Positions 1 through 45,798 of a stretch of 45,798 nt of DNA are shown here, piece after piece. Within the stretch, counting starts at the first letter, position 1; every line of letters begins with the position of its first letter. Source of the stretch: Candidatus Parcubacteria bacterium. Its GTDB lineage: Bacteria; Patescibacteriota; Minisyncoccia; JACPXH01. The translations under genes and the position numbers were made by a program. The stretch is taken from the NCBI GenBank assembly GCA_016196625.1, contig JACPXH010000003.1, positions 1 to 45,798 on the forward strand. Reading direction: 5' to 3'. The notes beneath the pieces are model-generated. The model ran no database searches. It saw only the letters and a program-made list of their open reading frames with translations, and was not told the origin of the DNA.

Positions 1-2
1 TC

Positions 3-125
3 CGGAAATCGCGCCTCCCGATCTACCTCGGAGAGTACGTGTGGCGCTACAACCATCGCCGTGAGCCGCAGATCCGCAAGCTAATGCGACTTTTGAGACT
101 TCTCAAAGAACAATCAGGTGTCTAA
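3..125 (+). pseudogene. C-terminal fragment of an IS1595/ISXO2-like transposase (truncated by window start)
   Basis: Frame 3 reads RKSRLPIYLGEYVWRYNHRREPQIRKLMRLLRLLKEQSGV*, resembling the YLxEYVWRxNHR tail of ISXO2-like transposases. It may be an intact gene outside the window. Confidence 0.5.
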
Positions 126-151
126 ATTGAAACTTTACCCTCACAAAACCG

Positions 152-1117
152 ATGGCAGAGCTCAAAGAAGCATTTGTGCAGGGCCGGTTCGCCGAAGAAC
201 CGTACTATGGGACCCGCCACATCGAAAAATGGCTCGTCAGTCAACGCAAGGCGAGGCAACCCGACGAAGGTCGGTGGAACCACTGCTTGTGTTCTGATCG
301 GATGATATTCTGCCTGCAGGGTCGGGAGCTCCCGACGCTCATACGGTACGCCGATCCCTCCCTGACAATTCCCGAACCGGCATCCGAGTATAGTCTCGAA
401 CTCGAACACTGGCGGCGGATTGCGCCACTGCTCCGGAGTCTGGATCCTGCCAAGGCCCAGCTCTACTACGGTCATGTGTTTGGCACCATAGCCGTATGCG
501 GGAGTGGGCCTACTGCTCCAGCATACGTGTTCGTCCAAGAACACGATGCGAACGGGAAAGCGATTACTGTTTTGAAGCCGCTTGTGTCCTTGTACGCGAT
601 GGACGCGATCTACGCGACCTGGAGGCGCGGCGGGCCGAAAGCCGAGGCGGCGCGGGAGTTTCTGTGCAACGAATTGGCGCGGGAGATCGCCACGGTGCGC
701 GCCGAAGCCGGGGCTGACTTCGATCGGGCGGTCGCGGTGTCGGCAGACGGTCGGAAGATCGTGCATGCGGATTGGGTGGTGGTCCCTGGACCCCTCGAAG
801 AGAAACCAGGGGTGGATTCGCCGATGTTTTCGGGGGCCACCGTGTTCCGTGGGGATGCGTTCCATGAACGGAAAATCTTGCGCTTCTGTCTCCGTCGCGC
901 CAAAGACTCCGACTCTCGAAAGCCTACGCCGGAGATCGTCGTTTTGACCGCGCGGCACACGGATCGTTGCCATTCGGAACAATCGGGACCGCTGCTCATC
1001 GAGGTCTCGCCGTGGTCTAGTTTTGATCGGTCAGGGGGTTATACCGTCTTGATGGCTAGCCGGGAGCTCTGCCCCGATCCTTTGCCGGATGGAGGGGTTG
1101 AGGTATCTCTCCGGTAG
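152..1117 (+). CDS. hypothetical protein, 321 aa
   Basis: Long ORF following the transposase tail; hairpin terminator downstream. Family not recognised. Confidence 0.65.
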   Translation: MAELKEAFVQGRFAEEPYYGTRHIEKWLVSQRKARQPDEGRWNHCLCSDRMIFCLQGRELPTLIRYADPSLTIPEPASEYSLELEHWRRIAPLLRSLDPAKAQLYYGHVFGTIAVCGSGPTAPAYVFVQEHDANGKAITVLKPLVSLYAMDAIYATWRRGGPKAEAAREFLCNELAREIATVRAEAGADFDRAVAVSADGRKIVHADWVVVPGPLEEKPGVDSPMFSGATVFRGDAFHERKILRFCLRRAKDSDSRKPTPEIVVLTARHTDRCHSEQSGPLLIEVSPWSSFDRSGGYTVLMASRELCPDPLPDGGVEVSLR

Positions 1118-1142
1118 CCAGAACGCGTATGGTGTAGAAAGT

Positions 1143-1180
1143 GCGGCCAGCGACGAAAGTCGCTGGCCGCTTCGCTTTTC
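1143..1180. terminator. Terminator between convergent genes
   Basis: GCGGCCAGCGAC-GAAA-GTCGCTGGCCGC hairpin followed by TTCGCTTTT. Confidence 0.75.
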
Positions 1181-1182
1181 TG

Positions 1183-3168
1183 TCATACCCCGAAAATCCG
1201 ATCGAGATCCACGACTCGCTCCGCAGCTGGGTGCGGTCCGGCAATTTCAATGAGTTCCGGGGGGATCTCGTTCAAAAACCGCGAAGGAGGGTTGACGCGG
1301 GTTGAGCCAAACAAAGTGCGGGTGCGCGCAACCAGTAGCGTGAGATACTGCTTGGCGCGGGTGAGGCCTACGTAGGCAAGCCGGCGCTCTTCTTCTAGTT
1401 CTGCCGGATCAAGCAGGCTCCGGCTGTGCGGAAAAATTCCTTCTTCCAGGCCGATCATGAAGACTGCTTCAAACTCAAGGCCCTTGGCCGCATGCAGCGT
1501 GAGCAGATTGAGCCGATCTTGGGGCCGCGTCAGTTCGTCAGAATCGTCCACCAGACTCGCCTCTTCCAAGAGCGCTTCGAGCCCGTGAGGCGGCGCTTTG
1601 GCATCGTATTGGCGAGCGACGCTGATGAGTTCGAGCACGTTTTCCCAGCGTTCGGCCGCGTCCGCAACATTCGCCTTGAGGTGCTCTTCATACGCAATGG
1701 TCCGTAGCAGTTCTTCAATCAGCTGGGCGCCTTTAGTGCGCTGGGATTTGGTGTGGAAGCTGGTCAGAAGCGAGAAGAGCGCAGAGGTACCTTCAGTGGG
1801 CGCGGCACCTTGTTGAACCCAAGCGGTCTGAGCCCGTTCTATGCCCCGGGGCCCCAGCCCTCGCGCCGGCACATTGGCGATTCGCCGGAACGAGACCGTA
1901 TCAAGCGGGTTCAGTATGAGCCGCAGGTAAGCAAGAACATCTTTGACTTCGCGGCGCTGGTAGAAAGAGACACCACCCACCAAGGCATAGGGCACTTGAG
2001 CCTCCAGGCAGGCCTGTTCCACCGCGCGCGATTGGGCATTGGTGCGGTAGAGCACTGCCATTTCGGAGAGCTTCAGGCGGGCTTCGTGCTTTAGACGCAG
2101 CGTTTCTTCTAAGACGGCGACGGCTTCTTCGCGCTCGTCAGCGACCAGCCGGAGGGTAATCTTGGGTCCCTGAGCATTTTGCGTGGTGAGCTCTTTGGGT
2201 TTCTGGAGGGCGTTGTGGCTGATGAGTCGGGCAGCCGCAGCGAGGATCGTTTGCGTGGAGCGGTAGTTCTCGTTGAGCACAATGACGGTGGCATCGGGCC
2301 AGTCGCGCTCGAAATTAAGAATGTTGCGGAAATCAGCCCCGCGGAACGAATAGATGGATTGCGCGTCGTCGCCAATGACGAATAGGCGCCGGTGGCCGGC
2401 GGCGAGCTTATGGAGCAGGACGTATTGAGCGTGGTTGGTGTCCTGGTATTCGTCCACGAGGATGTGCGCAAAGCGTCTCTGGAGGCGCGAGAGCACTTCG
2501 GGGTGTTCGGTCAAGATCTGGACGGCGAACCCAATGAGGTCGTCGAAATCCACGGCATTGGCTTGACGTAGTGCCGCCGCGTAGCCCTGCCAGATGCGGG
2601 CCACAGTTTCTGGCCAGAGTCCCCTGCCCGTAGCTTCGTACTCCGGGCAAGACTTGAGCTCCTGCTTCGCCCGGGAAATTGTGGCCAGCACCGCGGCCGG
2701 AGCAAACTGCTTGGGATCTAGCTCCTCGGCCTTGATGACTTTTTTTACGACTCCCAGCTGGTCGTCGGCGTCGTAGATGGTGTAGGGCCTCCGGTAGCCA
2801 ACGAGGTTCGCGTGCGCCTGCAAGATGTGGTTGGCGAGTCGGTGGAACGTGCCGATGAAGGGCCGCATCCCGCCTCCGGCACCGGAGGCGGGATGCGGCA
2901 AGCCCTTGTGGCCGGGCCGAAGGCCCAATAGCTTAGTTACTCGTTCCCCAACCTCGCGCGCTGCCTTGTTGGTGAAGGTAACGGCCAGAATTAGGTGAGC
3001 CGCTACCCCGCGGCCGATCAAATACGCGATCCGGTGCGTAAGCGCCCGCGTTTTCCCGGAGCCGGCCCCTGCCAGTATCAACACCGGACCGTCGGGTGCG
3101 GTTACGGCGGCGCGTTGGCCTGCGTTTAGGTCCTTGAGGATTGGGTTGGGTACAGCCGACATGCCCAT
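1183..3168 (-). CDS. UvrD/PcrA-family ATP-dependent DNA helicase (SF1)
   Basis: Walker A GAGSGKTRALTHR, motif II VDEYQDTN, GDDAQSIYSFRGA, LTLHAAKGLEFEAVF, RRLAYVGLTRAK. Confidence 0.93.
   Translation of the reverse strand: MGMSAVPNPILKDLNAGQRAAVTAPDGPVLILAGAGSGKTRALTHRIAYLIGRGVAAHLILAVTFTNKAAREVGERVTKLLGLRPGHKGLPHPASGAGGGMRPFIGTFHRLANHILQAHANLVGYRRPYTIYDADDQLGVVKKVIKAEELDPKQFAPAAVLATISRAKQELKSCPEYEATGRGLWPETVARIWQGYAAALRQANAVDFDDLIGFAVQILTEHPEVLSRLQRRFAHILVDEYQDTNHAQYVLLHKLAAGHRRLFVIGDDAQSIYSFRGADFRNILNFERDWPDATVIVLNENYRSTQTILAAAARLISHNALQKPKELTTQNAQGPKITLRLVADEREEAVAVLEETLRLKHEARLKLSEMAVLYRTNAQSRAVEQACLEAQVPYALVGGVSFYQRREVKDVLAYLRLILNPLDTVSFRRIANVPARGLGPRGIERAQTAWVQQGAAPTEGTSALFSLLTSFHTKSQRTKGAQLIEELLRTIAYEEHLKANVADAAERWENVLELISVARQYDAKAPPHGLEALLEEASLVDDSDELTRPQDRLNLLTLHAAKGLEFEAVFMIGLEEGIFPHSRSLLDPAELEEERRLAYVGLTRAKQYLTLLVARTRTLFGSTRVNPPSRFLNEIPPELIEIAGPHPAAERVVDLDRIFGV
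2863..2898. repeat. Perfect 17-bp palindrome (2-nt spacer) inside the helicase ORF
   Basis: CCGCATCCCGCCTCCGG-CA-CCGGAGGCGGGATGCGG. Confidence 0.9.
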
Positions 3169-3371
3169 GAGTATACCAGATGTAGGTCGGGGCGGTTTGG
3201 TGTATGGAGTGGTCTGGATAAGATGGGTAGATGCTGTGGACGGTCAATCTTGACACCACCCCCCCGTCTCCCTAGCCTAGAAGGGTGGGTACCCTAGGTC
3301 AGGGTGCTTTTCGCTCTAAGCCAGAAGAAGTGGCACAAGTACAGCAGATCGCCCGTGTGTGAGCCAATATT

Positions 3372-4511
3372 TTGGTTTGCGGGAGCCGACGCATTTTTAC
3401 CGAAACACAATACCATCGCTTCATCAAGCGACTGCGGGAACTGTCGGGCTGGTTTACCGGTCAAGCCGTATGGGTGGGACTCGCCGCAGTCGTTTTTGTA
3501 ATGGTCGGCACGGCAAAATCTGGCGATTTGGGCGGGCCGGCAGGGTTCGGCATTTTTGGTTTGCAGGGGGGCGTGGACGCAACGCTCATTGAAGACGCCT
3601 TGGTGCCCAGCGCCGATGCTCAAAGCACGGCGCCCGCGCACTTCGAGGCGCGAGGCGGAGTGTTGGCTCAAGCTGAAACAGAGAGCGACATTGAAGCTTT
3701 GCTGTTGAGCGGTGATTCCATTTTGGTGCCGCAAAATCCGCTGACGACTGAAACGTCCAGCCAGGCTCGGGCCGGCATCGTGAACTATGCGGTTGAGCCG
3801 GGCGATACGATTTCGGCCATTGCCGCCCGCTTCGGTGTTACCATCAACACGGTCCTCTGGGCGAATAATCTGCGCGAGAGTTCAACCATTCAGCCGGGGC
3901 AGGTTTTGGAAATTCTCCCGGTGTCTGGTGTTCGCCACGTGGTTAAGGACGGCGACACGCTTACAAAGATCGCCAAACGCTACAACGCATCAGTAGATGG
4001 AATCATCGGGTTTAACGTGCTCCCCGCCAATGAGGGTTCAGTGTTACACTCCGGCGAGACGTTGGTGGTTCCTGACGGCGAGATGCCCGCACCCCCGCGG
4101 CCGTCTTCGCAAATCGCTTCGTCCAGGTCCGGCGGGGCTGGGGTCGGGCCGAATACTCTGGGCTACTTCATCTTTCCGACCACCGGTTACAACTACGGCC
4201 GTCGGCACGCATTTAACGGTACTGACATTTCGAATTCGTGCGGCACGCCGGTTTACGCCGCAGCCGCAGGGGTGGTGGTGGAAGCCAAAATGAACAGCTG
4301 GAATGGCGGTTACGGCAACTACGTGAAAATTCAGCACCCCAACGGTCTCGAGACGCTCTATGGCCACTTAGAATCAGAGGCCGTAGCCGAAGGCGAGACA
4401 GTCGGGCAAGGCCAGCCGATTGGGCTCATGGGCAACACCGGCCGATCTACCGGTTGCCATCTGCACTTTGAGGTGCATGGCGGCAGGAATCCGTTCATTC
4501 GGTACCGGTGA
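3372..4511 (+). CDS. LysM-repeat M23-family metallopeptidase (cell-wall endopeptidase); start uncertain
   Basis: Two LysM motifs (YAVEPGDTISAIAARFGVTINTVLWANNL; HVVKDGDTLTKIAKRYNASVDGIIGFN) and M23 motifs (HAFNGTDIS, YGHL, GxTGRSTGCHLHFEV). Confidence 0.9.
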   Translation: MVCGSRRIFTETQYHRFIKRLRELSGWFTGQAVWVGLAAVVFVMVGTAKSGDLGGPAGFGIFGLQGGVDATLIEDALVPSADAQSTAPAHFEARGGVLAQAETESDIEALLLSGDSILVPQNPLTTETSSQARAGIVNYAVEPGDTISAIAARFGVTINTVLWANNLRESSTIQPGQVLEILPVSGVRHVVKDGDTLTKIAKRYNASVDGIIGFNVLPANEGSVLHSGETLVVPDGEMPAPPRPSSQIASSRSGGAGVGPNTLGYFIFPTTGYNYGRRHAFNGTDISNSCGTPVYAAAAGVVVEAKMNSWNGGYGNYVKIQHPNGLETLYGHLESEAVAEGETVGQGQPIGLMGNTGRSTGCHLHFEVHGGRNPFIRYR

Positions 4512-4550
4512 GAGGGGGGCGAACCCCAAGTTTAAGTGAGCTTGATTAGT

Positions 4551-4585
4551 GGAGCCGCCGCGCTGAGCGCGGCGGCTCTCTATTT
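4551..4585 (+). terminator. Rho-independent-like terminator
   Basis: GAGCCGCCGCGC-TGA-GCGCGGCGGCTC then TCTATTTC after the M23 gene. Confidence 0.7.
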
Positions 4586-4631
4586 CGTGTAGACGACTCA
4601 TCAACCCCACAACTGCTTAAGCCGATTTGGT

Positions 4632-6158
4632 TTACTCGTTTCGCAGCCGGTACTGGAGCGCCTCAGACACGTGCTGCTCTCCGACCCGCTCGGCAGCCTC
4701 GAGATCGGCAATGGTGCGGCTTACCTTAAGCAATCGGTGGTAGGCGCGGGCAGAGAGCGCCAGTTTTGCTGCTGCTTGTCGCACGAACGCATCGGCTGCA
4801 GCTTCCAGCCTGGAGGCGGCACGGAGTTTGGCAAACGGAAGCGCGCTGTTGAGGCCTACGCCAAAGGCGCGGTTGCGTTCAAGCCCGAAGGCTCTGGCGG
4901 CGGTGATTCGCGCTCGGACAGACTGGCTTCGCGGCGCGTTGGGCGCACTCTCGAGCTGTGCTATGTCCACCGGCGGCACGTCAGCCACCAGATCAATTCG
5001 ATCTAGGAGCGGCCCTGATAGTTTTCGTCGGTAGCGCATGACTGCTGCCGGCGGGCAGGTGCAGGCCAGAGACGGGTGTGTGAGGTTCCCGCACGGGCAG
5101 GGGTTCATCGCCGCGACCAACGTAAACCGCGCCGGGAAGATCGCCCGGCCCTGGCTGCGCGAAACAGTCATGGTGCCCTCTTCGATGGGTTGGCGCAGAG
5201 TTTCCAGAACGTGTCGAGGGAATTCTGCAAGTTCGTCCAGAAACAGCACGCCTCGGTGCGCTAGACTGATTTCCCCTGGTTTGGGGTTGGTGCCGCCGCC
5301 AATGAGGGCCGCTTCTGATGCGGTGTGGTGCGGTGAGCGAAATGGCCGCGTTTGGACTACGCCTACCCCTGGATCCAGGATGCCGGCCACACTGGCAATG
5401 GTGGTCGTCTCCAGCACCTCTTCGGCTGTAAGTTCGGGCAGGATGCCGGCCAGGGCCTTAGCGAGGAGCGTTTTTCCGGTTCCGGGTGGGCCGGTGAAGA
5501 GCAGGTTGTGTCCGCCAGCAGCTGCAATCTCGAGCGCGCGTTTGGCTGACTCCTGTCCTCGGATGTCGGCCAGATCAATCGTGGGACCGCCTGCGGTTGA
5601 CTGTGGGAACGTCTGCGGCTGCGGCGCTATTTCGGCGGTACCTTCAAGGTGGGCGATGAGGCTTTGCAGGCTTGGGACCGGTCGGATGTTTAATCCCTCC
5701 ACCAGTGCCGCCTCCCGCGCGTTGCCAGTTGGGACAAAGAGGTCATCAAAACCGTGCGCTTTGGCCATTTGGCTCACGGCGAGTACTCCACTTATAGGTC
5801 TAACAGCGCCGTCGAGCGCCAGTTCGCCCACGAAAAGCGTATGTTCCAGAGAGCGCTGGGGCCGAAGTTGATCTGAAGCAACGAGAAATGCGGTGGCAAT
5901 GGCCAAATCATAGGCTGACCCTTCTTTTTTGAGGTCAGCTGGGGCGAGATTGACCGTAACCTTGAGGTTTAGTCGGTCTGGCGGTTGGGCTCCGCTATTG
6001 CGAATGGCCGCGGCAATACGCTCGCGTGACTCGCCCACTGCTTTGTCCGCCAGCCCCACCAAATGAAAAACGTGGAGCCCGGCTACGGCATCGAGCTCGA
6101 CGTCAATGGGTTCAGCTCTAAGGCCCACTACCGCCGCTGAAGTCAATCTGACCGGCAT
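4632..6158 (-). CDS. comM: YifB/ComM family Mg-chelatase-like AAA ATPase
   Basis: GPPGTGKTLLAKALAGILP, FRSPHHTASEAALIGGG, LAHRGVLFLDELAEFPR, AAMNPCPCG, SGPLLDRIDL. Confidence 0.93.
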   Translation of the reverse strand: MPVRLTSAAVVGLRAEPIDVELDAVAGLHVFHLVGLADKAVGESRERIAAAIRNSGAQPPDRLNLKVTVNLAPADLKKEGSAYDLAIATAFLVASDQLRPQRSLEHTLFVGELALDGAVRPISGVLAVSQMAKAHGFDDLFVPTGNAREAALVEGLNIRPVPSLQSLIAHLEGTAEIAPQPQTFPQSTAGGPTIDLADIRGQESAKRALEIAAAGGHNLLFTGPPGTGKTLLAKALAGILPELTAEEVLETTTIASVAGILDPGVGVVQTRPFRSPHHTASEAALIGGGTNPKPGEISLAHRGVLFLDELAEFPRHVLETLRQPIEEGTMTVSRSQGRAIFPARFTLVAAMNPCPCGNLTHPSLACTCPPAAVMRYRRKLSGPLLDRIDLVADVPPVDIAQLESAPNAPRSQSVRARITAARAFGLERNRAFGVGLNSALPFAKLRAASRLEAAADAFVRQAAAKLALSARAYHRLLKVSRTIADLEAAERVGEQHVSEALQYRLRNE

Positions 6159-6164
6159 AGGGGG

Positions 6165-6524
6165 CTATTTGCACTTCAGGCACGTGGTTGCCTCTGGGAG
6201 CGCTTCGAGGCGGCTCTGTTCGATGGGGTTGGTGCAGCGCTCGCACGTCCCGTAGGTCCCCTGCTCAATCTTTTTTAAGGCCTTAGCAATGAGCGCTAGG
6301 CGCTCTTCGAGGCGTTTTTCGAGGGGCAGGATATTTGCAAACTCTTCAACCTCATCAGCTCCTTCATCTGGGTCTACGTCGTTGCCAAATTCAGGATAGG
6401 CGGGATCGAAGTCGCCAGCACCCTTCGGGTTTTCTCTGGCAATCGTTTTAAGCTCCTCGCGGATGCGGGTTCGGTCGGTTTCAAGTCGGGCTTTGAATTG
6501 ACCGATGGTTTGCGCGTCTAGCAT
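6165..6524 (-). CDS. DksA/TraR-type C4 zinc-finger protein
   Basis: C-terminal YGTCERCTNPIEQSRLEALPEATTCLKCK; coiled-coil N-terminus. Confidence 0.85.
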   Translation of the reverse strand: MLDAQTIGQFKARLETDRTRIREELKTIARENPKGAGDFDPAYPEFGNDVDPDEGADEVEEFANILPLEKRLEERLALIAKALKKIEQGTYGTCERCTNPIEQSRLEALPEATTCLKCK

Positions 6525-6566
6525 CGTTTAATTGTAGGCATAACCGATTCCAGGCGCAATGGCCGC

Positions 6567-6876
6567 AAAAACAAAAGAGCGCCTTCGAGGTGGCTCGACG
6601 TGGCGCCCTTGATGCGGACGCGTCCAGTCCCGCAACGTTTGAAAAGGGAGGGTCGTCTGGCCCAATTGGTGGTGTATCAAGGGGCCGACTGCCCTCCTGC
6701 TTTCCCTCGGAAGGGAAAGCATAGTGCGTCTGGAGGCAGGTCCGAGACATCGGACGCTGCCATCACACGCTTGGGGTGTTTCCTACCGACCTGTGGTCCG
6801 CGGCTAGCGGACCTCATTGGTTAAAGAACAAGGAAAGAGCCAAAGGAAGGAACAGGCTCGCAGGTCCGTAAGGAAC
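6567..6876 (-). ncRNA. Putative structured non-coding RNA, class unidentified
   Basis: Minus-strand promoter TTGTAT-17-TATAAT (6911-6906 / 6888-6883); several GC-rich hairpins; 3' stem GGGCGCC/GGCGCTC followed by UUUUGUUUUU; no convincing ORF. Confidence 0.5.
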
Positions 6877-6882
6877 AACTCC

Positions 6883-6940
6883 ATTATACTATAGGGACAC
6901 CCTAGATACAATAAGGACATCCACTGTGTCCTTATTGTAT
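6883..6940 (-). promoter_or_regulatory. Promoter with overlapping dyad elements
   Basis: -35 TTGTAT, 17-bp spacer, -10 TATAAT; perfect 14-bp inverted repeat ATACAATAAGGACA-7-TGTCCTTATTGTAT (6906-6940) covers the -35; TAGGGACACCCTA dyad fills the spacer. Confidence 0.65.
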
Positions 6941-7053
6941 AAAGTTGGCTTATTGGGCCAATTTTATCGATGTGGGCTTACTTTTTATCCACAGAATGCT
7001 CACAGTAGAACCGGGTCGTTAGCGCGCGTGTCCTAAAGTTGTCCCCATCTTAT

Positions 7054-8367
7054 TTATTCTTGTTTCGATAGTGCCGCATCAATAAGGCCATACATGTTCT
7101 CGCGCGAGGTGGCGATGAGCAGAAGGTTGTCGCCAGAAAGGACAGCGTAATCAATGCTTTGATCTGCCAGCGGGAAGTTGGCGTAGCGAATTTGGATCCC
7201 GCGGTAATCGCTGTCGTGCCACCCCGGTTGTTCTGCGGCAGGCCCGAAGCGCCCGGTCCGCAGGTATCGATCCAGGTCTGCTGGCATGGTTTGTTCCCAG
7301 GCGCGCAGGTTTGTCGTGGCGTTGGCGATAGAATGCAGTTTGACGACCAGACCAAAACGGCTGCGCTCGGGGATTGGTCGAGCTGATAGAATTTCTGATT
7401 GTCTATGCCAGACAAGGTTGAGGTCTGTGATGTCCGGGCGGATTTGTTCAGGGATACGCAGTCCGTAGCCGTCCATAATGTCCGCAGCCGTGGCGTAGCG
7501 GGTGGCATCAGCCCCTTTGATTTTTACAAATACAACTTGGTTCGCGGTGCCGGCGGCGAGCGAACCCAAAAGGCCGTCTACGCCTCGGGGAATCTCTGGT
7601 ACGGTAGCGACTTCAACGTTCTGGCTAGCAAAGCCGGGCAGGAGAGGCGTGGGGGTTGTAACCGGTGGAGGCGGGGGTGGCTGGGGTTGTCCGCCTGCCG
7701 GCGGAGTTGAAGGCGAGGGTTTGATCCAGAACCACCACAACGCTCCCCCGCTTCCGGCAAGCACCAGTATTGCGGCCAGAACAATGGCGACTATCTTTTG
7801 GCGGTCGGTTTTGGTTGGCGGCGGTTTAGGGACCGCGTTCGCTGGCGGGCGAGGTAGTACTGTTTTGGAGACTTGTGCGGGCGGGAGCGTGCCTGCTGGA
7901 TGCGAAGGGGGCTTGGGAGGCGGCGGGGGTTTTGGTATGTTCGCGAATGCCGGCCGGACCGGATCAGTCAGCGGACCCGCTGGTCTGGGTGTTGGCTTTG
8001 GAACTTCTGGGGTCGGGGGTTTTGTTTGAAAAGACGGAGGCCCTGGAGGGGTTGGAGGTTTGCTCGTTGGCTCTGGCGGGAGCCAGTGTGGTCGGGGAGG
8101 TATTGGAGTTGCTCCGCCGGTACTAGGCGTAGGACGCGGCACTGGCCTAGGCGCCGCTGGCGTCGGCTGTGGGCTGTCTTGGACGGCGGCCGGAGCAGGT
8201 GGCGGGCTCGGTTTAACCTTAAGCCCAAGTGGTTCAACTGGCAGAGTTTCTGGCGGATTGGGCGTAAATGGCTCTAGGCGCGCGGTTGGCTTCGCGCCTT
8301 TTTTAGCTGCTTCGAGGTCCTGGCTCATCGTGCGAATGGCGACGGCGAGCTGGTTTTTGGATATCAT
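7054..8367 (-). CDS. Proline-rich single-TM protein with conserved-looking C-terminal extracytoplasmic domain, hypothetical
   Basis: Pro-rich N-terminal ~190 aa, TM segment IVAIVLAAILVLAGSGGALWWFW, then a globular domain. Confidence 0.8.
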   Translation of the reverse strand: MISKNQLAVAIRTMSQDLEAAKKGAKPTARLEPFTPNPPETLPVEPLGLKVKPSPPPAPAAVQDSPQPTPAAPRPVPRPTPSTGGATPIPPRPHWLPPEPTSKPPTPPGPPSFQTKPPTPEVPKPTPRPAGPLTDPVRPAFANIPKPPPPPKPPSHPAGTLPPAQVSKTVLPRPPANAVPKPPPTKTDRQKIVAIVLAAILVLAGSGGALWWFWIKPSPSTPPAGGQPQPPPPPPVTTPTPLLPGFASQNVEVATVPEIPRGVDGLLGSLAAGTANQVVFVKIKGADATRYATAADIMDGYGLRIPEQIRPDITDLNLVWHRQSEILSARPIPERSRFGLVVKLHSIANATTNLRAWEQTMPADLDRYLRTGRFGPAAEQPGWHDSDYRGIQIRYANFPLADQSIDYAVLSGDNLLLIATSRENMYGLIDAALSKQE

Positions 8368-10544
8368 CGAAACCGGGGGGTGCGACTGGCGGGGCGGCGG
8401 TCTCGACCTCTCGGGTGATGGGGGCGGTCTGAATGTGGCGGCCGATCCGGCTGGCTGTCCGGAGCGTCGGGGTAACGCGCCGCTTTAAGTGAAAGACTGA
8501 TTTTTCCGTTTGGGCCAAGCTCTTTGACCTTGACGGGCACGGCATCCCCCACTTTTACGATATCATCAACGCGCTCCACGCGCCACGGCGCGAGTTCTGA
8601 GATGTGGACAAGTCCGTCTTGACCGGGCAGGATTTCTACAATTGCGCCAAAATCCATAAGCCGCGTAACCTTGCCTTCGTAGATTTCTCCCACTTTAACC
8701 TCTCGGGTAATGTTGTTGATCCACTGAACGGCTTTCTGGGCCGATTCTTCAGATGTCGAGCCGATGAAAATAGTGCCGTCGTCTTCGATGTCAATGGTGG
8801 CGCCGGTATCGGCAATGATGGCATTGATCATTTTGCCGCCCGGACCGATGACTTCGCGGATTTTGTCTGGGTCGATTTTCAGCGTGATTATGCGCGGGGC
8901 GTACGGGGAAAGTTCGGCTCTGGGGTTTGGGATGCAGCCTGTCATGACTTCCAGAATCTGCATCCGTGCTGTCCGGGCTTGAGCGAATGTTTCCTCCACC
9001 ATGGGGAGCGTTACTCCCTCGATTTTTACGTCCATCTGTACGGCGGTGATGCCGTCGGCAGTGCCGGCCACCTTGAAGTCCATATCGCCGTGATGGTCTT
9101 CCGGCCCCTGGATATCGGTGAGCACCACGTAGCGGTCGACGTCGTTCATCATGAGCCCCATGGCGACCCCGGCTACGTGTTTGGCAATGGGGACTCCGGC
9201 ATCCATGAGCGCCAGGCTTGACCCACAGACCGAAGCCATGGACGAGGAGCCGTTTGAGGAGAGGATTTCAGAGACAATACGGATCGTGTAGGGGAATGCA
9301 TCCGCATTGGGGATGAGGGGTTTAAGAGCGCGTTCAGCCAGCGCGCCATGCCCAATTTCGCGCCGGCCCGGCCCACGCATGGGCTTAATTTCCCCGACCG
9401 AGTACGGCGGAAAATTGTAGTGGTGCAGAAACCGCTTTTTGCCGCGGATTTCGATGCCTTCGATAAGCTGCTGGTCAGATGGTGTACCCAAGGTGAGAAT
9501 CGAAAGTGCATGTGTTTGTCCGCGCATGAAAAGCCCCGAGCCGTGCGTGCGGCTGATGAGGCCAACTGTGGCGCGTAGCTCTCTGAGTTCGCTCGCCGTT
9601 CTTCCGTCCGGCCGCTTGCCTTGTTCGATCACGGCGCGGTGCACCGCGTCGTTGACGGTTGACTCAAAGAGGCTCTCAGTTTCGGTGCGTCTGTCTTCGC
9701 CAAGTGCTTTAACCAATTCTTCCTTGAGCGCGGATATTTTGGTCGCGAGTTCTGTTTTTGTGGGTGCGTTTAGGGTTTGTCCAAGGCGGTCGCCCGCGAT
9801 TTGCTCGAAGCGAGCCTTAAACTCGGGATCAGGTTCGGCCAAAACCACTTTTGCCTTGGGTCGTGCCTGCGCGGCGAGGATCTCTTCTTGGAAGTCGATG
9901 AGTTCTTTGATCGCCGCAAAACCAGCGCCAACGGCCTCAACCATTTCGGCCTCCGGCAGTTCTTTGGCGCCGGCTTCCATCATGTTGATGCGCTCTTTCG
10001 TGCCGGCCACAAAGAGGTCGAGCGCGCCCTCTTCGCGCTCCTTGAACGTTGGGTTTGGTGTGAAACCGGCGGCCCCACCGCCCACGCGCACGCCAGCGAC
10101 CGGCCCCTGCCACGGAATGTCTGACGTGGCGAGCGCAAGCGATGCGCCGATGAGCGCAGGCACATCAGGGTCATTTTCTTCGTCAATGGAAAGGACCGTG
10201 ATAACCACCTGCACTTCTTGACGCATGCGCTGGTCAAACCGAGGGCGGATGGCTCGGTCAATGAGTCTGCCGGTCAGCGTGGCCTCTTCTGACGGGCGCG
10301 ATTCTCGTCGGATGAAACGTGAGCCGAAGATTTTTCCGGCAGCGTAAAAACGTTCTTCGTACTCAACGAGGAGTGGCAAGTAGTCAACGCCCTCACGTGC
10401 CGTCTTTGACATGACGGCAGTGGCCAAGACCGTGGTTTGTCCGTAGCGAACGATCACCGATCCGTTCGCCTGTTCGGCCAGATTCGAGAATTCCACGACC
10501 AGTTCCCGACCGGCAACTTCCTTCCGAAAGATGGTTTGTCCCAT
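8364..10544 (-). CDS. pnp: Polyribonucleotide nucleotidyltransferase
   Basis: RNase PH repeats, KH domain (IGPGGKMINAIIADTGATIDIEDDGTIFI) and S1 domain (GEIYEGKVTRLMDFGAIVEILPGQDGLVHISEL). Confidence 0.97.
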   Translation of the reverse strand: MGQTIFRKEVAGRELVVEFSNLAEQANGSVIVRYGQTTVLATAVMSKTAREGVDYLPLLVEYEERFYAAGKIFGSRFIRRESRPSEEATLTGRLIDRAIRPRFDQRMRQEVQVVITVLSIDEENDPDVPALIGASLALATSDIPWQGPVAGVRVGGGAAGFTPNPTFKEREEGALDLFVAGTKERINMMEAGAKELPEAEMVEAVGAGFAAIKELIDFQEEILAAQARPKAKVVLAEPDPEFKARFEQIAGDRLGQTLNAPTKTELATKISALKEELVKALGEDRRTETESLFESTVNDAVHRAVIEQGKRPDGRTASELRELRATVGLISRTHGSGLFMRGQTHALSILTLGTPSDQQLIEGIEIRGKKRFLHHYNFPPYSVGEIKPMRGPGRREIGHGALAERALKPLIPNADAFPYTIRIVSEILSSNGSSSMASVCGSSLALMDAGVPIAKHVAGVAMGLMMNDVDRYVVLTDIQGPEDHHGDMDFKVAGTADGITAVQMDVKIEGVTLPMVEETFAQARTARMQILEVMTGCIPNPRAELSPYAPRIITLKIDPDKIREVIGPGGKMINAIIADTGATIDIEDDGTIFIGSTSEESAQKAVQWINNITREVKVGEIYEGKVTRLMDFGAIVEILPGQDGLVHISELAPWRVERVDDIVKVGDAVPVKVKELGPNGKISLSLKAARYPDAPDSQPDRPPHSDRPHHPRGRDRRPASRTPRFR

Positions 10545-10555
10545 GAGCGTACGGC

Positions 10556-10738
10556 CCTGGACCTTCAGACTTTAGACAACGTTCTTGTATCTCGCTAGAA
10601 CGTATTGTCTACCCCGTTAGAAAATCGCCAGTCGGCGGTTTTCAGCGGGGCAGGTTAACGAGGAAAGCTTGCGTCGAGTAAGCGGCAGCTCCGGCGCAAA
10701 TTTTCTAAACGGGGTCTACCTGTCTGAAGGTCAGATCC
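10556..10738 (-). promoter_or_regulatory. Structured 5' leader of pnp (multi-helix)
   Basis: Minus-strand RNA: GACCTTCAGAC/GTCTGAAGGTC closing helix; ACCCCGTTTAGAAAAT/ATTTTCTAACGGGGT; AGACAAtACGTTCT/AGAACGTtGTCT. Confidence 0.55.
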
Positions 10739-10789
10739 AGAGTTTAAATTAGTTGTAATTCACACGACGACAGACGACTTTTTATTTCG

Positions 10790-11386
10790 TTAGTGATGGA
10801 AGCGAATTTGCTTTTCAGCTGTGTCTGATTCGCGGGTAGTGCGGGGTAGTCGCTGGCGGCGGACTTGCATCTCGAGGCGTTTTGAGCGGATGAGGAAGCG
10901 GCTTGGATCTTGAGACAAATCAATGAAGTCATCCGCTGTTTCTTTGAGTCGGCCCGAGGACGATTCGCCAAAGGCCAGCACCTCAACTTGCTTGCCTTGG
11001 TTTTTTAGGTATTCGACCACCGGCACGAAGTCTCCATCGCCCGACACGAGCACGACTACGTCGAGCGTTGGCGCAAGACGCACGGCATCCACTGTAATCC
11101 CCACGTCCCAGTCGGCTTTTTTCGCGCCGCCGTAGAACACCTGCAGATCTTTGATTTTGGTTTCAATGCCGAGGCGCGTCAAGGCGTCAAAGAAAGTTTT
11201 TTCTTCTTCTACATCTGATTTGACCACGTACGCAATGGCCCGAATAAGCTTTCTGTCAGCCACCCCAGCCTTGACGACCTCATCAAAGTTCACCCGGGCC
11301 TTAAAAAGATTTTTGGCCGAGTGATACATGTTTTGAACGTCAATGAGCACGCCCACCCGTTGTTCCTTGTGTCGAACGATTGGCAT
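10790..11386 (-). CDS. NYN-domain (LabA/DUF88-like) protein
   Basis: VGVLIDVQNMYHSAKN, DVGITVDAVRL, DVVVLVSGDGDFVPVVEYLKNQGKQVEVLAFG. Confidence 0.85.
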   Translation of the reverse strand: MPIVRHKEQRVGVLIDVQNMYHSAKNLFKARVNFDEVVKAGVADRKLIRAIAYVVKSDVEEEKTFFDALTRLGIETKIKDLQVFYGGAKKADWDVGITVDAVRLAPTLDVVVLVSGDGDFVPVVEYLKNQGKQVEVLAFGESSSGRLKETADDFIDLSQDPSRFLIRSKRLEMQVRRQRLPRTTRESDTAEKQIRFHH

Positions 11387-11411
11387 GGCTGCGATTCCGC
11401 GTGAAACCGGA

Positions 11412-11684
11412 TCAGGCTTTGGCCTTGAGCCCGATTTTGCGCACGATTGATTGGTAGCGCTTTTTGTCTTCGGCCAGGAGGTAGTCGAGGAGCCGTTTGC
11501 GCTTAGCCACCATTTTTAAGAGTCCCCGGCGCGAGTGGTTGTCTTTCGTATGTTTTAAGAGGTGCTGGCGGAGCTGTTCGATCTCTTCGGTAAAGAGTGC
11601 GATTTGAACTTCCGACGAGCCGGTGTCTTGGTCGTGGAGTTTGTATTTTTTTATAACCTTTTCTTTCTCTTGCGGTTGCAGCAT
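11412..11684 (-). CDS. rpsO: 30S ribosomal protein S15
   Basis: [53 protein letters not shown]. Confidence 0.97.
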
Positions 11685-11746
11685 GATAGTAATGCAAGTC
11701 TAGCACGCTCCGTGTTAATGAGCAAGGATTTTTTGGAAAGGAGTAG

Positions 11747-11777
11747 CGCCCAGCCGTACTTGTGCGGCTGGGCGCTA
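11747..11777. terminator. Hairpin terminator
   Basis: GCGCCCAGCCG-tacttgtg-CGGCTGGGCGC downstream of the minus-strand ORF at 11795. Confidence 0.65.
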
Positions 11778-11794
11778 GGGCTCGCGTCTCGCAG

Positions 11795-12325
11795 CTATGA
11801 AAGGTGCACGAGCGCGAGGCAGTTGTAGCCGTGATGGAACAGATGAGACGGCGCTTCTCCTTTTGCGGCGAGGTCAAATATCCCCTCTGTGCCTTCACAG
11901 TCGCTGAAGCTATGCGGCCGGTTCAAAGTCAACAACCCGTTCAGGTATGAGAGCGTCTCGTCCTCAACACGGAAGCTCTTCGGGCCGCGGCCGCCCACGA
12001 AGATGCGATTCTCGTAGGCGTACCGGAGCGCTCGCCTGAGAAAGGGGATTGCGCGCTTGTCTTTGCACCAACCCCGATACTGCATGCCCCAGACCGGGCC
12101 GGACCGCAGCTCTTCGTGCCAGATACCGGTTTGGCCGAAGCTCTTCTCGCCAACCGAGAAGTAACAATCCACATACAGGAACGGCGGCTTCTTGTATCGG
12201 AGGACCCGTGAGCCGGGTAGCTCAACAATGGTCCTCTTGGCCATGACTATGTCGTCCGCGCAGATTTCCATCCCCGCCTCGAAAAAGAAGTCGAGCACCT
12301 CTTTTTCGGCGAGTTCGATTCCCAT
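11795..12325 (-). CDS. DUF5680-like protein
   Basis: 176 aa with YVDCYF...GQTGIWHEELRSGPVWGMQYRGW; tentative family recognition. Confidence 0.6.
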   Translation of the reverse strand: MGIELAEKEVLDFFFEAGMEICADDIVMAKRTIVELPGSRVLRYKKPPFLYVDCYFSVGEKSFGQTGIWHEELRSGPVWGMQYRGWCKDKRAIPFLRRALRYAYENRIFVGGRGPKSFRVEDETLSYLNGLLTLNRPHSFSDCEGTEGIFDLAAKGEAPSHLFHHGYNCLALVHLS

Positions 12326-12488
12326 CGCTGCGCAGTATTTTATTTGTACACTCCTTATTTTACTTCGTCAAGTGCAGAATACTTAAAATAGTTCGAACGC
12401 ATTTCGCCGCCTTCGGCGGCGAGGAAAGCCCCCCGCGAAAATTCGGAAAGGCGGCGGAGCCGCACCGCTGACAATTTCAAGTTTTTCT

Positions 12489-12551
12489 AATGAGTTGATT
12501 TTAACTCATTGCAGTAAATTTTTCAATCAAAGATTATTGAAAAATTTACTG
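12489..12551. repeat. Two adjacent AT-rich hairpins
   Basis: AATGAGTT-6-AACTCATT and CAGTAAATTTTTCAAT-8-ATTGAAAAATTTACTG (16-bp perfect). Confidence 0.85.
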
Positions 12552-12589
12552 GTTTGGCGGCAAATTCTTTGAAAAAATAAAAAGAGAAA

Positions 12590-12618
12590 GGCACCGTCAA
12601 CTGAATGAACGGTGCCTG
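12590..12618 (-). terminator. Hairpin GGCACCGT...ACGGTGCC after the cassette ORF
   Basis: ggcaccgtcaactgaatgaacggtgcc with flanking A-tract (U-tract on the minus strand). Confidence 0.6.
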
Positions 12619-12666
12619 TGATGGACAACACTTGGTGGGGCGGTTGTCCGTTAACCCCTACTGCGC

Positions 12667-13143
12667 CTACCACTCCGGCCCGCGAGTGCCCCATGATCTC
12701 GGGATGTCCGTCGCGGTGATGCCATACTGGCTACGCCGCGGCTTCTTCCAGAGCATGAGACGACCCGAGTAGCGGAAGCAGAGCGTCAGTAGCTTGATCC
12801 GGTCGTTCTTCACGAACCGGGCCAGAGCCACTTCCACGTCTGCCTGCTTCCACGAGGCCACCGTCAGTTTCTCGTCCTCGCGGACGGGAAACGGATACGG
12901 AAGCTCCTCGTGCGCCGTGCCGTAGGCGTAGTACTCGCCGTCGCCTGGGTCGAGACGGAGCGTGATGTCGCCGAAGTTGATCTTCGGACGATACACCACA
13001 CTTTGCCGGTTCGACCAGATCCCGAAGAGGAAGAAGAGAATCGTTTCCCTCCACCTCGACTCTGGGAACTCCTGCGACGGGAGACCGCTCACCTGGATAT
13101 CGTTGGAGATGATCCCGGCGAGACGCTGTACGAGCTGGTTCAT
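12667..13143 (-). CDS. Hypothetical protein (about 158 aa)
   Basis: ATG at 13143 preceded by AAGGAGG RBS (13150-13156); ORF MNQLVQRLAGIISNDIQVSG...RGPEW. The track's longer start is less likely. Confidence 0.7.
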   Translation of the reverse strand: MNQLVQRLAGIISNDIQVSGLPSQEFPESRWRETILFFLFGIWSNRQSVVYRPKINFGDITLRLDPGDGEYYAYGTAHEELPYPFPVREDEKLTVASWKQADVEVALARFVKNDRIKLLTLCFRYSGRLMLWKKPRRSQYGITATDIPRSWGTRGPEW

Positions 13144-13400
13144 GGCGAACCTCCTTGGGGAGGTGCTCCGCAATACCACACTACTGGACAATCCAGCAGG
13201 TGAATTGTGGAGGCAGCCGCATTTCTGCAGCAACAAGCGAGAAACTAAGGAATAATTTCCCATTTGTTGCCGCAGAAGCCAAAAATCAATGTACTTAATT
13301 TACTGCAATGAGTATAGCATATATGAACCAGTATGTCAAGCCAAGGGCAGAACAATCAAAAAAGCCCTTATTTTAGGCTATTTTCTCTGCTTGCTATCAA

Positions 13401-13640
13401 CAGACTTTTTGGGAACATCCCAAACTTTTGAATAAGTGCCAGGAGGTGATGGAAAGGCGCGGCAAGCAAAAAGAAATCAGAAAACACTATTTCGCTTTTC
13501 TTGGCCTTATGAAATGTGGCTCATGTGATTGTTCTATCACCGCCGAAAAGCAAAAAGGGCACAACTATTATCGCTGTACCAAAAAGAAAGAGAACTGCCA
13601 AGAAAAGCATTACCTCCGAGAAGAAAGTTTGGTTGGTGGC
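13401..13640 (+). pseudogene. Remnant of a large serine recombinase (zinc beta-ribbon region)
   Basis: QTFWEHPKLLNKCQEVMERRGKQKEIRKHYFAFLGLMKCGSCDCSITAEKQKGHNYYRCTKKKENCQEKHYLREESL; no catalytic N-terminal domain present. Confidence 0.7.
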
Positions 13641-13643
13641 CGA

Positions 13644-13662
13644 GCGGCGCGTTCCGCGCCGC
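13644..13662 (-). terminator. Hairpin downstream of tRNA-Lys
   Basis: GCGGCGCG-TTC-CGCGCCGC. Confidence 0.5.
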
Positions 13663-13683
13663 GAGGCATTGACTTTTCCTGAT

Positions 13684-13758
13684 TGGTGCCCCCACTAGGA
13701 ATCGAACCTAGATACACGGATTAAGAGTCCGCTGCTTTACCGATTAAGCTATGGGGGC
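13684..13758 (-). tRNA. tRNA-Lys(CTT), CCA encoded
   Basis: GCCCCCAUAGCUUAAUCGGUAAAGCAGCGGACUCUUAAUCCGUGUAUCUAGGUUCGAUUCCUAGUGGGGGCACCA folds as a cloverleaf. Confidence 0.93.
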
Positions 13759-13764
13759 TTGGGC

Positions 13765-14490
13765 TTATAAGTTAACAGGCCTGACGGTATTTCTCAAAGA
13801 CTGCCACCTTCGTTCGGTTAGCGTAACTTCTGGGTCCAAGTTTTTTAGCGCTGCCTGTAACCACCCAAATATTCGATAATGGAGATTAACGCTCTTCGGC
13901 ACTTCAATCCGTGCTGTTCCGTAATAGAGATTGTTCTTTTTGAAGCCTTTGCTTCTCGGTTTTACAAAGGTTTTCCCGAAGTTGCTAATCGGAATATCGG
14001 TGAGATCTGACCAAAACTTCTTTATGTTGGCCTCGTTTTGTTGCGGATAGATATTCAAGCGCATTTTGAGGTTCGCCGGGAGAATCGAGAACATTGAGGT
14101 AATCCAACGAACCATGAATAGGATGAGGCGCGGGTCTGAATTGGTTATCTCAAGCATTTTCCCCTTGCTGCCCTCGGCCCAGTAGAGCGACGTACCCATG
14201 AGGCGTAATGCCTCGTGCGATACAGGAAGGCAAACCTCCTTTTTTGCTGCTGTGATTATCGCGTCGACCTCTCTTTGTCGGCGGGCTTTTTGGCTTTGAG
14301 GCCCCCGCGAAAGTATGGCGATTTGCTTGGTATAAAGCCTTTCCTTGTGTTCTGGCTTAAGTGGCAATCCCTTCAGCCAAGAACTCAAGGCGCTTTTTGA
14401 TACCGCTACTTCCTTCCGTATTTCTCCGTAGCTCCACCCTTGTTTTCGTAACGAAATCGCTTTTTGTCTGGCGACAGTGTAATTTTCCAT
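13765..14490 (-). CDS. HTH-containing protein of a homing-endonuclease-like family
   Basis: HTH ISLRKQGWSYGEIRKEVAVSKSALSSWLKGLPL; then LMGTSLYWAEGSKGKMLEITNSDPRLILFMVRW...FWSDLTDIPISNFGKTFVKPRSK...YYGTARIEVPKSVNLHYRIFGWLQ. Confidence 0.65.
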   Translation of the reverse strand: MENYTVARQKAISLRKQGWSYGEIRKEVAVSKSALSSWLKGLPLKPEHKERLYTKQIAILSRGPQSQKARRQREVDAIITAAKKEVCLPVSHEALRLMGTSLYWAEGSKGKMLEITNSDPRLILFMVRWITSMFSILPANLKMRLNIYPQQNEANIKKFWSDLTDIPISNFGKTFVKPRSKGFKKNNLYYGTARIEVPKSVNLHYRIFGWLQAALKNLDPEVTLTERRWQSLRNTVRPVNL

Positions 14491-14568
14491 GTACCACCAT
14501 CGTACCACACAGGAAAGATGAACTCAACACTGTATTTTTACAGGCGAACGGGTGGTCGATTTGGTCTG

Positions 14569-14640
14569 TGTCCCCGAGAGGACTCGAACCCCTAATAACT
14601 GCTCCGAAGGCAGTTGTGATATCCATTTCACTACGGGGAC
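14569..14640 (-). tRNA. tRNA-Arg(TCG), CCA not encoded
   Basis: GUCCCCG...CUUCGGA anticodon loop...GGGGUUCGAGUCCUC UCGGGGAC. Confidence 0.9.
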
Positions 14641-14717
14641 GGACAACGACCAATTATAGGCGTTAGTGCATTGAGCGGTCAATTGAAGCATGGCAGTGCC
14701 TGCGGTAGAATTGCGAC

Positions 14718-16208
14718 ATGCCCAGCCAGAAAACTCCGAAAGAAGTTGCCGCCTTGATTGAGCAGCTCACCACTGCTGGTTTTGAAGCTGTTGTGGTGGG
14801 TGGGTGCGTGAGGGATCTTTTGCTCAACGCGAAACCGGCGGATTGGGATGTAGCCACAGATGCGATTCCCGAAGAGATCCAGCGGGTTTTCCCGGAGAGC
14901 GTATATGAAAATCAGTTCGGCACCGTGGGCGTGAAAACCGGCAGCGATGATCCATCGCTCGCGATTGTAGAAGTAACCACGTATCGGGTGGACGAATCAT
15001 ACTCTGACCAGCGTCACCCGGATCGGGTGCGGTTCACCAAGAGTCTTGAGGAAGATTTGGCGCGGCGGGATTTTACGATCAATGCCATCGCACTGAAAAT
15101 CAAAAATCCAGATCAAAACTCCAAAATAGCGGAAGACTACGAAATTGTTGATCCGTTTGGCGGGCAGGCCGACCTTGAGGCGAGGCTTATCCGCGCGGTG
15201 GGGGAGCCGACCACACGTTTCCGGGAAGATGCGCTGCGGCTCATGCGGGCGGTGCGGCTGGCCACACAGCTCGGGTTCACGATTGAGCCGGAAACCACCG
15301 CGGCTATCAAGGCGAATGCGCGGTTACTCAAAGCCATCGCCGCAGAGCGCATCCGCGACGAACTCACGAAATTGGTCATGGCAGATAAGCCCGCTCTTGG
15401 TTTCACGTTGCTCAAGGATTTGGAGTTGCTGGAATACGTCTTGCCTGAACTTGCCGAGGGGGTTGGCGTGGGCCAGAATAAGCACCACATCTATCCGGTG
15501 TTTGAACATTCAATCAATTCGCTTGAGTACGCAGCCCACGCCAAGTACTCGCTCAACGTTCGGCTCGCCGCGCTCTTGCACGATGTCGGCAAACCAAAAA
15601 CCAAGCGGGGCGAAGGGCCGGATTCCACGTTTTACGGCCACGAGATGGTGGGGGCAAAGATGACGCGTCAAGCTCTTCGCCGCCTCAAATTCTCCAAGGA
15701 TATCGAGGAGCAGGTAACGCATCTCGTGCGCTACCACCTCTTCTATTACAATGTGGACGAGGTAACCGAAGCCGGGGTCCGGCGGCTCGTGCGCAAGGTT
15801 GGGCCGGAGCACATGGCTGATCTCATCAAGTTGCGCACCGCAGACCGGAAGGGATCGGGTGTGCCCAAAGCCATGCCGTATAAACTTCGGCATTTGCAGT
15901 TTTTGATCGAGAAGGTTTCGCGCGATCCCTTGACCGTCGGAATGCTCAACATCAGGGGCGATGACATCATGCGGATTTTGAAGATTGACCCCGGGCCAAA
16001 GGTCGGTCTAATATTGAAAGCCCTCATGGACGAAGTGCTTGATGATCCGGGGAAAAACACCACAGAATATCTTGAGGCGCGCATTGCCGAGCTCGGTGCG
16101 CTATCAGAGCCAGAGCTCCGAAAATTTGCCCAAGCCGGGGAGGGGAAGGTGGAGGAGTTCGAGGCCGGGGCAGTCGCCGAAATAAAAAAGAAGCACTGGG
16201 TGCAGTAA
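14718..16208 (+). CDS. cca: CCA tRNA nucleotidyltransferase / poly(A) polymerase family with HD domain
   Basis: VVGGCVRDLLLNAKPADWDVATDA, RRDFTINAIAL, HDVGKPKT, HEMVGAKMTRQALRRLKF. Confidence 0.95.
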   Translation: MPSQKTPKEVAALIEQLTTAGFEAVVVGGCVRDLLLNAKPADWDVATDAIPEEIQRVFPESVYENQFGTVGVKTGSDDPSLAIVEVTTYRVDESYSDQRHPDRVRFTKSLEEDLARRDFTINAIALKIKNPDQNSKIAEDYEIVDPFGGQADLEARLIRAVGEPTTRFREDALRLMRAVRLATQLGFTIEPETTAAIKANARLLKAIAAERIRDELTKLVMADKPALGFTLLKDLELLEYVLPELAEGVGVGQNKHHIYPVFEHSINSLEYAAHAKYSLNVRLAALLHDVGKPKTKRGEGPDSTFYGHEMVGAKMTRQALRRLKFSKDIEEQVTHLVRYHLFYYNVDEVTEAGVRRLVRKVGPEHMADLIKLRTADRKGSGVPKAMPYKLRHLQFLIEKVSRDPLTVGMLNIRGDDIMRILKIDPGPKVGLILKALMDEVLDDPGKNTTEYLEARIAELGALSEPELRKFAQAGEGKVEEFEAGAVAEIKKKHWVQ

Positions 16209-16209
16209 A

Positions 16210-16422
16210 TTGTAAGAAATCATCGCGTTGTTTACACAAACAGACATGATACGATCTGACACCAAGCCGGGCAGGCTCTCGCTACGCGAAAATCCCCAGC
16301 GAGGATTTTCGCTGCTCTTCGGCCTCGCTCCTCCGCCTGCTGGCGGAGACCCTGCCCGCTCGGCCTCAGAAGCCACTCGAGCCTACCCGGCTTGATGCAA
16401 ACAACGCTAGCCTTTCTTACAA
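16210..16422. repeat. Nested-palindrome element downstream of cca
   Basis: Outer TTGTAAGAAA-5-GCGTTGTTT (16210-16233) / AAACAACGC-5-TTTCTTACAA (16399-16422); middle AAGCCGGGCAGG/CCTACCCGGCTT; inner GCGAAAATCC/GGATTTTCGC and CTCCGCC/GGCGGAG. Confidence 0.75.
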
Positions 16423-16462
16423 GTAGTGATGCCCACGTGAGTCGAAGCGGGGCGAGCGAAGG

Positions 16463-16646
16463 CGGGCTGTAGTGGACCGGTACCACGCTTGGCCCGCCCC
16501 GCACCAATTCGCCGGGGATTAGTGTAGCGGCAACATGCATGGTTCGGGACCATGATACGGTGGGTTCGACTCCCACATCCCCGAATGAAGAATTTGGTGC
16601 GGGGTGAAGGACCAAGAGGCAGAGGGTTCAATTCCCTCCAGCCCGA
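16463..16646 (+). tRNA. Outer interrupted tRNA (tRNA-Pro-like) containing a complete tRNA-Pro in its anticodon loop
   Basis: Acceptor CGGGCTG (16463-16469)/CAGCCCG (16639-16645)+A; D-arm GTGG-ACCGGTA-CCAC; anticodon stem CTTGG (16488-16492)/CCAAG (16612-16616); variable AGGCA; T-arm GAGGG-TTCAATT-CCCTC. The loop is 119 nt instead of 7. Confidence 0.7.
16513..16584 (+). tRNA. tRNA-Pro(CGG), CCA not encoded
   Basis: CGGGGAT TA GTGT AGCGGCA ACAT G CATGG TTCGGGA CCATG ATACG GTGGG TTCGACT CCCAC ATCCCCG A. Confidence 0.92.
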
Positions 16647-16670
16647 CTGAACAAAGTGAAGGAGGGTGGA

Positions 16671-16692
16671 GCACGCAAACTGCTTTGCGTGC
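16671..16692 (+). terminator. Hairpin downstream of the nested tRNA locus
   Basis: GCACGCAAA-CTGC-TTTGCGTGC. Confidence 0.5.
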
Positions 16693-16756
16693 GGAGGGCG
16701 GAGCCGCCGACGTTCCCCTGGGCTGGGCTTCCGGCCCGACATATATCGAACGTTGC

Positions 16757-16827
16757 GGGCCTATAGCACAGCGGTAGTGCGCCGCATTCGCATTGCGGAG
16801 ACGGGAGTTCGATCCTCCCTAGGTCCA
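16757..16827 (+). tRNA. tRNA-Ala(CGC), CCA not encoded
   Basis: GGGCCTA TA GCAC AGCGGTA GTGC G CCGCA TTCGCAT TGCGG AGACG GGGAG TTCGATC CTCCC TAGGTCC A. Confidence 0.92.
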
Positions 16828-17031
16828 CATTTCAAGATTTCAAGACTTCGCAGTGCATGTTTTTGTGGCAACCATAGTCGCTTGACATTTTCTTGATATC
16901 ATAATACTGTTTGCGTCGGAGTTTAACTTGGTAATTCCGCGTAGTCTTGCTGCGCGGTCATGCCGCGCGGAGGGTCATCTGACCCATCAGGCGGCCGTGG
17001 ACATGGACTTGTATCGAAGGAGGGCGGGAGC

Positions 17032-17778
17032 ATGGGTTCTTTCGATGGGAAGCACGTTCTGGTAACAGGCGGGGCGAGCGGGATCGGGCTTGCGTGCGCA
17101 AGGGAATTTTCAGGTCAGGGAGGGCGGGTTGGCGTCCTCAATAAGCAGCATCCTAGGTCTGAAGTGTTCGCAGAAATACCTAAAGACTTCAGCACTTTTC
17201 TGACGGTGGATGTTTCACAGCGGCTTGAAGTCGACCGAGCGTTCCGCCACCCGGCATTTCACGCAGGCGTTGATGTACTCGTCAACAACGCGGGCATTGA
17301 GGAGCAGTTCTCTCTTGCGGATCCAGACTACGATGTTTGGACGCGCGTCCACGAGGCTAACGTGAGGGGCGCGCTCTACGTGACCGAGTTCGCTCTCAAG
17401 GTGATGAGTTCTGGGGGCGCGATTGTCTTTATCACGTCGGTCCATACGATTCAGGCGTGGAGGGGTAATGCCGCGTACGATGCCTCCAAGCACGCGCTCT
17501 TGGGGGTCATGCGGTCGCTGGCGCTCGATCTGGCGCCGGCCGGCATTCGGGTCAATGCGGTGGCCCCCGGCATGATCTACCCGACTGGTATTACGAGTCG
17601 GCTATCGCCAGCGCAGGCTGATGCTCTTGGTCAAAAGGTGCCAGTGGGGCGCTACGGTCGGCCCGAGGAGGTGGCCAAGGTCGTCGCGTTCCTTGCTTCG
17701 GACGAGGCAAGCTACATTACGGGCCAGCAGATCGTGGTGGACGGGGGATTGACCATCACGAACGTCCTAGGTACTTGA
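17032..17778 (+). CDS. SDR-family NAD(P)-dependent oxidoreductase
   Basis: [80 protein letters not shown] upstream. Confidence 0.92.
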
Positions 17779-17820
17779 TCCAGTGTGCGCCGCGGCCCTT
17801 GGCCGCGGCGCACCTTCATT

Positions 17821-17982
17821 ATTTACCCAACGCACCACAAGGCCATCGTCTCCTGCTCGCCTCGCTTCGCGGGCGAAGCGGGCCGGTGGATGAATGGTTG
17901 GTGCGTAGGCCTTCGGTGCGGGGTTCCGTTCCGCCACCGAAACACGAGGTGCCGCCGACTCCCGTCGGCGGGGCTCCACCGT
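17821..17982 (+). repeat. Dispersed intergenic three-hairpin repeat, copy A
   Basis: About 160 bp nearly identical in inverted orientation to 34622-34791. Confidence 0.9.
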
Positions 17983-17991
17983 GGCCCCATC

Positions 17992-18020
17992 TTGTTTTAG
18001 TTTTAGTCTATCAGTATAAT
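17992..18020 (+). promoter_or_regulatory. Promoter of uppS
   Basis: TTGTTT-17-TATAAT; the -10 overlaps the ATG at 18019. Confidence 0.55.
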
Positions 18021-18036
18021 GGCTCTCGCACGTTCA

Positions 18037-18795
18037 ATGGCGACCAAAAATCTCTCTGAAACCGAACTAAAAATTCCGAACCACGTAGCCATCATTCCTG
18101 ATGGCAATCGCCGCTGGGCAAAAGAACGCGGGTTGCCCGGGTGGATTGGGCATCGCTATGGCGCGCGGGCCTTCTTGGCGAACGTCCGCGAGGCGCTCAA
18201 GCTCCGAGTGCCGAATGTGTCGTTCTGGGCATCTTCTAAAGACAACATCACAAAGCGCGAGGCAACCGAGGTGAGGCATCTACTCGCGATTTATAAGCGT
18301 GAGTTCGCACGCCTCGCGAAATCCCACGAAATCCACGACAACAAAGTCCGGGTGAATATCCTTGGCGAGTGGCGGCGGCTGTTCCCGGACGAGGTGTGCC
18401 GGGTTTTTGACAAGGCTATTGCGGCCACGAAAGAGTACGCTCGCCACAACCTTAATTTTTTTATGGCCTATGACGGTCAGACCGAGATGTTGCGCGCGGT
18501 CGAGAGTATCGTCGCGCAAGCATCCGGAGTAGCTGGCCGTGGCGCAAAGACGGGGACGGCTGTTGCCGTAACGCCGGCGTTGCTCAAAACGAATCTCTAC
18601 ACGCGCGAGCTCCCGCCGGTGGATCTGGTGATTCGCACGGGTGGCGAGTCGCATTGGTCAGCTGGGTTCATGATGTGGGATTGCGCGAACGCGCAACTCT
18701 ACTTTACCGATAAACTCTACCCGGACTTTGGGGCCAAAGAGTTCCACGCGGCGATCGAGGATTACTCCCGCCGCGAACGACGGTTTGGAGCATAG
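18037..18795 (+). CDS. uppS: Isoprenyl (undecaprenyl) diphosphate synthase
   Basis: HVAIIPDGNRRWAKERGLPGWIGHRYGA, LNFFMAYDGQTEML, VDLVIRTGGESHWSAGFMMWDCANAQLYFTDKLYPDF. Start placed at M7 because the -10 overlaps 18019. Confidence 0.92.
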   Translation: MATKNLSETELKIPNHVAIIPDGNRRWAKERGLPGWIGHRYGARAFLANVREALKLRVPNVSFWASSKDNITKREATEVRHLLAIYKREFARLAKSHEIHDNKVRVNILGEWRRLFPDEVCRVFDKAIAATKEYARHNLNFFMAYDGQTEMLRAVESIVAQASGVAGRGAKTGTAVAVTPALLKTNLYTRELPPVDLVIRTGGESHWSAGFMMWDCANAQLYFTDKLYPDFGAKEFHAAIEDYSRRERRFGA

Positions 18796-18858
18796 GCATA
18801 AACTGTTGGGGCGGGCGCCGGTGCCTCCGAGGCGACATCCGCAGTCGAGCGGCATGGT

Positions 18859-18886
18859 CCGTGCACTCATCGTAGTGAGTGCACGG
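18859..18886 (+). terminator. Hairpin after uppS
   Basis: CCGTGCACTCA-tcgtag-TGAGTGCACGG; no clear U-run. Confidence 0.4.
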
Positions 18887-18913
18887 CACCCACCCACCCA
18901 CAAAATTACCCCC

Positions 18914-19300
18914 ATGCCCCAAACCCAGAAGCAGTTTATCGGCCGCCACGGCGAAGAGGCCGCCGCGGCTTTTTTGCGCCGCCTCGGTTATCGCATCATT
19001 GAGACAAACTGGCGACCTAGGCGGGGCAGGGGAGAGCTTGACCTCATCGCTTCGCATCGCGGGGCGCTGGTGTTTGTCGAGGTAAAGACGCGCCACGCCG
19101 CAGTCACGCCTTTTCCGGCCGAGGCGAACATCACGCCGACAAAAATCCGCCATCTCCAGCAGCTCGCCGCCCGGTACCTCTTGGAGCATCCCGTTTGGCA
19201 GTCAGGCCCCGCACAGATTGACGTCATCGCGGTTGAGTTTACAGAAGGGCGCGCGCCAGTTATCCGGCATTGGCCGCGCGCAGTCGGAGCGCCGCGGTAG
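18914..19300 (+). CDS. UPF0102 (YraN) family protein
   Basis: IGRHGEEAAAAFLRRLGYRIIETNWRPRRGRGELDLIASHRGALVFVEVKTR. Confidence 0.93.
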   Translation: MPQTQKQFIGRHGEEAAAAFLRRLGYRIIETNWRPRRGRGELDLIASHRGALVFVEVKTRHAAVTPFPAEANITPTKIRHLQQLAARYLLEHPVWQSGPAQIDVIAVEFTEGRAPVIRHWPRAVGAPR

Positions 19301-19385
19301 GGCCTGTGTATTACCGCGGTGTGCTCATGTGGTATAATAGGATGGTTGTGACTGCGACGATTTTGCTTTTGGTCGTCACCCTCCA

Positions 19386-22300
19386 ATGAAATTTTTCCAA
19401 CGTCTGCGCGCGCGCCCTTTCTCCGAGCGGGGCTTTACCGCGCGAGAACGCCGCCAAGTCCTCGCGGCAACAAGAAATAAAGACGTTGCGGGCGTCGCAC
19501 TGCCGCTCGCAGCGAAATCGCCAGCGCCCGCTCGGGCGGGGTTTACAATCGTGGAGGTGCTCATTACGATCGGGCTCCTTATTTTGGTCATGTTCGGGAT
19601 TTACGGCGCCTACAGCCTCATGATCCGGCTGACCGGCCAAAGCCGGGCGCAGACCGTGGGGCTGCAGCTGGCTCAGGAAAAAATTGAATTTATCCGTAAC
19701 CTGCCCTACCAGAGCGTGGGCGTGGTCGGCGCCGTCCCAGCCGGGGTCGTGCCGGCAAGCGAGAGCATGTCACGCAGCAGCGTCCAGTTTACCGTCAATA
19801 CCACTATTCGGAACATTGACGACCCCTTTGACGGAGATGCGGCCGGGTCCATTCCGGGCAAGCCCGTGGATACCGACCCGGTTGATTATAAACGCGTGGA
19901 GGTTCAGATAACATGCGCAGCGTGTCCGAGCGGTTCACCCATTGTGCTTACGACCAATGTGGTGCCCAGAGGCGTGGAGGCTGGTGCGAGTACGGGATCG
20001 CTCCTTGTGAGGGTCATCAACAAATCCGGTCAGCCCGTCGCGCAGGCCGCCGTGGGCATCAAGAACGCCGGCGTCTCGCCCACCGTTGATTTCACCGACA
20101 CGACCGATGTGAACGGCAAGCTCATGGTCGTGGGCATGCCGGCTGCTTCGGGCTACCGCCTGACGATTGCCAAGCCCGGCTACTCGAGCGACGGCACGCT
20201 CCCGCCGGGAGATCCCAAGAATCCCAACCCGGTTAAGCCCGACCCCACGATTGTGGCCGGTCAGATAACGGAGCTCACGTTCTCTATTGATCGGGTGAGC
20301 ACCCTGGTCGTTAAAACCGCCAATCAGGCGTGCGAGAGTATCGGCTACGTGAGCGCGCATGTCCAAGGGCAGACGCTCATCGGCACCAATCCCGACGTGC
20401 CCAAGACCTCATTTGAGCTGGCGACAGACTCTTACGTGGGCGGCGTTGCGACCCCCCCCGCTAACCCAACCGTGGCGGGATCAGTCAACGACTCGACAAA
20501 TTTGTCCAACCCCATTTCCGTCTTCGTTTCCGGCCCGTATGCCTATGTGGCGGCATACTCCGGCAACCGCCTGACTGTGGTTAACGTCTCCAATCCTGCG
20601 AGTCCAACGGTAACCGGTTCGGTCATGGACGCAACAAGGCTAGGGGGATCTTCCTCCGTCTTCGTCTCCGGCCAGTATGCCTATGTGACCGCAGACTTCG
20701 GCAACCGCCTGACCGTGGTTAACGTCTCCAATCCTGCGAGTCCAACGGTAACCGGTTCGGTCAAAGACAATACCAATCTAAGCAGACCCATGTCCGTCTT
20801 CGTCTCCGGCCAGTATGCCTATGTGGCAGCACACGAAGGCAGCCGCCTCACTGTGGTTGACGTGCTCAACCCTGCGAGCCCGACCGTGGTTGGCTCGGCC
20901 TACGACGCGACAAATTTGGACGGTCCCTACTCCGTCTTCGTCTCCGGCCAGTATGCCTATGTGGCACTAGACTATAGCAACCGTCTGACCGTGGTTGATA
21001 TCTCTAACCCTTTAAGCCCAACGGTAGTAGGTTCAGTGAGTGACGCAACAAATTTGGACAATTCCGCCTCCGTCTTCGTCTCCGGCCAGTATGCCTATGT
21101 GGCGGCAACCATTGGCAACCGCCTCACCGTGGTTGACGTCTCCAACCCCTCCAGTCCCACCGTGGTGGGTTCAATCAACGACGCGACCAACCTGTACGGA
21201 GCTCGCTCCGTCCGCGTCTCCGGCCGGTACGCCTATGTGGCAGTAAGCGCTGGCAACCGTCTCACCGTGGTTGACGTCTCCAACCCCTCCAGCCCAACCG
21301 TGGTGGGTTCAATCAACGACGCGACCAACCTGAACTACCCCGTTTCCGTCTTCGTCTCCGGCCGCTACGCCTATGTGGCGGCATTCGACGGCAGCCGCCT
21401 CACCGTGGTTGACCTCGGGCAGTGGGTTGACACGTCGCCCATCTCGCCCGCCGTCGTCGGCAGCGTTAACGACGCGACCAATCTGAATTTCCCTGCCTCC
21501 GTCTTCGTCTCTGGCCGGTACGCCTATGTGGCAGCGGCCACTGGCAACCGCCTCACTGTAGTTGATATCTCTAATCCCTCAAGTCCAACTGTGATGGGTT
21601 CGGTCAGAGACGCGACCAATCTGAACAACCCTATCTCCGTCTTCGTCTCTGGCCGGTACGCCTATGTGGCAGCATTCAGCGGTAACCGCCTCACCGTGGT
21701 TGACGTCTCTAATCTCTCAAGTCCCACAGTGACAGGTTCAGTCAACGATGACACAAATTTGAATGGCGCCTATTCAGTCTTCGTCTCCGGCCGCTATGCC
21801 TATGTAGTGGCACAAACCGGCAACCGCTTGACCGTGGTTGACGTCTCCAACCCCTCAAGTCCCACAGTGGTGGGTTCAGTCAATGATGCCGTAAATCTGA
21901 ACACCTCTTACTCCGTCTTCGTCTCCGGCCGGTACGCGTATGTAGCAGCATTCTCCGGCAACCGCCTCACTGTAGTTGATATCTCTAATCCCTCAAGTCC
22001 AACTGTGGTGGGTTCGGTCAATGACGCGACCAATCTGAACGGCGCTATCTCTGTCTTCGTCTCTGGCCGGTACGCCTATGTGGCAGCATTCTTCGGCAAA
22101 CGCCTCACGGTGGTTGATATCTCCAATCCCTCAAGTCCAACTGTGGTTGGCTCGGTCAGAGACACGACCAATCTGAGCGGCGCCCGCTCCGTCTTCGTCT
22201 CCGGCCGGTATGCGTATGTGGCGGCATACTCCGGCAACCGCCTCGCTGTAGTTGATATCTCCAATCCCTCAAGTCCAACTGTGGTGAGTTCAGTCAATGA

Positions 22301-23354
22301 CGCGACCAATCTGAATTTCCCTATCTCCGTCTTCGTCTCCGGCCGGTACGCGTATGTGGGGGTATACACCGGCGACCGTCTCACGGTGGTTGATCTTGGC
22401 AGTTACGTTGAGACGCCCACAACCGCCGGTACCTGGCAGAAGGTGGTGCCGAACCTGGAGGCGGATTCGTATTCGGTTAGCCTCACGCCCCTGCAGCAGT
22501 ATGACCTTGCGGGGACGATTCCGATTTTGCCGGTGAATCTGCTGCCGAATTCGAATCAAGACTTGACGCTCGTCTTGGCCAATAAGACCGCTCACAGCCT
22601 CCGGGTTTCGGTGCGCGACAGCGCTACCGGCTTGCCGCTTTCTGACGCCGCGGTAACGCTCCAGCGCGGGCCGTTTAACCAGACGATTCAAAGCGGCGCA
22701 GGCTACTTTAATCAAACCGATTGGTCCGGCGGGCCGGGCCAAGACACCTATGGCAATTACACTCGGTACTGGGCTGATGACGGTAACGTGGATACCACCG
22801 GTTCAGCGGCCGGAAAGATCGCGCTCAAAAAAATCGGCGGGCAATACCCGGCCTCCGGCACCTTGATTTCTTCCACGGTTGATTTTGGCGAATCCGTAAA
22901 TCCAATTTCGATTTTGTGGAATCAGAGCGTGCAGTTCATTGAAGGTCCGCCGCCGCAGAAGTTTCAAATTGCGACGAATAACGACAATGCGACCTGGAAC
23001 TTCCTTGGTCCTGACGGGACAGCAAATACCTTTTATACGGTCGGTAATACTTCCCTCAATGCGATCCATAATGGTTCCCGCTATCTTCGCTATCAGGTAA
23101 TGCTCAAGGCGCCGCCCGGCGGGGTTGCCGAAGGGGGGGTGGGGCAAGTCGTTGCCCAAGCGCCGCAGGAGATCCATGATATCGCGGTTACGTATGCCAA
23201 GGGCTGTGCTACACCCGGTCAGGCGTTTTTCTCGGACGTGCCCACCGAAACCTATAACCTCAAGATACGCAAAGACGGGTATCAGTCCTTGACGAATCAG
23301 GTGACCGTACAGGGCGCCACTTCCGTAGACGTGGTCTTAAGTCCGCTCCAATAA
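19386..23354 (+). CDS. Giant prepilin-like protein (PilV-type N-terminus, carboxypeptidase-regulatory-like domains, 14 LVIVD-type beta-propeller repeats)
   Basis: Prepilin motif RAGFTIVEVLITIGLLILVMFGIYG; 46-aa repeats SVFVSGRYAYVAA..GNRLTVVDVSNPSSPTVVGSVNDATNL; DNA repeat period 138 bp. Confidence 0.85.
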   Translation: MKFFQRLRARPFSERGFTARERRQVLAATRNKDVAGVALPLAAKSPAPARAGFTIVEVLITIGLLILVMFGIYGAYSLMIRLTGQSRAQTVGLQLAQEKIEFIRNLPYQSVGVVGAVPAGVVPASESMSRSSVQFTVNTTIRNIDDPFDGDAAGSIPGKPVDTDPVDYKRVEVQITCAACPSGSPIVLTTNVVPRGVEAGASTGSLLVRVINKSGQPVAQAAVGIKNAGVSPTVDFTDTTDVNGKLMVVGMPAASGYRLTIAKPGYSSDGTLPPGDPKNPNPVKPDPTIVAGQITELTFSIDRVSTLVVKTANQACESIGYVSAHVQGQTLIGTNPDVPKTSFELATDSYVGGVATPPANPTVAGSVNDSTNLSNPISVFVSGPYAYVAAYSGNRLTVVNVSNPASPTVTGSVMDATRLGGSSSVFVSGQYAYVTADFGNRLTVVNVSNPASPTVTGSVKDNTNLSRPMSVFVSGQYAYVAAHEGSRLTVVDVLNPASPTVVGSAYDATNLDGPYSVFVSGQYAYVALDYSNRLTVVDISNPLSPTVVGSVSDATNLDNSASVFVSGQYAYVAATIGNRLTVVDVSNPSSPTVVGSINDATNLYGARSVRVSGRYAYVAVSAGNRLTVVDVSNPSSPTVVGSINDATNLNYPVSVFVSGRYAYVAAFDGSRLTVVDLGQWVDTSPISPAVVGSVNDATNLNFPASVFVSGRYAYVAAATGNRLTVVDISNPSSPTVMGSVRDATNLNNPISVFVSGRYAYVAAFSGNRLTVVDVSNLSSPTVTGSVNDDTNLNGAYSVFVSGRYAYVVAQTGNRLTVVDVSNPSSPTVVGSVNDAVNLNTSYSVFVSGRYAYVAAFSGNRLTVVDISNPSSPTVVGSVNDATNLNGAISVFVSGRYAYVAAFFGKRLTVVDISNPSSPTVVGSVRDTTNLSGARSVFVSGRYAYVAAYSGNRLAVVDISNPSSPTVVSSVNDATNLNFPISVFVSGRYAYVGVYTGDRLTVVDLGSYVETPTTAGTWQKVVPNLEADSYSVSLTPLQQYDLAGTIPILPVNLLPNSNQDLTLVLANKTAHSLRVSVRDSATGLPLSDAAVTLQRGPFNQTIQSGAGYFNQTDWSGGPGQDTYGNYTRYWADDGNVDTTGSAAGKIALKKIGGQYPASGTLISSTVDFGESVNPISILWNQSVQFIEGPPPQKFQIATNNDNATWNFLGPDGTANTFYTVGNTSLNAIHNGSRYLRYQVMLKAPPGGVAEGGVGQVVAQAPQEIHDIAVTYAKGCATPGQAFFSDVPTETYNLKIRKDGYQSLTNQVTVQGATSVDVVLSPLQ
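20472..22420 (+). repeat. Tandem 138-bp coding repeats (14 units)
   Basis: Recurring tccgtcttcgtctccggcc..tatgcctatgtggc with 138-bp spacing. Confidence 0.92.
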
Positions 23355-23472
23355 GCAGCGCGTGACCGACGGTGAACATGGCATTCTGCTCTGCGGGCAA
23401 TCGGCGGGAGGGGCAGCTTGGCATGTTCCTGGGTGCGCCGAGATTTTTTTGCGAGGAGTTCCTCGTGCCGCG

Positions 23473-24111
23473 ATGCGTACCAAACACATGAGTTGCGCTT
23501 GGCCGCACCCTGCCACGGACAGACGCAGTGGTTTTACGCTCATGGAACTGCTTGTGGGGATGACGATCGTGATAACCGTGGGCATCGTGGCATTCGCCTT
23601 TGCCAATTCCACCATCACCACAAGCGGCTTTTTGTCCAGACGCACCTTTGCCCAACAGGACGGCCGGCGGGTGCTCGAAGCGTTCAGCCTGGAATTCCGC
23701 AAGGCCGCGCTTTCGGCGGTTGGTTCGTACCCCATCGAAGCCGCTTCTTCAACCAGCGTGGTGTTTTACGCGGATATTGATCGCGACGGCTTGGTGGAGC
23801 GGGTCAGATATTTTGTGGACGGTCCCACGCTGAAAAAAGGCGTGCTTCGTCCTTCGGGGGCGTTGCCAACCTACGACCTGGCCGCAGAAAAAGTGAAGGC
23901 AATGGTTCCCTTTATCGCGAACCCCCAAGTGTTTCGCTACTACGACAGCACCTATACCGGTACGGAAGCGCCCCTGCCCGATCCGGCTGACCCGCAGAAA
24001 GTTCGGTATGTCGCGATGCAGCTTGTGATTGACGAAAACCTGGCCGTCCCACCCGAGGCCTTGGTGCTTAGCACGACCGTTGCCCTGCGTAACCTAAAAG
24101 ACAATCTATGA
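23473..24111 (+). CDS. PilW/GspJ-like prepilin, cassette copy 1
   Basis: SGFTLMELLVGMTIVITVGIVAFAF prepilin N-terminus. Confidence 0.8.
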   Translation: MRTKHMSCAWPHPATDRRSGFTLMELLVGMTIVITVGIVAFAFANSTITTSGFLSRRTFAQQDGRRVLEAFSLEFRKAALSAVGSYPIEAASSTSVVFYADIDRDGLVERVRYFVDGPTLKKGVLRPSGALPTYDLAAEKVKAMVPFIANPQVFRYYDSTYTGTEAPLPDPADPQKVRYVAMQLVIDENLAVPPEALVLSTTVALRNLKDNL

Positions 24112-25499
24112 ATTGGGGGACGGTTGGCAGACGGGCCAAACGTGGCAATATTCTGTTTGTGGTGCTTGTGCTGGGGGGGCTAGCCGCGTTTCTCATCGGC
24201 GGGCTCGTGCAGCTGGGGGTTTCAGAGTACCGGGCCGGCCAAACCAAGACGGCCAAGGAAATTGCGTTTAACCTCGCCGAGGCTGGCGTGGAATACTATA
24301 AATGGCATTTGGCGCACGACCCCAATGATTTCCAGGACGGCACTGGTCAGCCAGGGCCGTACGTACGCACGTACACCGACAAGAACGGGATCGTCATCGG
24401 GAGCTTTTCTTTGGACATTACTCCTCCGCCCGTGGGTTCGAGTATCGCGCAGATCCGCTCCACCGGCTGGTCAGTGGCCGCACCGTTTGTCCGGCAGTCG
24501 GTGGTCGTGCGTGTGGGGCGTCCATCACTTGCTGAATACGCGTTCGTGACGAATGCAAATGCGTTCGTTCCCGCCGGCGCCTTTCACGGCAAGCTCCATG
24601 CGAACGGCGGCCTTCGGTTTGACGGTACGGCCGACGCCGCCATTACGAGCGCGAAAGACACCTATGTCTGTGAGCCGGCTGACGGCTGCGACCCGTCAGA
24701 GGTGAAGCCCGGGATCTGGAGCGCTGCGGGTGCGCCGACCACATTCTGGCAGTTTCCCGCAGCCAGCGTTGACTTCGGAGCCATTGCCGCGGACCTTGCC
24801 AGCTTGAAGAGCCTCGCTCAAACCGATGGATTGTACCTTGCGTCCTCCGGCGCCAACGGCTATCTGCTGCAGTTTAACCCCGACGGGACATTCAGTATTT
24901 TTACCGTTACCGTGCTTCAACCCCCGGTGGTTGGCACTGACGTGAACGGTATCGTCCACACTGATTCTAACGACATCCAAAGCACCACGTTTGTGGAAAC
25001 GAGAGCACTCCCGGCGAGCGGCATCGTCTTTGTTGAGGACCACGTGTGGGTGGAAGGCACGGTTTCCGGGTTGGTTACGATTGGTTCGGGCCGATTTCCA
25101 GACAACCCGGCGACGCGCTCCAATATTGTGATTAATCGTGACATTACCTATGTCAGAAAAGACGGTTCTGCCGCCCTCGGGTTGGTGGCACAACAAAACA
25201 TCCTGATTCCGTACCTGTCGCCTGTTGATTTGGAAATTGACGCGGCGATGGTGGCGATCAATGGGAGCGTTCAGCGGTACCTCTACGCCGGAGACATCAA
25301 AAACCGTTTGAGTATCTACGGCAGCGTTATTTCTTACGGGAAGTGGATGTGGACATGGATGAGCGGGGGAGGCGGGCCGGTTGTGTCCGGGTACAGCAGT
25401 TCGGATACGGCCTACGATGCGCATCTAGCGAGCGTCCCACCGCCCGGATTCCCGCTCAAAAGCTCATCCTATCAGCTCATTTCTTGGCAGGAGGAATAA
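24108..25499 (+). CDS. PilX-like pilus-associated protein, cassette copy 1
   Basis: KRGNILFVVLVLGGLAAFLIGGLVQLG...FNLAEAGVEYYKWHL. Confidence 0.75.
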   Translation: MNWGTVGRRAKRGNILFVVLVLGGLAAFLIGGLVQLGVSEYRAGQTKTAKEIAFNLAEAGVEYYKWHLAHDPNDFQDGTGQPGPYVRTYTDKNGIVIGSFSLDITPPPVGSSIAQIRSTGWSVAAPFVRQSVVVRVGRPSLAEYAFVTNANAFVPAGAFHGKLHANGGLRFDGTADAAITSAKDTYVCEPADGCDPSEVKPGIWSAAGAPTTFWQFPAASVDFGAIAADLASLKSLAQTDGLYLASSGANGYLLQFNPDGTFSIFTVTVLQPPVVGTDVNGIVHTDSNDIQSTTFVETRALPASGIVFVEDHVWVEGTVSGLVTIGSGRFPDNPATRSNIVINRDITYVRKDGSAALGLVAQQNILIPYLSPVDLEIDAAMVAINGSVQRYLYAGDIKNRLSIYGSVISYGKWMWTWMSGGGGPVVSGYSSSDTAYDAHLASVPPPGFPLKSSSYQLISWQEE

Positions 25500-25500
25500 C

Positions 25501-27378
25501 GTGAACGCCATAAGCCCCATAAGTCCGCAAAAAGGTGGAGCCCCACGCGCAGAGCCCGTGGCCCCCTGGTGCGCGGGTAGGCGAGGCGCGGGTATCAGCC
25601 TTGTCGGGGTCGTCATTGCCGTCGGCATCTTCGCCTTCTTCTCCGCCGGAATCTACGGCGCCTACGTTCTTATGATTCGGCTGAATGCCCAGAATCGCGC
25701 TACGGTCGTGGGGCTGCAGCTGGCCCAGGAGAAGCTTGAGCTGGTGCGCAACCTTCCGTTCGTTGACATCGGGGTTGCGGGCGGCGTCCCCTCCGGGGTG
25801 CTTCAGCAAACCGAGGAGGCCAGTCGCGATGGGATTAATTTTACGATAACGACGACCGTGCGCAACATTGACGATCCGTATGACGGCGATTTCGGGGGCA
25901 CGGTGCCGGGCAAGCCCCGCGATCTCGCGCCGGCAGACTATAAGCGGGTCGAGATTCGGATACGTTGCGTCGTGTGTCCCGCGGACCCGCCGATCCTGCT
26001 TACTACGAACGCGGTACCCAAGGGGCTCGAAGGCGCTTCGGCGAACGGCGCGCTTTTTATTACGGTGTTCGACGCGAATGGTCAGGCGGTTCCGCAAGCG
26101 ACCGTGCGCGTTCAAAATCCGGATGTTTCCCCGCCGATTGACTTTATCGATACGACCGATAACGGAGGGAGGCTGCAGATCGTGGACATCCCGCCGTCGG
26201 TTGAGCGCTACGAGATTATCGCAACGAAGTCCGGGTACTCGTCAGATTTCACTCTGCCGCCGGGCGCGCCCGCGAACCCCAACCCCGCAAAACCCCACGC
26301 GACCGTAGCCGCACAAACCATAACCGAGATCAGCTTCGCGATTGATCGCGTGAGCACAGTGAATTTGGCGACGGTCAACCAACTCTGTCAGGCGGTGGGT
26401 TCAGTCGGCGTGCACCTGGAAGGCGCGAAAGCCATCGGTCAGAACCCGACCCTGTTTAAGACCGTGATTGACACGACGACCGCTGCGAACGGCCGCCGGA
26501 CACTGACTGACCTCGAGTGGGACTCATACAGCGTGAACGTGACCAGCGCCGGCTACGATATCGCGGGTACGATTCCGCTCTTGCCATTGAATCTCCTGCC
26601 GAATTCTTTGCAGAACGTAACATTGGTGCTCGCGCCCAACACAGCCAATTCGCTGCGTGTGCTCGTGCGTGACAGCATGACGGGTTTGCCTCTTTCGGGC
26701 GCCCAGGTGCGGCTCCAGCGCGGCACATTCGACGAGACCCGCGAGACGGGCAAGGGCTATGTCCGGCAGACCGACTGGTCCGGCGGCGCAGGCCAAGCGC
26801 TGTTTACCGACCCCAGCCGGTACTGGAGCGACAACGGCGATGTGGACGTAACGAGCTCCGGGCCCGGGCCGGGCGGCAGCATCAGGCTGCGCCGACTAGC
26901 GGGAAATTATCTCACGCCCGGCATACTCGAATCGTCCACCGTGGACTTCGAGGGCCCCACGAACCCGGTGAACATCGTCTGGAGTCCGGGCAGCCAGCCG
27001 CCGGAGACGGGTACGAGTTCGGTAGCGTTCCAAATCGCATCGAACAACGATAATCAAACGTGGGTGTTCCGCGGCCCGGACGGCACGGCCAGCACGTCGT
27101 ATACCGTGATCGGGAGCGCCATCAACCCAATCCACAACAGTACCCGCTACCTGCGCTACCGGGCGACGCTCACGACCGAGAGTGCCACGAACACTCCGGA
27201 GGTGTCGGATGTCGCGCCCACATTCACGGCTGGCTGCTTGTCGCCGGGTCAGGTGTTCTTTCCGGGGCTCGCGAACGGGTCGCACGATCTCACCGTGAGC
27301 TACCCGGGCTATCAGTCTTTCACCGGCGCGGTGGACATCAGCGGGGATGCGGTGTTCGAGGTAGTTCTTAGTCCATGA
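25501..27378 (+). CDS. PilV-like protein, cassette copy 2 (lacks LVIVD repeats)
   Basis: Collinear with 19386-23354 over N- and C-terminal portions (IRNIDDP.DGD, NLLPNS, RYWSDNGDVD); GTG start. Confidence 0.8.
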   Translation: MNAISPISPQKGGAPRAEPVAPWCAGRRGAGISLVGVVIAVGIFAFFSAGIYGAYVLMIRLNAQNRATVVGLQLAQEKLELVRNLPFVDIGVAGGVPSGVLQQTEEASRDGINFTITTTVRNIDDPYDGDFGGTVPGKPRDLAPADYKRVEIRIRCVVCPADPPILLTTNAVPKGLEGASANGALFITVFDANGQAVPQATVRVQNPDVSPPIDFIDTTDNGGRLQIVDIPPSVERYEIIATKSGYSSDFTLPPGAPANPNPAKPHATVAAQTITEISFAIDRVSTVNLATVNQLCQAVGSVGVHLEGAKAIGQNPTLFKTVIDTTTAANGRRTLTDLEWDSYSVNVTSAGYDIAGTIPLLPLNLLPNSLQNVTLVLAPNTANSLRVLVRDSMTGLPLSGAQVRLQRGTFDETRETGKGYVRQTDWSGGAGQALFTDPSRYWSDNGDVDVTSSGPGPGGSIRLRRLAGNYLTPGILESSTVDFEGPTNPVNIVWSPGSQPPETGTSSVAFQIASNNDNQTWVFRGPDGTASTSYTVIGSAINPIHNSTRYLRYRATLTTESATNTPEVSDVAPTFTAGCLSPGQVFFPGLANGSHDLTVSYPGYQSFTGAVDISGDAVFEVVLSP

Positions 27379-27468
27379 AGACACGCGCGCGAACACGAGA
27401 GCGGGGGTTTACCCCGACACCTTTAGAGCGTAGAAGTGTCGTCTCTATTGCAGCACCACGATTGAGCC

Positions 27469-28119
27469 ATGTGGCATAGCTACACCACGAAATGGGAGAC
27501 CATATCGGCGCGCTTCGCGCAACGCTCCAAAGGTGCGGGGTTTACGGTGGTTGAGCTTATGATCGCCATGGCGGTCTTATTCGCGGTGGGGATGGTCGTG
27601 GCTGCGTTCGTGAGTTCGACCGTGCGCACAAGCGGTTTTTTCTCGCGCCGAGCTGCAGCGCTCCAAGACGGCCGGCGCACGCTGGAAGCCTTCGGCCGCG
27701 AGTTCCGCGAGGCAGCGGCGTCCTCGATCGGCTCCTACCCGATCGAAGCTGCATCCGCCTCAAGTTTCACGTTCTTTGCGGACGTGGATGCCGATAGTTT
27801 CCGCGAGCGGATCAGGTACTTCCTCGATGGAACGACGCTGAAGAAGGGGATCACGAAGCCGTCGGGAACGCCGCTGGCGTATAACCCCGCGACCGAATCG
27901 GTCCAGCCGGTGGCCGCGCATGTGGCGACGACTACGAGCTTTGCGTACTTCGACGGCTCCTACACCGGTACCCAGCCGCCTATCGTAGCGCCCGTGGATC
28001 CCGTGAGAGTGCGTTACGTCGTGATGACGCTGGTCATTGACGATAACCCCGACGTGCCGCCCGACCCCGTCGTGCTCAGGTTGACCGCGACGAGCCGAAA
28101 CTTAAAGAGTAACCTGTAA
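27469..28119 (+). CDS. PilW/GspJ-like prepilin, cassette copy 2
   Basis: GAGFTVVELMIAMAVLFAVGMVVAAF; collinear with 23473-24111. Confidence 0.82.
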   Translation: MWHSYTTKWETISARFAQRSKGAGFTVVELMIAMAVLFAVGMVVAAFVSSTVRTSGFFSRRAAALQDGRRTLEAFGREFREAAASSIGSYPIEAASASSFTFFADVDADSFRERIRYFLDGTTLKKGITKPSGTPLAYNPATESVQPVAAHVATTTSFAYFDGSYTGTQPPIVAPVDPVRVRYVVMTLVIDDNPDVPPDPVVLRLTATSRNLKSNL

Positions 28120-28121
28120 CC

Positions 28122-29489
28122 ATGCGCCGCCACCGCCAACGCGGAGACGTCCTCATTGCCCTGCTCATTTTCGGGGGGATCGCGGCGTTCCTTGTTGGCG
28201 GGCTCGTGCAAATGGCGGTCTTAGAGCATCAGGCTGGCCGGGCTAAAGTGGCCAAGGAACTCGCCTTTCAGATCGCCGAGGCGGGCCTAGAATATTACAA
28301 GTGGCACCTCGTGCATAACGCCAGCGATTTCCAGGACGGCACCGGCGGGCCGGGCCCATATGAACACGGTTACACCGACAAAGACGGCAATGTCGTGGGC
28401 AAGTTTTCTCTTGAGATCACGCCGCCTCCGGTTGGTTCGACCGTAGTGCAGATTCGTTCGGCCGGCTGGTCCCTCGCTTACCCCGCGGTGCGCCGGACCG
28501 TGGTCGCGCGCGTCGGGTTCCCCTCCTTAGTGGATTACGCATTCTTGACGAATACGGACGCCTGGATCGGCGATACCGAAACCATCCATGGTAAGTTCCA
28601 CGCGAACGGCGGCATCCGGTTCGATGGGGTGGGGGATGCGCTCATCACGAGTGCTAGGGCGACGTACGTGTGCCGGCCGTTCCACGGCTGCGGCAACCAG
28701 GAGCGACCAGGCATCTGGGGCGACGGCGGCCCCACGTCATTTTGGCAGTTTCCCGTGCCGGCGCAGGATTTCACGGCGATTACCGTTGACCTTGCGAATT
28801 TGCGTACACTCGCGCAGACCTCCGGCATTTATCTCGGTCCCTCGGGCACGAACGGGTATCGCCTCCGGTTCAACGCCGACCGCACCGTGAATATCGAACG
28901 CGTAACCGCCCTCCAGCCGTCGGTTATCGGCTGGGACATCAATGGCGTTCTGCGCGTAGAGTCCAACGACATCCAGACGACTCAGCTCATTGAGATCAGG
29001 GCTATTCCGGCGAGCGGCGCCATCTTTGCCGAAGATAAGGTCTGGGTGGATGGGACCGTGTCCGGGCACACGACGGTTGGGTCCGGCCGTTTCCCGGACA
29101 ATCCCGCCACGCGTACCTCGATCGTTATCAACGGCGACATTCGGTACGTCGCGAAAGACGGCACCCACACGCTCGGGCTTATCGCCCAGCAGCATGTGCT
29201 TATCCCGCGGTATTCACCCGATCAGCTTGAAGTGGACGCCGCGGTTCTCGCCCAGAACGGGAGCGCCCAGCGCTACTACTATCCGGGGAATATTCTTGAC
29301 CGGCTTGTCATCTATGGCAGCGTCATCTCAAACGGGCTCTGGACATGGTCGTGGGTTTCGGGCGGAGGGGCAATCGTGTCTGGGTACCGGAACACCGATA
29401 CCACGTACGACGCAAACCTTACTTACGGCCCTCCCCCGGGGTTTCCGGTTGGCAACGCTTACAACCAGATTTCGTGGCAAGAAGAATAA
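28122..29489 (+). CDS. PilX-like pilus-associated protein, cassette copy 2
   Basis: QRGDVLIALLIFGGIAAFLVGGLVQMAV; collinear with 24108-25499. Confidence 0.75.
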   Translation: MRRHRQRGDVLIALLIFGGIAAFLVGGLVQMAVLEHQAGRAKVAKELAFQIAEAGLEYYKWHLVHNASDFQDGTGGPGPYEHGYTDKDGNVVGKFSLEITPPPVGSTVVQIRSAGWSLAYPAVRRTVVARVGFPSLVDYAFLTNTDAWIGDTETIHGKFHANGGIRFDGVGDALITSARATYVCRPFHGCGNQERPGIWGDGGPTSFWQFPVPAQDFTAITVDLANLRTLAQTSGIYLGPSGTNGYRLRFNADRTVNIERVTALQPSVIGWDINGVLRVESNDIQTTQLIEIRAIPASGAIFAEDKVWVDGTVSGHTTVGSGRFPDNPATRTSIVINGDIRYVAKDGTHTLGLIAQQHVLIPRYSPDQLEVDAAVLAQNGSAQRYYYPGNILDRLVIYGSVISNGLWTWSWVSGGGAIVSGYRNTDTTYDANLTYGPPPGFPVGNAYNQISWQEE

Positions 29490-29494
29490 GGGGG

Positions 29495-29523
29495 TTGACA
29501 GCGGTTTTTGGGCGGCATATACT
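29495..29523 (+). promoter_or_regulatory. Sigma70-type promoter upstream of nusA
   Basis: TTGACA-17-TATACT. Confidence 0.7.
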
Positions 29524-29589
29524 CTGGGCACTGGTTGGTCCGTTCCCGCGAACGGGCCATCATTTTTACCCACACTTCTCCAGTAGATA

Positions 29590-29963
29590 CTTGCGCGGTC
29601 TGGTCTTGAGGCGACATCCGCAGCGGGCTGGCATGGTGGTCCGCCGTTGCCGCGTCGCGCGGACGTGTCGGCCCGCCCAGCGAGCGGGCCGCACTCTCGC
29701 TCGGCCTCGCCCCTCGTTGCGGCTCGGGACTCGGCACCTGCCCGCTCGGCCTGCGCGACGCCGCGCGAGCGGCAAGCGGCGGCCCGGTCAGCGAGGGTGA
29801 GGAGCCACCTGCGTGGCTCCGAACGGGCGGCGCCGGCCGAGCTTGTCCCGATCCGCCAGCCGGCGGAGAGGGACGCGAGGCCGAGTGCGCCGCCCCGGAG
29901 CATTCCTTGATCCGCGAGTCGCTGGACGAGCGAACGCTCGCCGAACAGACCAGACCGCGCAAG
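29590..29963. repeat. GC-rich element bounded by 17-bp perfect inverted repeats (nusA leader)
   Basis: CTTGCGCGGTCTGGTCT (29590-29606) / AGACCAGACCGCGCAAG (29947-29963); internal IR CTCGGCCTCGC..CCCTC / GAGGG..GCGAGGCCGAG. Confidence 0.75.
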
Positions 29964-29972
29964 ATCACCTTC

Positions 29973-31424
29973 ATGTTTCACGACCACAAACAATTTATTG
30001 CTGCCCTGGAGCAGATTGCCGATGAGAAGGGTATCAGTCGCGAGCGGGTGCTCGCGACAATTGAGCTTGCCATTGCCGCAGCCTACAAGAAGGACTATGG
30101 CAAAAAGGGCCAAGTTATCCGCGCGAAGCTCGACCCAGCCACCGGGACCATCTTAGTCAAGCAGGTTAAACTGGTGGTGGATGAAGCCATGCTTAAACCC
30201 GCCGAGGAAATCGAGGCCGAGGACGAGATGCGTTCAGAGACGTTGAGCGAGGAGTTCTTGTCTGAAGCGGCTCGGGCCCGGCGCGCAGCGCAAGAATCCG
30301 AAGACGAGACATTGGGCGAGGTGGGCGAGAAGAAAATTCGATTCAACGCCGAAAAGCACATTATGGTCGCTGACGCCAAGGTTCTCGACCCCGCGCTTGA
30401 AGCGGGGACGGAGCTGGAAATTCCATTGGAACCCCACGAGTCTTTCGGCCGCATCGCCGCGCAAACGGCAAAGCAAGTCATCATTCAGCGGATCCGCGAA
30501 GCCGAGCGGGAAGCGGTTTATAGTGAATACAAGGACAAGGAGGGCGAAGTGGTCTCCGGTGTCGTCCAGCGCGTCGACGGCCGGAACGTGTTCCTCGATA
30601 TCGGTAAAGCGGTCGGGATTCTGCCGGCGTCCGAGCAAATCCCATCCGAACGCTACCACGTGGGTGAGCGTCTCAAGGTGTATGTGTTGGCAGTGGAGAA
30701 GGAGACGCGGGGGGCGGGACTGGTGCTATCGCGGGCCCACCCGAAGTTGATTGAAAAACTTTTTGAGATGGAGGTGCCGGAGGTAGCCTCGGGCGCGGTA
30801 GAAATCAAAGCGACCGCGCGGGAAGCTGGGGCGCGATCCAAGATCGCCGTCGCTTCACACGAAGAGGGCGTTGATCCGGTTGGTTCGTGCGTGGGCCAGA
30901 AAGGCACTCGAGTTTCCACCGTCATCAACGAGCTCTCCGGTGAGAAGATCGACATCATCCAGTGGTCGGCTGATTCGGATCAGTTCATAGCCCAGGCGCT
31001 CTCGCCCGCAAAAGTAAGCGAGGTGGTTGTTGACGAGGTCGAACATCGCGCCACGGTTGTTGTGCCCGAAGAGCAGTTGTCTTTGGCCATCGGTAAGCGC
31101 GGCCAAAACGTGCGCCTGGCCGCAAAGCTCACCGGTTGGAAAATTGACATCCGTGGGACCGGCGGCACCGTGCCGCCGGTCGAAAGCGCCGCAGCGCCTG
31201 GCGAAGGCTCTGCGCTGCCGCCTGCTGACGGCGACGCTTCAACTGCCGAAGAAGCAGGCGGTACGCTGCCACCTGCTGATAGCGCCGCGGCGCCAGTCGC
31301 CGAAGGCGACTCTCCGCCACCTGCCGCAAACGCCGAAGAAGTCGAAGCTTCTCCAGAGGTTGACGAGCCCAAAGCCCAACCAGCCGGCCCGGCCGAGCCA
31401 GAGCCAACGTCTACTGCTCAATGA
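29973..31424 (+). CDS. nusA: Transcription termination/antitermination protein NusA
   Basis: N-terminal domain, S1 ([43 protein letters not shown]), KH domains ([64 protein letters not shown]); Ala/Pro/Glu-rich tail. Confidence 0.95.
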
Positions 31425-31434
31425 TCTTCTTGAC

Positions 31435-33435
31435 ATGACCAGCACGGCCCAAATTTTGTGGTTCATCTTTGGAGCCTCGGGACTTGCGGTTGTCTATGGA
31501 GCCGGACTCGCCGTCTGGGTTTTGGGGCGGACGGCAGCCCATAAGGAGCGTCTTCGCATCGCGGCCGCAATCCAGGAAGGTTCACGCGCTTACCTCAACC
31601 GGCAATACCGCGCGGTGGCTGTCGTCGCCGTGCTGGTCGCGGCAATTCTGTGGTATGTTCTGGGCGCAACTGCGGCCGCCGGTTTTCTGATCGGTGGGGC
31701 CGCTTCGGCCGTGGCTGGATATGTGGGCATGATGGTTGCGGTGCGGGCGAACGTGCGCACCACGGACGCGGCCGAAGCTGGCCTTGCGCCGGCGTTCCTC
31801 ACGGCGTTCCGGGGCGGGGCGGTCACGGGGATGTTGGTGGTCGGGCTTGGGCTTTTGGTTGTGGCCGGTTTTTACGCTATCACGCGCGATGTGGGGGCGC
31901 TTATTGCGCTTGGGTTCGGCGGCAGCCTCATTTCGGTTTTTGCGCGTCTAGGCGGGGGTATTTATACCAAAGCAGCTGATGTGGGCGCGGATCTGGTTGG
32001 CAAGGTGGAGGCCGGAATTCCGGAAGATGATCCCCGCAACCCGGCCGTAATCGCTGACAACGTGGGGGACAACGTGGGTGACTGCGCCGGCATGGCTGCG
32101 GATCTATTTGAAACGTACGCCGTGACCATGATTGGGGCGATGCTGCTCGCGAGTTTCGTTGCCGGCGGCGAAACACAGGCCGCGTTCTATCCCTTGGTGC
32201 TCGGCGCGACCGCCATTTTTACCTCCATCGCGGGCACCTTCGTGGTGCGTCTGGGAAAGTCCGGAGCGATCATGCCCGCGCTCTACCGTGGGCTTGCGGC
32301 CAGCGCGGGCCTTGCAGCCGTCTTTTTCTGGCCGGTAACAACGCGTTTCTTTTCGGTAGCCTTGGCGCCCAGGATCTACTTGGCTGCCCTCGTGGGTCTG
32401 GTTGTAACGTCGCTCCTGATGGTTGTTACCGACTACTACACCTCCAAACGTTTCCGACCCGTGCGCGCAATTGCCCAGGCCTCCGAAGCTGGCCACGGAC
32501 CCAACATCATCACGGGCCTCGCCGTTTCCATGGAATCGGTCGTGCTGCCGGCGATTATCATTGGCGCAGGCATGATCGCGGCGTTTTCCTTGGCCGGTCT
32601 CTACGGGGTCGCTATTGCTTCGGTGGGGATGCTGTCGCTCGCGGGAGTTATCGTGGCCATTGACGCATTCGGGCCCATCACGGATAACGCTTCCGGCATC
32701 GCCGAGATGTCCGGTGCTTCCGAGCGGGTCAGAGACGAAGTGCTTGATCCGTTGGATGCCGTGGGCAACACCACGAAAGCCGTAACCAAGGGTTACGCGA
32801 TTGGCTCGGCCGGGCTCGCAGCGCTCGTTCTCTTTGCGGCCTATACCGAAGAGTTAGGCAAGCTCGGCTTTCAGCTCAACTTCAGCCTGGCCGATCCGCT
32901 CGTCGTCATGGGGTTGTTCGTGGGGGGTGCGGTGCCGTATTTGTTTGGGTCTCTCGCCATGCGTGCGGTCGGCAAAACCGCTTCCAGCGTGGTCGCCGAG
33001 GTGCGTCGGCAGTTTCGGGATATTCCGGGGATCATGGCTGGTACGACTCGGCCGGAGTACGGCCGGGCAGTTGATATTGTGACGCAGGCCGCACTGCGCC
33101 AGATGCTGTGGCCGGCCCTGCTGCCGGTGGCTGTACCCATTGCGGTGGGTTTGGTACTCGGGCCTACGGCGTTGGGCGGAGTGCTTGTTGGCGCGCTCAT
33201 CACTGGTTTCTTTATCGCAGTTTCCATGACGTCAGGGGGGGCCGCATGGGACAACGCCAAGAAATTCATCGAAGCCGGCAACCACGGGGGCAAGCGCTCG
33301 CCTGCCCATCAGGCCGCGGTAACGGGCGATACGGTCGGGGACCCCTACAAAGACACTGCCGGCCCGGCCATGAACCCCATGATTAAAATCATCAACATCG
33401 TAGCTCTCCTGATTGCGGCGTGGCTTATTCGATGA
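31435..33435 (+). CDS. hppA: Membrane-bound H+-translocating pyrophosphatase, predicted K+-independent
   Basis: [91 protein letters not shown]. Confidence 0.95.
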
Positions 33436-34598
33436 AGACAGCCGTCGTCAAACACACCGGATCACGGGTTGCGCTTACGGTTGAGCTCACCCCGGAAGAG
33501 TTTGAACCGTACTGGGAGCGAGCGGTCTCGGTCCTCGGGCGTGAAGTCCACGAGCCCGGGTTTCGGCCGGGCAAGGCGCCGAGCCAGATCGTGGTGGGCA
33601 CCATAGGCGAGGGCGCGGTCCTTGATCGTGCGGCCCGCTTGGCGGTGGGGAAAACCTATGCCCGCGCGCTCGAAGAGCAGGACTTGGAAACCGTGGGCGA
33701 GCCCAGAATAGAGGTTCTCAAGGTGGCGCGGGCGAACCCCTTTATTTATCGGGCGATGTTTGCGGTTCCGCCCGAGATTATCCTGCCCGATTGGCGAAGA
33801 ATCGCCCGAGGCATTCCCTTGGAGGCGGCTGCGGTCACCGAACAAGAACTGTCTTCAGCCTTGCGGTATCTGTGCGAGGCTAGGGCTGTGTTTACAGCCG
33901 TCAGTCGGCCGGCCGCGCGTGGCGATCGGGTCCATGTTGATTTTGTTCTTCGTATCGAGGGGAAGACGGTGGCAGGCGGGGAAAGCAAAAATCACCCTTT
34001 CATCTTGGGCGAGGGTCGGTTTCTTGCGGGCTTTGAAGATCAGATCATCGGCATGCAGGTGGGTGAGGAGAAGTCGTTTTTTCTCTCGGTGCCCCCGGAT
34101 TTTCCCCAACGTACGATCGCTGGCCAGACCTTGGATGTATCGGTTGCGCTGCGGCAATTGGAAGAGCGATCCGTGCCGGAGTTGAACGATGAGTTCGCCC
34201 GTTCGGTGGGGAGGTTTGCGGATGCGGCAGCTCTCTTCGGCAACGTGGCTGAGGGGTTACGTCTTGAGAAGACTGAAGCGGCCAAGGTTGCTCGGCGCAG
34301 TGCCGCGATTGAAGCCATAGCCGAGCGTGCCCGCCCTGAAGTGCCGGCCGCACTCATCGAAGCCGAGCTTGACCGGATGATCCATGAGTTTGGGCATTCA
34401 CTCGAGACCTACGGGCGTGATCTATCTCTGTACTTGGTCGAAGTAGGTAAAACCGAAGCCGAGCTGCGCGCTGATTGGCGCACCCGCGCCGAGCGCCGGA
34501 CCAAGGCCGAGCTTATTATCCGCGCCATAGCCAAGGCCGAACTCATCGCGCCCGGGCCCGGCGAAGTTGAGGCGCGCATGCAGCAGGTGCTCCAGTAG
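33432..34598 (+). CDS. tig: Trigger factor
   Basis: Ribosome-binding motif [16 protein letters not shown]-like domain [31 protein letters not shown] overlap with hppA stop. Confidence 0.93.
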
Positions 34599-34621
34599 TT
34601 CCATGCGGTTAAAGCAGCAAA

Positions 34622-34791
34622 CAGTGGAGCCCCGCCGACGGGAGTCGGCGGCACCTCTCATTTCGGTGGCGGGGCAGAACCCCGCACCGAAGGTCTACGC
34701 ACCAACCATCCATCCACCGGATCCACCGGCCCGCTTCGCCCGCGAAGCGAGGCGAGCAGGAGACGATGGCCTTCTGGTGCGTTGGGTAAAT
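34622..34791 (-). repeat. Dispersed intergenic three-hairpin repeat, copy B
   Basis: Reverse complement closely matches 17821-17982 apart from a small indel and scattered substitutions. Confidence 0.9.
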
Positions 34792-34914
34792 TTGACCCCG
34801 CGCAACTCGAGGCGTATACTCGGGGCGTGCTGAGGGCGGAAAAAGTACTTGAACTGCTGGATTCAGCATAACCAGTTTTTCTGGACAGCCAAAGAAATCC
34901 ACAAAGAAGTTTTC

Positions 34915-35023
34915 AATGTCAAAATCCAAATTTCAAATCAAACTCAAAGCTTAAAATCCAAAACGCGTTTTGACATTAGAGTTTTGGATTTCATTTGATA
35001 TTTGAGCTTTGGCATTTGACATT
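34915..35023. repeat. AT-rich imperfect inverted repeat upstream of clpP
   Basis: AATGTCAAAATCCAAATTTCAAATC... / ...GATATTTGAGCTTTGGCATTTGACATT, multiple AAATCCAAA-like words. Confidence 0.65.
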
Positions 35024-35028
35024 TACGT

Positions 35029-35658
35029 ATGTATCTCATCCCCACCGTCATCGAAAAATCCCAGTTCGGCGAGCGGGCCTACGATATCTATTCGCGCCTC
35101 TTAAAGGAACGGATTATCTTTTTGGGGGGTCCCATCACTGATCCGGTGGCCAACACCGTCATCGCCCAGATGCTCTTTTTGGAGTCGCAGGATGACACGA
35201 AGCCCGTCTACCTCTATATCAACTCACCCGGCGGGGTCGTAACCTCAACACTCGCGATCTACGACACCATGCAGTATTTGAAGTGTGAGGTGGCCACCAT
35301 TTGTATCGGTGTCGCGGCCTCCGGAGCGGCGATTTTGCTCGCCGCAGGCACCAAAGGCAAACGGTACGCGCTACCCAACGCCGAGGTGATGATCCACCAA
35401 GTCATGGGCGGGGCAGAAGGACAGGCAGTGGAGATTGCGATTGAAGCCGACCACATCATCCAGATCAAGCAAAAACTGAATCAAATACTCTCCAAGCACA
35501 CTGGCCAAGTACTTTCCAAGATCGAGAAAGACACTGACCGGAATCTCTACATGTCGGCGGAAGAGGCTAAAGCCTACGGCATCGTGGACGAAGTTTTTTC
35601 GGTGAAAAGCAAAGCCCGGCTCAAAGCAAACAAGCCCGGCAACGCCAAAGAAAGTTGA
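35029..35658 (+). CDS. clpP: ATP-dependent Clp protease proteolytic subunit
   Basis: [83 protein letters not shown]. Confidence 0.97.
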
Positions 35659-35748
35659 TGGTTCGACCCAACTCACCATCAATCCCGAGCGAAGTCGAAG
35701 GATAGATGACAACCAAAAGCGCCAGAGCACCCGGGAGGGTGTTTTTGG

Positions 35749-37320
35749 TTAGAGAAATTTGAGCAAGCTCTGACCCGTCATTGCCTCTGGCTGCGGGATG
35801 CCCAGAAGCTCGAGCACCGTGGGCGCGACGTCGGTCAAAAGTCCGCGCACTTCCTGCTTGGCTTGATCAATCTGTTGCGGGCTCTTGGGGCGTTCAAAGC
35901 CGCGGGCGACCAGGTAGAATGGCACGGGGTTGGTCGTATGGGCCGTGCGGACGTGGCCGGTGTGGGGATCGAGTTTTTCTTCCGCGTTGCCGTGATCAGC
36001 CGTGATCAAGAGCGCCGTTTCAGCCGGGTTGAGCGAATTTACAATTTCGGCCAGCGACCGATCAACAGCCTCGACCGCCCGACGCGTGGCCCCCAGATCG
36101 CCGGTATGCCCAACCATGTCGGCGTTGGCAAAATTCACGACCATGAAGTCGAACCCAGCACCCCGCAGCTTCTCGATAAGGGTGGCGGTAATTTCCGCTG
36201 CTTTCATCGCGGGGTTTTCATTGGGTTGAATCGGTTCAGAGGAGGGGACCAGGATGCGTTCCTCTCCCGGAAATGGTTCTTCGCGTAGCCCGTTGAAAAA
36301 GTAGGTAACATGCGCGTACTTTTCCGTCTCGGCCAGATGCAGCTGTTTTCGACCGGCTTTCGCAATGGTTTCGGCCAGGCAATCCGTAACCAGCGGCGCC
36401 GGGAAAGCCACCTGCATAGCGAGCCCCTTTTCGTATTCGGTCATACTCACGAGGGTAAGGTTCTCCGCAGCCGGTCGCGCGAATTTAGTGAAGGCTGCAT
36501 CGGCGAGCGCGTGGCTGATTTGGCGCATGGAATCTTGACGGAAGTTGAAGCAGATGACCGCGTCGCCCGCGCCAATCCGGGACTTAGGCTGGCCATTAGC
36601 ATCGACAATCACGGTGGCCGGGATGAGAGAGTCCGTGAGTTCTTGCTGGTAGTAGTCGCGGATGGCTGCCGCCGCGTTCGGATACGGTTTGCCCATAGCT
36701 TCAAACAGGCAGCGCCAGGCAGCCTCGGTGTGCTCCCAATTTCCGTCCCGGTCCATGGCAAAGTCGCGGCCGATAAGGGTCGCAATGCCGCCTATTTTGG
36801 CCGCGCTCACTTTGGGCTCCAGATGTTCAATCAGGCCGAGGCCTGCCCTCGGCAAGCTGTCCCGGCCGTCGGTGAACAGGTGCAGGTACGTTTGCGTGAT
36901 GCCGGCGCGGCTGGCAAAGTCAATGAGCGCCTCCAGGTGTTCGCTCGAGGCATGTACGATGCCGGTGGTGAGGAGCCCGACCAGATGCAGGCGAGAGTTG
37001 TTGCGCCGGACGTGCTCGGCCGCAGCGCTGAAAGCGGGGTTCGTGAAAAATGAGCCGTCTTTGATGGCATAGTTGATGCGCAGTGCGCTCTGGTAGATGA
37101 CGCGCCCGGAGCCGATGGCCAGATGCCCCACTTCTGAATTGCCAGCCTCGCCCCAAGGCAGACCCACCGCAATGCCGGCAGCTTGCAATTGGGTGAAAGC
37201 CCACTGTGATTCAATGCGGTGAATCGTGGGTGTTGCAGCGTTGGCGATGGCGTTGCCCTCGCTGTCCGGCCCCACGCCCCAGCCGTCCATGACGACGAGG
37301 ATTACTGAACGGAATGGCAT
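35749..37320 (-). CDS. gpmI: 2,3-bisphosphoglycerate-independent phosphoglycerate mutase
   Basis: VVMDGWGVGPDSEGNAI, GNSEVGHLAIGSGRVIYQ, HLFTDGRDSLPRAG, VVNFANADMVGHTGD, LITADHGNAEEKLD. Confidence 0.97.
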   Translation of the reverse strand: MPFRSVILVVMDGWGVGPDSEGNAIANAATPTIHRIESQWAFTQLQAAGIAVGLPWGEAGNSEVGHLAIGSGRVIYQSALRINYAIKDGSFFTNPAFSAAAEHVRRNNSRLHLVGLLTTGIVHASSEHLEALIDFASRAGITQTYLHLFTDGRDSLPRAGLGLIEHLEPKVSAAKIGGIATLIGRDFAMDRDGNWEHTEAAWRCLFEAMGKPYPNAAAAIRDYYQQELTDSLIPATVIVDANGQPKSRIGAGDAVICFNFRQDSMRQISHALADAAFTKFARPAAENLTLVSMTEYEKGLAMQVAFPAPLVTDCLAETIAKAGRKQLHLAETEKYAHVTYFFNGLREEPFPGEERILVPSSEPIQPNENPAMKAAEITATLIEKLRGAGFDFMVVNFANADMVGHTGDLGATRRAVEAVDRSLAEIVNSLNPAETALLITADHGNAEEKLDPHTGHVRTAHTTNPVPFYLVARGFERPKSPQQIDQAKQEVRGLLTDVAPTVLELLGIPQPEAMTGQSLLKFL

Positions 37321-37358
37321 TGTCCGTATCGTACCATAGCTGGGGAGAGTTCTGAATT

Positions 37359-37387
37359 TTGACAGCCCACGGGCGCCCTGCTATACT
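37359..37387 (+). promoter_or_regulatory. Promoter of rny
   Basis: TTGACA-17-TATACT. Confidence 0.7.
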
Positions 37388-37431
37388 GAAAATCTCTACT
37401 CTACCCATGACCAGAACATCTCAAAAAATCC

Positions 37432-38961
37432 ATGGAACAGTTTTTCATCCTGGCCGTGAGCCTGGGCGGACTTGTGGTGGGGTCCGTTGCCGGCTACTAC
37501 GCGCGCCAGACGATAGCCAAAAAGCAGGCTGGTTCAATCGAGGCCAAGCTTTCGAAACTCGTTGAAGGCGCTAAGACCGAAGCTCGGGAGACGCTGCTGC
37601 AAGCCAAAGATAAAGCCGTCAAAATCCTCGAAGAGGCCAAGCGCGACGAGAAAGAACGCGCGCAGGTTCTTGAACGGCACGAGGAGCGGCTTTTGAAGCG
37701 GGAGGAGATGCTCGAGCAGAAAATGGCGGGCATCGAAAAGACCGACCTCGAACTCGCTGAAAAAATCGAGCGGGTGAAAGCCATCCGGGAAGAAGCAGAA
37801 AGCCTTCACGGTAAGGCCGAAGAAAAGTTAGCGCAGGTAGCCAAGTTAAGCGAAGCCGAAGCCAAGCAGGAGATCGTCCGGCTGGCTGAGAAAAAGCAGT
37901 CCGAGGAACTCGCGCACCACCTGCAACGTTTGGAGCAAGACAAGCTTGAGGCCGTTGAGAAGCGGGCGCTTGATGTCATGGCCACCGCCATCCAGCGCTA
38001 CTCCCGCACGCACGTCGCCGACATTACGACGTCAGTCGTGACGCTCCCTGATGATGACATGAAGGGACGCATCATCGGCCGCGAGGGCCGCAATATTAAG
38101 GCGCTCGAGCGCCTCACCGGCGTGGATATCATTGTGGACGATACGCCCGGTGCGATCACGCTCTCCGGGTTCGATCCAATCCGGCGCGCAGTTGCCAAAT
38201 CCGCGATTGCCAAGTTGGTGGCGGACGGCCGCATCCAGCCGGCCCGGATCGAAGAGAAGGTGGAAGAGGCCAAGGCCGAGATGAAAAAGAAAATCCAGGA
38301 GGCCGGGGAGGCCGCGGTCTATGAGACGAGCATTCTTGATTTCCCGCCGCCCTTGGTGCAGCTCTTGGGGCGCTTGGCCTTCCGGGTATCCTACGGCCAG
38401 AACGTTTTGCTTCACTCCATCGAAGCGGCGCATCTTGCCGGCATGATTGCCCAGGAGTTGGGGGCGAAGGTGGAAGTGGCCAAGAAAGCGGCGTTGCTTC
38501 ACGACATCGGCAAAGCCATTGATCACGAGGTCGAGGGGTCGCATTTGGAGCTTGGTCGCAAGATCCTCGCTAAGTATCACATACCGGAGGCCGTGATTCA
38601 GGCCATGGAGGCCCACCATGAGGATTATCCATTTATGACTCCGGAAGCCATGATTGTTGCGGCCGCAGAATCAGTTTCCGCTGCCCGGCCTGGCGCGCGG
38701 CGCGATACGGTGGAGAACTACATCCGGCGGCTAGAGGAGCTTGAAAAAGTGGCCAATTCCTTTGAAGGGGTGGATAAATCTTACGCCATCCAGGCGGGGC
38801 GCGAAGTGCGGGTGTTTGTTGTTCCCGAGAAGGTGGACGACTATGCAGCCATGAAGCTTGCGCGCGACATCGCCGACCGCATTGAAGAAGAACTCCGCTA
38901 TCCGGGCGAGATTAAGGTTAATGTAATTCGGGAGTTGCGGGCGGTTGAGTACGCAAAGTAA
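37432..38961 (+). CDS. rny: Ribonuclease Y
   Basis: N-terminal TM, coiled coil, KH (DDDMKGRIIGREGRNIKALERLTGVDIIVDDTP), HD (LLHDIGKAIDHEVEGSHLELG). Confidence 0.97.
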   Translation: MEQFFILAVSLGGLVVGSVAGYYARQTIAKKQAGSIEAKLSKLVEGAKTEARETLLQAKDKAVKILEEAKRDEKERAQVLERHEERLLKREEMLEQKMAGIEKTDLELAEKIERVKAIREEAESLHGKAEEKLAQVAKLSEAEAKQEIVRLAEKKQSEELAHHLQRLEQDKLEAVEKRALDVMATAIQRYSRTHVADITTSVVTLPDDDMKGRIIGREGRNIKALERLTGVDIIVDDTPGAITLSGFDPIRRAVAKSAIAKLVADGRIQPARIEEKVEEAKAEMKKKIQEAGEAAVYETSILDFPPPLVQLLGRLAFRVSYGQNVLLHSIEAAHLAGMIAQELGAKVEVAKKAALLHDIGKAIDHEVEGSHLELGRKILAKYHIPEAVIQAMEAHHEDYPFMTPEAMIVAAAESVSAARPGARRDTVENYIRRLEELEKVANSFEGVDKSYAIQAGREVRVFVVPEKVDDYAAMKLARDIADRIEEELRYPGEIKVNVIRELRAVEYAK

Positions 38962-39126
38962 AGGAGCAGCGGAAGCAGAATCTATCCACAGGTGCCAAGG
39001 CGACGCTTGCAAGCCAAAAAGCTGCTCGGTACAATGGAGGATGCGTGATATTCCGTCACGGCGCGTGTGCCGTGTCCAATATGGCAAAGGTCGAGCATAC
39101 TTCTCGAATACAGCAATTCCCATATT

Positions 39127-39405
39127 ATGAGCATGAACAAAGAACAGTTGCTGGAAGCGATTTCGGCCAAGGTGGGCTGTTCGAAGAAAGAAGCCGGCGA
39201 TGCGGTGGAAGCGATGACCGATATCGTAACGTCCGAACTTTCCAAGGCCGGGCAGGTAACACTCACGGGCTTCGGGACTTTTTGGGTTTCGAATCGCGCT
39301 GCGCGCCAAGGGGTGAACCCGCGCACTGGCCAGAAGATTCAGATTGCGGCGATGAAAGTGCCGAAGTTCAAGGCTGGCAAAGGTCTCAAAGACGCGGTCA
39401 GATGA
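39127..39405 (+). CDS. HU-family DNA-binding protein
   Basis: MNKEQLLEAISAKVGCSKKEAGDAVEAMTDIVTSELSKAGQVTLTGFGTFWVSNRAARQGVNPRTGQKIQI. Confidence 0.95.
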   Translation: MSMNKEQLLEAISAKVGCSKKEAGDAVEAMTDIVTSELSKAGQVTLTGFGTFWVSNRAARQGVNPRTGQKIQIAAMKVPKFKAGKGLKDAVR

Positions 39406-39424
39406 CCCCGGCGGGGTCATCCTG
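39402..39424. terminator. Hairpin overlapping the hup stop
   Basis: GATGACCCC-GGC-GGGGTCATC. Confidence 0.5.
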
Positions 39425-39685
39425 AGTGAGGGGCGTCGATCGTCCCGAAACGAAGGATCTCGCGACCCAGCTCGAGCTGGTCTCGAGCGCAAAGGAGCTC
39501 CCGAATGTTGAGGGGGGCTTTTTTGTTAGTTTTCGTCCGCCGCGGGGTGGGTCGCAACATTGGTGCCGGGATTGCCACATAAATCATTGACAGCTCTATA
39601 TATGTAGTGGTATGGATGATATTCCGACTCAATAGACCGAGTGAGGCGTTCCTGAACAGCCCGCCAGTTGGCGGAGGAGGGGAAA

Positions 39686-40423
39686 ATGCCGAAGTCCAGT
39701 CGATTGTTCGTTGTCATGGCGGTGGCCTTCGCCGTGGCGTCCGTGCCGATGGCGTGGGCGGACGCGCTAGAGCCGCCGGAGCCGGATATATGCGCTTCGA
39801 TCAGAGCGCAGATGGCGCAGCTCCAGAGGGCGTCCGTGTTCCCCGAGCGCAAGTCGCTCTGGGGGTTCATCTACGGACTCGGGGTTCGACCGGGCGCAAG
39901 TCCTCTCGAGTCGGCGTTTAACCTGACTGGTTGGTCCCGTCAGGAGAACGTGCATCTCGAGGTTGAGGGCAACGTTGCCACTTTTCTCCTCGGGTTGGCG
40001 CCATCGAGGTTCCATCCTGTCGACGGCCCGCCGAAGGTTGGGGGAACCGGGTTCATCAAGTTTTATGAGGATAACCGTTCGAGGATTGTCCTCTACGAGC
40101 CGGGCGACATCGAGCGGCAGCGGCCGTACCCGATTCCGCAGATAAACGTCGGCCTCGAGGGGTCGGCGTTCTACACCGACGCTGCTGCCTTCGAGGCCAA
40201 TGTTACCCGGCCGCTCGTCTGCGCCGTCTTCGAAGCGGTGCGGTCCGGTCGGGTTGACCGGCCGGTCGTGGTATTGGCGGTTGAGTCTGTGGGGTTCTGC
40301 CAGGATTTAAGCGGCCCAGAACCAAAGATCTGCGGACTCAACATTGGAGGCAGGATTGTTGGGATCTCCTACCGGCCCGAGATCCCGCCGCCTCCGCCTT
40401 GTCCTCCCGGCGGCTGCCGCTAA
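39686..40423 (+). CDS. Hypothetical secreted protein with signal peptide
   Basis: MPKSSRLFVVMAVAFAVASVPMAWADA signal; RBS GGAGGAGG; paired cysteines; Pro/Cys-rich C-terminus PPPPPCPPGGC. Confidence 0.75.
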   Translation: MPKSSRLFVVMAVAFAVASVPMAWADALEPPEPDICASIRAQMAQLQRASVFPERKSLWGFIYGLGVRPGASPLESAFNLTGWSRQENVHLEVEGNVATFLLGLAPSRFHPVDGPPKVGGTGFIKFYEDNRSRIVLYEPGDIERQRPYPIPQINVGLEGSAFYTDAAAFEANVTRPLVCAVFEAVRSGRVDRPVVVLAVESVGFCQDLSGPEPKICGLNIGGRIVGISYRPEIPPPPPCPPGGCR

Positions 40424-40546
40424 ACTTTGTGTTCCTTCGTGCTCCGAGCACCCCGATCAAGAGGTCGGGGTGCCTGTCTTCGTAGTCTTCCACGTCTTTC
40501 ACTCAACGTGCTACATTCTAGCTACTAATCGCTAGCTACTCGTTCA

Positions 40547-41827
40547 GTGTCTTCCCGCACTATTTTCGCCATTGTCGCCGTTCTCCTCGTCGCCGCTGGT
40601 ATCGGCGCCTACTTCCTGTTTCAAAAACCTGCCGGCGTTAGCGCCGCCGAACTCGAAGTGCTCCAGGGCGAGGTCGAGGTGCAGCCAACGCCACAGGCAC
40701 GCAGCCTAGTGGCGTCAGCGGCGATGTCGCTTTCGGCCACAGCACGGATCAAAACCAAAGCCGGCGGTAAAGCGGTGGTGCGTTTTAAGTCGGGTTCGCT
40801 GATCCGGCTCGACGAGAATACTGAAATTGTGCTGGCCGAGGTCGCGGAAACTGCCCGGGCCAGTCGTATTCAGGTCAACCTGGAAACCGGGCAGGCGTGG
40901 GCGCGAGTCAAACAGCTGCTCGAGACAGATTCATTTTCCGTAACCACCCCCAACACGGTGGCCCACGTCCGGGGCACGGCCTTCAATGCGCGCTATGAGG
41001 CGCCGACCACTACTCTCTTGATTTGGAAGGGTGTTGTCGGCGTGGCCTTCCGTGATCCAGTAACGAAGCAAATAAATACGCGGTTGGGCGAAGTGCGGGT
41101 GGGCGAACGCAAATCCGTGCGGCTTGATCCGGAAACGCCGGCAGTTGGCATCCGCCCCGTAGATGTTACGGTCGAGGAAGTTGAAGATCCGTGGGTGGCG
41201 TCGAACCGGGCTCAAGATCGAAAGGTTGACGCATCCCAGGGAGTGCGGGAGGAGCAAGAGCAGGTGTTTGGCATATCAGGCCAGGCCACCCCAACTCCCC
41301 CTACCACTCCAGCGGAAGATCAGGTTGAAAAGTTCAAATTGTCACCTACCCCCAAGGTCGAGCTGCAAGCGCATGAGCCCGAGCCGTCCCCGCCTAAAAC
41401 AACAACTTCGTCCAAACCAGACGTTGGGCTGCCGGTGCTGCCAGCGGTGCCGGACGCGCTTGAGATCACCCACGATTTTCCTGAAGACACTGTTTTCTTC
41501 CCAGGCGACAGCGCCAACTTCTCGGCTTGGCTGGTCTTTTCTGATAGGCGCCGTGAGGGCGCGACCGACCGGGTGCAGTGGGCCGTCAGTTCGGCGCTGG
41601 GTACGATCACGAAAGAGGGTTTTGCAAAGTTCAACCGGGCTGGCACCGGAGCGGTTACGGCCTCAATCGTCATCGAAGGCAAGATCATGCGCGCGAGCCA
41701 CGCGGTTACAGTTAAGGCAGTGATTCAACCCCCGCCGCCTCCAAAAGGGGAGCCACCCACAGCCCTTCCTCCAGAACAGTACCCCGGCCCTGATACATAC
41801 GATCAGTTCTACCAGTATCCTCGTTGA
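40547..41827 (+). CDS. FecR-domain protein with proline-rich linker and Ig-like C-terminal domain
   Basis: GTG start; TM IFAIVAVLLVAAGIGAYFLF; FecR-type GGKAVVRFKSGSLIRLDENTEIVL...VTTPNTVAHVRGTAFN. Confidence 0.8.
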   Translation: MSSRTIFAIVAVLLVAAGIGAYFLFQKPAGVSAAELEVLQGEVEVQPTPQARSLVASAAMSLSATARIKTKAGGKAVVRFKSGSLIRLDENTEIVLAEVAETARASRIQVNLETGQAWARVKQLLETDSFSVTTPNTVAHVRGTAFNARYEAPTTTLLIWKGVVGVAFRDPVTKQINTRLGEVRVGERKSVRLDPETPAVGIRPVDVTVEEVEDPWVASNRAQDRKVDASQGVREEQEQVFGISGQATPTPPTTPAEDQVEKFKLSPTPKVELQAHEPEPSPPKTTTSSKPDVGLPVLPAVPDALEITHDFPEDTVFFPGDSANFSAWLVFSDRRREGATDRVQWAVSSALGTITKEGFAKFNRAGTGAVTASIVIEGKIMRASHAVTVKAVIQPPPPPKGEPPTALPPEQYPGPDTYDQFYQYPR

Positions 41828-43800
41828 GCATGCCTCGTCGTTGGCGAAGGCAGAATCGAGCGTCTCGCTGGGGGTGGCCGGCGTCCACAGTGGCCGCCGT
41901 GGTGTTGGCCATAGGCGCTTTGGCGTTTCTTGATGTTTTTCAGTCAGTTGAAGCTCGGCTCTCGGACCGATTGTTTCTGTCGCGCGCTCCGCGATCCGAC
42001 ATTGTCATCGTGGCCATTGATGATGCAAGTTTGCAGGCGGTGGGACGCTGGCCCTGGCCGCGCCGGGTGCACGCCGAGCTTATCGGCATCCTCAAACCCG
42101 TTGAGCCGGCGGTAGTTGCTTTCGATGTCGCCTTTTTTGAATCCTCGAGCGCCGCTGACGATGAAGCTTTGGCCAAAGCCATAGCGTCTGTCCCGACCGT
42201 GCTCACAGTTGAAGCGCAAGATTTTACCGCACGGCAGAGGCCTTGGCAGGGGAGTGGCTTGCTTCAACCGATTCTGGTGTTGCGCCAAGCCGCCCGGGCT
42301 CTGGGGCACGCGCACACGCCGGCTCAAGGCGACGGAGTGGTGCGCGTTTTTCCGGACGAGTTGGTTACGCCCGAGGGTGAGTTCCCCCCGTTCGCCTTGG
42401 CGGCAATTGCGAGCCGTGGCGGTAGACGGGATTTCAAGTCGGACCGGATTAATTTCGTTGGTCCTCCGGGCACAATAAAAACCGTCTCGTACGCCGATGT
42501 GCTGGCGGGGCATATCCCGGCCGAACAGTTTCGCGATGCGTTTGTGTTCGTGGGCGCCACCGCCCCGAGTCTGCATGATACGGTTTTGACTCCTAGTTCG
42601 CGGGGGAATGGGCTTGCCGGTGTGGAGCTGCACGCGCAGATTGCCGAGCAGGTGCTTCGAGGTCTGCCCTTGCGGGTGGCTCCGAAACAGGCGACCGTCG
42701 GCGTCGTCGTGGCGCTCGGGCTCCTGATTGCTTTCACCTTTCCTCGCGGCCGGCGTTTGCGCCACGCCGCGCTCGTAGCCCTTGTCTTTGGTTTGGCCTA
42801 TAACGGGCTCGTACTCCTGGCCTTCAGCCGGGGGTTGATCCTTAACATTTTCTGGCCCAACGTGACGATCATGGCCGTGGTGGTGGCGATGGTGGGGGTT
42901 GAGTACCTTGCCGCCAGCCGCGAGCGCCGCTTCATCCGGGAGACATTCAGTCGGTACGTATCTCCTGAAGTCGTGGCGCATCTCCTTGAGCATCCCGAGC
43001 ACCTGCGGCTCGGCGGCGAGGTGCGCACGCTGACGATTCTCTTTTCTGACATCCGCAGCTTTACTTCTATTTCGGAGCGGCTTGCCGCCGGCGAACTCAC
43101 GCAGCTTTTAAACCGGTACCTGACCGCAATGTCGGCCGTTATCCTGCAGGAAGGCGGCGTGCTCGACAAATACATTGGCGACGCCATCATGGCTTTCTGG
43201 GGCGCGCCCATTCCCATGGCCGATCATGCTGCCCGAGCTGTCCGGGCAGCGCTCGGCATGCAGAAGGCACTCGAAGGCCTCAACGCCGAGTTGGCCCGCG
43301 AAGGCAAGCCCAAGATTGCGATCGGCATCGGCATCAACACGGGCGAAGTGGTGGTGGGGAACATGGGGTCTCAACAGCGTTTTGACTACACCGTGATCGG
43401 CGACGCGGTCAATCTTGCGTCGCGCCTTGAGGGTTTGAATAAGATCTACGGCACTATGATGCTAGTGTCGGCTGAGACCGAGCGCGAGTTGCCGCTGGAA
43501 GTTTTTAGGCGCGAAGTTGACCGGGTTGCGGTTAAGGGGAAGTCCGGAGCTGTTACTGTTTTTGAATTGATGAGTGGAGAGGAGTTTGAAAAAAATAAGC
43601 GAGCCCTCGCCGTTTTTGCAGAGGCGCTCGAGCACTATCGTGCCCAGCGCTGGGACGAAGCCGAGGCAGCGCTTGCGAACGTTCTCGCCCTCCGGCTAGG
43701 CGATGGGCCGAGCGAAGTTTTCCTTAAACGAATTAAAGTATTCCGGCACAACGCGCCCCTGCCCGGTTGGGACGGCAGCTGGCAGGCGGAAACAAAGTAA
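41824..43800 (+). CDS. CHASE2-domain class III adenylate/guanylate cyclase
   Basis: CHASE2 region VAIDDASLQAVGRWPWPRRVHAELI; TMs; cyclase ILFSDIRSFTSISERL, DKYIGDAIMAFWGAPIPMADHA, GIGINTGEVVVGNMGSQQRFDYTVIGDAVNLASRLEG. Confidence 0.93.
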   Translation: MSMPRRWRRQNRASRWGWPASTVAAVVLAIGALAFLDVFQSVEARLSDRLFLSRAPRSDIVIVAIDDASLQAVGRWPWPRRVHAELIGILKPVEPAVVAFDVAFFESSSAADDEALAKAIASVPTVLTVEAQDFTARQRPWQGSGLLQPILVLRQAARALGHAHTPAQGDGVVRVFPDELVTPEGEFPPFALAAIASRGGRRDFKSDRINFVGPPGTIKTVSYADVLAGHIPAEQFRDAFVFVGATAPSLHDTVLTPSSRGNGLAGVELHAQIAEQVLRGLPLRVAPKQATVGVVVALGLLIAFTFPRGRRLRHAALVALVFGLAYNGLVLLAFSRGLILNIFWPNVTIMAVVVAMVGVEYLAASRERRFIRETFSRYVSPEVVAHLLEHPEHLRLGGEVRTLTILFSDIRSFTSISERLAAGELTQLLNRYLTAMSAVILQEGGVLDKYIGDAIMAFWGAPIPMADHAARAVRAALGMQKALEGLNAELAREGKPKIAIGIGINTGEVVVGNMGSQQRFDYTVIGDAVNLASRLEGLNKIYGTMMLVSAETERELPLEVFRREVDRVAVKGKSGAVTVFELMSGEEFEKNKRALAVFAEALEHYRAQRWDEAEAALANVLALRLGDGPSEVFLKRIKVFRHNAPLPGWDGSWQAETK

Positions 43801-43984
43801 CAGTTCGCCTCGGCGAGCTGTTACTGTTCTGGAGCGAGTAGGGGGAACCCCGCACCGAGTTCCGAAACGGGGTTGACTCAACTCACGTTACTGCCTCGGT
43901 AACGCCTGCGGCTTTGCGTCATCTTCGCACCGCTTCTTCCCCGAGAATTGGTGCGGGGCAGGTCGAACCCCATGCTTGAGTATA

Positions 43985-44125
43985 TTTACAACAAAGCTCG
44001 AAACCATTTCCTGCAAAATTGCTGACGCAATTTTGCTTTCCGAAATCCGCTCGGGCGGCGCGGGAAGGAGGGGTGGGGGGAGGAATGCCCGCGCCGCCCT
44101 CGCTTGGAAAAAATTACCGCCGCCG
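43985..44125 (+). repeat. Left arm of 141-bp perfect inverted repeat flanking purB
   Basis: Reverse complement identical to 45658-45798. Confidence 0.95.
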
Positions 44126-44185
44126 AAAGCTTTTCGAAAAAGAAAAAGGGCGTTGCCGAGTAAACGACAACGCCCATGGGTCGGA

Positions 44186-45562
44186 CTACAATCCGAGTTT
44201 TTGCTTCCATCGTTCCGCGACCGTCTTTGCTTTCTTGCCGGCAATGCCGGTGTAAAGAGACGGGTTCGAGAGAATCTGCCGTTGGTACGGAGTCATCCTT
44301 TCGAGATAGTCCTTCATCTCCGCATCGCCGACAACGACTTCTTCGAGTGGTCGCGCCTCGCGTTGGGCTTGAAGTGTGAGCGTCCGTACCTTCTCGTGCG
44401 CGTCGGGATGTCCCTGCGCGGCGAGAATGATGTAGAGCGGCTCGGCAACCACCAAACCTTTCTGCATGGCGAGGTTGCGTTCCAAGTTGGCGCGGTCAAC
44501 AGTGAGTTTCTTCATCGTGCGCGTCAGTCGCTTCGCGGTCGAAACCACATAGGCGACAACCTCGCCATAGGTTCGCGCGGACGCGGAATTGGTAAGGTCG
44601 CGTTGATGTTCACTGATTTGATCCATGAACACCGTCATGATTCGCGGCGCGACGATTTTCCAACAGCTCTTGGCATTCTCGAAGTTGATGGGGTTGCGCT
44701 TTTGCGGCATGGTCGAGGAACCGACTTGCGCCGCTTCAAACTCTTCTCCCACTTCTCCGATCTCCGTCCGTTGGAGATTCCGCATATCGTCGGACAAGTT
44801 AGCGAGAACACCCGCCGCGATTGTGATTTCGCAGAAAAGACGGGTCAACGCCTCCGGTGGCACGATTTGCGTCGAGTGTTCGGCTGGAGCGAGCCCCAAC
44901 TCGGCGAGTACTTCCGTCTCGAAACCCTCGGGGTCATCGAAGAACAGCGAGGAGGCATTGTACGCTCCAACTGCTCCCGAAAACTTTCCGGGAAGTTCCG
45001 TAGCGAGCGACTTCAACGCTTCGATAGAACCGCCGAGACGGCTGACATATCCGGCGAGCGCGAAGCCGAACGTAATCGGAACCGCGTGCTGGCCGTGAGT
45101 TCTGCCGACTTGTACTGTCTCCGCTTCGCGGAGCGCGGTAGTGATGAGTACTCCTTCCAACTTGACAAGAGATGGAACAAGCACTTTCTGCACCGCGTCC
45201 TTGTAGCGAGCGGCGTTCGCCGGATCAATGATGTCGTACGAAGTCGCCGTCATATGGACATACGGCTTCGCGTTCTCGCTGACTTTGGCGCGTACGCAAT
45301 TCACGAGCGCACGAATGTCGTGGCGAATCCGGTCTTCCTCCTCGTACACTTCCTCGGTCGTCACTTGACCGCAAGCCGCCTCAACTTCTTGGACGGCGAC
45401 TTCGGGACAAATTCCGCGGCGATGGAGTACCTTCACGAGCGCAAGCTCCACGAGGAGCTTGTAACGGGTAAACCCGTTCTCGGAGAGATACTTCGCCACT
45501 TCTTCATCCCAGTACCGGTAGTCAACCGGCGAAAGACTGTCGAACTGGTCGCGTGTTTTCAT
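44186..45562 (-). CDS. purB: Adenylosuccinate lyase
   Basis: HMTATSYDIIDPANA, GRTHGQHAVPITFGFALAGY, GSSTMPQKRNPINFENAKS. Confidence 0.95.
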   Translation of the reverse strand: MKTRDQFDSLSPVDYRYWDEEVAKYLSENGFTRYKLLVELALVKVLHRRGICPEVAVQEVEAACGQVTTEEVYEEEDRIRHDIRALVNCVRAKVSENAKPYVHMTATSYDIIDPANAARYKDAVQKVLVPSLVKLEGVLITTALREAETVQVGRTHGQHAVPITFGFALAGYVSRLGGSIEALKSLATELPGKFSGAVGAYNASSLFFDDPEGFETEVLAELGLAPAEHSTQIVPPEALTRLFCEITIAAGVLANLSDDMRNLQRTEIGEVGEEFEAAQVGSSTMPQKRNPINFENAKSCWKIVAPRIMTVFMDQISEHQRDLTNSASARTYGEVVAYVVSTAKRLTRTMKKLTVDRANLERNLAMQKGLVVAEPLYIILAAQGHPDAHEKVRTLTLQAQREARPLEEVVVGDAEMKDYLERMTPYQRQILSNPSLYTGIAGKKAKTVAERWKQKLGL

Positions 45563-45657
45563 TTTTCCTCCTGTAAAAGAGCGTTTTCCCAGAACAAAAA
45601 ACTGGGATGTTCCCAGTTACAATTTACCAGTTTTTCCTTATTTTTTCAATGGTTATA

Positions 45658-45798
45658 CGGCGGCGGTAATTTTTTCCAAGCGAGGGCGGCGCGGGCATTC
45701 CTCCCCCCACCCCTCCTTCCCGCGCCGCCCGAGCGGATTTCGGAAAGCAAAATTGCGTCAGCAATTTTGCAGGAAATGGTTTCGAGCTTTGTTGTAAA
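45658..45798 (-). repeat. Right arm of inverted repeat (may continue past window end)
   Basis: Perfect reverse complement of 43985-44125; reaches the last base of the window. Confidence 0.95.

What the first reader, a model, noticed from the sequence alone, without database searches (positions are those of the whole stretch)
16463..16646. Nested tRNA genes: a complete tRNA-Pro(CGG) inside the anticodon loop of another tRNA
Seen directly: two tRNA halves (16463-16492 and 16612-16646) pair perfectly in acceptor (7/7), anticodon (5/5), D (4/4) and T (5/5) stems and have standard D- and T-loops. The 7-nt anticodon loop is replaced by 119 nt that hold a full tRNA-Pro(CGG) (16513-16584). If nucleotides 16497-16608 were excised, the outer loop would read CCCGGGA with anticodon CGG (also Pro, but with C33 instead of U33). 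The insert is too short for a group I intron, especially as it holds a 72-nt tRNA; as far as I know bacterial tRNA introns are self-splicing group I or II introns. Options are a novel tRNA-in-tRNA processing arrangement, a trans-spliced/permuted tRNA source, or a tRNA disrupted by a mobile tRNA cassette. The intact complementarity of the outer stems argues for selection or a very recent insertion.
Basis: partly seen in the sequence, partly recalled or inferred. Interest (0 to 1): 0.92.

Follow-up and report, generated by a model that had tools for sequence, protein, structure and literature searches.

The report
Mobile tRNA cassette inside cognate tRNA
A small DNA element made of a complete tRNA gene between two inverted repeats has inserted into the anticodon loop of a bacterial tRNA gene of the same kind and now replaces it; the same nested arrangement recurs for at least 14 amino acids in dozens of genomes, sometimes three tRNAs deep.

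Summary
A complete tRNA-Pro(CGG) (16513-16584) lies in the anticodon loop of a second, well-paired tRNA-Pro (16463-16492 + 16612-16646). It is the terminal repeat of a recurrent ~95-145-bp element. A flank-blind scan of 85,462 species genomes found 52 matches, 48 with a complete tRNA between the repeats; five loci from other searches make 53, covering 14 amino acids, mostly Patescibacteria. Nearly all sit in a loop of an outer tRNA relic of the same isotype (automatic; shuffled mean 5.4, maximum 15). Three loci are triply nested. Here the outer tRNA is ancestral: an un-nested tRNA-Pro follows the CCA-adding-enzyme gene in 20 of 29 relatives. In three genomes inventoried, the inner tRNA is the only gene found for its anticodon. 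In one orthologous pair the cassette is conserved while the outer tRNA decays. Best reading: a protein-free mobile cassette disrupts a single-copy tRNA gene and rescues the cell with its own copy; the outer tRNA is a relic, not a spliced tRNA. The mobilising enzyme and the cause of isotype matching are not shown. I found no earlier description.

The parts
16463..16492 (+). 5' half of outer (disrupted, ancestral) tRNA-Pro: acceptor, D arm, 5' anticodon strand
   Evidence: sequence; un-nested Pro tRNA at the same place after cca in 20 of 29 relatives
16493..16496 (+). junction tetranucleotide CCCG (C-N-N-G class) replacing loop bases TTCG
   Evidence: junction comparison across 53 loci; inference from the homologous loop TTCGGGA
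16497..16507 (+). left terminal inverted repeat CCCCGCACCAA
   Evidence: same repeat
16513..16584 (+). inner tRNA-Pro(CGG), the only Pro(CGG) gene found in the 94%-complete assembly
16594..16604 (+). right terminal inverted repeat TTGGTGCGGGG
16605..16608 (+). junction tetranucleotide TGAA
   Evidence: same TGAA at other orientation-B loci (L119, L133, L150 and the T-loop cases)
16609..16646 (+). 3' half of outer tRNA-Pro: loop GGA, 3' anticodon strand, variable loop, T arm, acceptor, A73
14718..16208 (+). CCA-adding enzyme gene (cca); syntenic anchor of the outer tRNA-Pro locus
   Evidence: Pfam PolyA_pol etc.; synteny
16757..16828 (+). tRNA-Ala(CGC), downstream neighbour in the conserved cca-Pro-Ala arrangement
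43848..43958 (.). second element with the same terminal repeats (one mismatch on the left) and a palindromic core instead of a tRNA
   Evidence: similar cores in other genomes

Best explanation
A ~108-bp non-autonomous element (11-bp terminal inverted repeats, no protein gene, a complete tRNA-Pro(CGG) as cargo) inserted into the anticodon loop of the resident single-copy tRNA-Pro(CGG) downstream of cca. Insertion destroyed the resident (outer) tRNA, but the cargo (inner) tRNA took over its function, so the insertion was survivable. The outer halves are a relic. The same happened repeatedly for many isotypes in related bacteria, and sometimes again into the already inserted copy (triple nesting). 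Shown: anatomy, recurrence, isotype match, empty sites in relatives, inner tRNA as sole gene for its anticodon, decay of the outer tRNA against conservation of the cassette. Inferred: movement by transposition, survival selection as the cause of isotype matching, transcription and processing of the inner tRNA by ordinary RNase P and 3' trimming.
For: Perfect TIR around the inner tRNA. A flank-blind scan of 85,462 species genomes gave 52 matches, 48 with an ARAGORN-confirmed tRNA between the repeats; with five loci from other searches, 53 loci and 14 isotypes. Flanks best match the inner tRNA's isotype at 40/53 loci, own inner tRNA excluded, against 5.4 expected and 15 at most in 20,000 shuffles. 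T-loop insertions L132, L136, L141 and L144 keep an outer anticodon identical to the inner one (CCC, CCC, CCG, GGA). Both orientations occur, 23 A and 19 B, which argues for a DNA element rather than an RNA signal. TIR elements without tRNA exist, one in this window. Empty sites: un-nested tRNA-Pro after cca in 20 of 29 relatives, including, separately, G028, same genus as nested G074. Every anticodon of nested tRNAs in G364 (Gly-CCC, Glu-TTC, Ser-GGA) and G084 (Val-TAC, Ala-CGC) has one gene, the inner one; same for Pro(CGG) in this genome. L119/L150: inner tRNA and TIR identical, outer acceptor broken in L150 with two extra palindromes. Triple nesting in L105, L116, L151.
Against: No transposase or recombinase is tied to the repeats: a Y1 transposase domain occurs in 10 of 11 cassette genomes but also in 54 of 93 relatives, and no TIR was found near those genes. 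No clean target-site duplication is seen. If the elements moved at random, tRNA cassettes should also sit in ordinary intergenic DNA as tRNA-free ones do; I saw essentially none, so survival selection alone may not explain the isotype matching. In this window the outer stems are undamaged and the automatic flank test ranked Pro second after Ala, so the Pro identity of the outer tRNA rests on C1:G72, A73 and synteny.
Confidence: 0.8

Rival explanations
1. The nested copy arises in situ without a transposable element: replication slippage or template switching at the hairpin-rich tRNA gene copies the tRNA into its own loop, and the inverted repeats are by-products or later additions.
For: Inner and outer tRNAs are nearly identical at some loci (L133, and the inner two levels of L151); isotype always appears to match; tRNA cassettes outside tRNA genes were not seen.
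Against: The repeat sequence is the same across classes and phyla and also bounds tRNA-free elements. At many loci the inner tRNA is a different lineage from the outer (window 69% identity; L127/L131 carry two Ala lineages nested in opposite order).
Confidence: 0.12
2. The cassettes are deletion remnants of larger phages or islands that integrated into tRNA genes and carried a same-isotype tRNA (tRNA-dependent lysogeny).
For: Precedent: phages that disrupt a single-copy tRNA and supply a same-isotype tRNA (PMC10865867). Anticodon- and T-loop positions resemble known integrase target sublocations (own knowledge).
Against: Insert ends and size are near-constant and symmetric, and no phage gene lies between the repeats; independent deletions would not give the same TIR each time. 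The 24 viral-contig pattern hits contained no such tRNA element on inspection.
Confidence: 0.07
3. The outer tRNA is functional: the insert is spliced out, giving a second tRNA-Pro(CGG).
For: Outer stems in the window are fully paired; excision of 16497-16608 gives a loop with CGG in frame.
Against: The loop would have C33 instead of U33; insertion changes loop bases at other loci too; some outer tRNAs have lost a half or gained further palindromes (L107, L113, L121, L126, L150); no splicing motif is shared, and orientations A and B would present different RNA structures.
Confidence: 0.04

Closest known systems
tRNA-dependent lysogeny (Guerrero-Bustamante and Hatfull 2024, PMC10865867)
   Same: An element disrupts a single-copy host tRNA gene, does not rebuild it, and supplies a complete tRNA of the same isotype.
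   Different: There the element is a whole phage with a tyrosine integrase and its tRNA lies elsewhere in the phage; here the element is ~108 bp, protein-free, bounded by inverted repeats, and the tRNA is nested in the disrupted gene's loop, up to three levels deep.
Genomic islands in tRNA genes (Islander, PMC4383910)
   Same: tRNA genes as insertion targets, with restoration of the target's function.
   Different: Islands restore the split gene by carrying a matching fragment at one att junction and encode an integrase; here a whole second tRNA is inserted and no protein is encoded.
MITEs (miniature inverted-repeat transposable elements)
   Same: Short, non-coding, terminal inverted repeats, several copies per genome, both orientations.
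   Different: Cargo is a functional essential gene and the target is the cognate gene; no partner transposase or clear target duplication found.
REP/REPIN elements with RAYT (Y1) transposases (PMC3116915, PMC8266576)
   Same: Palindromic mini-elements; Y1 genes present in most cassette genomes.
   Different: No GTAG-type tag at the cassette ends and no cassette repeats beside the Y1 genes examined.
tRNA introns (bacterial group I/II; archaeal BHB introns)
   Same: Insert in the anticodon loop.
   Different: Insert holds a tRNA, is too short for group I/II, has no BHB motif, also lies in T loops, and comes in both orientations.

Membership tests
MITE | terminal inverted repeats conserved between copies | tested here: met
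   CCCCGCACCAA/TTGGTGCGGGG (or close variants) in 53 tRNA loci and in tRNA-free copies
MITE | short, no protein-coding capacity | tested here: met
   matched spans of 90-142 bp filled by a tRNA
MITE | target-site duplication | tested here: inconclusive
   constant junction tetranucleotides (TTCA/CAAG or CNNG/TGAA) replace loop bases; a 4-bp CAAG duplication only in L105
MITE | autonomous partner with the same ends | tested here: inconclusive
   no longer TIR pair with a transposase identified in the loci held; whole genomes not exhaustively searched
tRNA-dependent integration | target tRNA is single-copy and is not rebuilt at a junction | tested here: met
   sole anticodon copies in G364, G084, G000; outer halves remain separated
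tRNA-dependent integration | element carries same-isotype tRNA | tested here: met
   40/53 by flank scoring against 5.4 expected
tRNA-dependent integration | element encodes an integrase | tested here: not met
   no room for a gene in the element
REPIN/RAYT | GTAG/GGAG tag beside the hairpin and copies flanking the RAYT gene | tested here: not met
   junctions; no TIR near ten Y1 genes
self-splicing or BHB tRNA intron | catalytic core or BHB splice motif | tested here: not met
   Rfam finds only tRNAs in the window; fold shows a plain stem with 3'-strand bulges

The most novel reading that the evidence does not exclude
A protein-free selfish element class whose cargo is a tRNA gene and which homes specifically to the cognate tRNA gene, with isotype matching built into the insertion mechanism (homology- or hairpin-guided) rather than only filtered by survival, producing Russian-doll tRNA genes.
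Probability: 0.25. Interest if true: 0.95.

Novelty: new variant of a known kind. Interest (0 to 1): 0.86.

Why it matters
It shows that an essential single-copy RNA gene can be the cargo and the target of the same tiny mobile element, and it explains how essential tRNA genes can be replaced in place by another lineage's copy. Standard annotation sees only the inner tRNA, so the phenomenon is easily overlooked. It offers a natural system for asking how protein-free elements move in streamlined genomes and how tRNA gene replacement is tolerated.

Tried and rejected
The viral-contig scan gave only matches without a tRNA element on inspection. A test of whether the inner or outer tRNA is closer to relatives' Pro(CGG) genes was uninformative (mean identity 0.64 for both); position, not identity, shows that the outer is ancestral. 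Y1 transposase enrichment is only suggestive. Automatic acceptor-pair counts misalign some loci, including this window (it reports 4+1, the sequence shows 7/7), so they are used only qualitatively. ARAGORN's 'tRNA-Phe(GAA) with intron' call for the outer tRNA was rejected: C1:G72/A73 and synteny indicate Pro. Literature searches found no nested-tRNA element; the library is open-access only, so absence is not proof.

Full report
OBSERVATION. The window (a whole contig of an 818-kb, 94%-complete genome) contains the nested arrangement exactly as described. Inner tRNA-Pro(CGG) 16513-16584 is found by ARAGORN and Rfam (57.9 bits). The outer halves 16463-16492 and 16612-16646 pair perfectly (sequence), and the fold keeps both cloverleaves (z -4.0).

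RECURRENCE. A DNA search of 93 relatives returned similar nested loci. A pattern with only the two repeats found pairs in 27 of 384 genomes of the class and none with the reversed control pattern; some enclose a tRNA, others a palindromic core. One scan of 85,462 species genomes, requiring the repeats and a T-loop-like motif between them but nothing outside, gave 52 matches; 48 contain a tRNA by ARAGORN. They come mostly from Patescibacteria (Moranbacteria, Kerfeldbacteria, Doudnabacteria, Giovannonibacteria and others), with several in one Elusimicrobia genome, two in Endomicrobia and singles in TA06 and Thermodesulfovibrionales (record titles). Within the sampled phylum the pattern is rare outside the class (one further genome of 380).

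NESTING AND ISOTYPE. The flanks were not part of the search, yet reading them shows an outer tRNA interrupted at a loop almost everywhere. Scoring flanks against a panel of tRNAs with the locus's own inner tRNA left out, the best isotype equals the inner isotype at 40 of 53 loci; shuffles give 5.4 on average and never more than 15 in 20,000. Most of the 13 exceptions are loci where I read a same-isotype relic by eye (for example L104, L121, L124, L138) or where one half is lost or a neighbouring tRNA interferes (L113); the window itself ranks Pro second. Eight loci interrupt the T loop; in L132, L136, L141 and L144 the outer anticodon is still readable and equals the inner one. L105 (Gly), L116 (Leu) and L151 (Glu) are triply nested.

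ENDS AND ORIENTATION. Beyond the repeats the junctions fall into two classes that are reverse complements: TTCA|CCCCGCACC...GGTGCGGGG|CAAG (A, 23 loci) and CNNG|CCCCGCACC...GGTGCGGGG|TGAA or similar (B, 19 loci); 11 do not fit. The window is type B: loop TTCGGGA became CCCG|insert|TGAA-GGA. Occurrence in both orientations points to a DNA element, not to an RNA processing signal.

EMPTY SITES. Upstream of the nested locus is the CCA-adding enzyme gene. In 20 of 29 other relatives a Pro tRNA, un-nested, follows that gene on the same strand within 500 nt. G074 is nested at this site, with an insert in the other orientation, while G028 of the same genus has the empty site. The outer tRNA in the window is therefore the ancestral tRNA-Pro of this locus, and the insert came later. 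Insertions at this tRNA happened at least twice (type B in the window and L119/L150, type A in G074).

WHICH tRNA WORKS. In this assembly the inner tRNA is the only Pro(CGG) gene found; Pro(TGG) and Pro(GGG) exist elsewhere. Near-complete inventories of G364 (42 matches) and G084 (48) show that nested Gly-CCC, Glu-TTC, Ser-GGA, Val-TAC and Ala-CGC are each the only gene for their anticodon. In the orthologous pair L119/L150 the inner tRNA and repeats are identical, while the outer tRNA of L150 has mismatched acceptor ends and two extra palindromes. Outer halves are decayed or lost in other loci (L107, L113, L126). The outer tRNA is a relic; the inner is the working gene (expression itself not tested).

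MECHANISM. The simplest account is insertion of a MITE-like, tRNA-carrying cassette into a tRNA loop, survivable only if the cargo replaces the disrupted single-copy tRNA. The principle has a precedent in phages: tRNA-dependent lysogeny (PMC10865867), where a phage disrupts the only tRNA-Lys(TTT) gene and supplies its own. What remains unexplained is why tRNA cassettes were not seen in ordinary intergenic DNA, where tRNA-free elements with the same ends do occur. Either insertion is restricted to tRNA-like hairpin loops, or the cassette finds its cognate gene by homology. L127 and L131, related Moranbacteria, carry two Ala(TGC) lineages nested in opposite order, which fits exchange of cassettes between lineages. 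A mobilising enzyme is not identified: Y1 transposase domains occur in 10 of 11 cassette genomes and 54 of 93 relatives, and no cassette repeats lie next to ten such genes.

NOVELTY. I found no report of nested tRNA genes of this kind in the open-access library. The principle of complementing a disrupted tRNA is known; the protein-free, inverted-repeat, nested, multi-level form is not, as far as I can tell. I file it as a new variant of a known kind.

LIMITS. All evidence is comparative sequence. Most genomes are metagenome assemblies, but the arrangement recurs in independent assemblies with gene synteny, so an assembly artefact is unlikely. The pattern scan demanded near-perfect repeats and will have missed diverged copies. 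Some loci counted (L119/L150) are orthologous, not independent.

Noticed in passing
window 43848-43958: A second element with the same terminal repeats (one mismatch) and a palindromic core (CGGTAACGCCTGCGGCTTTGCGTC) instead of a tRNA.
   Followed up: partly
window 16210-16422: Imperfect 27-nt inverted repeats (81%) enclose further palindromes between cca and the outer tRNA; looks like another mini-element.
   Followed up: no
L061 1501-1601 (G354:C6): A tRNA-free element with the same repeats appears to sit in a hairpin loop of a 16S rRNA gene (flanks read like 16S near the GACGTCAAATC motif).
   Followed up: no
L127 and L131: Two tRNA-Ala(TGC) lineages are nested in opposite order in two related Moranbacteria.
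   Followed up: partly
L123, L125, L060, L146, L150: Outer tRNAs carry extra small palindromes, often followed by CAGGC, between D arm and anticodon stem.
   Followed up: no
whole genome G000: No Phe, Tyr, Trp, His or Asn tRNA gene was found among 38 matches; may be missing contigs (94% complete) or interrupted genes.
   Followed up: no
L155-L184: tRNA-Arg(TCG), cca, tRNA-Pro(CGG) and tRNA-Ala(CGC) recur as neighbours across the class.
   Followed up: partly
window 19386-23354: 1322-aa protein with 12 LVIVD repeats.
   Followed up: no
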